From positions 1,798,001-1,862,000 of the forward strand of contig NZ_CP020562.1 in the NCBI RefSeq assembly GCF_002082565.1: 64,000 nucleotides of DNA. Reading direction: 5' to 3'. The position numbers and the translations under genes are program-made. The DNA comes from Halomonas sp. GT. GTDB taxonomy: Bacteria; Pseudomonadota; Gammaproteobacteria; Pseudomonadales; Halomonadaceae. The notes under the pieces were generated by a model. That model made no database searches. It was not told the origin of the DNA and worked only from the letters and a program-made list of their open reading frames with translations. Of this stretch, positions 1 through 64,000 are shown piece by piece; within the stretch, counting starts at the first letter, position 1, and each line of letters starts with the position of its first letter.

Positions 1-497
1 TTTGGCAATGTGGTACTCTACAACTAGATTTCAATTTGCCAGGGCGTTTAGGCGCGCAGTATGTTGATGAAGATGGAACACGTAAGACTCCTGTGATGCT
101 TCATCGTGCTATCTTAGGTTCTTTTGAGCGGTTTTTGGGAATCCTAATTGAGCATTATGCTGGTGCGATGCCGCTATGGTTGGCACCTCAGCAGGCAGTA
201 TTGATGACCATTACTGATGCACAGCGTGATTATGCGCTCGATTTGGAACAACGGCTGCAAAAAAATGGCTTACGAGTCAAAGCGGACTTGAGGAACGAGA
301 AGATCGGCTTTAAAATCCGTGAGCACACGTTACAGAAAGTTCCCTATCTCCTTGTGGTGGGAGATAAGGAAGTCGAAGCTGACTCAGTGGCCGTGCGAAC
401 TCGCAGCGGCGAAAACCTCGGTACAATGACTGTCGATGAGTTCATCGAACGTTGTAGTGTTGAGCGAGCAGCCCTGGCGACATCGTCAATTGCCTAA
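1..497 (+). CDS. thrS: Threonyl-tRNA synthetase, C-terminal part (5' end outside window)
   Basis: This is the tail of a class II threonyl-tRNA synthetase, which charges tRNA-Thr in the cytoplasm. The frame is already open at base 3 and reads [19 protein letters not shown], the end of the catalytic domain. Motif 3 follows ([21 protein letters not shown]), and then the anticodon-binding domain ([34 protein letters not shown]). About 165 residues are visible. It ends just before infC, the usual gammaproteobacterial order, and its stop codon overlaps the infC ribosome-binding site. Only the missing N-terminus limits the call. Confidence 0.97.
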
Positions 498-509
498 GGA
501 GACGGAGCA

Positions 510-1049
510 ATCAAGCGAAGCAATCAGCGCGGGCGTCCACAAGACAAACGCCCACCAATGAACGAGAGAATTACCGAAGAAGAAGTACGTTTAATTGATG
601 CTGAAGGTGAGCAGTTGGGTGTTGTGCCCACCACCGAAGCATTGGAGCGTGCAGAAGCTGCCGGTTTAGACCTCGTACAAATTTCGAATGCCGATCCAAT
701 CGTTTGTAAGATTATGGATTACGGCAAATTTGTTTTTGAGACGAAGAAGCAGAAAGCGGCTCAAAAGAAAAAGCAGAAGCAAATCCAGGTTAAGGAAGTT
801 AAATTCCGTCCTGGCACTGATGAAGGCGATTATCAGGTTAAGCTTAAAAACCTGACGCGCTTTTTAGAAGGTGGTGATAAGGGCAAAGTCACATTGCGCT
901 TCCGTGGTCGTGAAATGGCGCACCAGGATATTGGCCGTAAGCTAATGGAACGGATCGCGGCAGACCTGGAAGAGATCGGAGCGGTAGAGTCTTTCCCGAA
1001 AATGGAAGGACGCCAGATGATCATGATTATTGCCCCGAAGAAGAAGTGA
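510..1049 (+). CDS. infC: Translation initiation factor IF-3, with a rare AUC start codon
   Basis: IF-3 binds the 30S subunit and discriminates against non-canonical start codons. The conserved body is clear: [18 protein letters not shown], the linker rich in K and [33 protein letters not shown] and [14 protein letters not shown]. The first ATG (558) lies too far inside the protein. The frame runs upstream through a basic N-terminal stretch ([15 protein letters not shown]) to an ATC at 510, 8 nt after an AAGGAG Shine-Dalgarno at 496-501, giving 179 residues, the normal family length. Enterobacterial infC is known to start at AUU, which makes it sensitive to IF-3 itself; AUC here would serve the same autoregulation. 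The start choice is inference from the frame and the ribosome-binding site. Confidence 0.95.
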
Positions 1050-1130
1050 TCCAACGGCGAAGTTAACGGGTCAGCGTGAAAGCGCTGATTGGCCCTGGGT
1101 TTTCTAAAAAATATCGAGCGGAGTTTTCTC

Positions 1131-1325
1131 ATGCCGAAAATCAAAAGCAACAGCGGCGCTGCCAAGCGCTTTAAAAAGACCGCTAATGGCTTCAAGCACA
1201 AGCAGTCTTTCCGTAGCCACATCTTGACTAAGAAGTCGACCAAGCGTAAGCGTCAGCTACGTGGCATGAAGCAGATCCATGCTTCTGACAAAGCGTTGAT
1301 CCAGCGCATGCTGCCGAACCTGTAA
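1131..1325 (+). CDS. rpmI: 50S ribosomal protein L35
   Basis: This 64-residue, very basic protein is the standard L35, a structural component of the large ribosomal subunit. It begins [15 protein letters not shown] and ends RMLPNL, as in the family. The frame stays open upstream to 1089, but the conserved N-terminus fixes the start at 1131. It lies between infC and rplT, and the three form the classical operon in which L20 represses rpmI-rplT translation in enterobacteria. Confidence 0.97.
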
Positions 1326-1382
1326 GGTCGAATTTTCTTATCTGAGTGCATTTAGCCTCAGTCATAAAGTCAGGAGTGTGTT

Positions 1383-1736
1383 ATGACCCGTGTTAAGCGT
1401 GGCGTAGTTGCCCGTCGTCGCCATAAAAAAGTATTGAAGCAGGCCAAAGGTTATTACGGAGCCCGTTCGCGTGTTTTCCGCGTAGCCAAGCAGGCTGTCA
1501 TCAAAGCCGGTCAGTATGCTTACCGTGACCGTCGCAACCGCAAGCGTCAATTCCGCGCTCTGTGGATTCAGCGTATTAACGCTGGTGCGCGCATCAATGG
1601 CATGTCTTACAGCCGCTTTGTTGGCGGTCTGAAGAAAGCCGGTATTGAAATTGACCGTAAAGTATTGGCCGACCTGGCAGTACACGAGAAAGCTGCATTT
1701 GCGGCTATCGTGGAAAAAGCCAAGGCTGCCCAATAA
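1383..1736 (+). CDS. rplT: 50S ribosomal protein L20
   Basis: L20 is an early 23S rRNA-binding assembly protein of 117 residues. It shows the canonical [20 protein letters not shown] start, the [10 protein letters not shown] segment, [14 protein letters not shown] and [11 protein letters not shown] good AGGAG ribosome-binding site lies about 8 nt before ATG. It is the last gene before a strong hairpin terminator at 1798-1832. In enterobacteria L20 is also the autogenous repressor of this operon; I did not identify the operator fold here. Confidence 0.98.
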
Positions 1737-1797
1737 ATCACATTGCACTGAGTTAAATCAGTGTGACGTGACAGAGGTCATTTCAGTGTGACCCATG

Positions 1798-1832
1798 CAG
1801 GGGAAGAGCAGCCGCTCTTCCCCTGTTTTTTT
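1798..1832 (+). terminator. Strong intrinsic terminator between rplT and pheS
   Basis: A perfect 12-bp stem (CAGGGGAAGAGC at 1798-1809 paired with 1814-1825), a 4-nt AGCC loop and seven consecutive T form a textbook Rho-independent terminator. It separates the ribosomal protein genes from pheST. In Escherichia coli the equivalent place holds the pheST attenuator; here no Phe-rich leader peptide lies upstream of the hairpin, so plain termination or partial readthrough is more likely. Confidence 0.85.
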
Positions 1833-1878
1833 GTCACCTTCAACATGCCAGCCATCTTTAGAGATGGAAACCGCTTAA

Positions 1879-2913
<1,035 letters not shown>

Positions 2914-2939
2914 GACCGCTGCCAACGACGGGAATCAAT

Positions 2940-5321
2940 ATGAAATTTTCAGAACAGTGGCTGCGTGACTGGGTGGCTCCGCAGCTTGATACACAGGCAA
3001 TTGCCGATCAAATTACCATGGCAGGCCTTGAGGTCGATGCTATCGAGGCTGTTGCGTCCGCGTTTAGTGGCGTGGTGGTTGCAGAGGTGCTGACTAAAGA
3101 AAAGCATCCAGATGCTGATAAGCTCAACGTATGTACTGTTAATGATGGTACCGGCGAGCCTGTTCAGGTTGTTTGTGGCGCTGCCAACGTTGATGTTGGT
3201 CAAAAAATTCCGTTTGCTCAGGTGGGGGGAGTGCTGCCGGGCGACTTTAAGATTAAAAAAGCCAAATTGCGGGGTGTTGAGTCTCGCGGAATGATTTGCT
3301 CGGCCTCAGAGTTAGGCCTTGAGGAAGAGACGTCTCCCGGTATTTTTGTGCTGCCAGTTTCCGCGCCGGTAGGTATAAGTTTTCGAGAGTATATGCAGCT
3401 CGATGACATGACCATTGAAGTTGACCTTACGCCGAATCGTGGTGACTGTCTAAGTATCAAGGGGTTGGCGCGAGAAGTGGGTGTGCTCAATCGTCTTCCA
3501 GTGAGCGGGCCTGAAATTGCGGTTATCGAGGCCAGTATTGATGATACTTTTTCAGTACGTATTGAAGCGCCGGAGCAATGCCCGCGCTACATGGGTCGCA
3601 TTATTAAGGGGGTAGATGTTAGCGTAGAAACCCCGCTTTGGATGGTGGAGCGTCTCCGGCGTAGTGGTGTTCGTTCTATTGATCCCGTCGTTGATGTGAC
3701 TAATTACGTGATGCTAGAACTAGGTCAGCCATTGCATGCGTTTGATCGCGACAATCTCCGCGGCGGTATTATCGTTCGCTTGGCGCGTAAAGAAGAGCGT
3801 TTGACTTTATTGGACGGTCAGGAAGTAGCGCTAAGACCTGAAACACTGGTGATTGCGGATGATCAAGGTCCTCTAGCAATGGCAGGCGTTATGGGGGGCG
3901 AAAAGTCAGGGGTAAGTGAGAAGACCGATACGATTTTCTTGGAATCTGCCTATTTTACACCGCTGGCTATTGCAGGGCAGGCGCGTTCTTACGGCCTACA
4001 TACGGATGCATCACATCGTTTTGAACGTGGCGTTGATCCAGAGCTTGCCAGTGTGGCCATTGAACGTGCCACTCAGCTTCTGATAGAGATATGCGGCGGC
4101 CAGGCTGGCCCTGTTACTGAGTCGTCTAGTGGTGAACACCTGCCAGCACCCCGTAATATTATATTGCGCGAGGCGCGTTTAGAGAGTGCGCTGTCGAAGC
4201 GGCTGCCCGTTGAAGATGTAACTGATATTCTGCAGCGTTTAGGGCTTGCGGTTGTTAAACAGTCAGATGGTTGGTTAGTCACAGCGCCAAGCTGGCGTTT
4301 TGACGTGGCGATCGAAGAAGATCTCATAGAAGAAATTGCTCGGGTCCATGGTTACAACAACCTGCCTGTACGACGCCCTGCGGCGCGTTTGGCGCTACGT
4401 CCGGCTAACGAGGCGGTGCTAACCCAAGCTCAGCTGCGTAACCAAATGGTAGCTCGCGGTTTTCAGGAAGCGATAACTTATAGTTTTGTGGCACCTGATC
4501 TGCAGGCGGTGATGTTGCCAGATGTCGTTTCGCCTGTGTTGGCGAACCCGATTTCGTCAGATCTGTCGGTGATGCGGGCTAGTTTGTTCCCCGGCTTAGT
4601 GCGTGCGCTTGAGCACAACCTCAACCGCCAGCAAACTCGTGTCAGACTGTTTGAAACCGGATTGGTATTTAACGGCCATTTGGACAACCTCTCGCAGATC
4701 CCAATGATGGGGGCGCTGGCGTGCGGAGCTCGTGAAGCTGAGGGTTGGAATGGTGTTAAAGCCCAGGTCGATTTCTACGATCTCAAAGGGGATTTAGAAA
4801 GCCTGCTAGCGCTTGGTGGCGCGCTTGACGCATGGCGCTTTGAGCCAGGTGAGCATCCTTCATTACATCCTGGGCAAACAGCAAAGCTGTTGCATAACGG
4901 TAAGCCTGCCGGTTGGCTTGGCACCTTACATCCTCAGGTGCGAGCCAAGCTCGGGCTGAAAGTGGATGCCGTCATGTTTGAGGTTCGCTTAGATGCGCTT
5001 AGCGAGGGTCTCATCCCAGCCTTTGAGCCGCTGTCACGTTATCCAGAAGTCCGTCGCGACTTAGCCTTCACTGTTAAGGCAGAGATACCGGTTCAGGCGT
5101 TACTTGATTGTGCAAAAGCACAAGCTGGCAATTACTTAAAAGACATTAAGCTATTTGATGTCTATGCTGGTAAGGGCGTGGCTGATGGTTACAAGAGTAT
5201 TGCGTTGGGCTTGACGTGGCAGCATGCATCGCGCACGCTAAATGATGATGAAATCAACCTGTTGGTGGATTCAATTGTATCGCAAGTGCGAGCAGAATTG
5301 GATGCTGAGCTACGTGGATAG
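2940..5321 (+). CDS. pheT: Phenylalanyl-tRNA synthetase beta subunit
   Basis: The beta subunit has 793 residues, matching family length. The tRNA-binding EMAP-like domain is at the N-terminus (about 40-150: VVVAEVLTKEKHPDADKLNVCTV). The B3/B4 editing region follows (SHRFERGVDPELA), then B5 (DLIEEIARVHGYNNLP) and the C-terminal anticodon-binding FDX-ACB domain (LSRYPEVRRDLAFTV to the end). It starts 26 bp after pheS in the same operon. The editing domain hydrolyses mischarged Tyr-tRNA-Phe in known homologues. Confidence 0.98.
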   Translation: MKFSEQWLRDWVAPQLDTQAIADQITMAGLEVDAIEAVASAFSGVVVAEVLTKEKHPDADKLNVCTVNDGTGEPVQVVCGAANVDVGQKIPFAQVGGVLPGDFKIKKAKLRGVESRGMICSASELGLEEETSPGIFVLPVSAPVGISFREYMQLDDMTIEVDLTPNRGDCLSIKGLAREVGVLNRLPVSGPEIAVIEASIDDTFSVRIEAPEQCPRYMGRIIKGVDVSVETPLWMVERLRRSGVRSIDPVVDVTNYVMLELGQPLHAFDRDNLRGGIIVRLARKEERLTLLDGQEVALRPETLVIADDQGPLAMAGVMGGEKSGVSEKTDTIFLESAYFTPLAIAGQARSYGLHTDASHRFERGVDPELASVAIERATQLLIEICGGQAGPVTESSSGEHLPAPRNIILREARLESALSKRLPVEDVTDILQRLGLAVVKQSDGWLVTAPSWRFDVAIEEDLIEEIARVHGYNNLPVRRPAARLALRPANEAVLTQAQLRNQMVARGFQEAITYSFVAPDLQAVMLPDVVSPVLANPISSDLSVMRASLFPGLVRALEHNLNRQQTRVRLFETGLVFNGHLDNLSQIPMMGALACGAREAEGWNGVKAQVDFYDLKGDLESLLALGGALDAWRFEPGEHPSLHPGQTAKLLHNGKPAGWLGTLHPQVRAKLGLKVDAVMFEVRLDALSEGLIPAFEPLSRYPEVRRDLAFTVKAEIPVQALLDCAKAQAGNYLKDIKLFDVYAGKGVADGYKSIALGLTWQHASRTLNDDEINLLVDSIVSQVRAELDAELRG

Positions 5322-5427
5322 GATTGATAGATAGGATTTGTGAATAGTCACGTGAATAATTAAATAATGCCATGACACGACGCTTATCACGTTCTTGGCA
5401 ATGCGTTTGCTACATGGAGGGGGCCTT

Positions 5428-5724
5428 ATGGGTGCGTTGACCAAAGCAGAGCTAGCAGAACATTTACACACTGAGCTCGCGCTGTCGAAGCGAGAAGCAA
5501 AAGCCATGGTTGAGGCTTTTTTTGAAGAGATCCGTGCCTGCCTGCGCGAAAATGAGCAGGTTAAGCTATCGGGTTTCGGCAATTTCGATTTGCGTGATAA
5601 GCGCGAAAGACCGGGGCGTAACCCCAAAACAGGTGAAGAGATACCCATTTCTGCCCGACGCGTAGTTACTTTTCGTCCCGGCCAAAAGCTAAAGCAGCAG
5701 GTGGAGCGCTATACAAGTAGCTAA
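5428..5724 (+). CDS. ihfA: Integration host factor alpha subunit
   Basis: IHF-alpha is a DNA-bending protein that pairs with IHF-beta. The 98-residue product has the DNABII signature [21 protein letters not shown] followed by [21 protein letters not shown]; the RPGRNP segment holds the intercalating proline. ATG at 5428 follows GGAGGGGG and matches the conserved [13 protein letters not shown] start; the open frame from 5395 is an upstream extension. The gene follows pheT, as in most gammaproteobacteria. Confidence 0.97.
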
Positions 5725-5810
5725 TGTAAGTCAGTAATATAAACGTACTGTGCGGTGTGGACGTGAGTCGAGCAGTTGCGTTGAGCTGAAGCGCTGGATG
5801 GTAGTAAATG

Positions 5811-5843
5811 AAAAGGAGTACCTTTTGGTGCTCCTTTTTAATT
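5811..5843. terminator. Bidirectional terminator between ihfA and the DUF2788 gene
   Basis: AAAAGGAGTACC (5811-5822), loop TTTT, then GGTGCTCCTTTT (5827-5838) form a 12-bp stem with one G-T pair, followed by T-rich sequence. A-runs on the left arm make it usable from both sides, fitting the convergent genes that flank it. Confidence 0.75.
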
Positions 5844-5849
5844 TTTGGA

Positions 5850-6056
5850 CTAAAGTCCGCGTCCTTCGATTAACCAGGTGATCACTACCTTAATGATATA
5901 ACCCAGCATGCCAGCACCCAAAACGACAAAAAGCATGATCGTACCAAACTTCCCTGCGTTGGATTTCTTAGCTAAGTCCCAAATAATAAAGCACATAAAC
6001 ACGATTAAGCCACCGACCATGATGGGTGTTATCCATGCTTCAAAGAGCTGCTGCAT
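5850..6056 (-). CDS. Small inner-membrane protein, DUF2788-like
   Basis: A 68-residue protein with two hydrophobic segments (about 11-28 and 40-60) separated by a short basic loop containing DLAKKSNAGKFGT. The layout and the KAGKFGT loop resemble the DUF2788 family of small membrane proteins in pseudomonads and halomonads; that assignment is from memory. Function is unknown. It is a single gene converging on ihfA, with its own upstream region facing the flavodoxin gene. Confidence 0.75.
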   Translation of the reverse strand: MQQLFEAWITPIMVGGLIVFMCFIIWDLAKKSNAGKFGTIMLFVVLGAGMLGYIIKVVITWLIEGRGL

Positions 6057-6199
6057 AAGATTTCCTATTAAATGATTGATAGTCGCCTCATGAGAAGGCG
6101 TGTGTCGTTTTTGCGAGTCGTGTTAATATTTGACCAAATTCATCGGGTATTTGTCGACTGAACAAAGCACAGTGCGACACTATTGCAGAGGAGTAAGCC

Positions 6200-6661
6200 A
6201 TGCCAACGCTAACGATTCTAGTCGGTACCATGTACGGTGGCGCGCTAGATGTCGCAGAGCAAGTAAAGCCGTTGTTTGAGCAGGCTGGCTACTGCGTTGA
6301 TATTTCTGAGCAGCCGACAATTGACGATTTGACCAATAGCCAAGATCTTACGCTGTTTTGTGTGTCAACGACGGGCAGTGGGGATTACCCAGGGAATTTT
6401 GTTTCTTTTGTGCGCGGGCTGCAGGAAAAAAGTCCCTCGCTTACGTCGTTACGCTATGGGTTGATTGCGCTGGGAGATAGCTCTTACGGAGACACATTCT
6501 GTGGAGCGGGAAGGGCTCTCGATGCGTTATTAGAAGATCATGGTGCAACGCGTTTAGGGGAGCGGCTAGAAGTAGATGCTATGGAAACCTTTATGGCAGA
6601 TGACGCCGCTATTCCGTGGGTGGAAGAGTGGATTGAGTCTCAGCAACTGAAGGTTGCTTAA
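6200..6661 (+). CDS. MioC-type flavodoxin
   Basis: A 153-residue, FMN-binding flavodoxin-like protein. The phosphate-binding loop is at the N-terminus (LVGTMYGGALDVAEQV), followed by the isoalloxazine-contact loops CVSTTGSGDYPGN (about 54-66) and LGDSSYGDTFCGAG (about 92-105), the pattern of MioC/YqcA and of the flavodoxin domain of sulfite reductase. A GAGGAG ribosome-binding site precedes ATG. It probably shuttles electrons to an enzyme not encoded nearby; the membrane protein gene only 2 bp downstream may be functionally linked. Confidence 0.85.
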   Translation: MPTLTILVGTMYGGALDVAEQVKPLFEQAGYCVDISEQPTIDDLTNSQDLTLFCVSTTGSGDYPGNFVSFVRGLQEKSPSLTSLRYGLIALGDSSYGDTFCGAGRALDALLEDHGATRLGERLEVDAMETFMADDAAIPWVEEWIESQQLKVA

Positions 6662-6663
6662 CT

Positions 6664-7032
6664 ATGCAGCGGGTCCCTTTTTCTCCAGAACGTATTAGCG
6701 TTGCTATCGGACTTTGCATTGTGATGTTGGCCGCGATACCTCGTTACATGGTAGAAGGGCATGAAACACGCCAAGCGTTGTTGCTTATTGCGCTAGCCAT
6801 AGTGGCGGGTGCTGCCGCTGTTCAGTGGAAAATGCTGTCAGTTGACGCACGAAGAGCGCTGCCAAAATTATGTCAGCGTTTACTATTTATGCTGCTAGTG
6901 GGTGTCTTGGTAATGGGGGCTTGGCATGGCCTGTTCACTGACTGGATTAGCTGGCAAGTGTTTATTTCCCACGCAGCAACGTGTGGACTGTTATTTCATG
7001 CTGTTTCTTTGTGGTGGGCAAAGCGCGATTAA
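6664..7032 (+). CDS. Small multi-spanning membrane protein of unknown function
   Basis: A 122-residue hydrophobic protein with about four predicted membrane segments (roughly 11-27, 36-54, 72-91 and 97-116) and a short basic cytoplasmic stretch (DARRALPKLCQR). I do not recognise the family. It starts 2 bp after the flavodoxin stop, so the two are almost certainly co-transcribed and perhaps translationally coupled. A hairpin cluster follows at 7093-7138. Confidence 0.75.
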   Translation: MQRVPFSPERISVAIGLCIVMLAAIPRYMVEGHETRQALLLIALAIVAGAAAVQWKMLSVDARRALPKLCQRLLFMLLVGVLVMGAWHGLFTDWISWQVFISHAATCGLLFHAVSLWWAKRD

Positions 7033-7092
7033 AGGCCATTATTTTAGATGTGATGATTAGGCTATAAGGCTTTGTCTAACGTTTAAAACTAA

Positions 7093-7138
7093 TTTTGACC
7101 GCACTGTGGTCAAAAAAACGACCTAAAATGGTCGTTTT
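7093..7138 (+). terminator. Tandem hairpins after the flavodoxin/membrane protein pair
   Basis: Two adjacent dyads: TTTTGACC (7093-7100) with GGTCAAAA, then AAAACGACC (7115-7123), loop TAAAAT, GGTCGTTTT (7130-7138). The second ends in a short T run and is the likelier terminator. The 140 bp that follow up to tig must hold the tig promoter, which I could not pin down. Confidence 0.6.
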
Positions 7139-7281
7139 GCTAGTGATTACCCTTGTATTTGTGGGTTATGCCCCCATCTTGCGAGCATGGCGCTTGCCAC
7201 GATGCGCTAGGGTTCTTAAAATTGCCCCCTTGTACTTATTTTACGCAATCAACATAACGCCCAGCCGCTAGAGGACAATTC

Positions 7282-8634
7282 ATGCAAGTTTCCGTCGAGA
7301 CGACCTCCCAGATCGAACGCCGTATCACTATTCAGGTGCCGGCCGCCGAAATCGACGAGGCCGTCAGCGCTCGCTTAATAGACACCGCGAAAAACGTTCG
7401 CCTGAATGGTTTTCGCCAAGGCCGAGTGCCGATGGCTGTAGTTCGTCAGCGCTATGGCGACAGCGTGCGCAATGAGGTGGTAGGTGAAGTGATGCGTGAG
7501 CGCTATGTGCGTGCCATCACTGAAGAAGGCCTTAATCCTGCCGGTTTCCCCCAGATTGAGCCAAAAGTAAACCAAACTGGCAAAGACCTAGAGTTTGTGG
7601 CGGTTATGGAAATTTATCCGCAGGTTGAGCTTGCGTCTATCGAAGGCACCGAGGTTGAGCGTCCGGTAGTGACGGTTAACGATGCTGATGTCGACGAAAT
7701 GATCGATACACTGCGTAAGCAAAATGCTGCGTGGGAAGAAGTAGATGCCGCTGCTGCTGATGGCGATCAAGTTACCATCGACTTCCAGGGTTTCCTGGGA
7801 GACGAGCCGTTTGAAGGTGGTAGTGCTGAGGGCCATGCCTTAGTTATTGGTTCCAACAGCTTCATTCCAGGCTTTGAAGAGCAGCTGATCGGCACGAAGG
7901 CGGGTGATGAGAAAACCATCAGCGTTACGTTCCCTGAAGATTACCAAGCGGAGCATCTTGCAGGCCAAGAGGCTAGCTTTAAAGTTACCGTTCATAAAGT
8001 CAGCAGCCAAACGCTGCCGGCCGTAGACGCTGAGTTTATTGCGCGCTTTGGTGTTGAAGATGGCGATGAAGACAAATTCCGCGCTGAAATCAAAAAGAAC
8101 ATGACGCGCGAAGCGGCTCAAGCGGTAGATAACCGTGTTAAGCAGCAGGTGTTAGATGCGCTGAAGAAAGCGAATGATATTCCTGTGCCCAGCGCGCTTG
8201 TTCAGCAAGAAACGGATGGCATGAAGCGCCAGGCAGCTCAGCAGTTCGGTCTGGGTGAGGACTTTGACGTTAGCCAACTGCCGAATGAGCTCTTCGAAGC
8301 GCAAGCGAAAGGCCGCGTCCAGGTTGGATTGTTGCTGGCCGAGGTTATCAAGGCGAATGAGTTAGACGCTGATGATGATGCAATTAAAGCGAAGGTTGAA
8401 GAGCTGGCAGAGCAGTATCAGGATCCTTCCGAGGTTGTTGAATATTACATGGGTAATGAGCAGCTCAAAACCCAAGTGAAGTCTGCCATCCTGGAAGAAA
8501 AGGCTGTTGATAAGCTGCTGGAGCAGACGAACGTTAAAGATGTCGAAATGTCATATCAGCAGGCATTGGCAGCGGCTCAGCAACAGGCCGAGCAAGATGA
8601 AGGTGTTGAAGAAAGCGAGCAAGCTAGCGCCTAA
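7282..8634 (+). CDS. tig: Trigger factor, ribosome-associated chaperone and prolyl isomerase
   Basis: A 450-residue chaperone that docks on ribosomal protein L23 at the exit tunnel. The N-terminal ribosome-binding domain carries the signature GFRQGRVP (about 43-50). An FKBP-type isomerase domain spans about 155-245 ([30 protein letters not shown]). The helical C-terminal chaperone domain ends in an acidic, Gln-rich tail ([14 protein letters not shown]). It precedes clpP-clpX-lon, linking folding with degradation, the usual order. A hairpin at 8647-8667 may tune readthrough into clpP. Confidence 0.97.
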
Positions 8635-8646
8635 CTTCATCGCGTG

Positions 8647-8670
8647 GCGCACCCTGTTTGGGTGCGCTTT
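8647..8670 (+). terminator. Hairpin between tig and clpP
   Basis: GCGCACCC (8647-8654), loop TGTTT, GGGTGCGC (8660-8667), then only three T. This is a stable stem with a weak T tract, more likely a partial terminator or RNA-stability element than a full stop, because clpP follows after 30 bp. Confidence 0.5.
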
Positions 8671-8696
8671 CCCTTACCGGACGCAAGGAATCACGA

Positions 8697-9314
8697 ATGA
8701 GTGAGTTTGATATTCAAAACGCCGGCGGTTTAGTGCCCATGGTGGTTGAGCAGAGCGCCAAAGGGGAAAGAGCCTATGACATCTACTCACGCCTGCTAAA
8801 AGAGCGTGTTATTTTCCTGGTTGGACCAGTTGAAGATTACATGGCGAATTTAGTGGTGGCGCAGCTGCTGTTTCTTGAGTCAGAGAACCCTGATAAAGAT
8901 ATTCATCTTTACATTAACTCGCCTGGTGGATCTGTTACGGCAGGTATGTCTATCTACGACACCATGCAGTTTATTAAGCCTGATGTATCGACCGTATGTA
9001 TCGGTCAAGCGGCCAGCATGGGTGCATTGTTGCTGACAGCAGGTGCAGCAGGTAAGCGTTATTGTTTGCCTAATTCCCGTGTGATGATTCACCAGCCGCT
9101 GGGTGGCTATCAAGGTCAAGCGTCTGATATCGAAATCCACACCCGTGAGATTCTAGGTATTCGTGAAAAACTGAACCAGATTTTAGCCCATCATACTGGT
9201 CAAGATCTTGATACTGTTGCCCGGGATACTGACCGTGACAACTTTATGAGCGCCACTAAAGCCCAAGAATATGGCTTGATTGACGCAGTACTGGATAAGC
9301 GGCCTACATCCTGA
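8697..9314 (+). CDS. clpP: ATP-dependent Clp protease proteolytic subunit
   Basis: ClpP is the tetradecameric serine protease that degrades substrates unfolded by ClpX. The 205-residue protein shows [19 protein letters not shown], the nucleophilic Ser in [11 protein letters not shown], the catalytic His in MIHQPLGG and the Asp further on. ATG at 8697 is preceded by AAGGAA and gives the usual N-terminus with a short propeptide; the frame is open from 8658 but lacks a ribosome-binding site there. It is followed by clpX after 74 bp. Confidence 0.97.
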
Positions 9315-9351
9315 TAGCGTGATAGGATTCTGCTTTTCTAACGAGCTTTTC

Positions 9352-9369
9352 CGGCGGCGTAAGCCGCCG
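9352..9369 (+). other. GC-rich hairpin in the clpP-clpX gap
   Basis: CGGCGGC, loop GTAA, GCCGCCG: a 7-bp stem with a stable GNRA-type tetraloop (GTAA) just upstream of the clpX ribosome-binding site. There is no T run, so it is not a terminator; it may protect or separate the two cistrons. Confidence 0.5.
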
Positions 9370-9388
9370 CAGTGATAGAGGTACGCGA

Positions 9389-10669
9389 ATGGCCGACGGC
9401 AAAGGCAAGGACGAAGGTGGCAAGCTTTTATACTGCTCGTTTTGTGGTAAAAATCAAAACGAAGTACGTAAGCTAATTGCAGGCCCGTCCGTATATATCT
9501 GCGATGAGTGTGTCGACTTATGTAATGACATCATTCGCGAAGAAGTTCTCGAAGCCGATGCCGAGAGCGATGAAGAGCGTTTACCTACGCCTCGCGAAAT
9601 ACGTCATACGTTAGACGACTATGTCATCGGACAAGATCGCGCCAAAATGGTGCTATCTGTAGCGGTTTATAACCACTACAAGCGTCTTAAGACGGAAGTG
9701 CGCGAAGGTGATGTAGAACTAGGTAAATCAAATATTCTGCTCATTGGTCCTACTGGTAGTGGTAAAACACTGTTGGCGGAAACCATGGCGCGGTTATTGA
9801 ATGTACCTTTTACCATTGCCGATGCCACTACACTGACAGAAGCGGGCTATGTGGGTGAAGATGTTGAGAACATCATCCAAAAGCTTCTGCAGAAGTGTGA
9901 TTACGACGTCGAAAAGGCTGAGCGAGGCATTGTCTATATCGATGAAATCGATAAGATTTCGCGCAAGTCTGACAACCCATCCATCACGCGTGATGTGTCG
10001 GGCGAGGGCGTCCAGCAGGCGCTGCTCAAGTTGATTGAAGGCACAACAGCATCCGTGCCGCCGCAGGGTGGTCGTAAACATCCTCAGCAAGAGTTTGTTC
10101 AGGTCAACACGGCCAACATTCTGTTTATTGTAGGTGGCGCTTTTGCGGGGCTTGATAAAGTTATTCGTGATCGTGCTGAAAAAGGTGGTATTGGTTTCAA
10201 TGCCAGCGTGAAGAGCAAAGAGTCTTCACGTGGTGTAGGTGAGTTATTGGCAGACGTAGAGCCAGACGATTTAGTGAAATTTGGTTTGATTCCTGAGTTT
10301 GTTGGACGTCTGCCCGTGATTGCGACGCTCACTGAGCTAAATGAAGATGCGTTGGTACAGATATTAACTGAGCCTAAAAACTCGCTGGTTAAGCAGTACG
10401 CCAAGCTCTTTGAAATGGAAGATGTGACACTTGAGTTTAGAGACGAAGCGCTGCGTGCTGTCGCGACTAAGGCAATGGAGCGTAAAACCGGTGCGCGAGG
10501 TTTACGATCTATCCTTGAGTCTGTGCTGCTAGACACCATGTACGAGATACCTTCGCTTGAAGGTGTTAGTAAGGTGGTGATTGATAGTTCAGTGATTGCT
10601 GGCGAAAGTGAGCCACTACTGATCTATTCGCAGCAGGAAGACGCTCGTGTTGATGGCACCGACGGTTAG
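9389..10669 (+). CDS. clpX: ClpX, AAA+ unfoldase of the ClpXP protease
   Basis: A 426-residue hexameric ATPase. The N-terminal zinc-binding domain has cysteines 16, 19, 38 and 41. Walker A is [15 protein letters not shown], Walker [11 protein letters not shown]. Sensor and arginine-finger regions ([25 protein letters not shown]) follow, as does the ClpP-contacting IGF-like loop ([13 protein letters not shown]). Start and length match the family. The gene is between clpP and lon and ends shortly before a perfect palindrome. Confidence 0.98.
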
Positions 10670-10716
10670 CACCGAGGTGCGCGCCACGGCCTAGCTTTTA
10701 CCGCTTACGCCAAACC

Positions 10717-10740
10717 AAGGGGTCGCCTAGGCGACCCCTT
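10717..10740. terminator. Perfect 24-bp palindrome after clpX
   Basis: Half-site AAGGGGTCGCCT (10717-10728) is followed by its exact reverse complement with no spacer. As RNA it folds with a small CCTAGG-derived loop; a short GTTATT tail follows. It most likely ends clpX transcription ahead of lon, although a perfect dyad could also be a protein-binding site. Confidence 0.6.
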
Positions 10741-10867
10741 GTTATTCATAAGTTACTCATGAAATGTTTGCCTAGTTGCTCAGCACCTAGCGCTATGCTT
10801 TTCATACTGTGAGGTACTTGGCTAAGTACCCTTTCAAGTACTCATCCGATTTTGAGGAACGTCTGCG

Positions 10868-13297
10868 ATGCAGCAGAACGCCGATCAGACACAATGTCTA
10901 CCCCTGTTGCCTTTGCGGGATGTGGTCGTGTACCCGCAAATGGTTATTCCACTTTTTGTTGGTCGTGAAAAGTCCATCCAAGCGTTGGAAGCGGCGATGG
11001 AGGCCGACAAACGTGTGCTGCTGGTGGCTCAGCGCGAGGCCTCCCAGGATGAGCCTGATAACGCTGATCTTTATGCCATGGGCACCGTGGCCGATATCAT
11101 GCAACTGCTGAAATTGCCAGATGGCACTGTAAAAGTGTTGATTGAAGGTAATTTTCGCGCTGATGTTATTGATATTGAAGAGCACGAGACGGGCTACACC
11201 CAAGCTTACTTGGTGCCTCGCGAAAGCGAGCCGCTAACCAGTCGTGAGCAAGAAGCGCTGGTACGTGTGCTGCTCAACCAATTTGAGCAATACGTCAAGC
11301 TGTCCAAAAAAGTGCCTAACGAGGTACTCAATTCGCTTTCTGGGATTGAGGATCCGAGTCGGTTGGTCGATACCATCTGTGCGCATTTGTCATTAAAAAT
11401 AGGTGACAAGCAAGAGTTGCTCGAAATGGACCGCGTACGCGATCGCATTGAGCACTTAATGGCGCTGATTGAGTCCGAAATTGATTTGCTGCAGGTTGAG
11501 AAGCGCATCCGCTCGCGTGTGAAAGAGCAGATGGAAAAGACCCAGCGTGAGTATTACCTCAATGAGCAGATGAAGGCCATCCAGAAAGAGATGGGTGAGC
11601 TGGATAATGTGCCGAATGAGGTCGAAAAATACGAGCAAGCCATTGCTTCATCTGGAATGCCCAAAGAGGCGGCAGAAAAGGCTACTCAAGAGCTTGGTAA
11701 GCTAAAAATGATGGCTGCTAACTCGGCCGAAGCTACCGTGGTTCGCTCTTACCTAGACTGGCTAATAGCCGTCCCTTGGAAGAAGCGTACCCGCGTCAAG
11801 CACGACTTAGTGAAAGCTCAGGAAGTGTTGGATCAGGATCATTACGGCTTAGAAGAGGTAAAGGCGCGCATCCTTGAATATCTTGCGGTACAGAAGCGCG
11901 TGCGCAAGATGAAAGGGCCTGTATTATGCTTGGTGGGCCCGCCAGGTGTGGGTAAAACCTCTCTTGGTCAATCTATAGCACGAGCCACGAATCGTAAATA
12001 TGTTCGCCTTGCGTTAGGTGGCGTGCGTGACGAGTCTGAAATTCGCGGACATCGTCGCACTTACATAGGCTCGTTACCGGGTAAGTTAATGCAGCGGATG
12101 AGTCGTGCTGGTGTTAAAAACCCACTGTTTTTATTGGATGAAGTCGATAAGCTCGGTATGGATCACCGCGGTGACCCTGCGTCAGCGCTGCTAGAGGTGC
12201 TTGATCCCGAGCAAAACAACAGCTTTAGTGATCACTACCTTGAGTTGGACTACGATCTGTCAGAAACGCTATTTATCTGTACTGCTAACTCGATGAATAT
12301 TCCTGGTCCTTTGTTGGATCGTATGGAAATAATTCGATTGCCGGGATACACAGAAGATGAAAAGCTAGCGATCGCTAGGCGTTATTTGTTGCCAAAGCAG
12401 CAGGAAGCGAATGGCCTCAAAACAGAAGAGCTGGCTCTCAACGATGATGCTCTGCTTGAGCTAGTGAGATATTACACCCGTGAAGCAGGGGTGCGAGAGC
12501 TAGAGCGTCAGATCGCTAAAGTATGCCGTAAGGTGCTGCGTGAGCGTTTAGAGGCCGAGCAGACAACTAGTGGTAAGCAGGGTAGCCAGCTGCAGGCCCA
12601 GCAGGTGCTGGCAGCTGAAGATATTGAAGCCTATGCAGGTGTGCGCCGTTATAGCTACGGGTTAGCTGAACAGGAAGATCAAGTGGGTCGCGTGACGGGG
12701 CTAGCGTGGACATCTGTTGGCGGTGAATTACTGAATATTGAATCTGTTGTGACGCCAGGTAAGGGGCGTATTAACAAAACTGGCTCGCTGGGCGATGTTA
12801 TGAAAGAGTCAGTGAGCGCAGCGCAAACGGTCGTTAAGGCACGCGCAAAAGAGTATGGTATTGATCCGCAACGGTTTGAGAATGAAGACTTACACATTCA
12901 CGTTCCCGAGGGTGCTACACCTAAAGATGGCCCCAGTGCAGGCATCGCCATGGTAACCGCTATTGTCTCTGCTTATACTCAACGCCCAGTGCGTTGTGAT
13001 GTGGCCATGACAGGAGAAGTGAACCTACGTGGCGAAGTGATGCCTATTGGGGGGCTGAAGGAGAAATTGCTGGCAGCCCGTCGCGGTGGTATAAAGACGG
13101 TCTTGATTCCTGAGGAAAATCGTCGAGACCTCAAGGAAGTGCCAGAAAATATCAAAGGGGCGCTTGATATTCGCCCTGTACAATGGATAGATGAAGTACT
13201 GGCCGTAGCGCTTCATAACGATCCAATTGACGAGAGCGTCTCGTTAAAAGGTTCCGATCCGGCTTTTAGTTCAACCGTCGTAACGAGTACCCATTAA
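10868..13297 (+). CDS. lon: ATP-dependent Lon protease
   Basis: An 809-residue AAA+ serine protease for damaged and regulatory proteins. It has an N-terminal substrate-binding LAN domain (LPLLPLRDVVVYPQMVIPLFVGR), a coiled-coil middle, Walker A (LVGPPGVGKTSLGQ), Walker B (NPLFLLDEVDKL) and the C-terminal protease domain with the Ser-Lys dyad (PKDGPSAGIAM and a Lys about 40 residues later in GGLKEKLLAARRGG). The start has a GAGGAAC ribosome-binding site. The gene is followed by hupB, the conserved order. No clear heat-shock promoter was found in the 198 bp upstream. Confidence 0.98.
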   Translation: MQQNADQTQCLPLLPLRDVVVYPQMVIPLFVGREKSIQALEAAMEADKRVLLVAQREASQDEPDNADLYAMGTVADIMQLLKLPDGTVKVLIEGNFRADVIDIEEHETGYTQAYLVPRESEPLTSREQEALVRVLLNQFEQYVKLSKKVPNEVLNSLSGIEDPSRLVDTICAHLSLKIGDKQELLEMDRVRDRIEHLMALIESEIDLLQVEKRIRSRVKEQMEKTQREYYLNEQMKAIQKEMGELDNVPNEVEKYEQAIASSGMPKEAAEKATQELGKLKMMAANSAEATVVRSYLDWLIAVPWKKRTRVKHDLVKAQEVLDQDHYGLEEVKARILEYLAVQKRVRKMKGPVLCLVGPPGVGKTSLGQSIARATNRKYVRLALGGVRDESEIRGHRRTYIGSLPGKLMQRMSRAGVKNPLFLLDEVDKLGMDHRGDPASALLEVLDPEQNNSFSDHYLELDYDLSETLFICTANSMNIPGPLLDRMEIIRLPGYTEDEKLAIARRYLLPKQQEANGLKTEELALNDDALLELVRYYTREAGVRELERQIAKVCRKVLRERLEAEQTTSGKQGSQLQAQQVLAAEDIEAYAGVRRYSYGLAEQEDQVGRVTGLAWTSVGGELLNIESVVTPGKGRINKTGSLGDVMKESVSAAQTVVKARAKEYGIDPQRFENEDLHIHVPEGATPKDGPSAGIAMVTAIVSAYTQRPVRCDVAMTGEVNLRGEVMPIGGLKEKLLAARRGGIKTVLIPEENRRDLKEVPENIKGALDIRPVQWIDEVLAVALHNDPIDESVSLKGSDPAFSSTVVTSTH

Positions 13298-13380
13298 GCG
13301 TTAATGCTCCGTTGAGTTTTAACATTACTTAATAGTTTTGCCCAAGGCCTTGAGTTGCGGGCATTTATCGGCACTGTTGC

Positions 13381-13410
13381 TTGACAGGAGTTTCAAGGCA
13401 TTGCTATAAA
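13381..13410 (+). promoter_or_regulatory. Sigma-70-type promoter for hupB
   Basis: TTGACA (13381-13386, exact -35) and TATAAA (13405-13410, 5 of 6 at -10) with an 18-bp spacer, placing transcription start about 75 bp before the hupB start codon. It lies in the 194-bp lon-hupB gap and would give HU expression independent of lon. Confidence 0.65.
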
Positions 13411-13491
13411 ACACAGCTACGCTTTGAAGTTGTATCTAACGGTGGCAGTGCCGTTCAGAGCCATTTTTTTGAAACAGTTAAGGGGTGAAGT

Positions 13492-13764
13492 GTGAATAAG
13501 TCCGAGCTGATTGAAGCTATTGCCGCATCTGCTGATATTCCTAAAGCAGCGGCAACCCGCGCATTGGATGCCATGGTGGAGTCTGTCACCGATAGCCTCA
13601 AAAAAGGCGAAAGTGTTTCACTGGTAGGTTTTGGTACTTTCGCAATTAAAGAGCGTGCTGCTCGTACTGGTCGTAATCCGCAGACCGGCCAGCCGATTGA
13701 AATTAGCGCTGCAAAAGTCCCCAGCTTCAAAGCCGGTAAAGCGCTGAAAGACGCCGTCAACTAA
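13492..13764 (+). CDS. hupB: DNA-binding protein HU-beta
   Basis: A 90-residue histone-like protein that bends and compacts DNA as a homo- or heterodimer. It begins [16 protein letters not shown] and carries the DNABII signature [25 protein letters not shown] with the intercalating Pro in GRNP. The start is GTG, 5-10 nt after AAGGGG. It sits between lon and ppiD as in most gammaproteobacteria, with its own promoter and a strong terminator. Confidence 0.97.
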
Positions 13765-13788
13765 TTGGCTCGCGTTTGCTGTAAGCTA

Positions 13789-13826
13789 ATGGGCGCATCG
13801 CATTCGCGATGCGCCCATGTTTTTTT
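13789..13826 (+). terminator. Strong intrinsic terminator after hupB
   Basis: A 13-bp perfect stem (ATGGGCGCATCGC, 13789-13801, paired with 13806-13818), loop ATTC, then G and seven T (13820-13826). Confidence 0.85.
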
Positions 13827-13875
13827 CTGGCCCGATAGTTAGGGCGATAGATAGCTGTGATGATCTGAGGCTAGC

Positions 13876-15693
13876 ATGCTGCAAAGTATTCGAGATGGCT
13901 CCAGAAGCTGGGGTGCCAAAATAATTATCGGTGTCATGGTGGCTGCCATGGCGCTTTTTGGCGTGGAGTCGCTGTTTAGTGTCTTTGGCGATGATCCTAA
14001 TGAAGTGGCGAGCGTTAACGGCGAACCAATCATGCGTCAGCAGGTTGAGCTTGAGGTGCAACGTGCGCTTCGCTCTGGACAAGTACCACCAGAGCAAGAG
14101 CGGGCGCTTCGTAATGATGTCCTTGACCAGCTGATAACTCAGCAACTGCTAACACAGTATGCTGAAGACGGTGGTGTGTTCGTCTCCGATGCCCAACTAG
14201 ATCAAATGATTGTTGGTCTGCCAGAGTTCCATGATCAAGATGGTCGTTTTTCGGCTGAGATATTCCGCAACCGTCTTGCCGGTGCCGGATATACCCCAGT
14301 GGCGTTTCGTGAAGAGCTGCGTGCCGATATCAAGCGCCAGCACTTGCAGCAAGGCCTTGCTTTTAGCGACTTTAGCCTGGAAAGCGAGCAGGAGCGCTTA
14401 GCTCAGCTGCAGCGTCAGCAGCGCAGTTTTCGCTATATTTTATTAGATGCCAATGATGTAAATGTAGAGACGGATGTTACTGAAGCGCAAATGCAGGAAT
14501 ACTTCGATGCAAACCAGGCACGTTTCGAGCGTCCTGAGCAGGTGCGCGTTGAATATGTGCTAGTTGACCGTCAAACCATGGCGGAAAATGTTGAGGTTGA
14601 CGAGCAAAGCTTGCGCGATGCGTGGCGGGAGCAGAATCGCAACGCTGATAGACGTGTCTCTCATATCATGGTGACGTTTGGCGAAGAGCGTAGCCGTGAA
14701 GAAGCGCAAGCGCACGCTAATGAGGCTTTAGAAGCCTTGAGTAGTGGTGAATCTTTCGCCGATACAGCACTGCGTTATTCAGATGACACGGCGAGTGCTG
14801 AGGAAGGCGGCGACTTAGGGGTAATTAGTCGTGGTTTCTTTGGTGATGCCTTTGATGAAGCTGCTTTTACTCTAGATGAAGGTGAAACATCTCAACTGGT
14901 GGAAATGGATGGAGCATTTCATATCCTTCAGGTAACCGAGCTGGTAGCGCCCGCCTTTGAAGAGCAGCGTGAGGCACTTCAACAAGATGTTGCTCTGCGT
15001 GAAGTCAATGATGAGTTCAATCAACAAGTTCAGCGCTTAATTGATGAGAGTTTTGCTGCCGATGATCTTCAAAGCGTTGCGGATGACCTTGGTCTAACGC
15101 TAAACCAGACTGACTGGTTAGCACGTGGTGAAGGTGAAGGCGTACTTTCAGAGCCAGGGGTGCTAGATGAGGCCTTTAGTGCTGATGTGCTAGAGGAAGG
15201 CTATAACAGCGAAGTGATCGAGCTGGATGATGATCGTCGTTTGGTGCTGCGTGTCGCGGAACATCGCGAAACGACTCAACTCACGCTAGACGATGTGCGT
15301 GACGAAGTCGCTAATGCTGTTGTTGCTCAACAACGCCAAGAAGCGCTTGAGCAAGAGGCCTCTCGCATGATCGAGGCAGTGGAAGCGGGCGAGGCCAGCG
15401 ACATTGACTGGCTTGAGGCTAACAATATCTCACGCCAGTCTGAAAGTGTACTTCCGCAGGCGGTAGTGCAAGAGGTGTTTCGTATGCCGCGTCCGCAGGA
15501 GGGCGATAGTGTTTACCGCTCTGTGTCACTTCCAGAAGGTGTTGCTATCATCGCGCTTGATAGTGTGTCCGTAGGCGAAGTTGACGAGCAGCTTACTTCT
15601 TTTGTAGCTCAAATGGCTGAACAACTCCGCGCACAGTCTGTCATTCAGGGCTTGGTGGATGATCTGCGAAGTGATGCGGAGATTGAGCGTTAA
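13876..15693 (+). CDS. ppiD: PpiD-type periplasmic folding chaperone, membrane-anchored
   Basis: A 605-residue single-pass inner-membrane protein with its bulk in the periplasm. The N-terminus is MLQSIRDGSRSWGAKIIIGVM with a membrane helix at about 14-35. A SurA-like N-domain follows (NGEPIMRQQVELEV, LDQLITQQLL), then a parvulin-type PPIC domain at about 255-355 (SHIMVTFGEERSREEAQ, SFADTALRYSDDTASAEEGGDLG). PpiD works near the Sec translocon on emerging outer-membrane proteins; its isomerase domain is usually inactive. It follows hupB as in E. coli. Confidence 0.94.
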   Translation: MLQSIRDGSRSWGAKIIIGVMVAAMALFGVESLFSVFGDDPNEVASVNGEPIMRQQVELEVQRALRSGQVPPEQERALRNDVLDQLITQQLLTQYAEDGGVFVSDAQLDQMIVGLPEFHDQDGRFSAEIFRNRLAGAGYTPVAFREELRADIKRQHLQQGLAFSDFSLESEQERLAQLQRQQRSFRYILLDANDVNVETDVTEAQMQEYFDANQARFERPEQVRVEYVLVDRQTMAENVEVDEQSLRDAWREQNRNADRRVSHIMVTFGEERSREEAQAHANEALEALSSGESFADTALRYSDDTASAEEGGDLGVISRGFFGDAFDEAAFTLDEGETSQLVEMDGAFHILQVTELVAPAFEEQREALQQDVALREVNDEFNQQVQRLIDESFAADDLQSVADDLGLTLNQTDWLARGEGEGVLSEPGVLDEAFSADVLEEGYNSEVIELDDDRRLVLRVAEHRETTQLTLDDVRDEVANAVVAQQRQEALEQEASRMIEAVEAGEASDIDWLEANNISRQSESVLPQAVVQEVFRMPRPQEGDSVYRSVSLPEGVAIIALDSVSVGEVDEQLTSFVAQMAEQLRAQSVIQGLVDDLRSDAEIER

Positions 15694-15716
15694 TTAACGC
15701 GTTTTTATCAACCCAA

Positions 15717-15751
15717 AAAAAGCCGGTCAAATTAATTTTGGCCGGCTTTTT
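15717..15751. terminator. Bidirectional terminator between ppiD and lpxH
   Basis: AAAAAGCCGGTCAAA (15717-15731) pairs with TTTTGGCCGGCTTTTT (15736-15751) across a TTAA loop with one G-T pair; A and T tracts on both sides serve both converging genes. Confidence 0.85.
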
Positions 15752-15773
15752 AGATCACGTGCAACGTTAGGTA

Positions 15774-16544
15774 TTAGGGTGGATTGGCTAAGGTGAATTG
15801 GCGCAGAATAGGCATGGCACTGTGTTCTGCTGTGCGTTCAATGACGATGTCCCAGCCATGGTGAGCATCCCAATCACCGAGAACAAAACGTTTTGCAGGA
15901 ACGTCCTCAACCGTCAGGTCATGTACCTTTGGCCGATGGGTGTGACCATGAATCATGGTGGTAACACCTGAGTGCGCCATCAGTGCAACCACTTCTTCAT
16001 GTGTCACGTCCATGATCGCTTCCGCTTTACTCGCGTTGGCATCGCCCGACTGCATACGCAGACTCTTGGCAAGCTCCAACCGCTGATCAAGGGGTAAGGA
16101 TAGGATTTGTGTTTGCCACTGAGAATCTCTCGACTGTTGGCGGAACGCCATGTAAGCATCATCTTTAGTGCAAAGGCTATCGCCATGTAGAATAACGACA
16201 GGCACTCCTTGGAGTTCTACCGTTTGGCTTTCGGGTAGCAGAGAGGCTTGGCACTCACCGATAAAGCGCTCGCCAATCAGAAAGTCGCGATTGCCGTGCA
16301 GGAAATAAATCGCGGTTCCGTTGCTGCTTAATTTGCGTAACCGTTTGATTACTTCCCAGGCAATGTCGCTAAGAGGATGCGGTGTGTCAAGGAGATCATC
16401 TCCGATCCAGGCGTCAAACAGGTCGCCTAGAATATACAGGGCATCAGCCCCAGTAGCGGTGTGCTCTAAGTAACGATAAAACCCCTGATTAATCTCAGGG
16501 GTATCACTGCTTAGATGCATATCAGCTATCAGCAGAGTGCGCAT
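15774..16544 (-). CDS. lpxH: UDP-2,3-diacylglucosamine diphosphatase
   Basis: LpxH hydrolyses UDP-2,3-diacylglucosamine to lipid X in lipid A synthesis at the inner membrane. The 256-residue protein carries all calcineurin-like metallophosphatase motifs: D-x-H (IADMHLSS), GDLFDAW, HGNRDFLIG, VILHGDSL and MIHGHTHRP. It begins 13 bp after ppiB on the same strand, an order common in gammaproteobacteria. Confidence 0.95.
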   Translation of the reverse strand: MRTLLIADMHLSSDTPEINQGFYRYLEHTATGADALYILGDLFDAWIGDDLLDTPHPLSDIAWEVIKRLRKLSSNGTAIYFLHGNRDFLIGERFIGECQASLLPESQTVELQGVPVVILHGDSLCTKDDAYMAFRQQSRDSQWQTQILSLPLDQRLELAKSLRMQSGDANASKAEAIMDVTHEEVVALMAHSGVTTMIHGHTHRPKVHDLTVEDVPAKRFVLGDWDAHHGWDIVIERTAEHSAMPILRQFTLANPP

Positions 16545-16557
16545 AGAACTCCCATAA

Positions 16558-17058
16558 TTAGTCGGCTTCTTTTACATAGGCGCGCTCAATGATGACATCG
16601 TCTGCGGGCACGTCAGCGTGCATGCCACGGCGTGTGGTGCTTACACCACGGATGGCGTCTACCACATCCATGCCGTCGACAACCTCTCCAAACACGGCAT
16701 AGCCCCAGCCTTGAAGACTTTTACCACTATGATTTAAGAAGCTATTGTTACCAACGTTGATAAAGAACTGTGCTGTGGCAGAGTGAGGATCTTGAGTGCG
16801 CGCCATCGCCAGTGTGCCAACCGTATTTTGTAATCCATTGTCAGCTTCGTTCTCGATCGGATCACGCGTTGGCTTTTGGTTAAAATCTTGATCGAAGCCA
16901 CCGCCCTGAACCATAAAACCATCGATAACACGATGAAACAAAGTGCCGTCATAAAAACCTTCGCGGACATATTGCTCAAAGTTGGCGGCAGTTTTCGGCG
17001 CTTTTTCATGATTAAGCGCAATAGTGATGTCACCGTGGTTGGTCTGTAATACGATCAT
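16558..17058 (-). CDS. ppiB: Cytoplasmic peptidyl-prolyl isomerase B (cyclophilin)
   Basis: A 166-residue cyclophilin accelerating cis-trans proline isomerisation. Key motifs are FHRVIDGFMVQGGGF (catalytic Arg, Phe and Gln), TVGTLAMAR, SATAQFFINV and YAVFGEVVDGMDVV. There is no signal peptide, so it is cytoplasmic. ATG at 17058 follows AGGAA with good spacing; the frame extends to a TTG at 17076, which overlaps that site and is less likely. lpxH follows in the operon. Confidence 0.94.
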   Translation of the reverse strand: MIVLQTNHGDITIALNHEKAPKTAANFEQYVREGFYDGTLFHRVIDGFMVQGGGFDQDFNQKPTRDPIENEADNGLQNTVGTLAMARTQDPHSATAQFFINVGNNSFLNHSGKSLQGWGYAVFGEVVDGMDVVDAIRGVSTTRRGMHADVPADDVIIERAYVKEAD

Positions 17059-17090
17059 AGATAAATTCCTGTTCAATAAAGGCGTTCGCC

Positions 17091-17121
17091 TTGGCGCTGT
17101 GCATCGGCGTCACGTTATAAT
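17091..17121 (+). promoter_or_regulatory. Probable promoter of glnS-cysS
   Basis: A perfect -10 hexamer TATAAT (17116-17121) with a weak TTGGCG 19 bp upstream (17091-17096), facing glnS from the divergent ppiB-glnS gap. The exact -10 is seen directly; the -35 assignment is tentative. Confidence 0.5.
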
Positions 17122-17214
17122 AGCGGTTTTGCTTGGCACCGCGAAGCGCAAACCCTAATAGCTTAGGCATTGGTTGCCTAGCCCGCCATCCACCATGAGG
17201 TTATCAACACCACC

Positions 17215-18894
17215 ATGACCAACGAGACCACCCCAGCGCCGAACTTCATTCGCAACCAAGTACGCGACGAAATAGAGGGCGGCCAGGTCACCAAAATCGT
17301 GACGCGCTTTCCTCCCGAACCTAATGGCTTTCTACATATCGGTCATGCAAAGTCGATCTGTTTAAACTTCGGGTTGGCAGAGCAGCTAGGTGGTGACTGT
17401 CATCTGCGCTTTGACGACACCAACCCCGCGAAGGAAGAGCAGGCGTATATCGACGCTATCAAAGAAGACGTCAGCTGGTTAGGCTTTAACTGGGCAGGCC
17501 CAGTTCGCTTTGCTTCTGATTATTTCGACCAGCTTTATGCGTGGGCACAACATCTTATTCGCGAGGATAAAGCTTACGTTGATGATCTTTCGCCAGATGA
17601 AATTCGCGAATACCGTGGCACACTCACGGCACCGGGTAAGCCAAGTCCATACCGCGAGCGCAGCGTTGACGAAAACCTAGATTTGCTGGAACGCATGCGT
17701 AACGGCGAGTTTGGCGAAGGTGAAAAAGTACTGCGCGCAAAAATTGATATGGCGTCGCCTAATATCAATCTTCGTGACCCGATCCTTTATCGAATTCGCC
17801 ATGCTAGCCACCATCAAACAGGTGACAAGTGGAAAATCTACCCGTCGTACGATTTTACCCACGGCCAGTCAGATGCCATCGAAGGCATTACCCATTCAAT
17901 CTGTACGCTGGAGTTTGAAGACCATCGCCCGCTTTACGAGTGGTTTTTGAATAACTTGCCGGTTCCCGCCAAGCCGCGCCAAATCGAGTTTGCTCGACTT
18001 AATTTGGATTACACCCTCACTTCGAAGCGCAAGCTGAAACTGCTGGTTGACGAGCAGATTGTCGATGGCTGGGACGATCCGCGTATGCCAACTATTTCAG
18101 GTATGCGTCGTCGCGGCTATACGCCGGCATCCATTCGCAAGTTCTGTGAGATGATTGGTGTTACGCGCGCCGATGGCGGCTTGGTGGATATTGCCATGCT
18201 AACGCATGCGATTCGCTCTGATCTTGAGGACAATGCGCCGCGGGCAATGTGCGTATTGAACCCCCTTAAGGTGGTGCTGACCAACGTTCCTGAAGACCAT
18301 GAAGAAGTGTATGACGTGCCTGGGCATCCTGCGCGCGAAGATATGGCTGTGCGTAAGGTTCCGTTTAGTCGCGAGCTATATATTGACCAAGAAGACTTCA
18401 TGGAAGACGCGCCCAAAAAGTTTTTCCGTTTAGCGCCTGGCAAAGAAGTCCGTCTGCGTAATAGCTATGTGATTCGTTGTGATGACGTTGTTAAGAACGA
18501 TGCGGGTGACGTGACGGAGCTGCACTGTTCGGTGGATTTCGATACGCTAGGTAAAAATCCTGAAGGCCGAAAGGTGAAAGGCGTGATTCACTGGGTGAGT
18601 GCAGCCCACGGTGTACCGATGGAAGTGCGTTTATATGACAATTTATTCACGGTTGAACAGCCAGATCGTGACAAAGATGTCGACTTTCTCGAACACCTGA
18701 ACCCTGACTCCTTGACGGTGTGCCACGCCATTGGAGAGCCGAGTTTGGCAAATGCTGTCCCAGAAGATCGCTTCCAGTTTGAGCGAGTGGGCTATTTCTG
18801 CGCGGACCGTCATGCTTCCAAGCCAGGTCACCTAGTGTTTAATCGTACCGTTGGGTTGAAAGATAGCTGGGCGAAAATCAAACAGAAGGGCTAA
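17215..18894 (+). CDS. glnS: Glutaminyl-tRNA synthetase
   Basis: A 559-residue class I synthetase. The HIGH motif is in [21 protein letters not shown] and the KMSKS equivalent is [11 protein letters not shown]. Substrate-contacting segments [11 protein letters not shown] and [33 protein letters not shown] are intact, and the C-terminal anticodon-binding beta-barrels run from about 340 to the end. Direct glutaminylation with GlnRS is typical of gammaproteobacteria. An ATG 20 nt upstream opens a seven-codon out-of-frame reading that overlaps the start; I do not give it significance. cysS follows after 11 bp. Confidence 0.98.
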
Positions 18895-18905
18895 GGAATC
18901 GTCAT

Positions 18906-20312
18906 ATGCACATTTATAATACGCTGACACGTCGCAAAGAACCGTTTACCCCGCTGGTGGCGGGTAAAGTTAGCATGTATGTCTGCGGCATGACGGTGTA
19001 TGACTACTGTCACCTTGGCCACGCGCGGGTCATGGTGGCCTTCGATGTGATAACCCGCTACCTACGTTATCGCGGTTATGATGTTACTTATGTCCGTAAC
19101 ATCACTGACATTGACGATAAAATTCTCAAGCGTGCGGAAGAGAATGACGAATCGATTAGCGCACTCACCGAGCGCATGATTCAGGCGATGCATGAAGACG
19201 AAACACGTCTTGGTGTATTACCCCCAAGCCATGAGCCTAGGGCGACAGGTCATATTGATGACATTGTTGCCATGATTGAGACGCTGATTAAGAAAGACTT
19301 TGCGTATGCCGCTGCGAATGGTGATGTGTATTACCGGGTACGCAAGTTCGCTGATTACGGCAAGCTAAATAATCGCCAACTTGATGATATGCGTTCTGGT
19401 GCCCGGGTTGAGGTTGATGTTCATAAAGAAGATCCACTCGATTTTGTGCTTTGGAAAGCCGCTAAACCGGGCGAAGCACACTGGCACTCTCCTTGGGGCA
19501 ATGGCCGCCCAGGATGGCATATTGAGTGTTCAGCAATGTCGACGTGCTGCTTAGGCGATACCTTTGATATTCATGGTGGAGGCCCTGATCTTACGTTTCC
19601 TCATCATGAAAATGAAATTGCCCAATCAGAGGCGGCGACTGGTAAAACCTACGTCAACACCTGGATGCATGCCGGGGCTGTGCGGGTTAATCAGGAAAAG
19701 ATGTCAAAATCGCTGGGTAACTTTTTTACCATACGTGATGTGTTGGCTGAGCATGATCCGGAAGTCGTGCGTTTCTTGCTAGTGGCTAGCCACTACCGCA
19801 GCCCAATTAACTACTCGGTGGATTCTCTCCATGAGGCTCGCAAATCGCTGACACGTTTTTATACCGCATTAGAGGGCGTGGAAGTAGAGGGTGTGGAAGT
19901 GTTGTCTGGTGGTGATAATGATGAGGCAGGCTATGCCGAGCGTTTCACTACGGCGATGGATGATGACTTTAATTCGCCTGAAGCATTGGCGGTATTATTC
20001 GATTTGGCGCGGGATCTCAATCGCGCTAAGAGCGAGTCGTCAGAAAAAGCGCAGCGTTTAGCATCACAATTAACACGTCTAGCGGGTGTGTTAGGGCTTC
20101 TGCAGCAAGATCCTCAGACTTTTTTGAAAGGTAATCAGCAGCAGGTAGCGCTGAGTGAGGCTGAGATTGAGGCCAAAATAGCACAGCGTAAGGAAGCAAA
20201 AGCGAATAAAGATTTTGCTCACGCAGATGCTATTCGAGATGAGCTTGCGAGTTTGGGTATTATCCTGAAGGATTCCCGTGAGGGGACAACCTGGGTGATT
20301 GAAGCGCCTTAA
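18906..20312 (+). CDS. cysS: Cysteinyl-tRNA synthetase
   Basis: A 468-residue class I enzyme. Visible are the zinc ligand and HIGH region [19 protein letters not shown], the second zinc region [41 protein letters not shown] and [16 protein letters not shown] helical C-terminal DALR-like domain completes it ([26 protein letters not shown]). It is co-transcribed with glnS. Confidence 0.98.
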
Positions 20313-20370
20313 GTGTTATCAATGTTGAGCGTGATTGCAGCGGGTGTCATCGAATAAAAGCGTTGTAGAT

Positions 20371-20398
20371 GTCAGACGCCGTTGATATGGCGTCTGAC
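20371..20398 (+). terminator. Hairpin after cysS
   Basis: GTCAGACGCC (20371-20380), loop GTTGATAT, GGCGTCTGAC (20389-20398): a perfect 10-bp stem without a T run. Possible Rho-assisted terminator or 3'-end stabiliser, or an operator dyad upstream of the osmoprotectant operon. Confidence 0.4.
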
Positions 20399-20463
20399 GT
20401 CAACGCAGTTGACTCTTATACTGAGATGATACCTTCAAGACGCTAAATAATAGGATGACCACT

Positions 20464-21372
20464 ATGCGCTTTACTCTAAAACCGACCATCGTCGCTTGCT
20501 TATCAGTCATTACTTTTTCGACTGCTTACGCCAGTGCCCCTGTTGTCGTGTCCTCTAAAATCGACACAGAAGGGGCCGTGCTGGGTGAGTTGATTATTCA
20601 AACGCTAGAGCGTGGCGGTGTGCCGACAGAAGATCGCCTACAACTAGGTGGCACCAGCGTTGTGCGTAGTGCACTTGAAGCGGGAGAAATTGACCTATAT
20701 CCCGAATATACCGGTAACGGCGCTTTTTTCTTTGATATGACTGACAGCCCTGTCTGGAATAGCGCGGAGGATGCTTACCAGACTGTCAAAGAGCGCGATG
20801 CGGCGCAGGGGCTGATATGGCTGAACCCTGCTAGTGCTAGTAACACCTGGGCCATGAGTATTCGTGAAGACGTGGCTCAAGCCAACGGCTTAACAACCCT
20901 TGATGATCTTGCCCACTATATAAATCAAGGCGGCGAATTTAAATTTGCGGCTAGTGCGGAATTTGTAGAGTCCGCTCAGGCATTACCTGCATTCCAGGAT
21001 GCCTACGGTTTTGAACTTAGCGATGATCAACTGCTCGTGCTGTCCGGTGGTAATACGGCGGCTACTATGCGAGCGGCTGCCCAACAAACGAGCGGTGTTA
21101 ATGGTGCCATGACCTATGGAACCGATGGTGGCTTGAGTGCCCTGGGGCTGGTTGTTTTAGAAGATAGTAAGGGTGTTCAGCCGGTATATCAGCCGTCGCC
21201 AGTTGTGCGTGCCGAAGTACTGGATGCCTACCCTGAAATTGAAACGCTACTCAACGACGTATTTGCAACGCTTGACCTTGTTACGTTGCAAACACTGAAC
21301 GCTGATGTAGCGGTGAATGGTTTCTCTCCTGATCAAGTCGCAAGCGACTATCTTGATAGCCTGGATGACTAA
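20464..21372 (+). CDS. yehZ: Osmoprotectant ABC transporter, periplasmic binding protein (YehZ/OsmF-like)
   Basis: A secreted solute-binding protein of the OpuAC-like family that captures glycine betaine or related quaternary amines. A signal peptide covers about residues 1-23 (MRFTLKPTIVACLSVITFST, then AYASA). Family motifs are VVVSSKIDTEGAVLGELI, LGGTSVVRSALEAGEIDLYPEYTGNG and GGNTAATMRAAAQ. ATG at 20464 is favoured over 20455 because AGGA at 20452-20455 would overlap the earlier start. The order (binding protein, large permease, ATPase, small permease) is that of yehZYXW, which in E. coli is RpoS-dependent; a TATACT at 20417-20422 is a possible -10. Confidence 0.88.
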   Translation: MRFTLKPTIVACLSVITFSTAYASAPVVVSSKIDTEGAVLGELIIQTLERGGVPTEDRLQLGGTSVVRSALEAGEIDLYPEYTGNGAFFFDMTDSPVWNSAEDAYQTVKERDAAQGLIWLNPASASNTWAMSIREDVAQANGLTTLDDLAHYINQGGEFKFAASAEFVESAQALPAFQDAYGFELSDDQLLVLSGGNTAATMRAAAQQTSGVNGAMTYGTDGGLSALGLVVLEDSKGVQPVYQPSPVVRAEVLDAYPEIETLLNDVFATLDLVTLQTLNADVAVNGFSPDQVASDYLDSLDD

Positions 21373-21375
21373 TGA

Positions 21376-22569
21376 ATGTCGCAGATAGACGCCTTGCCAT
21401 CGCCACCCCGTCAATATGGGTATTTAAACTCAGTACTGATATGTTTAAGTGCCGCTATGTTAGGTGCCTCTTGGTTACTGAGTCTTGTTAGCGTCGCGCC
21501 TAATAGAATTGTACCGGGTTCATCTTATGGCTTAGTGCCTGCGATTGGGTGGCCTGGGGCACTGCTTGTTTCCTTGCTATTTATCGCTATGGGCGGCTTG
21601 GCTATAAGGTCAAGCCGCCTACATTGCTACGCTCAGCTATGCATCGTTACCTTGACATTATTGTTGATGCCATTTGGGCTTATGGTGGCAGGTCACTGGC
21701 TAATTGATCCGACTCTGCCGCAAGCGCGTTTAGGTATTGGGGCTGGCTATTGGGTCGTGCTTTTTTTACTTTTATTGTGTCTAGTGGAAGTGCGTATACG
21801 TTTGGGGTTGTCGCGATTATGGACCACTCTATTGCTCAGCAGCGTGGGGGCAGCATGGCTGCTTTGTGCCGCCTTATGGCTTGAAAATTTAGCCCTTGTT
21901 CAGGAGTTTCAAGCGCGCGACCAGCAATTTTATCGTGCCATGCTGCAACATATGGTACTGGTCGGCATAGCAGTAAGCGTTAGTATAGTGGTCGGTTTAG
22001 TTCTCGCTATGCTAATGCGACGTTACCAACGTCTACAACGAATAGCGTTTGCATGGCTGAACTTCCTGCAAACGATCCCGAGCTTAGCTCTGTTTGGGCT
22101 ACTGCTGGCTCCGCTTGCTTGGCTAGCTGCTAACGTGCCTTTTTTAGCCCAGTTAGGTGTTAGCGGTATTGGCGCCACACCCGCATTGATTGCGCTCATT
22201 GCTTATAGCTTGTTACCCATGGTGCGCAATACTTATATTGCGCTTGATGAAGTCGACCCTGATACTTTAGATGCTGCTAAGGCGATGGGGATGCGTCCGT
22301 ATCAGCGCTTCTGGCAGGTAAGATTTCCTTTGGCGCTGCCAATACTATTAGAAGGTGTGCGAATTACCGCTGTTCAAGCCATTGGATTAACGGCCGTTGC
22401 TGCATTGATTGGGGCAGGTGGGCTTGGTACGTTTATTTTTCAGGGGTTGGGCCAAGCGGCTATGGACATGGTGTTACTTGGCGCGCTGCCTATTTTAGTC
22501 TTGGCACTTATTGTAGATGCTAGTTTGGGGGCATTAGCCGACGCGCTTCGCCCCGGAGGACATAAATGA
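21376..22569 (+). CDS. yehY: Osmoprotectant ABC transporter, larger permease (YehY-like)
   Basis: A 397-residue inner-membrane permease. Several extra hydrophobic N-terminal segments (about 18-200) precede the conserved MetI-like permease domain with the EAA loop ALDEVDPDTLDAAKAMGMRPYQRFWQVRFPLALP. This long form is characteristic of YehY rather than OpuCB. It begins 3 bp after the binding-protein stop and overlaps the ATPase start by ATGA, implying translational coupling. Confidence 0.88.
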   Translation: MSQIDALPSPPRQYGYLNSVLICLSAAMLGASWLLSLVSVAPNRIVPGSSYGLVPAIGWPGALLVSLLFIAMGGLAIRSSRLHCYAQLCIVTLTLLLMPFGLMVAGHWLIDPTLPQARLGIGAGYWVVLFLLLLCLVEVRIRLGLSRLWTTLLLSSVGAAWLLCAALWLENLALVQEFQARDQQFYRAMLQHMVLVGIAVSVSIVVGLVLAMLMRRYQRLQRIAFAWLNFLQTIPSLALFGLLLAPLAWLAANVPFLAQLGVSGIGATPALIALIAYSLLPMVRNTYIALDEVDPDTLDAAKAMGMRPYQRFWQVRFPLALPILLEGVRITAVQAIGLTAVAALIGAGGLGTFIFQGLGQAAMDMVLLGALPILVLALIVDASLGALADALRPGGHK

Positions 22570-23531
22570 TAGAGCTTTCCCATGTGTCGAAGCACTTTGG
22601 CGAAGACACAGCGGTAGACGACATATCCTTACACGTCGCGAAAGGAAAGTTCTGTGCGCTGGTAGGGTCATCAGGCTGCGGAAAATCGACGACGCTACGT
22701 ATGATAAATCGTTTGATTGAGCATAGTAGCGGCGACATTATCATCGACGGACAGGCAATAGGCCACTATGACCCGGTTAAGCTTCGTCGCCGCATTGGCT
22801 ATGCGATCCAGAGTACTGGTCTGTTTCCCCATTGGACCGTAGCGCACAACATTGGGCTGGTACCGCGTTTGTTAAAATGGCCTGCCGCTGATGTTAAAGC
22901 ACGGGTCGAAGAACTAATGCGCCTGTTAGGCCTTCCCACGGAAGAGTTTGCCCATAAGTATCCTCACCAGCTCTCTGGTGGCCAAGCACAGCGGGTAGGC
23001 GTTGCGCGCGCATTGGCGGCAGATCCTGATATTTTACTGATGGATGAGCCTTTTGGAGCGCTAGACCCTATTACTCGAGAAAAGCTTCAAGACGAACTGG
23101 CAAAGCTTCAGGCGCGGCTGCATAAAACCGTGGTGTTCGTGACTCACGATATGGATGAAGCGCTCAAACTGGCGGATCATTTAGTCGTTATGCGTGAAGG
23201 ACGTATTGTTCAGCAGGGATCACCGCTAGCGCTGCTTCAAACTCCAGCCGACCCATTTGTTGAGTCGCTATTGGGAGGGTTGGAGCGAGGTTTAAAACAG
23301 GCTGCCTTAACACGCGTCAAAGATCACATGTCATCTCTTGGGCAGACGCTGCCTGCCCAGTCGCGTATTCCGGGTGATTTTTCACTGCGCCAAGCGCTTT
23401 CAATGATGCTGCGTGACCACTGCGATAGGCTGACGGTTGTCGATCAACATGATATGCCGATTGGAGAGTTATCGCTGCGCAAAGTGGTGAAAGAGGCCCA
23501 GTTAGACAGGATGAGTCACCGTGACGCGTGA
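22566..23531 (+). CDS. yehX: Osmoprotectant ABC transporter, ATP-binding protein (YehX-like)
   Basis: A 321-residue ABC ATPase with Walker A (LVGSSGCGKSTTLRM), the signature HQLSGGQAQRVGVARAL, Walker B (DILLMDEPFGALD) and the switch His (FVTHDMDEAL). The C-terminal extension after about 240 resembles the single CBS-like region of glycine betaine ATPases. Four-base overlap with the upstream permease and 11-base overlap with the downstream one. Confidence 0.93.
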   Translation: MIELSHVSKHFGEDTAVDDISLHVAKGKFCALVGSSGCGKSTTLRMINRLIEHSSGDIIIDGQAIGHYDPVKLRRRIGYAIQSTGLFPHWTVAHNIGLVPRLLKWPAADVKARVEELMRLLGLPTEEFAHKYPHQLSGGQAQRVGVARALAADPDILLMDEPFGALDPITREKLQDELAKLQARLHKTVVFVTHDMDEALKLADHLVVMREGRIVQQGSPLALLQTPADPFVESLLGGLERGLKQAALTRVKDHMSSLGQTLPAQSRIPGDFSLRQALSMMLRDHCDRLTVVDQHDMPIGELSLRKVVKEAQLDRMSHRDA

Positions 23532-24297
23532 TCGTAATCGTCCTGAATCACGAATAGCAGCCGGCCCGCGGTGGCTATGGCCAGTCAGCTGGGCACTATT
23601 CCTACTGATAGGTGTATTGGGTATCCCGGCGTTAGAGCCTGGATTTCGTTGGCTAGAGCCTGACGCCCGTCAGGTAATTTATTCCCGAGCTGATTTTACT
23701 TCTCTGCTGGCAAGGCACGTGTTCGTTGTTGGAATAGCGGCTGTCGTCACGATAAGCGTAGGCGTATTGGCCGGCATTGCAGTCACTCGGCAGTGGGGGC
23801 GAGACTTCTTACCCCTAGCCGGGCAGTTGGCTTCACTGGGTCAGACATTTCCCCCTGTGGCAGTGCTTGCCCTGGCGGTTCCTATATTGGGTTTTGGAAC
23901 GTTGCCGATTATCGTGGCGCTAATGCTCTATGGCTTATTGCCGATTGTGCGAAATACGCTTGCGGGGCTGCAAGATGTAGATGGGAGTCTTAAACAAGCG
24001 GCGTTTGCCATGGGGATGACCCCTTGGCAGGTTTTAACTCGCGTTGAACTTCCTTTAGCCACGCAGGTGATTCTGGCCGGTATCCGCACATCGGTAACTA
24101 TAAATATTGCGACAGCGGCCTTAGGGGCGACTGTTGGCGCCAGTAACTTAGGAGACCCGATTATAGCGGGTATCGTGAATGGCAATATGGCCTATGTTTT
24201 ACAAGGCGCGCTGTTAATCGCGTTACTCGCGTTAACCGTCGATAGCCTGTTTGATGCGTTGCAACAACAGCTGCGCACTCGTCTCTCTGCGTCTTAA
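23521..24297 (+). CDS. yehW: Osmoprotectant ABC transporter, smaller permease (YehW-like)
   Basis: A 258-residue permease with six hydrophobic segments and the EAA loop LAGLQDVDGSLKQAAFAMGMTPWQVLTRVELPLA. It starts with GTG inside the end of the ATPase gene. Two different permeases in one transporter match the YehYXW arrangement. The operon likely supports betaine-type osmolyte uptake, sensible for a halophile, but YehZYXW itself is a low-affinity system in E. coli, so the substrate is uncertain. Confidence 0.88.
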   Translation: MTRDRNRPESRIAAGPRWLWPVSWALFLLIGVLGIPALEPGFRWLEPDARQVIYSRADFTSLLARHVFVVGIAAVVTISVGVLAGIAVTRQWGRDFLPLAGQLASLGQTFPPVAVLALAVPILGFGTLPIIVALMLYGLLPIVRNTLAGLQDVDGSLKQAAFAMGMTPWQVLTRVELPLATQVILAGIRTSVTINIATAALGATVGASNLGDPIIAGIVNGNMAYVLQGALLIALLALTVDSLFDALQQQLRTRLSAS

Positions 24298-24348
24298 GTT
24301 GTATCCCTAAAAGTAGCAGACTGCGTTACTGTCCTTGTGTTGCGTTGA

Positions 24349-24369
24349 TCGAGGTGGCACTAACCTCGA
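24349..24369. promoter_or_regulatory. Inverted repeat upstream of the 2-oxoacid dehydrogenase operon
   Basis: TCGAGGT, 7-bp spacer, ACCTCGA: perfect 7-bp arms, ending 11 bp before a TATGCT (24381-24386) that could be a -10 for the operon. No T tract, so an operator is as likely as an RNA hairpin. The regulator is not encoded in the window. Confidence 0.4.
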
Positions 24370-24460
24370 CGAGCTTGGCCTATGCTAGATAAATCCACTG
24401 GCAAAAACGGTCAACACCAACAACACTGCCCTCAAAAGGGGTAATACAAGGATAATAAAC

Positions 24461-25663
24461 ATGACAAACTACGTACATCAGCCGCTCTTTATGACCGGCG
24501 ACGAATTCTCAATGGCTACCTTCAGCCTGCTCGACCCAGAGGGCGAGCTTTACGAAGGAGCGAAAGAGCCAGACCTCCCGCGTGATCATGCCCGACGGCT
24601 CTATCAAGCCATGCTGGCCACCCGTATCCTGGATGAGCGCATGATGGCTGCCCAACGCCAGGGGCGGCTCAGCTTTTATATGCAAAGCACGGGTGAAGAA
24701 GCCGCCGTTGTTGGTGCAACTGCTGCGCTAGATGATGCCGATATGATCATGGCGCAATATCGCGAGCAAGGCGCATTAATGTATCGCGGGTTCTCCATTG
24801 ACGAGTTTATGAATCAGCTGTTCGGCAACGAACTGGACTACGGCAAAGGTCGTCAAATGCCGATTCATTATGGATCACGCAAGCTGCACTACATGACCAT
24901 CTCTTCTCCGCTTGCAACGCAAATCCCCCAGGCGACAGGTTATGCATACGGCCAGAAATTAGCGGGTGATGGTCATTGCACTTTAACGTTTTTCGGTGAG
25001 GGTGCTGCATCAGAAGGTGATTTCCATGCCGCGCTAAATATGGCATCAGTCCATCAAGTACCGGTTATTTTTTTCTGCCGTAACAATGGCTATGCCATTT
25101 CGACGCCATCAACCGAGCAGTTTGCCGCCGATGGCATTGCCCCCAGGGCATTCGGCTATCATATGCATGTGATACGCGTTGACGGGAACGATGCACTGGC
25201 GGTTTATGAGGCGACACGCCAAGCGCGCCAAATTGCTGTGGAACAAAACAAGCCTGTGCTGATTGAAGCAATGTCTTACCGTCTTGCTGCTCACTCCTCT
25301 TCGGACGATCCTTCCGGCTATCGTGCCAAAAGTGAAGAAGAAGCATGGCGGTTAAAAGATCCCATACTGCGCATGCAGAAATGGCTGTTGAAAAAAGGCT
25401 GGTGGAGCGAGGAAGAGGAAACCAGCCAGCAGGAAACGTTGCGTCGCGACGTGCTGGATACCATGAAACGGGCAGAAAAGCGTTCACCCCCACCGCTGGA
25501 ATCGCTAATTACTGATGTCTATGCCGATATAACCCCTGAGTTGCAGCGTCAATTTGACCAGCTTAAGCGCCATATTCGCCGCTATCCAGAGGCCTACCCG
25601 CGTGGAGCGCGGTCGCTAGACCTTGAGGTGAATACGTCCACAGATTCCCAGGGGGAGGCATAA
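24461..25663 (+). CDS. bkdA1: Branched-chain 2-oxoacid dehydrogenase E1 alpha subunit
   Basis: This is the thiamine-diphosphate E1 alpha chain that decarboxylates 2-oxo acids from valine, leucine and isoleucine. The 400-residue protein shows [35 protein letters not shown], the ThDP/Mg motif [36 protein letters not shown] and the phosphorylation-loop equivalent [16 protein letters not shown]. The [13 protein letters not shown] segment points to branched-chain rather than pyruvate E1. E1 beta follows after 1 bp. Confidence 0.9.
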
Positions 25664-25664
25664 C

Positions 25665-26642
25665 ATGCCCACAATGAACATGCTCCAGGCGATCAACAAT
25701 GCACTTGATATCGCCATGGCTGAAGATGACAAAGTTATCTGTTTTGGTGAAGACGTTGGCGTTTTTGGTGGCGTATTTCGTGCTACCAGCCATTTGCAGG
25801 AAAAGTATGGTAAATCGCGCTGCTTTAATACGCCGCTGGTAGAACAAGGCATCATTGGCTTCGCCAATGGGCTGGCTGCTCAAGGCTCAGTGCCCGTTGC
25901 TGAAATACAGTTTGCCGACTACATCTTTCCTGCCTTTGATCAAATCGTTAATGAGTCTGCGAAATTCCGCTACCGCTCGGGGGATTTATTCAATGTCGGT
26001 GGATTAACCATCCGCACGCCCTACGGCGGTGGTATCGCGGGGGGGCTCTACCATTCACAATCACCAGAGGCTTACTTCACACATACACCTGGCTTGAAAG
26101 TTGTTGTTCCGCGCAATCCCTACCAAGCGAAAGGGCTACTGCTCGCCGCTATTCGCGATCCAGATCCGGTACTTTTTTTAGAACCCAAGCGTCTCTATCG
26201 TGCCTCGGTGGGTGAGGTGCCCCAAGAAGATTATCAGCTTCCTATTGGTGAGGCGGAGGTCATTAAAGAGGGGACTGATATGACGTTGGTGGGCTGGGGC
26301 GCACAAATGGAAGTCATCGGCAAAGCCGTTGAGCTTGCTGAAGAGCAGGGCATTGCCTGTGAAGTGATCGATCTGCGCACGTTGCTGCCATGGGACGCGG
26401 ATACTGTTGTTGAGTCTGTTCTAAAAACTGGACGTTTGATCGTCAGCCATGAAGCGCCGTTAACAGGTGGCTTTGCGGGTGAAATCGCCGCGACGATCCA
26501 AGAGCGCTGTTTTCTCTATCTTGAATCGCCGATTGCTCGGGTAACAGGGCTAGATACACCTTTCCCGCTAGTGCTGGAAAAAGAGTACTTGCCCGACCAT
26601 CTGAAAATTTTTGAAGCGATTCGCGAAAGCGTTAACTTTTAA
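25665..26642 (+). CDS. bkdA2: Branched-chain 2-oxoacid dehydrogenase E1 beta subunit
   Basis: The 325-residue E1 beta partner completes the thiamine-diphosphate site. Recognised segments: [95 protein letters not shown] and the C-terminal transketolase domain ([24 protein letters not shown] with one variation). Translation is tightly coupled to E1 alpha. Confidence 0.92.
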
Positions 26643-26659
26643 CGCCAGGGAGAAAAATA

Positions 26660-27910
26660 ATGAGCGATTTCATGCTGCCGGATATAGGCGAAGGCATTGT
26701 TGAATGTGAAGTGGTGGAGTGGCGCGTTGCTGAGGGTGATCGGATTGAGGAGGATCAGCCAATTGTCGAAGTGATGACCGACAAAGCGCTAGTGGAAATT
26801 ACCGCTCCCGAAGCAGGCGTTGTCACCAAGCTTTATGTTGCCCAAGGAAAAATTGCCAAAGTACACGCACCGCTTTATGCCTATCAGGCAGAAAATGACA
26901 CCCAAGAAGCGGGCGCGAAGGAACAGGCTAACGAGCCTCAATCACCAGACGCTGATCGTGGCTCAGCCAAGGCGGTTGAGCAAGCCGCTGTGGTAACCAG
27001 TGCCAGCAGCCTTAGTAACAGCAGCGGTAAAGTACCTGCCAGCCCAGCCGTGCGGCGCCTAGTCCGTGAGCATCAACTTGAGTTAAGCGCCATTACTGGC
27101 AGTGGTAAAGATGGCCGGGTATTAAAAGAAGACGTGCTGGCCCACCTGAATCAACCTTCTACAGCTCCTGCCCAAGCACCATTGCAAGAAACTCAAGGCA
27201 CCCAGCCGCCTCGCGTCGAACCGCTTCGCGGTGTGCGTGCGGTGATGGCGAAAAGAATGGTTGAGGCAGCTAGCTCTATCCCGCATTTTCACTATGGCGA
27301 AGAGATCGATGTGACCGATCTGCTGGCGCTGCGTGAACGCCTAAAGCCACGGGTAGAGGCGCTTGGCGAACGGTTAACACTCATGCCCTTTTTCATGAAA
27401 GCCATGGCGCTGGCAGTAACTGAGGCGCCGATCATCAATGCCCAGCTAAACGCGGAAGCCAATGAGTTGCACTACTACGAGCAGTGCAATATCGGCATGG
27501 CGGTGGATAGCAAAGCCGGCCTTCTGGTGCCCAATGTGAAAAGTGTTGAGCGTTTAACACTGCTCGATATTGCTCGTGAAGTGGGGCGTTTAACCATTGC
27601 GGCCCGAGAAGGGCGTGTCGATCAGGCTGACCTTAAAGGTGGCACCATCAGTATTTCTAACATTGGTGCGTTGGGCGGAACCTATGCGGCGCCGATTATC
27701 AATGCGCCGGAAGCGGCGATAGTGGCGATTGGCAAAACCCAATGGTTACCGCGCTTTGACGAGCAAGGCGAGGTTCAGCGACGGGCCATTATGACTATCA
27801 CCTGGGCAGGCGATCACCGCTTTATTGATGGCGGTACCATCGCCCGTTTCTGTAATGCCTGGAAAGGCTACCTGGAAGCGCCTGAAACCATGCTGCTGCA
27901 CTTGGGCTAA
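26660..27910 (+). CDS. bkdB: Branched-chain 2-oxoacid dehydrogenase E2 (lipoamide acyltransferase)
   Basis: The 416-residue core protein transfers the acyl group from E1 to CoA. Domains: one lipoyl domain (about 1-75, lipoyl Lys in VEVMTDKALVEITAPEAG), an Ala/Glu/Gln linker, a peripheral subunit-binding domain (about 127-165: SPAVRRLVREHQLELSAITGSG) and the catalytic domain (about 190-416) with the active-site DHRFIDG. The E3 gene (lpdV) is absent here, so E3 is probably shared with another complex. The kinase gene follows after 63 bp. Confidence 0.93.
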   Translation: MSDFMLPDIGEGIVECEVVEWRVAEGDRIEEDQPIVEVMTDKALVEITAPEAGVVTKLYVAQGKIAKVHAPLYAYQAENDTQEAGAKEQANEPQSPDADRGSAKAVEQAAVVTSASSLSNSSGKVPASPAVRRLVREHQLELSAITGSGKDGRVLKEDVLAHLNQPSTAPAQAPLQETQGTQPPRVEPLRGVRAVMAKRMVEAASSIPHFHYGEEIDVTDLLALRERLKPRVEALGERLTLMPFFMKAMALAVTEAPIINAQLNAEANELHYYEQCNIGMAVDSKAGLLVPNVKSVERLTLLDIAREVGRLTIAAREGRVDQADLKGGTISISNIGALGGTYAAPIINAPEAAIVAIGKTQWLPRFDEQGEVQRRAIMTITWAGDHRFIDGGTIARFCNAWKGYLEAPETMLLHLG

Positions 27911-27973
27911 GGTTACCAGACACTGGATAACAAGAAGTTAAATAGCCAGAAGTCGGCTAGTAAGGAATGAGAA

Positions 27974-29839
27974 ATGTCTCAGGCACCGCTCCAGCAGTTT
28001 TATATACCGGAAGAGCAGTCGGTATATCTGCTAAGCCATCACGATGCCCGTAAGCTTAAAGACTGGGTAGCACTGTGTCAGGCACAGCTCGCCCAGTTGG
28101 GCTACACGGGAATTGAGCTGGTTGGTAAAGGTGCCTATGGCTTTGTATTTGCGGGCAGCGCGCAACACCATGATGTGCCTGCCCACTACGTGTTCAAATT
28201 CTCACGTATTACGCTGCCTACCCATTTACAAGAACGCCTCGAAGAAGAGGCGTTTATGCTTGATCAGGTTTCCCATCCCCGCATACCAAAGCTTGTGACT
28301 TATCAACGCTCCCGAGGCCAGTCAATTCTGGTGATGGAGCGTGCGCCTGGTTGGAACCTTGAACAGGTGTCGCTGAAAGAAGGCCGTCTATCTCCACGTT
28401 TAGTGGTCCGCATTGCCAACCAGTTGGCCGATATTCTTTCCGCATTGCGCCGCGAAACCGGTCCCAATGCACGTCCCGTTGTACATGGCGACATCAAGCC
28501 GTCAAATTTGGTATTTGATCCAGATACCGAGTCCATTGCGTTGATTGACTGGGGATCGTCCGTATTTGCCCAGTTAGATGAAAAGCTTCAATTTGTCGGG
28601 GCAAACGTGATGGAATTAATGTCCGATAATCTGCAGCAAACCAACGCCCGGCTGGGCGATGTCTACTTCATTGGTGAAGATCAGCTAAATGGAGCGCTAT
28701 CATCACCCCGTTTTGATGAGCAAGGGGCGGCAGGAACGCTATATGCATTAGCCTCTGCGCAATCTTGTCGCTTTGGTCATCGTGCTATTCCCGCTAGCTC
28801 GCTGGGGCTCCCCTTGGAGTTTGCCCGCACTTTGGACGGCATGCTGGATCCCGACCCACACATACGTCATAAAGCAGGGGACCACTATTTACAGGCGATG
28901 TCGCGCATGGCCAAAGTGGTGATGTTAGATTTACCTATTCCAACACAAACACCGCTAGTGCCTGTCTGGGGCCGTGCTGCGCACCAAGAGATTGATACGG
29001 TCGTATACAGTTCCCGTAAGGCGTTTCTGCGCGAAGCGAACGCAGAAGAAACACTTAATGATGTCAATGATGTGCAGCTAGACCGCTATTACAAACAATT
29101 TATGCAGGGTATGGGGGAAACAGAAAAGGCGTTTTTGGCCTCGGTGAGTCGCTTAGGAAAATACCCGGTTGTCGGTGGTTTAGCAGTGCGCTGGGAGCGA
29201 GAGGGCGTCTATATAGACTCCTCACTTAACCTGCATGATCCCGCATTAAAGCCAGCGTTTATTCAAGCCGTCAACAATATGGTGCACTTGGCGCGTGCTA
29301 TCCATCGCCAAGGGGTGTTTAAAAGCTGCTTGTTTAATGCACGCCAAACACTGCATTTAGAGCGTCTAAGTGCGGAAGAGCCTTTTAACTGTGATCCTGA
29401 CACCACGATTGACTATGAGCTGAGTGCTGTTCCAGAAATGGAAGACCGCACTCGCCAGCATAGTTACTTTGAAGATGGCCCTGATCCAGAAGAGCTGCTT
29501 GTCTTGCCTGATACTATTATGCACATACTGCAACGGCTGAATGAGATCCATCACACTGGCATGATTATCTTTGAGGCACTACCGAAGCATCTTAAAATCC
29601 ATAGCTACTATCGGCTTCTTGACCCAAGCCGAGAGGTAGAGTTTCGGTTTTTGCTGGCACAGATGTTGGCGTCTGTAAGTCAGATAGAGGGGTTGGGCGT
29701 GTCCGGCTTTATGAAAATGCCTTATAAAGACACGCGATTTTTTACCCATTTAGAACGCCAGCCTGAACATTTTTATCCTAAAGACCCACGTGACTTTTTA
29801 AGAAAGACGCCGTCAATCGGCGGTTCTCAGACTGCTTGA
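27974..29839 (+). CDS. Protein kinase-like protein with a long unassigned C-terminal region
   Basis: A 621-residue protein. The first half is a Hanks-type kinase fold: glycine loop VGKGAYGFVFAG (about 50-61), a probable ATP-binding Lys in YVFKFS, hinge LVMERAP, catalytic loop HGDIKPSNLVF and a DWG in place of DFG (LIDWGSS). The second half (about 350-621) has no domain I recognise; it contains an acidic stretch and ends in DPRDFLRKTPS. No membrane segment is evident. AAGGAA precedes ATG. It follows the bkd genes and may be co-transcribed, but a link to branched-chain metabolism is only contextual. Its 3' end overlaps the convergent lipoprotein gene by 27 bp. Confidence 0.75.
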   Translation: MSQAPLQQFYIPEEQSVYLLSHHDARKLKDWVALCQAQLAQLGYTGIELVGKGAYGFVFAGSAQHHDVPAHYVFKFSRITLPTHLQERLEEEAFMLDQVSHPRIPKLVTYQRSRGQSILVMERAPGWNLEQVSLKEGRLSPRLVVRIANQLADILSALRRETGPNARPVVHGDIKPSNLVFDPDTESIALIDWGSSVFAQLDEKLQFVGANVMELMSDNLQQTNARLGDVYFIGEDQLNGALSSPRFDEQGAAGTLYALASAQSCRFGHRAIPASSLGLPLEFARTLDGMLDPDPHIRHKAGDHYLQAMSRMAKVVMLDLPIPTQTPLVPVWGRAAHQEIDTVVYSSRKAFLREANAEETLNDVNDVQLDRYYKQFMQGMGETEKAFLASVSRLGKYPVVGGLAVRWEREGVYIDSSLNLHDPALKPAFIQAVNNMVHLARAIHRQGVFKSCLFNARQTLHLERLSAEEPFNCDPDTTIDYELSAVPEMEDRTRQHSYFEDGPDPEELLVLPDTIMHILQRLNEIHHTGMIIFEALPKHLKIHSYYRLLDPSREVEFRFLLAQMLASVSQIEGLGVSGFMKMPYKDTRFFTHLERQPEHFYPKDPRDFLRKTPSIGGSQTA

Positions 29840-30433
29840 TTGCGCCGCGACCCATGCTGAAAGCTGCTCAGCTAGCGCGTCGCTGGCTGCGCCAAACGCA
29901 TTCACGACGTCAGGAATCTCTGGACTATCCGCGCGGGTTCGGATAACAAAACTAGTCGCTGCTAGCGGTTTTCGGTGTTGTGTATTCACAAGTTGGACAT
30001 CTAGTTGAAGATGAATACTGGGTGGGGAAGTGTCGTACTCACTTTGGAAATGGCGCAGCTCGCTCAGTAGCAGTACATCGTGAGGCAATCGGTCGCTACT
30101 CACGCCAGTGAATAGCTGGCGCTGCTGGAGGTCAGAAATTAAGCGCGCTTGAAGCATTTCTGGGGCGTCTTCATGCCAGCGCACCCCCTCATAGACATTG
30201 ACTACATTGCCTTCTGGATATACCACAATACGGTTGCTGTTAAGTAAGTGGCCTGCCCCTGGGGTAGCAATGCCTAGTCTTACGGGGAGGGGGGCGGCCG
30301 TGTGTTCAGACAGTGTGACAGACGATGGCAGCCGATAGAGTGTTGCGGGATTACTTTCGGGCAGTATTGAACAACCTGTACTTAATACAAGCGCCGCTAA
30401 TGTGACGATGCTAAACGGAGAGCGCAAGCTCAT
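29813..30433 (-). CDS. ABC-type transport auxiliary lipoprotein (PqiC-like)
   Basis: A 206-residue outer-membrane-type lipoprotein: a signal peptide with lipobox LSTGC (Cys about 21) and then the auxiliary-component fold (LYRLPSSVTL, RLGIATPGAGHLLNSNRIVVY, VRWHEDAPEMLQARLISDLQ). Such proteins accompany MCE/Mla-like transporters and are thought to bridge them to the outer membrane. It is the last gene of a four-gene minus-strand operon, overlapping the MCE gene by 4 bp. Confidence 0.85.
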   Translation of the reverse strand: MSLRSPFSIVTLAALVLSTGCSILPESNPATLYRLPSSVTLSEHTAAPLPVRLGIATPGAGHLLNSNRIVVYPEGNVVNVYEGVRWHEDAPEMLQARLISDLQQRQLFTGVSSDRLPHDVLLLSELRHFQSEYDTSPPSIHLQLDVQLVNTQHRKPLAATSFVIRTRADSPEIPDVVNAFGAASDALAEQLSAWVAAQSSSLRTAD

Positions 30434-31371
30434 GGGCGAAACTCCTCTACTTGATCCCGACCCAAGAAAAAGTCTGCGGGACTCTCTTCAAGCTGGCGAG
30501 TAATACGATCAAGATTGGTTAGTGTAGAACGCAGGGCTGAAAGTGCGGGAGCAATATCTTGTGCTCCCTGCAGCGTACTGTCGACAGCACCGGCATTGTC
30601 GTTAACGAGCTGTTCAATTCGTCGGGCGGCGCTGGCTACATCGCGACTGGCGCTTTCAGCGCTTTGCATCATTTGCTGACCATCTTGTTGCAATAGCCGT
30701 GTTGCCTCGAGGCTAAGCGTATCGATACTTTCAAGGGTCGCTGTTGCTTGACGTGACACCTCACCGAACAGTGCCATATTTTGATCAAGCGCTGTTTGTT
30801 GTGAGGCGATCATCTCTGTGATCTGCGCAATACTCGTCAAAATAGTGCCGGCTTGTTCACGATTGCCGTCATTAAATAGTTCGTTAACGTTTAGCAGAAT
30901 AGAGTTAATGTTTTGCACCATTGTTTCGCCTTCATCAAATAGCGTGGCGATCGGTGAAGGGTCTGCGTTAATAAACGGTGCGGTGCTGTCTGTTTGGTTT
31001 ATCAATCGTGAGCTTTCGGGAGTGCCACCATAGAGTTGAATCGACATGCTGCCGGTAATGCTGGCAAAGGCTAGTTTTGCTCGGGTATCTGTCTTGACGG
31101 GGGTATCTTCATAGACCCGCACACTGGCAATAACCTGACGTGGGTCGTCAGGGTTTAGTGTTAGCTCGGTAACATCGCCAACTTCAATGCCGTTGTACTG
31201 CACCTTACTGCCAATGGATAAACCACTAACACTGCGCTCAAACAGAATCCGGTAAGGCTGGTAGTTGCGCTCTCCTGCGGCATAGCTCATCCACAGCGCA
31301 AATAGAAGTGCTGCCGCGGCAGATAATAGGGTAAACAGACCTATAACGACGTGATGAGCACGGGTTTCCAT
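30430..31371 (-). CDS. MCE/MlaD-family lipid-binding protein
   Basis: A 313-residue periplasmic protein anchored by one N-terminal helix (about 8-30: VVIGLFTLLSAAAALLFALWM) with an MCE domain at about 38-115 (YRILFERSVSGLSIGSKVQYNGIEVGDV, SMSIQLYGG) and a long helical tail. MCE proteins form hexameric rings that carry phospholipids between membranes. ATG at 31371 follows GGAG inside the end of the ATPase gene; the open frame upstream to 31491 lies within that gene and is not used. Confidence 0.9.
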   Translation of the reverse strand: METRAHHVVIGLFTLLSAAAALLFALWMSYAAGERNYQPYRILFERSVSGLSIGSKVQYNGIEVGDVTELTLNPDDPRQVIASVRVYEDTPVKTDTRAKLAFASITGSMSIQLYGGTPESSRLINQTDSTAPFINADPSPIATLFDEGETMVQNINSILLNVNELFNDGNREQAGTILTSIAQITEMIASQQTALDQNMALFGEVSRQATATLESIDTLSLEATRLLQQDGQQMMQSAESASRDVASAARRIEQLVNDNAGAVDSTLQGAQDIAPALSALRSTLTNLDRITRQLEESPADFFLGRDQVEEFRP

Positions 31372-31378
31372 TGACAAC

Positions 31379-32203
31379 TTACTCCTTAAAACCTGCCGTT
31401 GATGCGTTAACAGCGTACTGAGCAGCACGCCCTCGAGGTCCATTAAAGTAGGCTTGCACCCACTCATCATCAGTCTTGGCGACATTTTCAAGCGTATCTG
31501 CCACTAACACGCGTTTTTGTGAAAGCACGGCGACTCGGTCGCAGGTAGCATAAAGCGTATCTAAATCGTGGGTAACCAAAAAAACGCTAAAGCCTAACGC
31601 GTCGCGCAGCGTAACCAATAGCTGATCAAAGGCGGCTGCCCCGATAGGGTCAAGACCCGCGGTTGGCTCGTCAAGAAACAAAATATCTGGATCAAGTGCC
31701 AGCGCACGAGCCAGTGCTGCACGTTTTACCATGCCGCCCGATAGAGATTCAGGAAACTGCAGTGCCGCCTTAGCGGGCAGCCCAACTAAAGAGAGTTTGA
31801 TGCGTGCGAGGTACTCTGCATCTTTTCGCGACAGTTTGGCGTGTTCAATAAGCGGCAAAGCAACATTTTCTTGTAAATTCAGTGAGCTAAATAAAGCCCC
31901 CCGTTGAAACAACACACCAAAGCGGCGTTCTACCTGACTGCGCTGTTGTTCATTTAATTCGCTTAGGCGACTTCCCAGAACATCGATTGTGCCTCCATTA
32001 GGACGCTTTAAGCCCACAATACTCCTTAACAGCACAGACTTACCGGTTCCTGAGCCGCCCACCACACCGAGAATTTCCCCTCGCTTTAACGTTAAGTCGA
32101 GGTTTTCATGAACAACCACAGGGCCAAAGCGATTGACTAACCCTTCAACCCTAATAACAGCTTGCCCATTTTGTTCGGATTCAGCCTGCGTTGTGGTCAC
32201 CAT
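31379..32203 (-). CDS. MlaF-like ABC transporter ATP-binding protein
   Basis: A 274-residue ATPase with Walker A (VVGGSGTGKSVLLRSI), the signature FPESLSGGMVKRAALARAL characteristic of MlaF/Ttg2A-type ATPases, Walker B (DILFLDEPTAGLDPI) and a switch His (FLVTHDLDTL). It powers the STAS-MlaE permease upstream, with which it overlaps by 7 bp. Confidence 0.93.
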   Translation of the reverse strand: MVTTTQAESEQNGQAVIRVEGLVNRFGPVVVHENLDLTLKRGEILGVVGGSGTGKSVLLRSIVGLKRPNGGTIDVLGSRLSELNEQQRSQVERRFGVLFQRGALFSSLNLQENVALPLIEHAKLSRKDAEYLARIKLSLVGLPAKAALQFPESLSGGMVKRAALARALALDPDILFLDEPTAGLDPIGAAAFDQLLVTLRDALGFSVFLVTHDLDTLYATCDRVAVLSQKRVLVADTLENVAKTDDEWVQAYFNGPRGRAAQYAVNASTAGFKE

Positions 32204-33306
32204 CCCAGCTCCATAAAAAACAGTGCGGCTAGCGCGTCAATAAGGATGACCATAAAAATTGATTGCACGACGCTTGAGGTAGTGTGAGCGCCAACAGATT
32301 GTGCGCTACCGCTGACCTTAAAGCCTTCAAGACAGCCAATGACGGCAATAACAAATGCAAATACGGGCGCTTTACTGAGACCGACCAGGAAATGGCTGAC
32401 GGATACGTCTTTTTGTAGCGTGGTCATGAACTGGCTAATCGAGATATCCAGCGAAAGCGTTGCCACCATGGCTCCACCCACGAGCCCGCTTAGCATTCCC
32501 ACGAAAGCGAGCAGAGGCAGGCTAATCAGCAGGGCGATTACCCGAGGAAGTACTAAAAGCTCTATAGGATCAAGCCCTTGAGTTTGAAGCGCATCAATCT
32601 CTTCATTGGACTTCATGGCACCAAGCTGGGCGGTAAAGGCACTGGCAGTGCGTCCAGCTAATAGAATTGCTGCGAGCAGCACGCCAAATTCACGTAAAAA
32701 AGAGAAGGCCACTAAATCAATCGTGTATACCGTGGCGCCAAAGTCTTGAAGCACGGTGGCTCCCAGAAAAGCCACCACCGCGCCCACCATAAAGGTCAGC
32801 AGCGCAACAATGGGGACTGCGTTTAGCCCGCTTGAATGAATATGCGCAACCGTTGCTGTGAAACGCCAACGATGAGGACGAAGTAGTAGAGAAAACAGTG
32901 TTGCCAGGACAAGCCCAATAAACGCTAAAAGCTGTCGCTGTTGCGAGTACAGTGCCACCATTTGCTGGCCAATTATCGCCAATCCATCGATTATGCGATT
33001 GTGCTTAGGGGGCGTGATATCGAGAGGCGTCTCCATCGCCTCTGCAACCCGTACTAAAAGCGCCAGTTGTTTTTTAGGTAATGAGCTTTCCGCTTGCTGT
33101 TTGGCGTTTTCGATGCCCAATAGCTCAACGATTAAGGCAGCACCTGCTGTGTCTAGTTGGGTAATACCACTCAGCGAAATAGCGTGATTTCTGGCGCTAT
33201 TAGTATGCTGAGCCACCAGCGATTTTAGCGGCTGGTAATGAACGAGTGTCCACTCATGTTGGAGCGATAGACGCCCACTTTCGTGTGTTATCCATTCGTT
33301 TGGCAT
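32197..33306 (-). CDS. MlaE-family permease with fused N-terminal STAS-like domain
   Basis: A 369-residue protein. Residues about 1-95 look like a STAS domain (AISLSGITQLDTAGAALIVELLG), the role played by separate MlaB in the classical Mla system. Residues about 120-369 are the MlaE permease (GLNAVPIVALLTFMVGAVVAFLGATVLQDFGA, REFGVLLAAILLAGRTASAFTAQLGAMKSNEEIDAL). An AGGAG ribosome-binding site is present. With the ATPase, MCE protein and lipoprotein it makes a complete lipid transporter; no MlaC carrier is encoded here, so this is closer to Pqi/Let-type or STAS-MlaE systems than to canonical mlaFEDCB. Confidence 0.9.
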   Translation of the reverse strand: MPNEWITHESGRLSLQHEWTLVHYQPLKSLVAQHTNSARNHAISLSGITQLDTAGAALIVELLGIENAKQQAESSLPKKQLALLVRVAEAMETPLDITPPKHNRIIDGLAIIGQQMVALYSQQRQLLAFIGLVLATLFSLLLRPHRWRFTATVAHIHSSGLNAVPIVALLTFMVGAVVAFLGATVLQDFGATVYTIDLVAFSFLREFGVLLAAILLAGRTASAFTAQLGAMKSNEEIDALQTQGLDPIELLVLPRVIALLISLPLLAFVGMLSGLVGGAMVATLSLDISISQFMTTLQKDVSVSHFLVGLSKAPVFAFVIAVIGCLEGFKVSGSAQSVGAHTTSSVVQSIFMVILIDALAALFFMELGW

Positions 33307-33401
33307 CCCTGCTCCTCATCGACATTCACGATAGTGGTAACACTATGATGCATTCAAACAAGCGTTAGTTAAAGGTGCGTTGTTAAGCTTAAAAAACAAG
33401 C

Positions 33402-35102
33402 TTAAGAAAATTCGCGCCAGGCAGCATAAGTGCTAAGAAAAACGCGTCCGGTCAGAGCCTCTAAAAAATCACTCTTTTTGAGCTGATCCATGACGGGGCC
33501 CTTCACCTCGGATAGATGAAGCTTGACATCGGAATCTTTTAAACGGGCGTTGATGGCATCCAGGCTCTCGAGGGCTGATGCATCAATTAAATTAACAGCT
33601 GAACAGATAAGAACGACGTGCTCCAGCTCAGGATAGCTGGCGACCAAATTATAAACGGTATCCTCAAGGTAACGGGCATTCGCAAAATAGAGGCTTTCGT
33701 CGATTCGCAGTAGCGCCACATTACTGACGGTTTCAACATTATGGCGTTCGGTATTGCGGAAGTGTTCGGTATCCGGTACGCGGCCCACCAGCGCGCTATG
33801 AGGACGGCTTGTGCGATACAAAAATAATGCGATAGAGAGGCTTACGCCACCGATGATGCCAGCTTCAATACCTTCAACTAGGGTTAGCAGAATTGTAACG
33901 GCCATCGCAGCGAAATCACTGCGAGAATAGCGCCACGTTTGGCGCAGCATGGGGATATCGACCAGAGTCAAAATGGATACGGTAATTGTCGCGGCCAACG
34001 TTGCAATCGGCAGGTAGTAGAGCCATCCGGTAAACGCCATCGTCACCAAGGCTATTCCCAGGGCTGCAAAGGCCCCGGCTGCGGGTGTTTGTGCCCCAGC
34101 GTCATAGCTGATGACCGTGCGTGAAAGGCCGCCAGTCACCGGCATGCCGCTGGTAAATCCTGCCGCTAAATTAGCGGCACCTAAGCCAATCAGTTCCTGG
34201 TTGGGAGATATGCGCTGGCGCCGCTTGGCTGCCAACATCTGCCCCATGGAAACAGATTCGACGAACCCTACCAAACTGATGAGTAGCGCTGGGATAAATA
34301 GTGCATGCCATAGTGACGTATCTCCCCAGGGAAAACTTAGCGCAGGTAGTCCGCTGGGAATGGTGCCAACAATGGCAACGCCTTGGTCGGCCAGTTGCCA
34401 ATACCAAGTAGCCAGCGTCGTAATAACCACTGCAAAGACAGGGCCTGCCTTGGTAATTAAATCGGCTAGCGCTTTAGGCAAACCAATAGCGCCGAGGCTC
34501 TGCTTACCAAAACGCCGCATCATGACGAGAAAAAAAAGTGTGCTAGCACCGATTGCAAGCGTATAGGGATTAAAGGTAGGGAGGTTAGGAAAGAGCGTTA
34601 TCACACGCTCTACCAGCGTAAAACCACTACTGGAGACGCCCATTAGACTACCTAATTGACTGACGGCAATCAGAATGCCCGATGCGGTTAAAAAGCCCGA
34701 GATAACCGGATGGCTTAAAAAATTGCTAAAAAAGCCCATTTTAAGGGCTCCCATCGCGACCAATATGCCGCCAGAAAGTAATGAAAGTACCAGTGCAGCT
34801 TGTAAATAGTCGGGGCTGCCGGGCGTTGCAACAGAAGATAGCGCAGCGCCCGTCATTAACGCAATGATAGCCACTGGCCCTACGGCCAGGGTGCGGCTTG
34901 TACCTAAAAAGGTATAAATAAGTTGCGGCAAAATACTGGCATATAAACCTACTACCGCGGGCAAGCCAGCAAGCAGGGCATAGGCTAACGACTGCGGAAT
35001 CACCATCACGGTTACGATGAGTCCCGCCAATACATCGGCACCTAACAGGCGCTTATGGTAGTGGGGCAGCCATGTAAGAATAGGAAAATAGCGCTTGAAC
35101 AT
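33402..35102 (-). CDS. SulP-family anion transporter
   Basis: A 566-residue inner-membrane protein with 10-12 hydrophobic segments and the SulP signature near the N-terminus (LAGLIVTVMVIPQSLAYALLAGLPAVVGLYASILPQLIYTFLGTSRTLAVGPVAI region). A cytoplasmic STAS domain runs from about 440 (VALLRIDESLYFANARYLEDTV, VNLIDASALESLDAINARL). Family members move sulfate, bicarbonate or dicarboxylates; substrate cannot be told here. AGGAG precedes the start. Monocistronic and divergent from the chemoreceptor gene. Confidence 0.93.
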   Translation of the reverse strand: MFKRYFPILTWLPHYHKRLLGADVLAGLIVTVMVIPQSLAYALLAGLPAVVGLYASILPQLIYTFLGTSRTLAVGPVAIIALMTGAALSSVATPGSPDYLQAALVLSLLSGGILVAMGALKMGFFSNFLSHPVISGFLTASGILIAVSQLGSLMGVSSSGFTLVERVITLFPNLPTFNPYTLAIGASTLFFLVMMRRFGKQSLGAIGLPKALADLITKAGPVFAVVITTLATWYWQLADQGVAIVGTIPSGLPALSFPWGDTSLWHALFIPALLISLVGFVESVSMGQMLAAKRRQRISPNQELIGLGAANLAAGFTSGMPVTGGLSRTVISYDAGAQTPAAGAFAALGIALVTMAFTGWLYYLPIATLAATITVSILTLVDIPMLRQTWRYSRSDFAAMAVTILLTLVEGIEAGIIGGVSLSIALFLYRTSRPHSALVGRVPDTEHFRNTERHNVETVSNVALLRIDESLYFANARYLEDTVYNLVASYPELEHVVLICSAVNLIDASALESLDAINARLKDSDVKLHLSEVKGPVMDQLKKSDFLEALTGRVFLSTYAAWREFS

Positions 35103-35331
35103 AAGCTCCTGGCGTCAGCTTCGTTTTTTTAAACCCCACCACTGGTGAGTTCGTTAGTTTAACGCGTTGTATGGACAATGATGGCCTTTGCTTTCAAACA
35201 AAAGCATGTTCTGACCCGAAAGTGCTACTTCATTCATTAGCATAACCCGTTAAGCTGACTGAGAAGTGGCTAATCGCTTCTTCTTTATTGATTGACTGCT
35301 CAATAACGTCAAATAAAAAAGAGTATCCCTC

Positions 35332-36987
35332 ATGCGACTACTTCGGCTGTTAGTGCCTTTGGCAGTGCTAGGTGTTTCTGTTTGGATGATGACTGAATCT
35401 GGTGCTTTACCCTATGTTGCGCTGCTATTGGCGACGGGGGCTGGCGCGGGTTTAATGCTCGTTATGATGACGTCGGTTTACGCCGCTGATCAAACGCGTT
35501 TGACGAAACCTATCCACGGTTTCAAGCCCATTCGCGATTATGGTTCGCTTCGCGCGATGGCCTATCGGTTGATGAACCGAGCGAGTAGCACCGCTATCGC
35601 CTCGGCAGAAGTTTCTCATTACGCTGATCTTATGGCTCAACGCCTTAGTAAGCAGGAAACCATGACGAGTGATGCGTCATCGAGTATGAACGCTATTAAT
35701 GCCGCCATCATGCAAGTGAGTGCCAGCGCTAGCCACGTCGCCTCGCTTGCCGAGAGCGCTCGTCAGGCAAGTCATCACAATCATGATGAGCTGGCCGATA
35801 TTATTGGCGACATGAGCGATGTTTCCGAGCGCTCTGATCGAGCGCTGGAATTGCTATCTGCGCTAAACGATAAAATTGAGCGCGTGCGCAATGTGACCTC
35901 GATGATTGAGGGAATAGCAGAACAAACACATTTGTTATCACTCAATGCTTCTATTGAGGCAGCTCGAGCGGGAGAACATGGACGCGGATTTGCGGTGGTC
36001 GCGGGTGAAGTGCGCAACTTGGCGCTAAAGACGTCAACGGCGACACAAAGCGTCGATGAGCTTGTTAAAGATATGCACCAGAGTGGCCAGAGTGTTGTTG
36101 GTACGATGGGAGCGCTGATGAGCCGAATCAGAGAGCGTTCCCAAGGGATGCAGCAGGTGGGCAGCAGTCTTGCCACCATCACGGAGCAGTTCGATCAAGT
36201 AGAGCAGGAAATCACCAGCGTCGCAGAAGCAATGGAAAGCACCAAGGCCCATAGCCAAACAGTTGCTGATAGCTTACGACAGCTTGAAGATGATGTAGAT
36301 GAGGGCAATCGCGATATGAGCGATTTAGCCCAGCAAGCTCGGGCATTGATGGAGGCCGCAGAAGGGGTTGATGGCGAGCTGGCACAGCAGCGTTTACGGG
36401 GGCGACATCAGCATGTATTTAGCGCTGCTCGCCAAGCGGCTGACCGTATTGGTAAATCGTTTGAGAAAGCGATTGCTTCCGGTGAGTTATCAGAAACGTC
36501 GCTATTCCAACCTGATTACAGGGTCATACCAGGGACACAGCCGCCGCTTTACCACACCGGCTTTGATGCATTCACGGATCTACAGTTACCCAGCTTGCAA
36601 GAACCTTTGCTTGCTGAGTACGGGTTGAGTTACGCCATTGCATGTGACCGCAACGGTTATGTGCCTACTCATAACGCAGCCGTCAGCCGCGAGCCCACCG
36701 GTGATTACGATCACGATCTCAAGTATTGCCGCAGCAAACGTATTTTTGATGATCCGACTGGCAGCCGTTGCGGCGCCCATGAGAAGCCGCTGCTGCTACA
36801 AACCTATAAGCGTGACACAGGTGAAATCATGCACGATCTTTCGGTACCCATTTACATTAATAGCAAGCACTGGGGAGGCTTTCGTGTGGGTTACCAGCCT
36901 GAAAAGACAAATGACATCAGTGCAGTGGTGATTGAAAAACCAGTGGAAGAGCTAGCCTCAGGTACCCGCCTTCTGGCGCGGACGTGA
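35332..36987 (+). CDS. Methyl-accepting chemotaxis protein with a C-terminal sensor-like domain
   Basis: A 551-residue chemoreceptor. Two adjacent N-terminal membrane helices (about 3-20 and 25-50) leave almost no periplasmic part. The cytoplasmic signalling hairpin has the conserved tip EQTHLLSLNASIEAARAGEHGRGFAVVAGEVRNLA (about 200-234). After the hairpin comes an additional domain (about 390-535: LAEYGLSYAIACDRNGYVPTHN, YCRSKRIFDDPTGSRCGAHEKPLLLQ, HWGGFRVGYQP), the type found at the C-terminus of some receptors and reminiscent of PAS/Cache folds. Sensing is therefore probably intracellular. Its last 30 bp overlap the convergent rarD. Confidence 0.88.
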   Translation: MRLLRLLVPLAVLGVSVWMMTESGALPYVALLLATGAGAGLMLVMMTSVYAADQTRLTKPIHGFKPIRDYGSLRAMAYRLMNRASSTAIASAEVSHYADLMAQRLSKQETMTSDASSSMNAINAAIMQVSASASHVASLAESARQASHHNHDELADIIGDMSDVSERSDRALELLSALNDKIERVRNVTSMIEGIAEQTHLLSLNASIEAARAGEHGRGFAVVAGEVRNLALKTSTATQSVDELVKDMHQSGQSVVGTMGALMSRIRERSQGMQQVGSSLATITEQFDQVEQEITSVAEAMESTKAHSQTVADSLRQLEDDVDEGNRDMSDLAQQARALMEAAEGVDGELAQQRLRGRHQHVFSAARQAADRIGKSFEKAIASGELSETSLFQPDYRVIPGTQPPLYHTGFDAFTDLQLPSLQEPLLAEYGLSYAIACDRNGYVPTHNAAVSREPTGDYDHDLKYCRSKRIFDDPTGSRCGAHEKPLLLQTYKRDTGEIMHDLSVPIYINSKHWGGFRVGYQPEKTNDISAVVIEKPVEELASGTRLLART

Positions 36988-37866
36988 CTGCCAAGATGAC
37001 CAGGAATAAAGCGCTAAGCCTGTCCAGATCATCACAAATGTGACTAACTGGATGAGGCCTAGAGGCTCGCCAAAGATGATGATCGCAATCAAAAACTGAA
37101 TGCTGGGGTTGATGTACATCAGAAACCCCAGTGTTGCCAGCCGTAGACGTCGTGCAGCCCCAGCAAAGGCCATTAATGGCAAAGCGGTTAACACGCCGCT
37201 AATCATTAGCAGGGCACTCATTGGCACATCATGAATGAAGTGAGATTCCCCCTGCCAGCTGAGCCAAGTGAGCGCTATTAATGCCAACGGGAACAGCAAG
37301 AGCGTCTCTACAAATAGACCTGAAAGCCCATCAAGAGGTACTTGCTTGCGAAATAATCCGTAGCTACCAAAGCTAAGTGCTAGCAATAGGCTGATCCAGG
37401 GCAGTTCACCCAATATCACGAACTGAATTGCAATCGCTAAACTTGCTAAGCCGAGAGCAACTAGCTGGAGGCGAGCCATTACCTCACGTAGCACCAGCAC
37501 ACCCAGGGCAATGTTTACCAGCGGCGTGAGAAAGTAGCCTAAACTGGCTTGTAACACCTGTTTGCTCTCAACGGCATAGATGTAGAGGCCCCAATTAAAG
37601 GCAATCAATAACGCGCAAGCGAGTACGCGTCCCAAGCGCTTGGGCTCAAAAAGTGCGCTAACCACTGGCGTCCATCGGCGCAGTATGCTGATTAACCCCA
37701 CCAGGAAAAGGCACGACCACAAAATCCGGTGTATCAGAATTTCAAATGCCGGGATGCCATCAAAGAGAGCGAAAAATAGTGGGAAACAGCCCCACATGGT
37801 GTAAGCGGTTAAGCCAAACATAACGCCCTTAACCGCTTCAGGATCCCTTGATGCAGGTGAAAGCAT
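36958..37866 (-). CDS. rarD: RarD-type EamA family transporter
   Basis: A 302-residue membrane protein with ten hydrophobic segments. RarD hallmarks: GVMFGLTAYTMWGCFPLFFALF, EILIHRILWSCLFL, NWGLYIYAVESKQVLQASLGYFLTPLVNIALGVLVLRE and LGFLMYINPSIQFLIAI. It belongs to the drug/metabolite transporter superfamily; chloramphenicol-sensitive phenotypes were reported for RarD but the natural substrate is unclear. Confidence 0.92.
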   Translation of the reverse strand: MLSPASRDPEAVKGVMFGLTAYTMWGCFPLFFALFDGIPAFEILIHRILWSCLFLVGLISILRRWTPVVSALFEPKRLGRVLACALLIAFNWGLYIYAVESKQVLQASLGYFLTPLVNIALGVLVLREVMARLQLVALGLASLAIAIQFVILGELPWISLLLALSFGSYGLFRKQVPLDGLSGLFVETLLLFPLALIALTWLSWQGESHFIHDVPMSALLMISGVLTALPLMAFAGAARRLRLATLGFLMYINPSIQFLIAIIIFGEPLGLIQLVTFVMIWTGLALYSWSSWQSRPRQKAGT

Positions 37867-37938
37867 AGCAGCCTCATTAATTAAAAATGTTAATCTAGCA
37901 CACTATTGACGAACACACTGATGCAAAGGAGACGAGGC

Positions 37939-38754
37939 ATGAGCCAACTGAAAACGAGCTTGGTGCAGTGCGATTTGCGCTGGGAAGATCCTCAGGCCAA
38001 CCATGCGCATCTTGAACAGCTATTAGGGGAATTGGATAGTCGCGATACAGATTTAATTGTGTTGCCAGAGATGTTTGCCACTGGCTTCACTATGAATTCA
38101 CGGGAAATGGCCCAGCCCATGGCCGCGAGCCAAAGCGTTGCTTGGTTGCAGGCGCAGGCAAAAGCGAGAGGCTGTGTAATGACCGGCAGCGTGGCGATTG
38201 TTGATGAAGGGCAGTACTTCAACCGTATGGTGTGGGCTACTCCCGACGGTGACTTGCAGTACTACGATAAGCGTCATTTATTTCGTATGGCCGGAGAGCA
38301 TGAGCGCTATGGCATGGGCGACCGCCGGAAAATTGTCGAGCTGAAAGGCTTCAGGTTGCTATTGAGCGTCTGCTACGACCTGAGGTTTCCCGTTTGGATG
38401 CGCCAGCAGCCAGCAGAAGGCGAACATTTCGAGTATGATGCCGCGCTGTGCGTGGCGAACTGGCCTGCACCCCGGCGTCACCCATGGCGCACGCTTTTAC
38501 AAGCGCGTGCAGTTGAAAACCTAGCTTACGTAGTAGGTGTAAACCGCGTCGGTGAAGATGCCAAAGGACTCGCTTATAGTGGTGATTCCATGCTGGTCGA
38601 TTTCAAAGGGGAACCGCTGATCGACCACCCTGCAAACTCTCCGTTTATTGAAACGGGGACGCTAAATAAAACGGACCTAGATGCTTTTCGAGAAAAATTT
38701 CCTGCCTGGCAAGATGCCGACCGCTTTTCGCTTCTGCCAGGAGTGGGTCAATAA
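37939..38754 (+). CDS. YafV-type omega-amidase (nitrilase superfamily)
   Basis: A 271-residue carbon-nitrogen hydrolase. The catalytic triad is visible: Glu in LPEMFATGF, Lys in YDKRHLFRMAGE and Cys in LLSVCYDLRFPVWMR. The RHLFRMAGE and CYDLRFPVW strings are typical of YafV, which hydrolyses omega-amides of 2-oxo acids, a metabolite-repair role. ATG at 37939 follows AAGGAG; the open frame from 37906 is an upstream extension. The stop overlaps the rsuA start (TAATG). Confidence 0.88.
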   Translation: MSQLKTSLVQCDLRWEDPQANHAHLEQLLGELDSRDTDLIVLPEMFATGFTMNSREMAQPMAASQSVAWLQAQAKARGCVMTGSVAIVDEGQYFNRMVWATPDGDLQYYDKRHLFRMAGEHERYGMGDRRKIVELKGFRLLLSVCYDLRFPVWMRQQPAEGEHFEYDAALCVANWPAPRRHPWRTLLQARAVENLAYVVGVNRVGEDAKGLAYSGDSMLVDFKGEPLIDHPANSPFIETGTLNKTDLDAFREKFPAWQDADRFSLLPGVGQ

Positions 38755-39458
38755 TGCGCCTTGATCGCTTTTTGAGTGAAACAACCCCGTTGACGCGCAG
38801 CCTAGCAAAGCGTGCGTTAAAAAATGGCGAGGTGACCCTGAACGGCGAGCCCATCAAGCAGTCTGCGACTCAAGTTGACACCCAGAACGACGAAGTAAAG
38901 CTCAACGGTGAGACGCTAGCGCTGGTTGGGTTGCGTTACCTGATGATGCATAAGCCGCTGGAAGTAGAGTGCACTGCCCGCCGTGGGCTCTACCCAAGGG
39001 TGATTGACCTCATTGATCTACCCAAAGTAGAGCGGCTGCAGCCGGTAGGGCGGTTGGATGTAGATACCACCGGCTTGTTATTGCTCACTGATGATGGCCA
39101 ATGGTCCCATCGTGTCACCTCGCCGCGCCATCGCTGTGCCAAGGTATACATTGCAGAGTTGGCGGAGCCTATGGAAGGTAGCGCCGCTGAGTGGGCAATT
39201 CACCAAGTAGAGGAAGGACTTCTACTCGATGGTGAAGAAACGCCAACGCAACCTGCCGTGCTGAGGTTTATTACTCCGCAGCAAGCGGAATTGACCATTA
39301 CAGAAGGGCGCTATCACCAAGTGAAGCGCATGTTTGCAGCCCTAGGCAATCACGTCAATGCGCTTCATCGCCGTTCGATTGGTGATGTGATCTTGCCAGA
39401 TGACCTAGCACCTGGTGAATGGCGGGAGCTAACGCCTGAAGAAATTGCCAGCTTCTAA
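38754..39458 (+). CDS. rsuA: Ribosomal small subunit pseudouridine synthase A
   Basis: A 234-residue RsuA-family enzyme that forms pseudouridine 516 in 16S rRNA. An S4-like RNA-binding domain is N-terminal (MRLDRFLSETTPLTRSLAKRALKNGEVTLNG). The catalytic motif is GRLDVDTTGLLLLTDDG, the catalytic Asp following GRL. Conserved segments HKPLEVEC and YHQVKRMFAALGNHV follow. Coupled to the amidase gene by a one-base overlap and ended by a terminator at 39490-39530. Confidence 0.93.
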   Translation: MRLDRFLSETTPLTRSLAKRALKNGEVTLNGEPIKQSATQVDTQNDEVKLNGETLALVGLRYLMMHKPLEVECTARRGLYPRVIDLIDLPKVERLQPVGRLDVDTTGLLLLTDDGQWSHRVTSPRHRCAKVYIAELAEPMEGSAAEWAIHQVEEGLLLDGEETPTQPAVLRFITPQQAELTITEGRYHQVKRMFAALGNHVNALHRRSIGDVILPDDLAPGEWRELTPEEIASF

Positions 39459-39489
39459 ATACACTTAGCGTCACTGCTAGTGGATAAAC

Positions 39490-39530
39490 CGCCCTGGTCA
39501 GCACACCCGTGCCAAGGCCGGGGCGTTTTT
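39490..39530 (+). terminator. Intrinsic terminator after rsuA
   Basis: CGCCCTGG (39490-39497) pairs with CCGGGGCG (39518-39525, one G-T pair) across a 20-nt loop, followed by five T (39526-39530). Confidence 0.65.
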
Positions 39531-39629
39531 ATTATGAGCAATGAATTTTTATACCGTTATCTTGCTTTTGCGTTCATGCGTGGACAACTTGAAAAATTGC
39601 CGAGACAAACGTTTATGTTTACCAGGTGG

Positions 39630-41228
39630 CTAGTGCAAGTGGGCAGCTTCTATCAATGCTTTGGTGTAGGGATGCTGCGGGGCGGCGAGCACTTCAAGGC
39701 AATCCCCTTGTTCTACTACGTCGCCATCTTTTAGCACCATAATGCGGTGGGCCATAGCGCGCACCACGGCAAGATCATGGCTGATAAACAGGTAGCTTAG
39801 TTGGCGGCGTGCCTGAAGTTCGCGCAGCAGCGTGACTAACTGTTTTTGTACTGTCCGGTCTAACGCTGAGGTTGGTTCGTCCAGTACCAGTAGCTCAGGT
39901 TCTAGGATAATTGCCCGTGCCACCGCTATGCGCTGGCGCTGTCCCCCCGAAAACTCATGAGGGTAACGGGCAGCACAACTTTCTGGCAGACCCACTTCTC
40001 GCAGCGTGCGATGCACGCGTTCGGTGACTTCTGCATTGGTCAAGTTAGGATAATGAAATTGCAGGCCTTCACTGACAATATCAAATACCGGCATCCGCGG
40101 AGAGAGCGCTCCGTAAGGATCTTGAAAAACCATTTGCAGCCGGTGGCGCTGGCGTCGAAGCGCGTCGCCAGACAGCTGGCTTAACGTGGCATTGCCCAGT
40201 GACACCTCACCCTGGCTAGCGACTAATCGCATGACCGCTGACGCCAGCGTCGTTTTTCCAGAGCCTGATTCGCCAACAATGCCAAGTGTTTCGCCAGGAG
40301 CGATGGTTAGGTCGGTGGCTTTAAGGGCCTCAAAAGCAGGGGGCTGGCGCTGAAAAAGTCCTGTTCTCGGGCGCTTGAAGCTTACGCGAAGCTGGCGCGT
40401 GGTCAAAAGCGGTGTGGTATCGGCAGGCTCATCAGGCCGGCCTTCTGGTTCTGCGGCAATGAGGGCTTTGGTATAGTCGCTTTGGGGATTATTAAACACA
40501 TCGGCAACGCTACCGGTTTCCTGGATTTTCCCCTGATACATGACGCATACACGGTCTGCGTGGCGGCGTACCAAGTTTAAGTCGTGACTGATAAACAGTA
40601 CGCCCATGCCGTGATGATCGCGGAGTTCTTTCAGCAGGGCTAAAATTTCTTGCTGAACGGTCACATCGAGTGCTGTGGTCGGCTCATCCGCAATCAGTAA
40701 TGCCGGGTTGTTGGCAATGGCCATAGCGATCATTACCCGCTGGCGCTGGCCGCCAGAAAGTTGATGTGGCCAGGCGTCAAGCAGTTCGTCAGGACGCGGC
40801 AGTCGGACTTGTTCTAACAGTGCTTTGGCCCGTGTACGTGCAGCCTGCCCGCTAAGGCCCTGGTGTAAACGAAGGGTTTCACCTATTTGCTTGCCAATAC
40901 GGTGAAGTGGGTTGAGCGACGTCATTGGCTCTTGAAAAATAAACCCCACCTGATTGCCGCGTATACCATTCCAATCACGCTTGCCGAGTTGATTGAGATC
41001 GGTTTCTTCTAACCAACGCTGGCCGCTTACCGTGGCGTTGTCAGGTAGCAAATCAATCGCACCCAGTGCCGAAACTGACTTGCCAGAGCCAGATTCCCCC
41101 ACGATAGCGAGCGTTTCACCCGCATTGACAGTGAGCGAGAGGGAATCGACAACTAGGATGCCATCGAAGGAAACCGAAAACTCGTTTAAGCGCAGTAGCG
41201 GCTTAGCGTTGTTTGCGTCATTAGGCAT
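39630..41228 (-). CDS. yejF: Peptide ABC transporter, double ATP-binding protein (YejF-like)
   Basis: A 532-residue protein with two complete ABC domains: Walker A at about 34-41 and 309-316 (GESGSGKS and GESGSGKT), signatures [17 protein letters not shown] and [17 protein letters not shown], and two Walker B regions. This duplicated form is diagnostic of YejF. With YejABE it imports peptides and, in E. coli, microcin C. Overlaps yejE by 8 bp and is the last gene of the operon. Confidence 0.93.
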
Positions 41229-42294
41229 GCTTGGTTTCCTGGGCGGGTGACTGATGCTGCTTCACATGGCGTGGATCGAAGGCGTCACGCAGCCCTTCAC
41301 CAATAAACACCAACAGTGAGAGCATAATGGCAAGCGTCATAAACGCGGTGATGCCTAACCACGGTGCGTGCAGGTTGTTTTTGCCCTGTGCCGCTAGTTC
41401 GCCAAGTGAAGGCGCGCCAGGTGGCAGGCCAAAGCCTAAGAAGTCCAGCGCGGTCAGTGTGCCAATGGCACCAGTGAACAGGAAGGGGATAAACGTCAGT
41501 GTGGCTACCATCGCGTTCGGTAATACATGACGCCACATAATCAGCCGAGAAGGGAGCCCCATAGCCTTCGCTGCACGAACGTACTCAAGATTGCGTGCAC
41601 GCAAAAACTCGGCGCGAACGATATCAACCAGTCCCAGCCACGAAAACAACAGCATGATGCCAAGTAACCACCAGAAACCGGGCTGCACAAAGCTAGCCAA
41701 TATAATCAGCAGAAATAGCACCGGTAACCCAGACCAGATTTCTGTGATGCGCTGTCCGATGAGGTCTACTTTGCCACCAAAGTAACCCTGCACTCCGCCC
41801 ACCACTACGCCGAGTACTAAAGAGCCAGCGGTGAGCACCAGGGCAAAGGCAACCGACAGTCGAAACCCGTAAATGACTCGCGCTAACACATCACGCCCTT
41901 GATCGTCAGTGCCTAGCCAGTGGCGCCTATCGGGCGGTGCAGGCGAAGGTCGTGTCATCAGCATATCGAGGGTTTGATAGGAGTAGGGAATCATCGGCCA
42001 AAGCGCCCAACCGTGTTCGCTAATTTGCTGTTGGACAAAGGGGTCTAAGTAGTCGGTACGGGTGGGTAAGAAACCACCGAATTCGGTTTCCGGATAATCG
42101 ACCCATAGCGGTACATACCACTGCCCGTCATATTTCATTACGAGAGGCTTGTCGTTGGCGATGAGTTCAGCAAATAGGCTGACAATAAACAGAACGCCAA
42201 ATAGCCACAGCGATATCCTCGCGCGGCGATTGGCTTTAAATGCTGCTAGGCGACGCAGCGTAATCGGCGAAAGACGCGAGCTGATAAATGTCAT
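41221..42294 (-). CDS. yejE: Peptide ABC transporter permease (YejE-like)
   Basis: A 357-residue permease with a long periplasmic insert after the first helix (about 50-110: KPLVMKYDGQWYVPLWVDYPETEFGGFLPTRTDY region), which is the YejE hallmark. The transport domain follows with the EAA loop EFLRARNLEYVRAAKAMGLPSRLIMWRHVLPNA. Between yejB (2-bp gap) and yejF. Confidence 0.93.
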   Translation of the reverse strand: MTFISSRLSPITLRRLAAFKANRRARISLWLFGVLFIVSLFAELIANDKPLVMKYDGQWYVPLWVDYPETEFGGFLPTRTDYLDPFVQQQISEHGWALWPMIPYSYQTLDMLMTRPSPAPPDRRHWLGTDDQGRDVLARVIYGFRLSVAFALVLTAGSLVLGVVVGGVQGYFGGKVDLIGQRITEIWSGLPVLFLLIILASFVQPGFWWLLGIMLLFSWLGLVDIVRAEFLRARNLEYVRAAKAMGLPSRLIMWRHVLPNAMVATLTFIPFLFTGAIGTLTALDFLGFGLPPGAPSLGELAAQGKNNLHAPWLGITAFMTLAIMLSLLVFIGEGLRDAFDPRHVKQHQSPAQETKHA

Positions 42295-42296
42295 GC

Positions 42297-43382
42297 TTAT
42301 GACTCCCTCGACGCAAAATCAATGCGCGGGTCTACCCACACATAGGTCAAGTCGGATACTAGCTTTAGCAGTAGCCCGATTACCGTATACAGAAATAGCG
42401 TTCCGAAAATGACGGGGTAGTCTCGCTGCATTACTGCCTCAAAGCCTAATAAGCCGAGGCCATCCAAAGAGAAAATGACCTCAATGAGCAGTGCGCCGGT
42501 AAAGAAAATGCCAATCATTGCAGAGGGCAATCCAGCAATGATGATCAGCATGGCGTTACGGAAAACATGGCCATACAAAATACGCTGCTCGTCGGCACCT
42601 TTGGCCCGAGCTGTCAGTACGTACTGCTTATGAATTTCATCCAAAAAGCTGTTTTTGGTCAGCATGGTGAGTGTGGCAAAACTGCCAATCGCGGCAGCCA
42701 GTACCGGCAGGGTGATATGCCAAAAGTAGTCTTTAATTTTGCCCCAGGCGGATAGCTCAGAGAAATCGGGTGATGTTAAGCCGCGTAGAGGAAACCAATC
42801 CAGGTAAGTGCCACCAGCAAACACGACAATAAGAAGAATGGCGAACAAAAAGCCTGGGATGGCATAGCCTACGATCACTAAACCTGAGGTCCAGACATCA
42901 AAGCGAGATCCGTGCCGTAACGCTTTGCTGATGCCTAAAGGAATAGAAATGAGATAGACCAGCAGTGTTGTCCATAGGCCTAATGAAATAGACACGGGTA
43001 AGCGCTCGATCATCAGTTCAATAACCGGTCGATCACGAAAAAAGCTGGTGCCGAAATCGAAGGTGAGATAATCCACCATCATGCCGATAAACCGTTCATG
43101 AGCGGGTTTATCAAAGCCAAATTGCTGCTCTAACTGCTCAATAAAGCGTGGATCGATTCCACGTGCCCCCCTTGAGTCGTCATTAATTTGAACATCGGCC
43201 CCCCCCATATCCAGGCGTGTGCTTGCCATGGCGTCGGCTCCCTCAAAGCGGGCCAACATTTGGTCAATGGGCCCTCCCGGGGCAGCCTGAACAATCATGA
43301 AGTTAAGCAGCATGATGCCGAACAGGGTCGGTATCATCAGTAGCAGTCGGCGTAAGGTATAACGTGCCACAGTGCGCTCCAT
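42297..43382 (-). CDS. yejB: Peptide ABC transporter permease (YejB-like)
   Basis: A 361-residue permease of the DppB/OppB type. YejB-specific features are the long periplasmic insert (about 45-95, [16 protein letters not shown] and [23 protein letters not shown]) and the EAA region [30 protein letters not shown]. No obvious Shine-Dalgarno precedes the ATG. A 15-bp tandem duplication lies in the 72-bp gap to yejA. Confidence 0.92.
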
Positions 43383-43425
43383 GAGTAATTGGGGGCCAAA
43401 AGTTATTGCCGGTAAGCTGTTATAA

Positions 43426-43455
43426 CTATGTTGGATGAATCTATGTTGGATGAAT
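43426..43455. repeat. 15-bp tandem duplication at the yejA-yejB junction
   Basis: CTATGTTGGATGAAT occurs twice head to tail (43426-43440 and 43441-43455), the second copy ending on the last base of the yejA stop codon. It looks like a recent slippage duplication in a short spacer. Confidence 0.85.
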
Positions 43456-45335
43456 CAGCGGCGTCGATGACGGCGTTGTAGTTCTGCTTCTCGATCGGTG
43501 TTTACCCACCAAGCGTCTAAATCCATGGCATAAGCCGGAAACGGTTCTGGGTAGCCAAATTTATCCCACACAGCAATCCGCGTCTCGCCTGAATGATAAT
43601 GAGGGATTACATAAAAGCCCCAACGCAGTACTCGATCAAGCGCTTGCGCAATGGTGTCCAGCGTTTCGCGATCGTTAGCACGAATGAGTTGCTCTACTAG
43701 TGCGTCAACAGCAGGGTGGGCAAGAGCCATACGATTACGACTTTGTGGTGCTTCTGCGGCAGCACTGGTCCAATAGTCGCGCTGTTCATTACCAGGATTG
43801 TTAGACTGCGGGAAGTGGCTGATAACCATGTCGTAATCGTAGCTGCGCACACGATTAAGATATTGATTTATATCGACAATGCGTAGCGACGTTTGAACCC
43901 CAAGACGTGCCATATTGCGTAGCATGGGTTGCACAACACGCTCCAGGCCTGAGTCGTAGAGCAGTACTTCCAGGGTAAGCGGCCGGCCTGTTTCACCGTG
44001 CACCAGCACACCATCTTCTACGCGGTAGCCAGCGTCGAGCAGCAGGTCAAGCGCAAGCCGCAGGCGTTCACGGAGTTCTGTAGGGTGTTCAATGGGCAGC
44101 GGGTCAGTGAACAGTCGTTCTGAACGATGGGAGTCCATCAACGCTTCCCGAAAAGGTTCGAGTAGCGCAAGCTCTTCTTCTGACGGCGCTCCAATAGCTT
44201 CCATTTCAGAATTCTGAAAAAAGCTTTCCGTGCGCCGATAGGTGTCATAGAAGATATTAGTGTTGAGCCAGGGGAAATCGAAAGCGAGGCTTAGCGCTTC
44301 TCGAACCCTAGGGTCTTGAAACTTCTCTTTGCGCAAGTTGAAGACAAACGCCTGCATCATGGAGGGATTAACATCGGGCACGGTAATCCGCTTAATTAAG
44401 CCATCTCGGTAAGCAGGAAAATTATCGTAGCCAATGGCCCAAGTGGCAGCGCGCGCATCGGTTCGAAAGTCAGTGAGACCGGCTTTGAAGGCTTCCCAAG
44501 CAATGTCACGGTCTCGGTAATACTCATAAACCACATGGTCAATATTGTAGCGACCAACATTGACGGGCAAATGTTTACCCCAATAGTTGTCATCTCGCTG
44601 ATAAACAATTCGTCGCCCTGGATCTACCTCGCTAATGCGATAGGGGCCTGATCCCGGATGTGCATCCAAGGTCGGAGAGGAGAAATCCCGGGGCTCCCAG
44701 TAGTGGCGAGGTAAGATGGGCAACTGGGCCACAATCAGTGGCAGCTCGCGTGACTCAGTGTCGTTAAATTCAAAGCGCACTTGATGATCATTCAAGGCAA
44801 TCGCGTGTTCGACACCGGCGTAATAGCTACTGTAGAAGGGGTTGCCTTCTTCACGCAGCAGATTCAGCGAGAACACCACATCATAGGCCGTTACGGGTTC
44901 ACCATCCTGAAAGCGTGCCTCTGGGCGCAAATCGAACTCTATCCACCGGCGTTCCGGATCCAGACGAACGCCTTCTGCCAGTAGCCCGTACAAGCTAAAC
45001 GGCTCGCCAGGATTGCTCGCCATCAGCGAGTCGTAAATCTGAAAAACTCCCGTAACAGGCGTGCCACGAATAATAAACGGGTTGGTAGAGTCGAAACTGC
45101 CGCCCACGGCGGTATGGGTGATTGTTCCACCCTTGGGAGCGGACGGATTAACATGGGGGAAATAGGCGAAGTCGGGAGGAAGCTCTGGGCTATTATAGAG
45201 CGATAGTCCGTGCACAGTCTCAACGGGGACAGAGGTGTTGTTTTCGGCGACGTTTTCAGAAGCCAACAGCGATAGGCTCAACAGCAAGCCGCTGGTTAAC
45301 AAAAGTGCTTTGATAAACAACCCACCACGTGGCAT
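43455..45335 (-). CDS. yejA: Peptide ABC transporter, periplasmic binding protein (YejA-like)
   Basis: A 626-residue SBP family 5 protein with a signal peptide (about 1-25, LLLTSGLLLSLSLLASENVA). It has the YejA opening HGLSLYNSPELPPDFAYFPHVNPSAPKGGTI, the GSFDSTNPFIIRG segment and the C-terminal WYNPHYHSGETRIAVWDKFGYP-type ending (here GFYVIPHYHSGETRIAVWDKF). It delivers oligopeptides to YejBEF. The region upstream carries three copies of a 14-bp repeat. Confidence 0.92.
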   Translation of the reverse strand: MPRGGLFIKALLLTSGLLLSLSLLASENVAENNTSVPVETVHGLSLYNSPELPPDFAYFPHVNPSAPKGGTITHTAVGGSFDSTNPFIIRGTPVTGVFQIYDSLMASNPGEPFSLYGLLAEGVRLDPERRWIEFDLRPEARFQDGEPVTAYDVVFSLNLLREEGNPFYSSYYAGVEHAIALNDHQVRFEFNDTESRELPLIVAQLPILPRHYWEPRDFSSPTLDAHPGSGPYRISEVDPGRRIVYQRDDNYWGKHLPVNVGRYNIDHVVYEYYRDRDIAWEAFKAGLTDFRTDARAATWAIGYDNFPAYRDGLIKRITVPDVNPSMMQAFVFNLRKEKFQDPRVREALSLAFDFPWLNTNIFYDTYRRTESFFQNSEMEAIGAPSEEELALLEPFREALMDSHRSERLFTDPLPIEHPTELRERLRLALDLLLDAGYRVEDGVLVHGETGRPLTLEVLLYDSGLERVVQPMLRNMARLGVQTSLRIVDINQYLNRVRSYDYDMVISHFPQSNNPGNEQRDYWTSAAAEAPQSRNRMALAHPAVDALVEQLIRANDRETLDTIAQALDRVLRWGFYVIPHYHSGETRIAVWDKFGYPEPFPAYAMDLDAWWVNTDREAELQRRHRRR

Positions 45336-45360
45336 TGGTAACTTCCTGTAGCAACGAAGG

Positions 45361-45428
45361 CTTAGTAACTGAGTCTTAGTAACTGAGTCTTAGTAACTGA
45401 GTCTAGCGACTGGGCTTAGAAACTAGGC
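45361..45428. repeat. 14-bp tandem repeat upstream of yejA
   Basis: CTTAGTAACTGAGT occurs three times in perfect tandem (45361-45374, 45375-45388, 45389-45402), followed by two degenerate units (45403-45414 and 45415-45428). A further TAGTAACTGAG stands alone at 45473-45483. The array lies 25-100 bp before the yejA start, in its 5' leader or promoter area, within the 219-bp yejA-mltD gap that holds no gene. Confidence 0.85.
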
Positions 45429-45554
45429 ATTGAGCCATAGGCACAGCTGCTGAGTCACAGTAGCGGCGCTAATAGTAACTGAGACAAAGCCAAGAAGGAC
45501 TAATTAAGACTGCGTTTTAAACCTAGTTAACAAAGCCTGGTTAGATTTCCCAAA

Positions 45555-46760
45555 TTACCGTCCTGAGAGCGTCAGCATTTGACCTGGCTTTAGTGCCTCT
45601 GGGCGTTCAATAGCATTCCACCTAATCAAATCTTGTTGGGTGACATTATAGCGTGACGCAATCAGCGATAGATTATCGCCACTTTCAACGCGGTGAACGC
45701 TTGGCGTGCTGGTTGATGCTAACGAGGTGTTGTTTGATTGCGAAAGCTGAGCTAACACCTGAGTGTCGACTTCTTCAGGCACAAGTAACGTCTGTGCGCT
45801 GCGTGGATCGAGGCTGCCATTGAGCAAGCCAGGGTTTAGCTCGGCCAGCGCGGATTGACTGACATCCAGAAGCTGAGAGGCCTGCGCCAGGCTAACTGGC
45901 TGCTCCAACTGAACTTTTGCAAAAGCAGGATCAGGATGAATGTCAGGAAGTGCAACTCCGTACTGCTCTGGATCGTTGATGATCGTCGCAATTGCTTTAA
46001 GTTTAGGAACATACTGCATCGTTTCGTGGGGCAGTGATAGTTCCCAGTAGTCGCCTGTAAGGCCTTGGCCCTGAGCTTGGCGTTGCGCGCGGTTAACGGT
46101 GCCAGCACCAGCGTTATAAGCCGCCAGCGAGAGCATCAAGTCTCCTTCGTACCACTCATCGGCCTGCATTTCCAGGTAATCAAGCGCTGCTGCGGTAGAC
46201 GACACGACGTCTAAACGCCCGTCGTAATTGCCGTTGCGAACCAAGCCTAATGCATCTCCAGTACCTGGCATAAACTGCCACAGCCCAGCGGCTCCTCGAT
46301 GGCTTCGGGCGCTTGGATCGAAAGAACTCTCGACAAACGGAATCAGCGCAATTTCACCAGGAAGACCGCGCTCGCTCACTTGCTGGGTGATCCAGGCAAG
46401 CCAGGGGGTTGCTCGTTCCGTGATGGCGGCAATATTTTGCGGGCTGGAGCGATAGTACTCTATCCACTTGTCGACACGTGCTTGGGCATCGGCAGGAAGA
46501 TTTTTTTCCTGCCACTGGAAGCTCTCACGTAGTGTGCTCCAGGCATCTTGGGGTTGCAGTTCTAGTGCTTCCCAGAAGTGATGCTGAAAGGCATTGGGTC
46601 GGAAGTTGGGTGAAGCGGGCGCGTCATTGAGGGCGCTGTCAGGTTGGTATGCTTCGGTAGTAGAGGCTTGAGAGCTGGCCGCTGCGGCTAAAAACAGGCT
46701 CACAATAAGAGTGCTTCCAGCGCTTAGTAATAAGCGCTGGCGAATCGTTCGATAAGTCAT
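45555..46760 (-). CDS. mltD: Membrane-bound lytic murein transglycosylase D-like protein
   Basis: A 401-residue periplasmic peptidoglycan lyase. Signal peptide about 1-33 (LLLSAGSTLIVSLFLAAAASSQAS) without a lipobox Cys, unlike the E. coli lipoprotein. The SLT domain (about 110-250) has the catalytic Glu in IPFVESSFDPSARSHRGAAGLWQFMPGTG and the YNAGAGTVNRA region. One clear LysM is at the C-terminus (HRVESGDNLSLIASRYNV), with a degenerate one before it. ATG at 46760 is chosen because the frame's extension to 46808 runs into gloB. Linkage to gloB matches E. coli. Confidence 0.9.
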   Translation of the reverse strand: MTYRTIRQRLLLSAGSTLIVSLFLAAAASSQASTTEAYQPDSALNDAPASPNFRPNAFQHHFWEALELQPQDAWSTLRESFQWQEKNLPADAQARVDKWIEYYRSSPQNIAAITERATPWLAWITQQVSERGLPGEIALIPFVESSFDPSARSHRGAAGLWQFMPGTGDALGLVRNGNYDGRLDVVSSTAAALDYLEMQADEWYEGDLMLSLAAYNAGAGTVNRAQRQAQGQGLTGDYWELSLPHETMQYVPKLKAIATIINDPEQYGVALPDIHPDPAFAKVQLEQPVSLAQASQLLDVSQSALAELNPGLLNGSLDPRSAQTLLVPEEVDTQVLAQLSQSNNTSLASTSTPSVHRVESGDNLSLIASRYNVTQQDLIRWNAIERPEALKPGQMLTLSGR

Positions 46761-46789
46761 AGTCGGTTCGTTTTTACTCGATAGCGTTC

Positions 46790-47557
46790 TTAAAAACGGT
46801 TCTTCCACTCGCGTAACGTGGAGAACGTGGCGAGATCATCATCATTGACCCCTTGCGTACCTACTGCTTGACGCACACTATCAGTGCTCACGCGCAAGTA
46901 GGGGTTGATCTTCAGCTCGCGTCCTATCGTGCTGGGTAAGGTAGGTCGGTCTAATGCCCGAGCCTTCTCACACTCCTGTAATGCAAATTTAACGTCTTCG
47001 TTATCAGGGTCTGCAGCACGAGCAAATGTTAGATTCGCTTCCGTATATTCATGCGCTGCAAAGACCAGCGTATCCTCTGGGAGTTCCGCTAATGTTTGAA
47101 GAGATGCAAACATTTGCTCTGGGGACCCCTCAAACAAGCGGCCACAACCACCGCAAAACAGGGTGTCACCGCAGAAAAGTAGCGCAGGAATTCCTGGAGT
47201 GAAGTAGCTCACGTGATCTAACGTATGCCCTGGCGTGGCTATGACTTCAAAAAGTCGCCCCATAATACGAACTTCATCGCCGTGCTCTACCTGTTCATTA
47301 ATACCTTCAATAGTAGGGTTTGAGGGACCAACGACCCGAGGCGAGAAGCGTTTAATCAACTCTGAAAGGCCACCCGTATGATCATGATGGTGGTGAGTGA
47401 TTAAAATCGTATCAAGCATTAAGGATTCACGCTCAAGAAACTCAATGACAGGCGCCGCTTCACCGGGATCCACCACGCAAACGCTTTGACTGGTATCCTG
47501 TCTTAATAGCCAAATGTAGTTATCGCTAAGTGCGGGAATCGGTGTCACGCTCATCAT
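46790..47557 (-). CDS. gloB: Hydroxyacylglutathione hydrolase (glyoxalase II)
   Basis: A 255-residue metallo-beta-lactamase-fold enzyme that hydrolyses S-lactoylglutathione to lactate and glutathione, the second step of methylglyoxal detoxification. The metal-binding motif is ILITHHHHDHTGG; further ligands are in TPGHTLDHVSYF, CGDTLFCGGCGRLFEG and FAAHEYTEANL. AAGGAT lies 7 nt before the first of two adjacent ATGs. Divergent from yafS and followed by mltD, the E. coli arrangement. Confidence 0.95.
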   Translation of the reverse strand: MMSVTPIPALSDNYIWLLRQDTSQSVCVVDPGEAAPVIEFLERESLMLDTILITHHHHDHTGGLSELIKRFSPRVVGPSNPTIEGINEQVEHGDEVRIMGRLFEVIATPGHTLDHVSYFTPGIPALLFCGDTLFCGGCGRLFEGSPEQMFASLQTLAELPEDTLVFAAHEYTEANLTFARAADPDNEDVKFALQECEKARALDRPTLPSTIGRELKINPYLRVSTDSVRQAVGTQGVNDDDLATFSTLREWKNRF

Positions 47558-47669
47558 GGGCGAGATCCTTTGAAGTTCAAAAATAGATGCTCAGTTAGTC
47601 GCTATTGAACGCACTAACGTTCGCATTGAAAACGTTAAAAAGCATTTACTGTGGAGGGAAGCGCTGTTC

Positions 47670-48467
47670 ATGTCAACTTCGTCAACGGCAACTCGGCTCG
47701 CCCAGCAGATGGCGGAAGGCCAAGCGTACTGGCAATCAGAGGCTGGCCGTTCGCTATGGGAAACGCAGCGAGCGTGTTTGGGGCCGCTGGTTGAAGGGCG
47801 CAAAGGTGGTCACAGTTTAGAGATGAGCATGGGGCCCACGTTGATGACGATGTCGGCCATTCCACATGTTATTCGATGGTCACCGACGAGAGTAACTGCG
47901 GAGTCCTCGTCCACATTAGTATGTCCACCAGACCACCTTGCTTTACCAGACCGTAGTTTAGATGTGGTGGTTATTCATCATTGGCTAGAGCATCTGCCTG
48001 ATGCCCATCACACTTTACAAGAGGCTGCTCGAGTAACGTCAGATAGCGGTGTGTTAGTCCTCTTTGGCTTTAATCCGATAGGGTTGAATGGATTAACCCA
48101 GCGTTGGCGTAAGCAGCAAGGAAATTTCCCTTGGAGCGGGCAGTGGCGTACGGCTAGCCGTTTGCGCGATTGGCTGGCGTTTGTCGATTTTGACGTAGAA
48201 CGCGTAGACTACTGCTGTTTTCGGGGGCCGATGAGCACCACCTGCGGAGAGCGCTGGGAAGCGTTGGGACGCAGGCATAATTTACCGTTGGGTGAAAGTT
48301 ACATGATTCAAGCGCAGCGGCGACAGCGCCATGCGCCGGTAGAGCGTCTTAAATTCGGGTTGCGTGCACCGGTCACTCCCACTTCTTTGGGAGCCACACG
48401 AACTGGCGTTTCTGCGCGATACCACTCAGGTCAACGTCGTTTAGAAAAGGATAGTGAAAGTGAGTAA
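47670..48467 (+). CDS. SAM-dependent methyltransferase, YafS-like
   Basis: A 265-residue class I methyltransferase. The N-terminal half has a weak SAM site; the later motif region is clear ([44 protein letters not shown]). The position between gloB and rnhA-dnaQ is the same as that of yafS in E. coli, which supports the name. The substrate is unknown. The 3' end overlaps the rnhA start. Confidence 0.85.
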
Positions 48468-48939
48468 GCAAGCAACCGATGGGTTGCCTCGCGTTACGGT
48501 GTATACCGATGGGGCCTGCCGAGGAAATCCAGGCCCAGGCGGCTGGGGTGTAGTGCTACTAAGCGGGCAGCATGAAAAGACGTTAAAAGGCTTCGAAGCA
48601 GATACTACTAACAATCGTATGGAATTAATGGCAGCCATTATGGCGTTGCGAACGCTAAATAAGCCATGTGAAGTGGCCCTCTGGACCGACTCCCAGTATG
48701 TGCGCCAGGGAATTACTCAATGGATTCACAATTGGATTAAGCGAGGCTGGAAGACGGCGGCCAAGCAACCGGTTAAAAACGCTGAGCTTTGGAAAACTCT
48801 TCACGAGGAAACACAGCGACATCGTGTCGATTGGCACTGGGTAAAAGGGCATAGCGGGCATCCCGGTAATGAGCGCGCCGATGCGTTGGCTAACGAAGCC
48901 ATTGATGAGCATAACAGGAGAGCAGCATGCGCCAAGTAA
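48460..48939 (+). CDS. rnhA: Ribonuclease HI
   Basis: RNase HI removes RNA from RNA-DNA hybrids. The 159-residue protein shows the acidic active site: Asp in [17 protein letters not shown], Glu in [10 protein letters not shown], Asp in LWTDSQYV and the last Asp in [10 protein letters not shown]; the flexible His is in [11 protein letters not shown]. Of two in-frame GTG codons (48454, 48460) the second has proper spacing from AAGG at 48447-48450. Overlaps yafS and, by 13 bp, dnaQ. Confidence 0.95.
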
Positions 48940-49679
48940 TCTTGGATACGGAAACAACCGGTATCGACCCAAAAGATGGCCACCGATTAGTGGAAATTGG
49001 TGCCGTTGAAATGATTAACCGGCGGTTTACAGGGCGCTCCTATCATCAATATATCAATCCTGAACGGCATATTGATGCTGAAGTCGTGGCGGTTCACGGT
49101 ATTGATGATGCCAAGGTGGCTAATGAGCCAGTGTTTGCCGAAATAGCGGATGACTTCTGGGCATTTATAGCAGGGGCGGAGTTGGTGATTCATAACGCCC
49201 CCTTCGATGTGGGGTTTATTGATCATGAGCTGACAATGCTAAACCAGCGGCGTCGGTCACCCGCTTTAGGCCCTGTTAGTGAGCATTGCCGCATTCTTGA
49301 TACGTTGGTGATGGCCCGCCAGATGCATCCAGGCCAGCGTAATAGTCTTGATGCGTTATGCAAGCGCTACGATATTGATAACGGTCATCGCGTGCTGCAC
49401 GGCGCATTGCTCGATGCTGAGATCTTAGCCGACGTTTATTTAGCGATGACCGGCGGGCAAACGGCGTTGACGCTTGATTCAGAATCATCGTCCGGTGAGC
49501 AGCAAAATAATCAAGCTAATGAAGGGCTATCGGTTCAGCGTTTAGCGTTGACGCCAGGGCAATTAAGGGTGGTCCGGCCTAGTGAAGAAGAACGCGCAGC
49601 CCACCAAGCTAAGTGTCAAGCACATCAGTTACATTGGTTCGAGGGCGGTTTGACTGAAGGTAATCGTTCCGATGCTTAG
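48927..49679 (+). CDS. dnaQ: DNA polymerase III epsilon subunit (3'-5' proofreading exonuclease)
   Basis: A 250-residue DEDDh exonuclease of the replicative polymerase core. ExoI is [10 protein letters not shown], ExoII is [16 protein letters not shown] and ExoIII has [20 protein letters not shown]. The C-terminal tail after about 190 contains a [13 protein letters not shown] segment, consistent with an alpha-subunit/clamp-binding region. In E. coli rnhA and dnaQ are divergent; here they are co-directional and overlapping, as in pseudomonads and other gammaproteobacteria. Confidence 0.95.
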
Positions 49680-50451
49680 ACGTGAAATTCCCCATTATGC
49701 GCGAGAAGGTCGTGTTATTCGTGTGTCCCGAAGTCATCTAGCGCCAGCACCACTGGCTCAAAGCGGCGAGTTGACGCCGTTACAGCCGACTCAACCTTGG
49801 GATGAACGGATGCAGCCACTGTGCTATTGGCACGATGAGCCGGTGGCGCTCTCTGTGGAAGGTAAGCCGGGTGAGGACTGGATAGATGGACGGCAGTGGC
49901 TAGGGGAGTTACCTGCTTCCTGGTTCAGCCTGCTATCGACGGCACTTCAAGTCGGCGCTTGGTTGGAGAACCATCGTTTTTGTGGGCGTTGCGGTGAGAA
50001 GGCAACCAAGTTAGAAGCTGAGTTTGCAATGCATTGCCATGCCTGTGGGCATCGTAACTATCCGCGTATTTCTCCCTGCATTATTACGCTAGTCACCAGT
50101 GGGGAGGCGATGCTTTTAGCACGAAGCCCAAGATTCCCACCCGGACGTTACTCGACGCTTGCGGGCTTTATTGAGCCTGGAGAGTCTGCTGAAGAAGCGG
50201 TGCATCGTGAGATATATGAGGAGGTAGGCGTGCATGTGGAAAAGCTTCGCTATCATCAAAGCCAAGCGTGGCCATTTCCGCATTCACTAATGTTTGGTTT
50301 TTTTGCCGAAGCGACAACGCGGCGCATTCACATTGATGGTGTGGAGATTAGCGATGCTGCTTGGTTTTCGCCAAGGCAGCTACCTTCATTGCCGCCGCCG
50401 TACTCAATTTCACGTGAACTTATCGAAACACATCTCGCCCGCTGGCGGTGA
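49672..50451 (+). CDS. nudC: NAD+ diphosphatase / NAD-decapping Nudix hydrolase
   Basis: A 259-residue NudC-family protein that cleaves NADH and removes NAD caps from RNA. A four-cysteine zinc ribbon lies at about 103-126 (FCGRCGEKAT, HCHACGHRNYPRISP). The Nudix box is GFIEPGESAEEAVHREIYEEVGV. The downstream SQAWPFPHSLMFGF is the family's SQPWPFPxS motif that sets NAD specificity, with one substitution. It overlaps the dnaQ end by 8 bp. Confidence 0.93.
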   Translation: MLRREIPHYAREGRVIRVSRSHLAPAPLAQSGELTPLQPTQPWDERMQPLCYWHDEPVALSVEGKPGEDWIDGRQWLGELPASWFSLLSTALQVGAWLENHRFCGRCGEKATKLEAEFAMHCHACGHRNYPRISPCIITLVTSGEAMLLARSPRFPPGRYSTLAGFIEPGESAEEAVHREIYEEVGVHVEKLRYHQSQAWPFPHSLMFGFFAEATTRRIHIDGVEISDAAWFSPRQLPSLPPPYSISRELIETHLARWR

Positions 50452-50474
50452 AAGCCGGCGGGCGAGAACGGCCA

Positions 50475-50786
50475 TTATTTGCTGGGAAACAGGCTGGTCA
50501 ACTTAGTGGCCAGCATAACATTACCGGTGGCTTTTAACTTGCCTGTCATGAAGGCAGTCATACCATTGACGTCTCCGCTCATAATGCCTTTTAGCGTATC
50601 TGTACTCATGCTAAGGCTCACAGAAGGATCGTCGTGCTCACCTTCGTGTACGTCCAGAGTCCCGTCTTGGATAACCATATAATGGCTGCCCGCGTCAGAG
50701 AAATGAAATTGAAATACCTCATCCATGCCTTTGGCGGCTTCTGGATTAAAGCGAGACTGAAGTTTATCTAACGTGTTCGATGACAT
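50475..50786 (-). CDS. SCP2 sterol-binding domain protein
   Basis: A 103-residue stand-alone SCP2 domain (FHFSDAGSHYMVIQDGTLDVHEG, DPSVSLSMSTDTLKGIMSGDVNGMTAFMTGKLKATGNVMLATKL region). Such proteins bind lipids or act as accessory carriers; the cellular role here is unknown. Single gene, converging on nudC with a 23-bp gap. Confidence 0.88.
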   Translation of the reverse strand: MSSNTLDKLQSRFNPEAAKGMDEVFQFHFSDAGSHYMVIQDGTLDVHEGEHDDPSVSLSMSTDTLKGIMSGDVNGMTAFMTGKLKATGNVMLATKLTSLFPSK

Positions 50787-50921
50787 AATAAATTCCCAAA
50801 AATTATTTGGTCGTTAACCAAGCAGGTTTAAGGCGTTAGGCGAGTTTTTTACGACGCTAGAGGCGAGGTTATTTTAAACAAGTGTTTTAATCAAGCTGGA
50901 TTGTCGAGTAGGAGATAACGT

Positions 50922-51968
50922 ATGAGCGAATGGATTGTAGAGATGGGCACGTTTTTAATTCAAGCCACTTTGTTGATGGCGATGGTAGGCATCGTGCTGG
51001 CGCTAATGTTGCGTAATAAGGAGAGTGGGGATAATAGCCTTAAGCTAAGCGTTGAGTCACTCAATGATCAGCGGCGCTCCCGTGGTCGCAGGCTGCGCGT
51101 TACAACGACAGAGCAAGGTGCAAGGAAAAAACTGATAAAAGCGTTTCGCCAAGAAGAGAAAGCAAAGCACAAAGCCGCCAAGCAAAGTAAAGGAAAGGCT
51201 CGAAACGCTCAAAAGGTTTGGGTGTTGGACTTTCATGGTGATCTCAAGGCTTCGCAAACTGAACAGTTTGCACAGGAAGTTTCTGCGATTATTGATGTTG
51301 CCGCAGCCGAAGATGAAGTTGTCGTACGGTTAGAGTCGGCGGGTGGGCTTGTGCATGCCTATGGCTTAGCGGCAGCGCAGCTTGACCGTCTTCAAGCAGC
51401 AGGTTTAACCACAACGGTATGTATCGACAAAGTAGCCGCCAGCGGCGGCTATATGATGGCGTGTACGGCTAACCATATTAAAGCTGCGCCGTTTGCGGTG
51501 ATTGGCTCTATTGGCGTTGTGGCTCAGGTGCCCAACATCCATCGATTGTTAAAGCGTAATGATATTGATGTTGAACTGCTGACGGCAGGTAAATACAAAC
51601 GCACATTAACCGTGTTAGGGGAAAACACCGACGAAGGTCGTGAAAAGTTTATTAATGACTTAGAAAATACCCATCGGTTGTTTAAAGAGTACGTTTCTCA
51701 GCATCGCCCTGACATGGACATTGATGCACTAGCGACGGGTGAAATTTGGTACGGCAGTGAAGCGCTTGAGCAGAAATTGATCGACAGCGTCGGCACCAGC
51801 GAAGCGTATTTGGTAGAGCGTATGGCGCAAGCCCAAGTATATAGCGTGAAGCTTGAACCGCCGAAAACCTTCAGCCGTAAGGTCGGCTTGGCAGTGTCGG
51901 CGGGCGTCGAGCAAGCGATTGTTAAAGGGCTTGGTTTAATCGATGCGGCTGGTTGGCAGCGTCGATAG
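50922..51968 (+). CDS. sohB: Probable inner-membrane protease SohB (peptidase S49)
   Basis: A 348-residue protein with one N-terminal membrane helix (about 10-28), a basic linker (KKLIKAFRQEEKAKHKAAKQ) and a signal-peptide-peptidase A-type domain: VLDFHGDLKASQTEQFAQEVSAI, nucleophile Ser in DKVAASGGYMMACTANHI and base Lys in LLTAGKYKRTLTVLGENTDEGREKF. AGGAG precedes ATG. Confidence 0.93.
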   Translation: MSEWIVEMGTFLIQATLLMAMVGIVLALMLRNKESGDNSLKLSVESLNDQRRSRGRRLRVTTTEQGARKKLIKAFRQEEKAKHKAAKQSKGKARNAQKVWVLDFHGDLKASQTEQFAQEVSAIIDVAAAEDEVVVRLESAGGLVHAYGLAAAQLDRLQAAGLTTTVCIDKVAASGGYMMACTANHIKAAPFAVIGSIGVVAQVPNIHRLLKRNDIDVELLTAGKYKRTLTVLGENTDEGREKFINDLENTHRLFKEYVSQHRPDMDIDALATGEIWYGSEALEQKLIDSVGTSEAYLVERMAQAQVYSVKLEPPKTFSRKVGLAVSAGVEQAIVKGLGLIDAAGWQRR

Positions 51969-51979
51969 GCGCTAGGCGT

Positions 51980-52300
51980 TTAGGCAGCGTAATGGTGTGC
52001 CAAGGTGTCAATAATCGCCTTGGCGCTTTCACTGCTTAATGAGTAGTAAATGGTTTGCGATTCGCGGCGGGTGTCGACCAACTGATCGCGGCGCAAAATG
52101 GCTAAATGTTGGCTTAACGCGGACTGGCTCAGCTCCAATTGCTGGTTGATTTGAGTGACTGAGAGCTCTTTTTCTGCCAGTAGGCAGAGTATTTGGAGAC
52201 GTTTTTCGTTTGCCAATGCTTTAAGTAGATTAGTGCCCGCCTCAATGGCGTGGCAATCATGTTCAAGCAAACGGGCAGCGGCGCTAGTAGAAGCAGACAT
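51980..52300 (-). CDS. ArsR-family transcriptional regulator
   Basis: A 106-residue winged-helix repressor: LLKALANEKRLQILCLLAEKELSVTQINQQLELSQSALSQHLAILRRDQLVDTRRESQTIYYSL. It has Cys in the N-terminal DCHAIEAG and in LQILCLLA, but the classical ELCVCDL metal box is absent (ELSVTQI), so it probably does not sense arsenite; it resembles BigR/SqrR or unassigned members. A strong AAGGAG ribosome-binding site precedes it. The target is unknown; the 286-bp gap to prpE holds its promoter and no other gene I can see. Confidence 0.88.
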   Translation of the reverse strand: MSASTSAAARLLEHDCHAIEAGTNLLKALANEKRLQILCLLAEKELSVTQINQQLELSQSALSQHLAILRRDQLVDTRRESQTIYYSLSSESAKAIIDTLAHHYAA

Positions 52301-52586
52301 GAGGATCTCCTTGCCTACACTGTTGTGACAGCGTTGTTATAGGTTATTTAGGCATCGTCGCGTCGCGAGGATCAGTTGTTGAATGATCAGTAATTTAGCG
52401 GTGTTTGTCCAAGCACTGGTTTAACGATCTATCAATGGTAGTGAGGTGGCGTTTTGTCGACAATGATGTGATGCATGTAGCGCTTTAGTCGCGGTTTATC
52501 CCATAGTATGAGGGTGTGACGGCTATTTTCTTTATAAAGTGTCAACAATCGTTCGCTTTCATTGACACAATAAAGGCAAGCCCACC

Positions 52587-54503
52587 ATGAGCCTCTATCA
52601 GCAAACTTATCAGCAATCTGTCGAAAAACCCGAAACATTCTGGGCTGAGCAGGCCAAGCGACTGCCTTGGTTCAAATTTCCTTCCACTATTCTTAGCTAT
52701 GACGATCAGCAACATGCTCGCTGGTTTGAAGATGGCGAGCTGAATATTTGCTACGCGGCGATCGATTATCACGTTGAGCAAGGCAGGGGCGACCAGCCTG
52801 CTATCTTATGGGATTCTCCCGTTACCCAAACAAAGCAAACCATTACCTATCAAGTGTTGCGTGATCGAGTCGCGCAGTTCGCCGGAGGGCTTGCTCGCCT
52901 TGGTGTGACAAAAGGGGATCGAGTGGTTATTTACATGCCGATGGTGCCTGAGGCGCTCATCGCAATGTATGCCTGCGCTCGATTAGGGGCGGTTCACTCG
53001 GTGGTATTTGGTGGCTTTGCACCCCACGAACTGGCGGTGCGCATCGAAGATGCTGAACCAAAAGTAGTAATTGCTGCTTCCTGTGGCATAGAAGTAGATA
53101 AAGTGCTTCCTTACAAACCTATTGTTGATCAGGCCATTTCACTGAGCAGTTTCAAGCCGGATGCCTGCGTTGTTTTTCAACGTGAAGCCCACCGTGCGGA
53201 ACTTCACGAAGGCGACCATGACTGGCAAGCATTGATAGCGGATGCACCGTTTGCTGATTGTGTTCCCCTAAAAGCGACCGATCCACTCTATGTTCTTTAT
53301 ACTTCTGGCACGACAGGTAAGCCCAAGGGGGTTATGCGAGATACAGGCGGATACGCGGTAGCATTAGCCTATTCGATGGAAGCAATTTATGCCCTGAATC
53401 CTGGCGATGTGATGTTTACGGCGTCGGATGTAGGGTGGGTAGTAGGGCACTCTTATATTGTGTATGCGCCGCTGCTAAGAGGATGTACCACAATAGTGTA
53501 TGAGGGAAAACCTGTTAAAACACCTGATGCAGGCGGCTTTTGGCGGTTGATTGACGAGTACAAGGTTAAAAGTTTTTTCACTGCACCCACTGCCTTTCGT
53601 GCAATCAAAAAAGAAGACCCTGATGCCAAGCTGCTAGCTAATTATGATATCAGCAGTCTTGAACACTTATATGTAGCCGGTGAGCGTTTAGACCCTCCGA
53701 CGTTTCATTGGCTCGATGACCTGCTGGATGTGCCGGTAATCGATCATTGGTGGCAAACTGAAACCGGCTGGCCTATTGCGGCAAACTTACCTGGCATTGA
53801 GTCTGCGCCCACCAAAGCAGGCTCGGCTACCTTCCCAGTGCCTGGCTTTAACGTGCAAATTTTGGATCGTGACGGTGAACAAACAGACCCAATGCAGCAG
53901 GGCAGCGTGGTCATAAAGCAACCGCTTCCACCTGGTTGTCTTACCGGTATCTGGCGTGATCCTCAGCGTTTTCATAGTGCCTACATGGCAGCCTACCCAG
54001 GTTATTACCTCACTGGCGATGGTGGCTATTTCGATGAGGACGGGTACTTATTCATCATGGGTAGAACCGATGATGTGATTAACGTTGCCGGGCATCGGCT
54101 TTCTACCGGCGAAATGGAAGAAATCGTCGGTGCGCACCCTGCAGTGGCTGAGTGTGCCGTGATTGGTATTCACGATGAGCTAAAAGGCCAACTACCCATT
54201 GGACTGGTGATCACTAAAGATGGTTTCGATGGCGATGAAGCAACGCTTGAAGCAGAACTCATCAGTCGAGTACGCGAGCACATTGGGCCGATTGCTTGCT
54301 TTAAGCAGGTGTTGGTCGTCAATCGATTACCTAAAACCCGCTCGGGTAAAATTTTGCGCAAGTTACTGCGTAATATTGCCGACGGTAAGTCGTTCGGCAT
54401 TCCCTCAACCATTGATGATCCGACTAGCTTAGAAGACGTGCATGCGGCGATGCGCGAGCGTTCTGTCGGCGCGTCGGATCAAGCTAAGTCGCTAGACGTT
54501 TAG
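52587..54503 (+). CDS. prpE: Propionyl-CoA synthetase (acetyl-CoA synthetase family)
   Basis: A 638-residue acyl-adenylate enzyme. The AMP-binding P-loop is LYTSGTTGKPKGVMRDTGGYAVAL, where the MRDTGGY string is typical of PrpE. A5/A8 motifs are in DHWWQTETGWPI and YLFIMGRTDDVINVAGHRLSTGEMEE. The C-terminal PKTRSGKILRKLLRNIADG contains the catalytic Lys, acetylated in Pat-regulated homologues. It converts propionate to propionyl-CoA for the methylcitrate pathway; prpBCD are not nearby. Confidence 0.9.
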   Translation: MSLYQQTYQQSVEKPETFWAEQAKRLPWFKFPSTILSYDDQQHARWFEDGELNICYAAIDYHVEQGRGDQPAILWDSPVTQTKQTITYQVLRDRVAQFAGGLARLGVTKGDRVVIYMPMVPEALIAMYACARLGAVHSVVFGGFAPHELAVRIEDAEPKVVIAASCGIEVDKVLPYKPIVDQAISLSSFKPDACVVFQREAHRAELHEGDHDWQALIADAPFADCVPLKATDPLYVLYTSGTTGKPKGVMRDTGGYAVALAYSMEAIYALNPGDVMFTASDVGWVVGHSYIVYAPLLRGCTTIVYEGKPVKTPDAGGFWRLIDEYKVKSFFTAPTAFRAIKKEDPDAKLLANYDISSLEHLYVAGERLDPPTFHWLDDLLDVPVIDHWWQTETGWPIAANLPGIESAPTKAGSATFPVPGFNVQILDRDGEQTDPMQQGSVVIKQPLPPGCLTGIWRDPQRFHSAYMAAYPGYYLTGDGGYFDEDGYLFIMGRTDDVINVAGHRLSTGEMEEIVGAHPAVAECAVIGIHDELKGQLPIGLVITKDGFDGDEATLEAELISRVREHIGPIACFKQVLVVNRLPKTRSGKILRKLLRNIADGKSFGIPSTIDDPTSLEDVHAAMRERSVGASDQAKSLDV

Positions 54504-54531
54504 GTTAAAATGTTGCTAATAGCGTAATGAA

Positions 54532-54561
54532 TAAAGTCGCCCAGGCAGGTGGGCGACTTTA
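54532..54561 (+). terminator. Hairpin after prpE
   Basis: TAAAGTCGCCC (54532-54542), loop AGGCAGGT, GGGCGACTTTA (54551-54561): an 11-bp perfect stem ending in a short TTTAATT. Probable intrinsic terminator separating prpE from the yhhQ leader. Confidence 0.65.
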
Positions 54562-54617
54562 ATTACCTAACGGAAGGCGTATAATGCGCGCCCCAGTGGC
54601 GTTTACCGCGCTTAAAT

Positions 54618-54653
54618 GAGGGTTCCCTAACCCCTCGGACTTGCAAAAAAAGG
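54618..54653 (+). promoter_or_regulatory. Candidate preQ1-I riboswitch in the yhhQ leader
   Basis: GAGGG (54618-54622), loop TTCCCTAAC, CCCTC (54632-54636) make a 5-bp P1. An A-rich segment follows and ends in AAAAAAAGG (54645-54653), whose GG can pair back to the CC of AACCCC to close an H-type pseudoknot. The AAGG is also the Shine-Dalgarno, 9 nt before the ATG at 54663. The order (stem, AACCCC, A-rich tail, GG) closely matches the compact preQ1-I aptamers that block ribosome binding. The downstream gene is a queuosine-precursor transporter, exactly the expected target. The 15-nt A-rich loop is slightly long for the class. Confidence 0.7.
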
Positions 54654-54662
54654 CCAACCTGC

Positions 54663-55331
54663 ATGTTTGCATTGACTGACACTCAGTACCGCCGTTGCCT
54701 ACTGGTAATGGTCGCGTTTCATATTGGTATCATTGCCGCCAGTAACTACTTGGTTCAATTACCATTTACCCTGTTTGGTTTCCATACTACCTGGGGGGCG
54801 TTCAGTTTTCCCTTTATCTTTCTTGCAACTGACTTAACGGTTCGTTTGTTCGGGAAAGGGCCTGCTCGCTCAATCATATTGCGCGTCATGTTTCCGGCGC
54901 TAGTGATTTCCTACGTTGTTTCAGTGATTTTCCCACGGGGAAGCTTTGCCGGTATCGAAGCCTTGGGTGAATGGAATTTATTCGTTGCCCGTATCGCGTT
55001 AGCTAGCTTCCTTGCTTACGTGCTAGGCCAGTTACTCGATGTTCAAGTATTTGACCGTCTTCGTCAGTGGGCGTGGTGGGTAGCCCCCGTTTGCTCTACC
55101 GTATTGGGCAATCTAGCGGATACGTTTGCTTTCTTTGCGACCGCATTTTATAACAGCCCAGACCCTTTCATGGCCGAACATTGGGTAGAAATAGCGGTGG
55201 TCGACTACGCCATTAAGCTAGGCATTAGTTTATTATTCTTCCTGCCTTTATATGGCCTGTTGTTAGCGTGGCTAACGCGTCGGCTAGTCGTGTGGACAGG
55301 GCAAACTGACGCATCGCCCCGAACCGCATAA
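54663..55331 (+). CDS. yhhQ: Queuosine precursor (preQ0/preQ1) transporter, YhhQ/VUT family
   Basis: A 222-residue inner-membrane protein with six or more hydrophobic segments. Family features: IIAASNYLVQLPFTLFG, the FSFPFIFLATDLTVRLFGK motif, a LASFLAYVLGQLLDVQVFDRLRQ segment and NLADTFAFFATAF. YhhQ imports deazapurine precursors for the tRNA modification queuosine. Its start is immediately downstream of the candidate preQ1 riboswitch. Confidence 0.92.
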   Translation: MFALTDTQYRRCLLVMVAFHIGIIAASNYLVQLPFTLFGFHTTWGAFSFPFIFLATDLTVRLFGKGPARSIILRVMFPALVISYVVSVIFPRGSFAGIEALGEWNLFVARIALASFLAYVLGQLLDVQVFDRLRQWAWWVAPVCSTVLGNLADTFAFFATAFYNSPDPFMAEHWVEIAVVDYAIKLGISLLFFLPLYGLLLAWLTRRLVVWTGQTDASPRTA

Positions 55332-55386
55332 CGGCTAGGCTTAACGACCAAGCATAAAAACCAAGCGCAACGACTGAGGAGCCTGC

Positions 55387-56193
55387 ATGACTGATGATGC
55401 CCGTGTTGATCTTTATGTTATCGATTTACCTGACGAATCAGGCAGCGACGATCAACTGCCTATTGTAGTGATTCACGGTTTGTTGGGTAGCGCTGATAAC
55501 TGGCGTTCGCATTTAAAGGTTTGGCATCGCAGCAGGCGTGTCGTTGCTGTGGATCTTCGCAACCACGGTCGTTCACCTCATGCAGAAGGTATGAGCTATA
55601 CCGCTATGAGCCAAGACGTATTAGCGACGCTAGATAAGCTTGGGATCGAACGCGCACATGTATTGGGACACTCCATGGGCGGGAAGGTGGCTATTACGCT
55701 GGCGCGTATGAGCCCTGAACGCTGTGCGTCACTGATGGTGGCCGATATCGCTCCGGTAGCTTATCAGCATGGCCACGACGATGTGTTTGCTGCACTCGAA
55801 CGGGTAGCCGCGGGTAAACCCACTAACCGCCGTGAAGCCGACGCCTTATTGGCCGAGCATGTTGACTCCCGTCCAACTCGACTGTTTCTTGCCACCAACT
55901 TAGTGCGCAATGAGCAAGGTGAGATGGAAGTGCGGGTTGGGTTGGATGAGATTCAACGTGGTTATGAAGCGATTATTGGAAAGCCTGATGGTGATCGCGC
56001 TTTCGAAGGGCCGACATTGGTGCTTAAAGGCGCTGATTCGCACTACATCGCAGATGACATGCTACCAGCACTGCGTGAAGTACTGCCACGCGCAAGAGTA
56101 GTGACACTTAAAAACGCTGGGCATTGGCTTCACGCCGATCAGCCAGAAGCGTTTCAGCAAGCCGTTGATACATTTATTGCCGCCCATTCGTAG
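55387..56193 (+). CDS. YbfF-type alpha/beta hydrolase (esterase)
   Basis: A 268-residue hydrolase. The oxyanion segment is VVIHGLLGSADNWRSHLKVW, followed by DLRNHGRSPHAEGMSY, the nucleophile elbow GHSMGGKVAITLA and the catalytic His in GHWLHADQPEAF. This pattern matches YbfF, an esterase acting on short acyl esters and acyl-CoAs. GAGGAG precedes ATG. Possibly transcribed with yhhQ (55-bp gap). Confidence 0.9.
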   Translation: MTDDARVDLYVIDLPDESGSDDQLPIVVIHGLLGSADNWRSHLKVWHRSRRVVAVDLRNHGRSPHAEGMSYTAMSQDVLATLDKLGIERAHVLGHSMGGKVAITLARMSPERCASLMVADIAPVAYQHGHDDVFAALERVAAGKPTNRREADALLAEHVDSRPTRLFLATNLVRNEQGEMEVRVGLDEIQRGYEAIIGKPDGDRAFEGPTLVLKGADSHYIADDMLPALREVLPRARVVTLKNAGHWLHADQPEAFQQAVDTFIAAHS

Positions 56194-56208
56194 CCTTACA
56201 AAGCAAGG

Positions 56209-57594
56209 TTAGAGCGGCAACACCGTCAGGTTATGCCGCTCTGGCTCACGTAAAAAGCGGTTTAGGATGCGATAGGTATCTACATCAAATTTGACAGCGA
56301 CGCCTTTTAGTCTCAGTGCACGCTGTTTGGTCGTGGCGCTGCCTAAATAGCACCAGTGATCAACTACATGATGGCTGGTTGGACCGTTTTTACAGCTTTT
56401 CTCGCGAATAATGATTCTCCCCGGCCAGGGCCATGTTTTTACTTGAAAAGATACTAGCGCTTCTTGGGCGCGCTGCGTGTGGCTTTCAAGTGTCTCCTGT
56501 CCACAGCAGGCGCCTCGACACTTGCCTATCTGATTAGCAAAACACCGTCCTGTTCCCTTATCTATTCCTAGCACTTGTGGGCAAAGCTGATGTGTTTCGG
56601 CAATATTGCGCAGCGCATCTTTAGCTTCTTTAGCACTGCGAAACAGCCCAAATAACTTTCCTGGCTGAGGCTGGCTGATCGCTTTGCCGCTGACCAGGGT
56701 TGGGCAAGGTTGGTTGGTTGGCCAATACCAAGTTTTTAAATGCCCCTGGCGGCGGAGCTGGCGGTTCATAATTGGCATCAGCTCTTTGACCAGTTGAGCT
56801 TCTCTCAGCTGGGCACTTAAATCGCCAGCGGTTTCTTCCCACTCAACGTGCTGTATTTGCTGGGCAAGGCGCATCTCTTTGTCGTCTTGATGGTCGCGTT
56901 GGAAATGGCCAAGCACGCGGCTGCGTAAATTAATACTTTTGCCAACGTACAACGGAAGGCGGTTGTGACCATAAAACAAATAAACCCCTGGTGAAGCAGG
57001 AAGCCCGGAAAGCTGTTCACTGGCTAAGTGTGCGGGCAGGCTTCGGTGGCGTTGTTCGTCGGTAAGTGCGGCTTGCCAGCTGGCAGCATCAAACTGTTGC
57101 TGCCAGGCTTTCCACAACTGCCAAAGAGCATTGGCATCGTCCTCTGCCCGATGCTGGCGGGCTTGTTGAATGTTGAAGTTAGCCAATAAAGCTCGAAGAT
57201 TGTGCTTGGGCAGTTCAGGCATTAAACGGCGAGAAATGCGCAGTGTGCAGCAGAGCTGCGGCTGATAGGCAATATCGGCACGTTTGAACTCGTTGCGCAA
57301 AAAACTGGCATCAAATCGAGCATTGTGGGCTACAAGGCACTCTTCACCGAGCCAGTCGCGCAAGCTGTGCGCAATGGCTTGAAAAGGCGGTGCATCAATC
57401 AGCATGTCATCATAAATGCCAGTGAGCTGGCTGATGTGAGAAGGTACGCTGGCACCAGGGTTAATCAGGCTGACCCAGCGATCCGTAATGAGACCATTCA
57501 CGACCTTTAATGCAGCAATTTCAGTAATGCGATCACGTGTCGCACGGGTGCCCGTCGTCTCAACATCAATAAATATCAGTGGTGTATTGCTCAT
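56209..57594 (-). CDS. Two-domain nuclease: DEDDh exonuclease fused to a UvrC-type GIY-YIG domain
   Basis: A 461-residue protein. Residues about 1-170 are a DnaQ-like 3'-5' exonuclease (FIDVETTGTRATRDRITEIAAL, VAHNARFDASFLRNEF, HRAEDDANALWQLW). Residues about 200-285 are a GIY-YIG nuclease as in UvrC and Cho (LPASPGVYLFYGHNRLPLYVGKSINLRSRVLGHF, with the catalytic Arg and Glu). The C-terminal third has a Cys-bearing segment (GRCFANQIGKCRGACCGQE) seen in UvrC and Cho. It likely takes part in nucleotide-excision or related repair. This architecture exists in other gammaproteobacteria but is poorly studied. Confidence 0.88.
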   Translation of the reverse strand: MSNTPLIFIDVETTGTRATRDRITEIAALKVVNGLITDRWVSLINPGASVPSHISQLTGIYDDMLIDAPPFQAIAHSLRDWLGEECLVAHNARFDASFLRNEFKRADIAYQPQLCCTLRISRRLMPELPKHNLRALLANFNIQQARQHRAEDDANALWQLWKAWQQQFDAASWQAALTDEQRHRSLPAHLASEQLSGLPASPGVYLFYGHNRLPLYVGKSINLRSRVLGHFQRDHQDDKEMRLAQQIQHVEWEETAGDLSAQLREAQLVKELMPIMNRQLRRQGHLKTWYWPTNQPCPTLVSGKAISQPQPGKLFGLFRSAKEAKDALRNIAETHQLCPQVLGIDKGTGRCFANQIGKCRGACCGQETLESHTQRAQEALVSFQVKTWPWPGRIIIREKSCKNGPTSHHVVDHWCYLGSATTKQRALRLKGVAVKFDVDTYRILNRFLREPERHNLTVLPL

Positions 57595-57619
57595 GGTGCT
57601 TTCGTTTTACTACTTTGTT

Positions 57620-58789
57620 TTAGCGTACATCAACCAACGCATGAGGATTGACGGCTAGTCGAGAAACCGGCAATGCTGTTTCGGTAATTCCAGCTTGCTC
57701 AAGATAGTGCTCGAATGATGCATAACGCCGGTCATCAAGAGCCGCCGGGCTAATGGCAATGCGGCGTAATAGGTCGTCCCAGGCGGCTTCGTTAATCGCA
57801 TTATCCAGTACAGGATGGCTGCTAATCAGCAGTGACCACGCTGCTTCCGGGTTTTCGATAATCCAATTGCTCGCCTCTTCCAAGGCAATAAGGACACGTG
57901 ACCAAGTGGCTGATCGTCTTGTTACTGTGTCGCTATTTGCCAGTAGTATCAAACCGTCATGACGCGGAACGTCAATATCGTTATAACGCACGGTGTGGGT
58001 GACAATGCCATCTGACGCCAGTTGTTGAGGCAGCGTGAGATAAAAGCCATCAGCGATGGCATCAACACGGCTTTCTCGCAGGGCGCTGGCAGCATCAAAA
58101 TGAACGCTCTCAGGCGGGTTAAAGTCGTCGATTTGGCGAAGCGAGATAGGTACCAGTTGATCTACCAGCACATCACGCCCTTCGCGGGTGGAAAATCCAT
58201 AGTGCAAGCCTGCAAGCTGATCGGTAGTTTCGTTTGTTGGGGCGTTTCCCGCCACGATGACAGCATTTAGTGGCGTCTCAATCAGCGTGCCGATTCGGGT
58301 GATAGCGGCACCTTCGTGAGCATGTAAATGCAACAACGGCTGGCGCGTTAACGCCAGATCAACTTCTCCTGCCGTCAATAGCTTGATCGCAATGGATGGG
58401 TCTGCAGGCGTTAATAATTCAAGTTCAAGTCCTTGGGCAGCAAATAGACCGCGCTGCTTCGCCACAATTAAAGCAGCGTGCTGAGGGCTGATATACCAAT
58501 CTAGCATTAGCAGGAGCTGCTTTAAGGGCGGCGGATCTAATGGCGGTGGGGGAGTTAGCGCCATGCTAGGCGCGTCTTCCTCTTGTTCCACCGCTTCCTC
58601 TAATGCTTCGTTGTCCGAAAGTGGCCATAAGTCCGCAGGCAGTGTTACCTCGCTGTTCAGCGTTAGTGGTTCACTATTATTAACTGCTCCATTTTCTTTG
58701 TTTGCGTAAGTGGCTGAAATTGAAAATAATAAAAAAATGCTCAATGTGACAAATACAAGTGAACGGGCACGCAAAAAAGCGTTCAACAT
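57620..58789 (-). CDS. Orphan NMT1/ThiY-type periplasmic binding protein
   Basis: A 389-residue secreted protein. A signal peptide (about 1-29) is followed by an acidic and proline-rich linker (about 30-88, EEAVEQEEDAPSMALTPPPP) and then an NMT1/THI5-like solute-binding domain (LLMLDWYISPQHAALIVAKQRGLFAAQGLELELLTPADPSIAIKLLTAGEVDLAL). Homologues bind pyrimidine precursors of thiamine or nitrate/sulfonate-type ligands. No permease or ATPase is nearby, so its transporter partner is elsewhere or it acts otherwise. The linker is unusual for the family. Confidence 0.8.
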   Translation of the reverse strand: MLNAFLRARSLVFVTLSIFLLFSISATYANKENGAVNNSEPLTLNSEVTLPADLWPLSDNEALEEAVEQEEDAPSMALTPPPPLDPPPLKQLLLMLDWYISPQHAALIVAKQRGLFAAQGLELELLTPADPSIAIKLLTAGEVDLALTRQPLLHLHAHEGAAITRIGTLIETPLNAVIVAGNAPTNETTDQLAGLHYGFSTREGRDVLVDQLVPISLRQIDDFNPPESVHFDAASALRESRVDAIADGFYLTLPQQLASDGIVTHTVRYNDIDVPRHDGLILLANSDTVTRRSATWSRVLIALEEASNWIIENPEAAWSLLISSHPVLDNAINEAAWDDLLRRIAISPAALDDRRYASFEHYLEQAGITETALPVSRLAVNPHALVDVR

Positions 58790-58936
58790 AACCTTAACTC
58801 CAGATGGTATGACGCCGGAGTTTAGCTGTGAGGTGAAGTATCTGGCTAGCCCCTGTAAGCGACAAGCCGAACAAGCTCAGTAAATTGTACGTTGGCATGT
58901 AATAATAGAACGGCATTGATGGTGAGACGGAGAGAC

Positions 58937-60643
58937 ATGGACGCAATTTACACGTTCTTCTTAGTAGGCGGTTCCCTGATGGCGCTCAGCATTTTAGCGA
59001 GCCGTCTTTCTTCAATGATGGGAGTGCCGCTGCTACTGATTTTCTTAGGACTTGGCATGCTGGCGGGGGAAGAGGGCCTGCTAGGGGTTGAGTTTGACGA
59101 TTACACCATGGCGTTTACGATTGGCCATCTAGCGCTCGCAATGATTCTGCTGGATGGCGGCCTTCGCACTCGATTAAAAACGTTCCGTGTCGGCTTTAGG
59201 CCAGCGCTCTCGTTAGCCACCTTTGGCGTCTTTATCACCAGCGCTATTGTTGGTGTCATTTCCATGTGGGTGTTTAATCTTTCCCTAGTACAAGGGTTGC
59301 TTGTTGGGGCAATTGTTGGCTCCACCGATGCAGCAGCCGTGTTCTCGATGCTTAGCGGCCGTGGGGTTAACCTCAACGAGCGGGTAGGGGCCACGCTCGA
59401 AATCGAATCGGGTACCAACGACCCGATGGCCATTTTCCTCACGCTAATGTTGGTCGAGCTGTTGGTTGGCGATATTGGCGGCATTGGCGAAACACTGCTG
59501 TTCTTCATTTCCCAGTTTGGAATTGGTTTAGTTGTTGGTATTGGTGGTGGCTGGCTAAGCGCTAAGCTGCTGCGTTGGTTAGATCTAGCCCCCGGCCTTT
59601 ATGCCATGCTAGCGCTGGCGCTTGGGTTCAGTGTGTTTGGATTAACCAGTGTGCTGGGCGGTAGCGGTTTCTTGGCCATTTATTTAGCAGGGTTGATGAT
59701 TGGTAATCAGCCTGGGCGGCACCTTAACTTTATTCTTCCGGTACACGACGGGCTGGCTTGGTTGAGTCAGATTGGTTTGTTCCTGGTGTTGGGCTTACTC
59801 GTCACTCCAAGCCAGCTCTGGGACGTGGCATTGCCAGCAGGGCTAGTTGCGCTAGCACTGATTTTTGTTGCGCGGCCCCTGGCGGTGTTGATCACCATTA
59901 AGCCGTTTTTCAAATTCCGCTGGCGAGAGACTTTCTTTATTGCCTGGGTTGGCTTGCGGGGCGCGGTGCCTATCGTGCTGGCTATCTTCCCGTTAATCGG
60001 CGGAGTGGAAAATGCCTCGCTGTACTTTAACGTAGCGTTTGCGGTGGTGTTGATGTCGCTGCTTATTCAGGGCGGCTCGCTAACATTTATGGCGCGATGG
60101 CTGAAAGTAGAAGTACCTGTAGGCACCACGCCGAACCGCCGAGGGCCGCTTGGCATAATGCCGGAAAATGATTTTGAGATGTTTGTTTATGTGGTCGAAA
60201 ACGAAGACTTAGAAGATGTTCCTATTCGGCTGCTGCGCTTCCCTTCGGGCGCATTGATTTCGGCGCTTTTTCGCCACCACGTCATGCTGCATCCTAAAGG
60301 GAGTACGCGGCTAAAGCTTGGTGATGTCATTTGTGTCATTGGTCGCACCGAAGACCTCGTCGCGCTCAACCGTCTATTTAATGGCGATGCAAAGCTCAAA
60401 CAAGAGCGAGCCTTCTTTGGTACTTTCACCTTGGATGGCGAAGCGCAAATGCAAGATATTGCCCAAGCCTATGGTTTAACCTTAAGCCCGGGTGAGCAGG
60501 ACATGACGCTTGCGGAGTTTATTTCGCTACGTGTCGGCGGCCACCCAGTAGTAGGCGACGATGTCGACTGGCATGGCATTCACTGGGTAGTTAGTGAAAT
60601 GGAAGGCGGTAATATTACTCGAGTTGGCTTAAGGCTCTACTAA
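58937..60643 (+). CDS. cvrA: K+/H+ antiporter, CvrA (NhaP2)-like
   Basis: A 568-residue CPA1 antiporter with about 12 membrane segments (FLVGGSLMALSILASRLSSMMG, VGSTDAAAVFSMLSGRGVNLNERVGATLEIESGTNDPMAIFLT with the ion-site Asp) and a cytoplasmic TrkA-C-like domain (about 400-490, FEMFVYVVENEDLEDVPIRLLRFP, LGDVICVIGRTEDLVALNRLF), the CvrA layout. ATG at 58937 follows CGGAGAG; the open frame from 58892 is extension. It exports K+ and supports pH or osmotic balance. Confidence 0.92.
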   Translation: MDAIYTFFLVGGSLMALSILASRLSSMMGVPLLLIFLGLGMLAGEEGLLGVEFDDYTMAFTIGHLALAMILLDGGLRTRLKTFRVGFRPALSLATFGVFITSAIVGVISMWVFNLSLVQGLLVGAIVGSTDAAAVFSMLSGRGVNLNERVGATLEIESGTNDPMAIFLTLMLVELLVGDIGGIGETLLFFISQFGIGLVVGIGGGWLSAKLLRWLDLAPGLYAMLALALGFSVFGLTSVLGGSGFLAIYLAGLMIGNQPGRHLNFILPVHDGLAWLSQIGLFLVLGLLVTPSQLWDVALPAGLVALALIFVARPLAVLITIKPFFKFRWRETFFIAWVGLRGAVPIVLAIFPLIGGVENASLYFNVAFAVVLMSLLIQGGSLTFMARWLKVEVPVGTTPNRRGPLGIMPENDFEMFVYVVENEDLEDVPIRLLRFPSGALISALFRHHVMLHPKGSTRLKLGDVICVIGRTEDLVALNRLFNGDAKLKQERAFFGTFTLDGEAQMQDIAQAYGLTLSPGEQDMTLAEFISLRVGGHPVVGDDVDWHGIHWVVSEMEGGNITRVGLRLY

Positions 60644-60658
60644 TTAACCGGAAAGGCG

Positions 60659-60686
60659 TTGACTTCCAAGGGAAAGCTGTTATTAT
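60659..60686 (+). promoter_or_regulatory. Promoter of tRNA-Ser
   Basis: TTGACT (60659-60664) and TATTAT (60681-60686) with a 16-bp spacer, both 5 of 6 to the sigma-70 consensus, about 15 bp before the mature 5' end of the tRNA. Confidence 0.6.
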
Positions 60687-60701
60687 ACGCACCCATAAGC
60701 C

Positions 60702-60792
60702 GGAGGGATGGCAGAGCGGTTGAATGCACCGGTCTTGAAAACCGGCATAGGTTAATAGCCTATCCAGGGTTCGAATCCCTGTCCCTCCGCCA
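60702..60792 (+). tRNA. tRNA-Ser(TGA)
   Basis: A 91-nt tRNA. Acceptor GGAGGGA (60702-60708) pairs with TCCCTCC (60782-60788), then discriminator G and encoded CCA. The anticodon stem CCGGT/ACCGG encloses CTTGAAA, anticodon TGA (60736-60738). A long variable arm (TAGGTTAATAGCCTA) and the T-arm AGGGTTCGAATCCCT identify a class II serine tRNA. It stands alone, and it marks the boundary between core genome and accessory DNA. Confidence 0.96.
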
Positions 60793-60805
60793 AGTATTAC
60801 GAATA

Positions 60806-60830
60806 AGCCGCTGATTTCAGCGGCTTTTTT
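60806..60830 (+). terminator. Intrinsic terminator of tRNA-Ser
   Basis: AGCCGCTG, loop ATTT, CAGCGGCT, followed by T (60825-60830): a compact Rho-independent terminator 14 nt after the tRNA. Confidence 0.85.
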
Positions 60831-60841
60831 GTGTCTGTAAT

Positions 60842-61150
60842 TTAGTCAGCCCATACCTCAGCCCATACTTTGGTTTTGGCTTTCACTGAATAGAAACAAA
60901 CCTCTCTGGACGCTCTCTCTTCGTAAGTCGTTTTTTGATACTCACCTCCATGGCTCAACTCCCTCAAAAGCTTCACTGATGCACGCTCGTGAGGGCGAGG
61001 TGACAGCCTCTCTTCTTTCAGATAATGTCCTCTGAAGAGTTTTGAATGGTAGCCACTGGCTGGTAACGACCCAAAGCGGCCATGCCGACAAAGACAGCGG
61101 GCGCGGTTTTTTGAGTATATGGGGTATTCTCGATGAATGGTGTTATGTGC
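60842..61150 (-). other. Stop-free minus-strand frame without ATG in a 374-bp gap, possible gene remnant
   Basis: Between the tRNA and the next gene no ordinary gene is present. One minus-strand frame is open for 102 codons, from a stop at 61151-61153 to a stop at 60842-60844, and ends in KAKTKVWAEVWAD. It contains no ATG, only GTG and TTG codons, and no ribosome-binding site. The end carries a spaced direct repeat, TCAGCCCATAC at 60846-60856 and 60858-60868. I do not recognise the product. It could be the 3' remnant of an element inserted at the tRNA or mere chance. Confidence 0.25.
61142..61148 (+). other. GTTATGT, possible cassette boundary
   Basis: A GTTATGT 18 bp before the ATG of the secreted-protein gene resembles the crossover core of integron sites. 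I could not find a convincing partner arm upstream, so the assignment rests only on position and on the attC-like structure further along. Confidence 0.2.
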
Positions 61151-61166
61151 TTAAAGGTGGCGGAAG

Positions 61167-61580
61167 ATGATCATAATTAAGACTAAAGTTACAGCTATTG
61201 TATTCCTTGTATTAATGGCATTTTCTATCCATGCTCAAGCCGCCGACGAGGACCACATCCGATCAAACCTTGCAGCCGATTATGCACAGTGTTGGAGTTA
61301 CTACGCGATTACTTCTGAAGGCGTACGTCGCGGCGGGCAGAACGACTTGGCCGAGCAATTCACTGCTCTTGCGAATGAAGCATTCCTAAAGGGGGTTACC
61401 CTTAGTAATGCTGAGGTCACAAAGGCTAGGGCGGAGATGGCACGCATGCAGCAGTTTAATGAAATCCGTAGTGATTTTTCAAATCTTGAAATCCTATTTG
61501 TAAAGTATAATCAACTCTGTAATGGATTAATGGCTGACCCAATAAGCCGTGAAGAGTATGGGAGGCGTAGCGGGCAGTAA
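61167..61580 (+). CDS. Small secreted protein of unknown function
   Basis: A 137-residue protein with a clear signal peptide (about 1-25, hydrophobic AIVFLVLMAFSIHAQA before ADEDH). The mature part is mostly helical and has two cysteines (about 42 and 118) that could form a disulfide. I do not recognise the family. It has a GGCGGAAG ribosome-binding site and different, AT-richer codon use than the core genes. It lies alone before a gap of 357 bp and may be the first of several integron cassettes. Confidence 0.65.
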   Translation: MIIIKTKVTAIVFLVLMAFSIHAQAADEDHIRSNLAADYAQCWSYYAITSEGVRRGGQNDLAEQFTALANEAFLKGVTLSNAEVTKARAEMARMQQFNEIRSDFSNLEILFVKYNQLCNGLMADPISREEYGRRSGQ

Positions 61581-61937
61581 TGTTTGTTAGAAAAAGTGGC
61601 GAATAACTCTAGATCAAACAGGCGCGCTATCGACCCTGAGCGGACTTCGCTGAGACCGGATATTCATAAGTACCTTTGGCTCACAATGCGCGTTTTTCTG
61701 GTTGGGTTTGAAATACAAATGTTTGGTTTTCTGGAGCGGCTTTTTCAAAGTTTTTATGAAACAAGGTGTTAGGGGAAAGCTATTGATGATTATGTGCAAT
61801 ATCCAAAGGATGGTGAAAATGTTAACGCGCATGCGGCATTTATTTCTCTAAATTTCAATGCATTATAACTATATGGTCAGGATGGTGGTGGCCAGAAAAG
61901 CACGCATGCGCACTAATAAACTGTTACGTGAAGCCAT
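61581..61937. other. Gene-free stretch between the secreted protein and the HEPN-like gene
   Basis: No gene is supportable here; a 62-codon frame at 61584-61772 lacks a ribosome-binding site and any recognisable sequence. AT-rich. Two copies of an inverted GCGCATGCG/CGCATGCGC element stand near 61828 and 61902. A GTTACGT at 61923 lies 15 bp before the next ATG and could be a cassette boundary, but the arms upstream (TTATAAC at 61863) pair only partly. Confidence 0.4.
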
Positions 61938-62612
61938 ATGGAAAGATTTGAAACATATACCCGCTTAGGTGGAGATGATAGGTTTAGATGGATTGCCGAG
62001 AGTAATCTAGACACGTTTGAGGAAATCGACCCAAAAGTGAAAAAGCTTTGGGCTGATATTTCATCATTGCTATCAAGCTGTGATGACCCCGAAAATCCTC
62101 CAGCCGAATACTACACGCTCCATATAGAGCTAGATCCTCTGGAGGAGGCTAGAGACCAGTCATGTATTATTGCTGTTGTGTTCACGGCGATGTACTTTGA
62201 GGCCTTTATTTATGACTATGCTGCATCTTGTTTAGGAGATAAGTATTCGAAAGATCACTTGGACAAATTAGACTTCGTATCGAAGTGGCTAGTTATCCCT
62301 AAACTGATTACTGGAAAAGAGATATCTAAGTCTGGCCAAGCTTATGAATCATTGAAACGCCTCCACAAAGATCGAAACTCTCTCGTGCATCTGAAATCAA
62401 GAGAAATGAATTTCGATAATGAAGAATTGGCAAGTTATATGAAGGCGCGTGAACAAGATATTCAAGAATCAACGAAAAACTGTAGGAAAGCGTTAAGGTA
62501 TGTAATCCAAGAGCTTTTGGCAATTGACCCAGATCATCCAAAGGTTATCTTGGCGAGTCAATCACGTAACAAGTCAAAGCACTCAGACGCAGCTAGCTGC
62601 GCCGGTGTTTGA
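61938..62612 (+). CDS. HEPN-like protein with an R-x4-H motif, probable integron cassette gene
   Basis: A 224-residue, mostly helical protein that I do not recognise as a whole. Residues 146-151 read RNSLVH inside a helix (LKRLHKDRNSLVHLKSREM), matching the R-x4-6-H catalytic motif of HEPN ribonucleases, and a polar helix precedes it (VVFTAMYFEAFIYDYAASCLG), as is common in HEPN folds. HEPN proteins serve as toxins and in anti-phage defence. No Shine-Dalgarno is obvious. The last 16 residues are encoded within a 59-bp attC-like structure, typical of cassette genes. Function is inferred from the motif only. Confidence 0.6.
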   Translation: MERFETYTRLGGDDRFRWIAESNLDTFEEIDPKVKKLWADISSLLSSCDDPENPPAEYYTLHIELDPLEEARDQSCIIAVVFTAMYFEAFIYDYAASCLGDKYSKDHLDKLDFVSKWLVIPKLITGKEISKSGQAYESLKRLHKDRNSLVHLKSREMNFDNEELASYMKAREQDIQESTKNCRKALRYVIQELLAIDPDHPKVILASQSRNKSKHSDAASCAGV

Positions 62613-62622
62613 AGCGTTATGA
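62564..62622 (+). other. Probable integron attC site (59-base element)
   Basis: R'' ACGTAAC (62564-62570) and R' GTTATGA (62616-62622) share the TAAC/GTTA pair. Inside, 4-nt spacers (AAGT, AAGC) are followed by L'' CAAAGCAC (62575-62582) and L' GTGTTTG (62605-62611), which pair perfectly except for one unpaired G in L''. A central stem CGCAGC/GCTGCG (62588-62593, 62596-62601) with loop TA closes it. Length 59 bp and the single extrahelical base in L'' are the defining features of attC. It overlaps the end of the HEPN-like gene. Confidence 0.65.
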
Positions 62623-62644
62623 ATTACGAGAAAGGTGAGCCATC

Positions 62645-63052
62645 GTGCCAATTGAGTTGCCAGTAGAGTTACGGTTCCCGATGGGAGGAACAACTCCGTT
62701 AACCGACAGAGCGGTTCAAGACTTTATTAGCCTTGCGCGAAAGGCCTCATCTAGCACCATTGGTCGCCAACAGATTATTGAAAAATTTAAGGAATTTTTG
62801 GCTGTTGCGAGTGGTGATCAGTACGCCAAAAGCTCTAGTTTGTCGTGGGCTGAGTCAGACCTAGAATATCACGCTGACAGAGCTGCATCCGACGCACCTG
62901 GTTTTATCGCCGCCTTCTGCGATGCATGTGAGGCACTTGAAAACTGGGGAGTAGCTGTTCCCGGGCACCAATACGTTAACAATATCCTTGAGAAACATTC
63001 GGTTCCGTTTAGAGTCATCGATAATCAGCTGATGGCCACTGATGAGCACTGA
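62645..63052 (+). CDS. Short protein, probably truncated at its 3' end by the IS3-family insertion
   Basis: A 135-residue soluble protein starting with GTG, 6-10 nt after AAAGGTGAG. Segments such as FIAAFCDACEALENWGVAVPGHQYVNNILEKHSVPFRVIDNQL look like the early part of a longer protein; I have a weak recollection of abortive-infection (AbiJ-like) proteins with similar N-terminal domains, which cannot be checked here. The stop TGA (63050-63052) coincides with what looks like the terminal TGA of the IS, so the natural C-terminus and any attC of this presumed cassette are probably lost or displaced beyond the element. Confidence 0.55.
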   Translation: MPIELPVELRFPMGGTTPLTDRAVQDFISLARKASSSTIGRQQIIEKFKEFLAVASGDQYAKSSSLSWAESDLEYHADRAASDAPGFIAAFCDACEALENWGVAVPGHQYVNNILEKHSVPFRVIDNQLMATDEH

Positions 63053-63114
63053 AGTGGCTATAGTTTCCCGGACACACAGACGCAGGTAATATCTCCTGCT
63101 TATAGAGGTGTGTC

Positions 63115-63414
63115 ATGACTCAGAAGAAAACCAATTCTTATACCGACGAATTCAGAGAAGGTGCCGTCAAACTGGCGATAGAATCGAATCAGCCAGTTGC
63201 CCAGTCCGCCCGAGAACTGGGGGTGAACGTCAATACACTGCATACCTGGATCAATAAATTTCACGGCGAACCACCGCCAGGCTCCGGTAAGCAGGTAAAT
63301 GACGTGCATCTGTATGAGGAGCTAAAACAGCTGCGTCGTGAAAATGCCCGACTCAAGGAGGAGCGGGAACTGTTAAAAAAGGCGGCAGCCTTCTTCGCCA
63401 AAGAATCACGCTGA
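63115..63414 (+). CDS. IS3-family transposase OrfA (helix-turn-helix protein)
   Basis: A 99-residue OrfA with a DNA-binding HTH ([42 protein letters not shown]) and the C-terminal leucine zipper region ([33 protein letters not shown]). AGAGG precedes ATG. Near its end, AAAAAAG at 63375-63381 is the slippery site used to make the OrfAB transposase. Confidence 0.93.
63375..63381 (+). promoter_or_regulatory. A6G programmed -1 frameshift site
   Basis: AAAAAAG within orfA lies where the -1 frame continues into orfB (next stop-free through the window end). This is the standard mechanism for IS3-family transposase expression; use of the site is inferred. Confidence 0.7.
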
Positions 63415-63428
63415 AATACACCTTTATC

Positions 63429-64000
63429 ATGCACCATCAGAGCGAATTCAGCATCGCTCTGATGTGTCGGGTGTTTGACGTTTCTCGAAGCGGTTATTAC
63501 GAGTGGCAATTACGGCCGCCCAGCTTGAGAAACCAGCGAGATGAAGCGTTGAAGGCCAACATTCATAAGCACCATCAAGCCAGCCGAGCGACGTATGGGA
63601 CGCGACGTCTCCAGCAGAAGCTGTCGGAAGAGAATGAATCAGTCAGTCGGCGTCGCATTGGCCGATTAATGCAGGAGGAAGGCTTGGCGTGCAAAACAAG
63701 GCGCAAGTTCAGGGCAACGACGAACTCGAAACATGATAAACCCGTTGCTCCCAACCTGCTGGATCGACACTTCACCACGGAGAAGCCCGATCAGGCTTAT
63801 GTGGGGGATATCACTTACATACCGACACGGGAGGGGTGGCTTTACCTGGCGGTGTTTATCGACTTGTATTCGCGCGCTGTCGTAGGTTGGTCAATGGATA
63901 GTCGCATGCCGACCTCGCTGGTCAATGATGCGCTTACCATGGCGATTTGGAAGCGTAGGCCTAATGCCGGATTACTGGTTCATAGCGACCGCGGAAGCCA
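63429..64000 (+). CDS. IS3-family transposase OrfB, DDE catalytic domain (partial)
   Basis: The frame one base behind orfA is open from the slippery site to the window end; the first ATG is 63429. It reads [26 protein letters not shown], the HTH_21-like region ([34 protein letters not shown]) and the rve core with the first catalytic Asp in [10 protein letters not shown], then [16 protein letters not shown] and the second Asp in LLVHSDRGS. The final Glu is beyond the window. About 190 residues are visible and intact. Confidence 0.9.

Follow-up and report, generated by a model that had tools for sequence, protein, structure and literature searches.

An attI site, one complete gene cassette and its attC downstream of a tRNA-Ser gene in Halomonas sp. 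GT: a probable integron remnant without its integrase

The window, that is, the whole stretch of 64,000 nt of the Halomonas sp. GT chromosome that was analysed, contains a tRNA-Ser gene (anticodon TGA; 60702..60792, plus strand; ARAGORN, Rfam RF00005) as the upstream neighbour of the features described here. The tRNA gene is followed on the plus strand by an ORF of 137 aa (61167..61580), which has no family match and was not assigned as a cassette, and then by a probable attI core of the Shewanella type (61903..61925), recognized by an exact pattern match, with the GTT crossover at 61923-61925. Next comes a complete gene cassette of 693 bp (61924..62616, plus strand; limits set by sequence), which reaches from the GTT of the attI to the R' box of an attC site (62564..62622, 59 nt, plus strand) and carries the gene for a HEPN-like protein. 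Downstream lie what is presumably the 5' part of a second cassette (62617..63049, plus strand), delimited by the extra length of its relatives and by the junction with an insertion sequence, and this insertion sequence itself, an IS3-family element (63050..64307, plus strand), which runs beyond the window after 64000.

The sequence-only reading had proposed an attC-like site of 59 nt at 62564..62622, with perfect pairing of the R and L boxes and an architecture rare by chance. The site is indeed present there, and it looks like a genuine attC, as judged from its sequence. It consists of the R'' box ACGTAAC (62564-62570), followed by the spacer AAG, the L'' box TCAAA-G-CAC (62574-62582), with an extrahelical G in the middle, the stem CGCAGCTAGCTGCG (62588-62601), the L' box GTGTTTGA (62605-62612), followed by the spacer AGC, and the R' box GTTATGA (62616-62622). 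Perfect pairing was found for the L boxes, which form eight Watson-Crick pairs, all matched, with the one extrahelical G in L'', but not for the R boxes: the AAC/GTT core is present and six of the seven positions pair, five of them as Watson-Crick pairs and one as a G.T wobble, and the outer position is an A/A mismatch. The consensus of attC R' boxes is GTTRRRY, from which the window site deviates at two positions. Inside the site, there are an extra unpaired T (62583) and an A/C mismatch; in addition, 12 of 14 related sites have CGG, in place of which the window site and a site in another locus (L030) have CAG.

A scanner for the R/L architecture, the thresholds of which were chosen with the window site in view, gave a single match in the window, namely the attC, and likewise one match in 60 dinucleotide-shuffled windows, in agreement with the proposed rarity. 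The bottom strand folds with −10.9 kcal/mol, which was equalled by 6 of 200 shuffles, and the top strand with −9.2 kcal/mol, which was equalled by 35 of 200; by itself, the folding energy is thus only modestly unusual and a weak argument for an attC. At the Rfam gathering thresholds, the tRNA was the sole match in the window and no attC was reported. A covariance model (R1) was built from 20 regions, 13 beside intI matches and seven around relatives of the window attC, in which attC-like hairpins were listed by a structural script. Twelve short attC-like hairpins of other species were picked by eye and aligned; 11 of these seeds come from loci next to a gene for an integron integrase, and the remaining one, taken from the contig L077, which had been included because it holds a relative of the window site, is a different hairpin. 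The window site and its DNA relatives from the genus were excluded from the seeds. R1 assigned 46.5 bits and an E-value of 5.5e-10, bearing in mind that covariance-model E-values are rough, to the window attC, the second of 11 matches in 204 kb, including a locus (L017) that repeats the window place. The site thus passed the proposed covariance-model check, with a model built here and not that of IntegronFinder. When R1 was run on the whole genome, scoring covered 150 of 1826 candidates, and for this reason the window attC is missing from the matches listed; the fetched regions were accordingly scanned with R1 one by one. Across 37 matches from 19 fetched loci, 87.9% of the cells were paired, more than in any of 500 shuffles, and the cells changed on both sides and the covariation score were likewise above all 500, whereas for pairs changed on both sides the value was attained in 27 of the 500 shuffles, and for further pair types in 5; because the alignment was fitted to the model, this test is biased toward structure. 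It is extremely improbable that the HEPN-like gene ends in a chance hairpin or a transcription terminator that merely resembles an attC: the folding energy is near that of shuffled sequence and the R boxes are imperfect, but the R1 E-value, the DNA matches to the site (E 0.001 or better) in 16 of the 82 genus genomes, the own genome included, the attI at the opposite end of the gene and the scanner result for the shuffled windows, on which a chance hairpin was rejected, argue against it.

Sister sites, which were expected elsewhere if the interpretation was correct, were also found. Altogether, the own genome has 14 attC matches (E 0.01 or better) in six fetched regions: three each in L018 and L019, four in L189, one in L191, two in L192, and one in the window. 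Four of these regions (L018, L019, L189 and L192) thus contain at least two matches each, and no match at this threshold was found in the regions L020-L022 and L190. A sister of the window attC with 91% identity is located at 1556726, and the region around it (L019) has two further attC matches at E 0.01 or better. Near-identical copies of 55-62 bp are present in several genus genomes, and a plasmid search with the window attC gave only one match, of 62 bp with 87% identity, in Pseudoalteromonas sp. THAF3. Such copies in several genomes and on a Pseudoalteromonas replicon would also fit a REP- or MITE-like element of the genus, a repeat that is dispersed and non-coding and is not a cassette end. 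However, the copies are found near further, unrelated attC sites (the 37 model matches in 19 loci), related HEPN genes have a common tail that is encoded by the attC, and the ends of the copies are the limits of the attC, so that we regard a repeat of this kind as very improbable.

In the THAF3 copy (L009, 8880-9935), the R'' box is altered and the site adjoins unannotated DNA, which we read as putative remains of an IS110-type transposase gene. IS1111 elements that target attC sites are known.

The attI partner of the attC lies within the window and had been missed by the sequence-only reading. Its core pattern had no match in 100-200 shuffles, and it agrees at 22 of its last 24 positions with the Shewanella-type attI sequence printed in the available excerpt of PMC9892861. 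The same core is found in five genus genomes, where it is oriented divergently to an adjacent intI or intI remnant. The distance to intI is about 310 bp in G050, G056 and G080, 406 bp in G043, where the first 35 residues of intI are missing, and 682 bp in G001, where the first 125 are missing. Among these five intI genes, only that of G050 looks intact; those of G043 and G056 contain stops, and the matches in G001 and G080 are partial. With the candidate attI core at 61903-61925, the HEPN-like gene is flanked by the GTT of an attI on one side and by the R' box of an attC on the other.

The HEPN-like gene (61938..62612, plus strand) encodes 224 aa with a conserved RN-x3-H motif, and its match to Pfam HEPN_Cthe2314 is below threshold. 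The motif is kept in the family alignment (25 of 54 relatives aligned), the predicted structural model is all-helical, and one relative is named RiboL-PSP-HEPN in UniRef. A HEPN ribonuclease-like role is therefore predicted as likely from sequence and model. A PDB fold search with the model gave nothing significant (best E 0.21), with a HEPN toxin in 11th place at E 0.66. With PADLOC, none of the three tested window genes, nor P0056, a relative of the second gene, was assigned to a family. A comparison of the relative P0007 with viral contigs gave no match, and the HEPN-like protein, compared with plasmids, matched 11 records, all with less than 60% identity. The last 15 residues or so of the protein are encoded by attC DNA. 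This tail is kept in two relatives (P0001 and P0007), and residues 213-224 have low confidence in the predicted model. Among 369 genomes of the class, only one besides the own genome encodes the protein: in a distant gammaproteobacterium (G167) it is 86% identical and has two internal stops. The DNA match to G167 is confined to 61919-62573 (85.5% identity, blastn), close to the limits of the cassette; the two sequences diverge directly upstream of the GTT and just after R'' and its spacer. R1 gave no attC match at the G167 locus, so the attC seems to have been lost there, and because of the internal stops and the lack of a detectable attC only the 5' limit of the G167 cassette is exact.

Taken together, these results indicate, with a probability of roughly 0.93, that the hairpin is the attC of a cassette inserted at the nearby attI, and that the unit, composed of the attI (61903-61925), the HEPN-like cassette (61924-62616) and the 5' part of the second gene, cut by the insertion sequence, is an integron remnant without its integrase. 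The integron-cassette interpretation already put forward from the sequence alone is supported by the R1 match, the sister attC sites, the attI and the limits of the foreign relative. Integron integrases cut the folded bottom strand of an attC within the GTT and join it to attI, near the promoter region on the attI side. An IntI that recognizes attI sites of the Shewanella type would have inserted the HEPN-like cassette in this way, cutting the folded bottom strand of its attC within the GTT and joining it to the attI, and would thereby have placed the HEPN-like gene next to the attI-side promoter region. The intI gene would have been lost later, and the unit would be immobile today unless IntI is supplied in trans.

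The end of the unit has been rearranged. The ORF of the second cassette (62645-63052, plus strand) is truncated, and its TGA stop codon is supplied by the end of the insertion sequence. Two relatives (P0056 and P0057) continue for 61 and 44 residues further; a third (P0055) stops at the same place as the window ORF, but it comes from a contig of 775 bp. The gene was not found in any other of the 369 class genomes. The IS3-family element encodes HTH_Tnp_1 and rve domains and has terminal repeats of 27 bases, of which 21 are equal; its match to the NCBIfam IS3 model is below the cut-off. No target duplication was found at its ends, which are flanked by GAGCAC and GTGAAT. The backbone shared with G038 starts directly after the element, and the whole segment 61083..64309 is absent from the syntenic place in G038, where there are 148 bp instead (blastn against L229). 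The element cuts the gene and abuts backbone DNA, and therefore any attC of the second gene is gone; a deletion adjacent to the insertion sequence probably removed it together with the end of the gene. The sequence-only reading had expected a multi-gene array that continues past the insertion sequence. This expectation was not borne out, because only a single complete cassette is left, and the 20-kb locus (L017) has no other attC match at E 10.

An integrase gene was searched for in the own genome, which has no TIGR02249 match above the cut-off and in which no intact intI gene was found. Eight matches are below the cut-off, as are found in all 14 control genomes; in our reading, they include XerC/D-like recombinases. 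An intI remnant that holds stops and is 73% identical to IntI over 71 residues is located at 949946-950152, 0.9 Mb from the window. Directly at the locus, tblastn with 13 IntI queries gave no match in L017, so there is no intI beside the window attI. Of the two integron components that the genome could have lacked altogether, the attI is thus present at 61903-61925, and intI only as a remnant at about 950 kb. Since the searches of this genome yielded no working integrase gene, the unit in the window would be able to move only with an integrase from elsewhere, and in the absence of an intact intI present activity cannot be inferred. Within the genus, 19 of 82 genomes, the own genome included in the 82, have an integron integrase above the NCBIfam cut-off. 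In L018, the intI remnant with stops (9944-10252, corresponding to about 949943-950251) is followed by cassettes with attC matches.

Clusters of attC sites, or single attC sites, without an integron integrase have been described as CALIN and SALIN, respectively (available parts of PMC9229058 and PMC9892861). Like these, the window cassette has an attC that is remote from any intI, and the gammaproteobacterial chromosome in which it lies has several places of this kind; unlike these, the array is headed by a recognizable attI and only one attC is left. A CALIN comprises at least two clustered attC sites without intI, and the window has one, as in a SALIN, with the attI in addition to the SALIN description. 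The attI-headed CALIN of the Shewanella prophage M16-3, as described in the accessible text of PMC9892861, has the same type of attI (22 of 24 positions) and likewise no intI of its own in the array. The host element of M16-3 carries, in addition, a complete integron whose IntI is intact (same excerpt), whereas the window array is chromosomal, beside a tRNA-Ser gene, and cut by an insertion sequence, and no intact intI was found. With a sedentary chromosomal integron, the window shares the canonical order and orientation of attI, cassette and attC, but it has no intI beside the attI and only one complete cassette. For Shewanella, scattered CALINs and cassettes with a single attC are in print (excerpt of PMC9229058), as is one attI-headed CALIN (excerpt of PMC9892861); cassettes closed by a truncated attI, as treated in the available part of PMC12901181, are a different matter. 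In the open-access literature, the phrase 'orphan attI' was not found in any paper, a single paper came up for integrons in Halomonas, and PMC9892861, as far as its available text goes, was the only paper on attI or CALIN remnants without intI in Shewanella.

The attI platforms without intI are the interesting part of these results. The exact 18-base core was found in 72 contig loci among 257 billion bases, mostly in Shewanella, but also in Halomonas/Vreelandella, Oceanobacter, Vibrio and a few MAGs. A rough calculation that assumes uniform composition predicts about seven matches by chance, yet TGTT is in the right place in 71 of the 72. In 39 of these loci there is an attC at E 0.01 or better, and in 33 there is none; all 71 attC matches are downstream of the attI and co-directional. 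For 58 attI loci with at least 1.3 kb of upstream sequence, tblastn with 18 IntI queries revealed five full and four partial intI genes and none in the remaining 49, 24 of which have attC matches and 25 of which do not. A LexA-like box was present upstream of the attI in 38 of 91 rows, which include orthologues and count the window twice, compared with 1 of 111 background windows. In 35 of the 38, the box is located at −244 to −289, at a nearly fixed distance in Shewanella, where it occurs in copies with an intact intI as well as in those without intI. Among the Halomonas copies, only three with intI (L167, L172 and L173) have the box, and the window lacks it over 900 bp.

These platforms are most simply explained as former integrons that have decayed. 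Alternatively, the window would not be a fossil at all, but one of many satellite docking places at which an attI platform is in use, with IntI supplied in trans by a co-resident or passing element. In its favour are the intactness of the attI core, both in the window and in 72 contig loci, the attC matches in 24 of the 49 loci without intI, the nearly fixed LexA-like box of the Shewanella copies and the 19 genus genomes with IntI above the cut-off. Against it stand the lack of such a box over 900 bp of the window, the presence of no more than an intI remnant in this genome, and the 25 loci without intI that have no attC match; we consider continued use of the window attI rather unlikely. The more general proposal that the dispersed attI platforms without intI of Halomonas/Vreelandella, Shewanella, Oceanobacter and some Vibrio form a class of satellite docking stations, at which a single integrase acting in trans could build cassette arrays in many parts of the chromosome, is more speculative still, and we put it forward as a doubtful one. 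A lone attC is usually put down as a stray cassette, but here and in 24 of the 49 loci without intI the attC matches lie behind a recognizable attI, so that the first cassette is placed where an integron would express it, and a ready target would await an incoming integrase. If such platforms can be used in trans, integron-capable genomes would outnumber the carriers of intI, and the origin of scattered cassettes would become testable.

Several Shewanella loci (L133, L139, L103 and others) share a left module of about 400 bp that lies about 100-400 bp upstream of the attI and has the LexA-like box inside. It is conserved, repeated within single genomes, and occupies the place expected for intI. 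A comparison of shared 13-mers revealed no right-hand end that recurs among the attI units. On a megaplasmid of Pseudoalteromonas shioyasakiensis (L195, 3211-5154), an attI-type module is found between genes annotated as Tn7-like transposition genes and nuclease-like cargo genes.

The link to the tRNA-Ser gene, made in the sequence-only reading, turned out to be informative. Among 80 attI loci with at least 1.2 kb of upstream sequence, 11 have a tRNA gene within 1.2 kb of the attI, and in a further locus (L236) it is at 1.67 kb. All 12 are co-directional tRNA-Ser genes and none is in a Shewanella locus; several of these rows are one place fetched twice (100% identical upstream), leaving eight places in seven genomes. 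Thus, attI sites of the genus that lack intI recur downstream of tRNA-Ser genes. In G007, the syntenic tRNA-Ser(TGA) place holds an attI with three mismatches and three strong attC matches, and none of 13 IntI queries matched there; in G064, it holds an attC match, whereas no attC was found in eight other syntenic or related regions (L229-L233, L235, L237 and L238).

In the own genome, an attI-like core with two mismatches is located at 16566 of L189 (minus strand; about 2316566), with attC matches downstream on the same strand and no IntI tblastn match in 20 kb. A degenerate attI-like sequence, without an attC match, is present at 7766 of L190 (about 1187766), 323 bp after a tRNA-Ser(GGA) gene. 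In G038, the end of the tRNA-Ser gene and the bases that follow (window 60779-60848; L230, 10152-10221) are repeated about 36 kb away, a pattern as for an island inserted at the tRNA-Ser gene.
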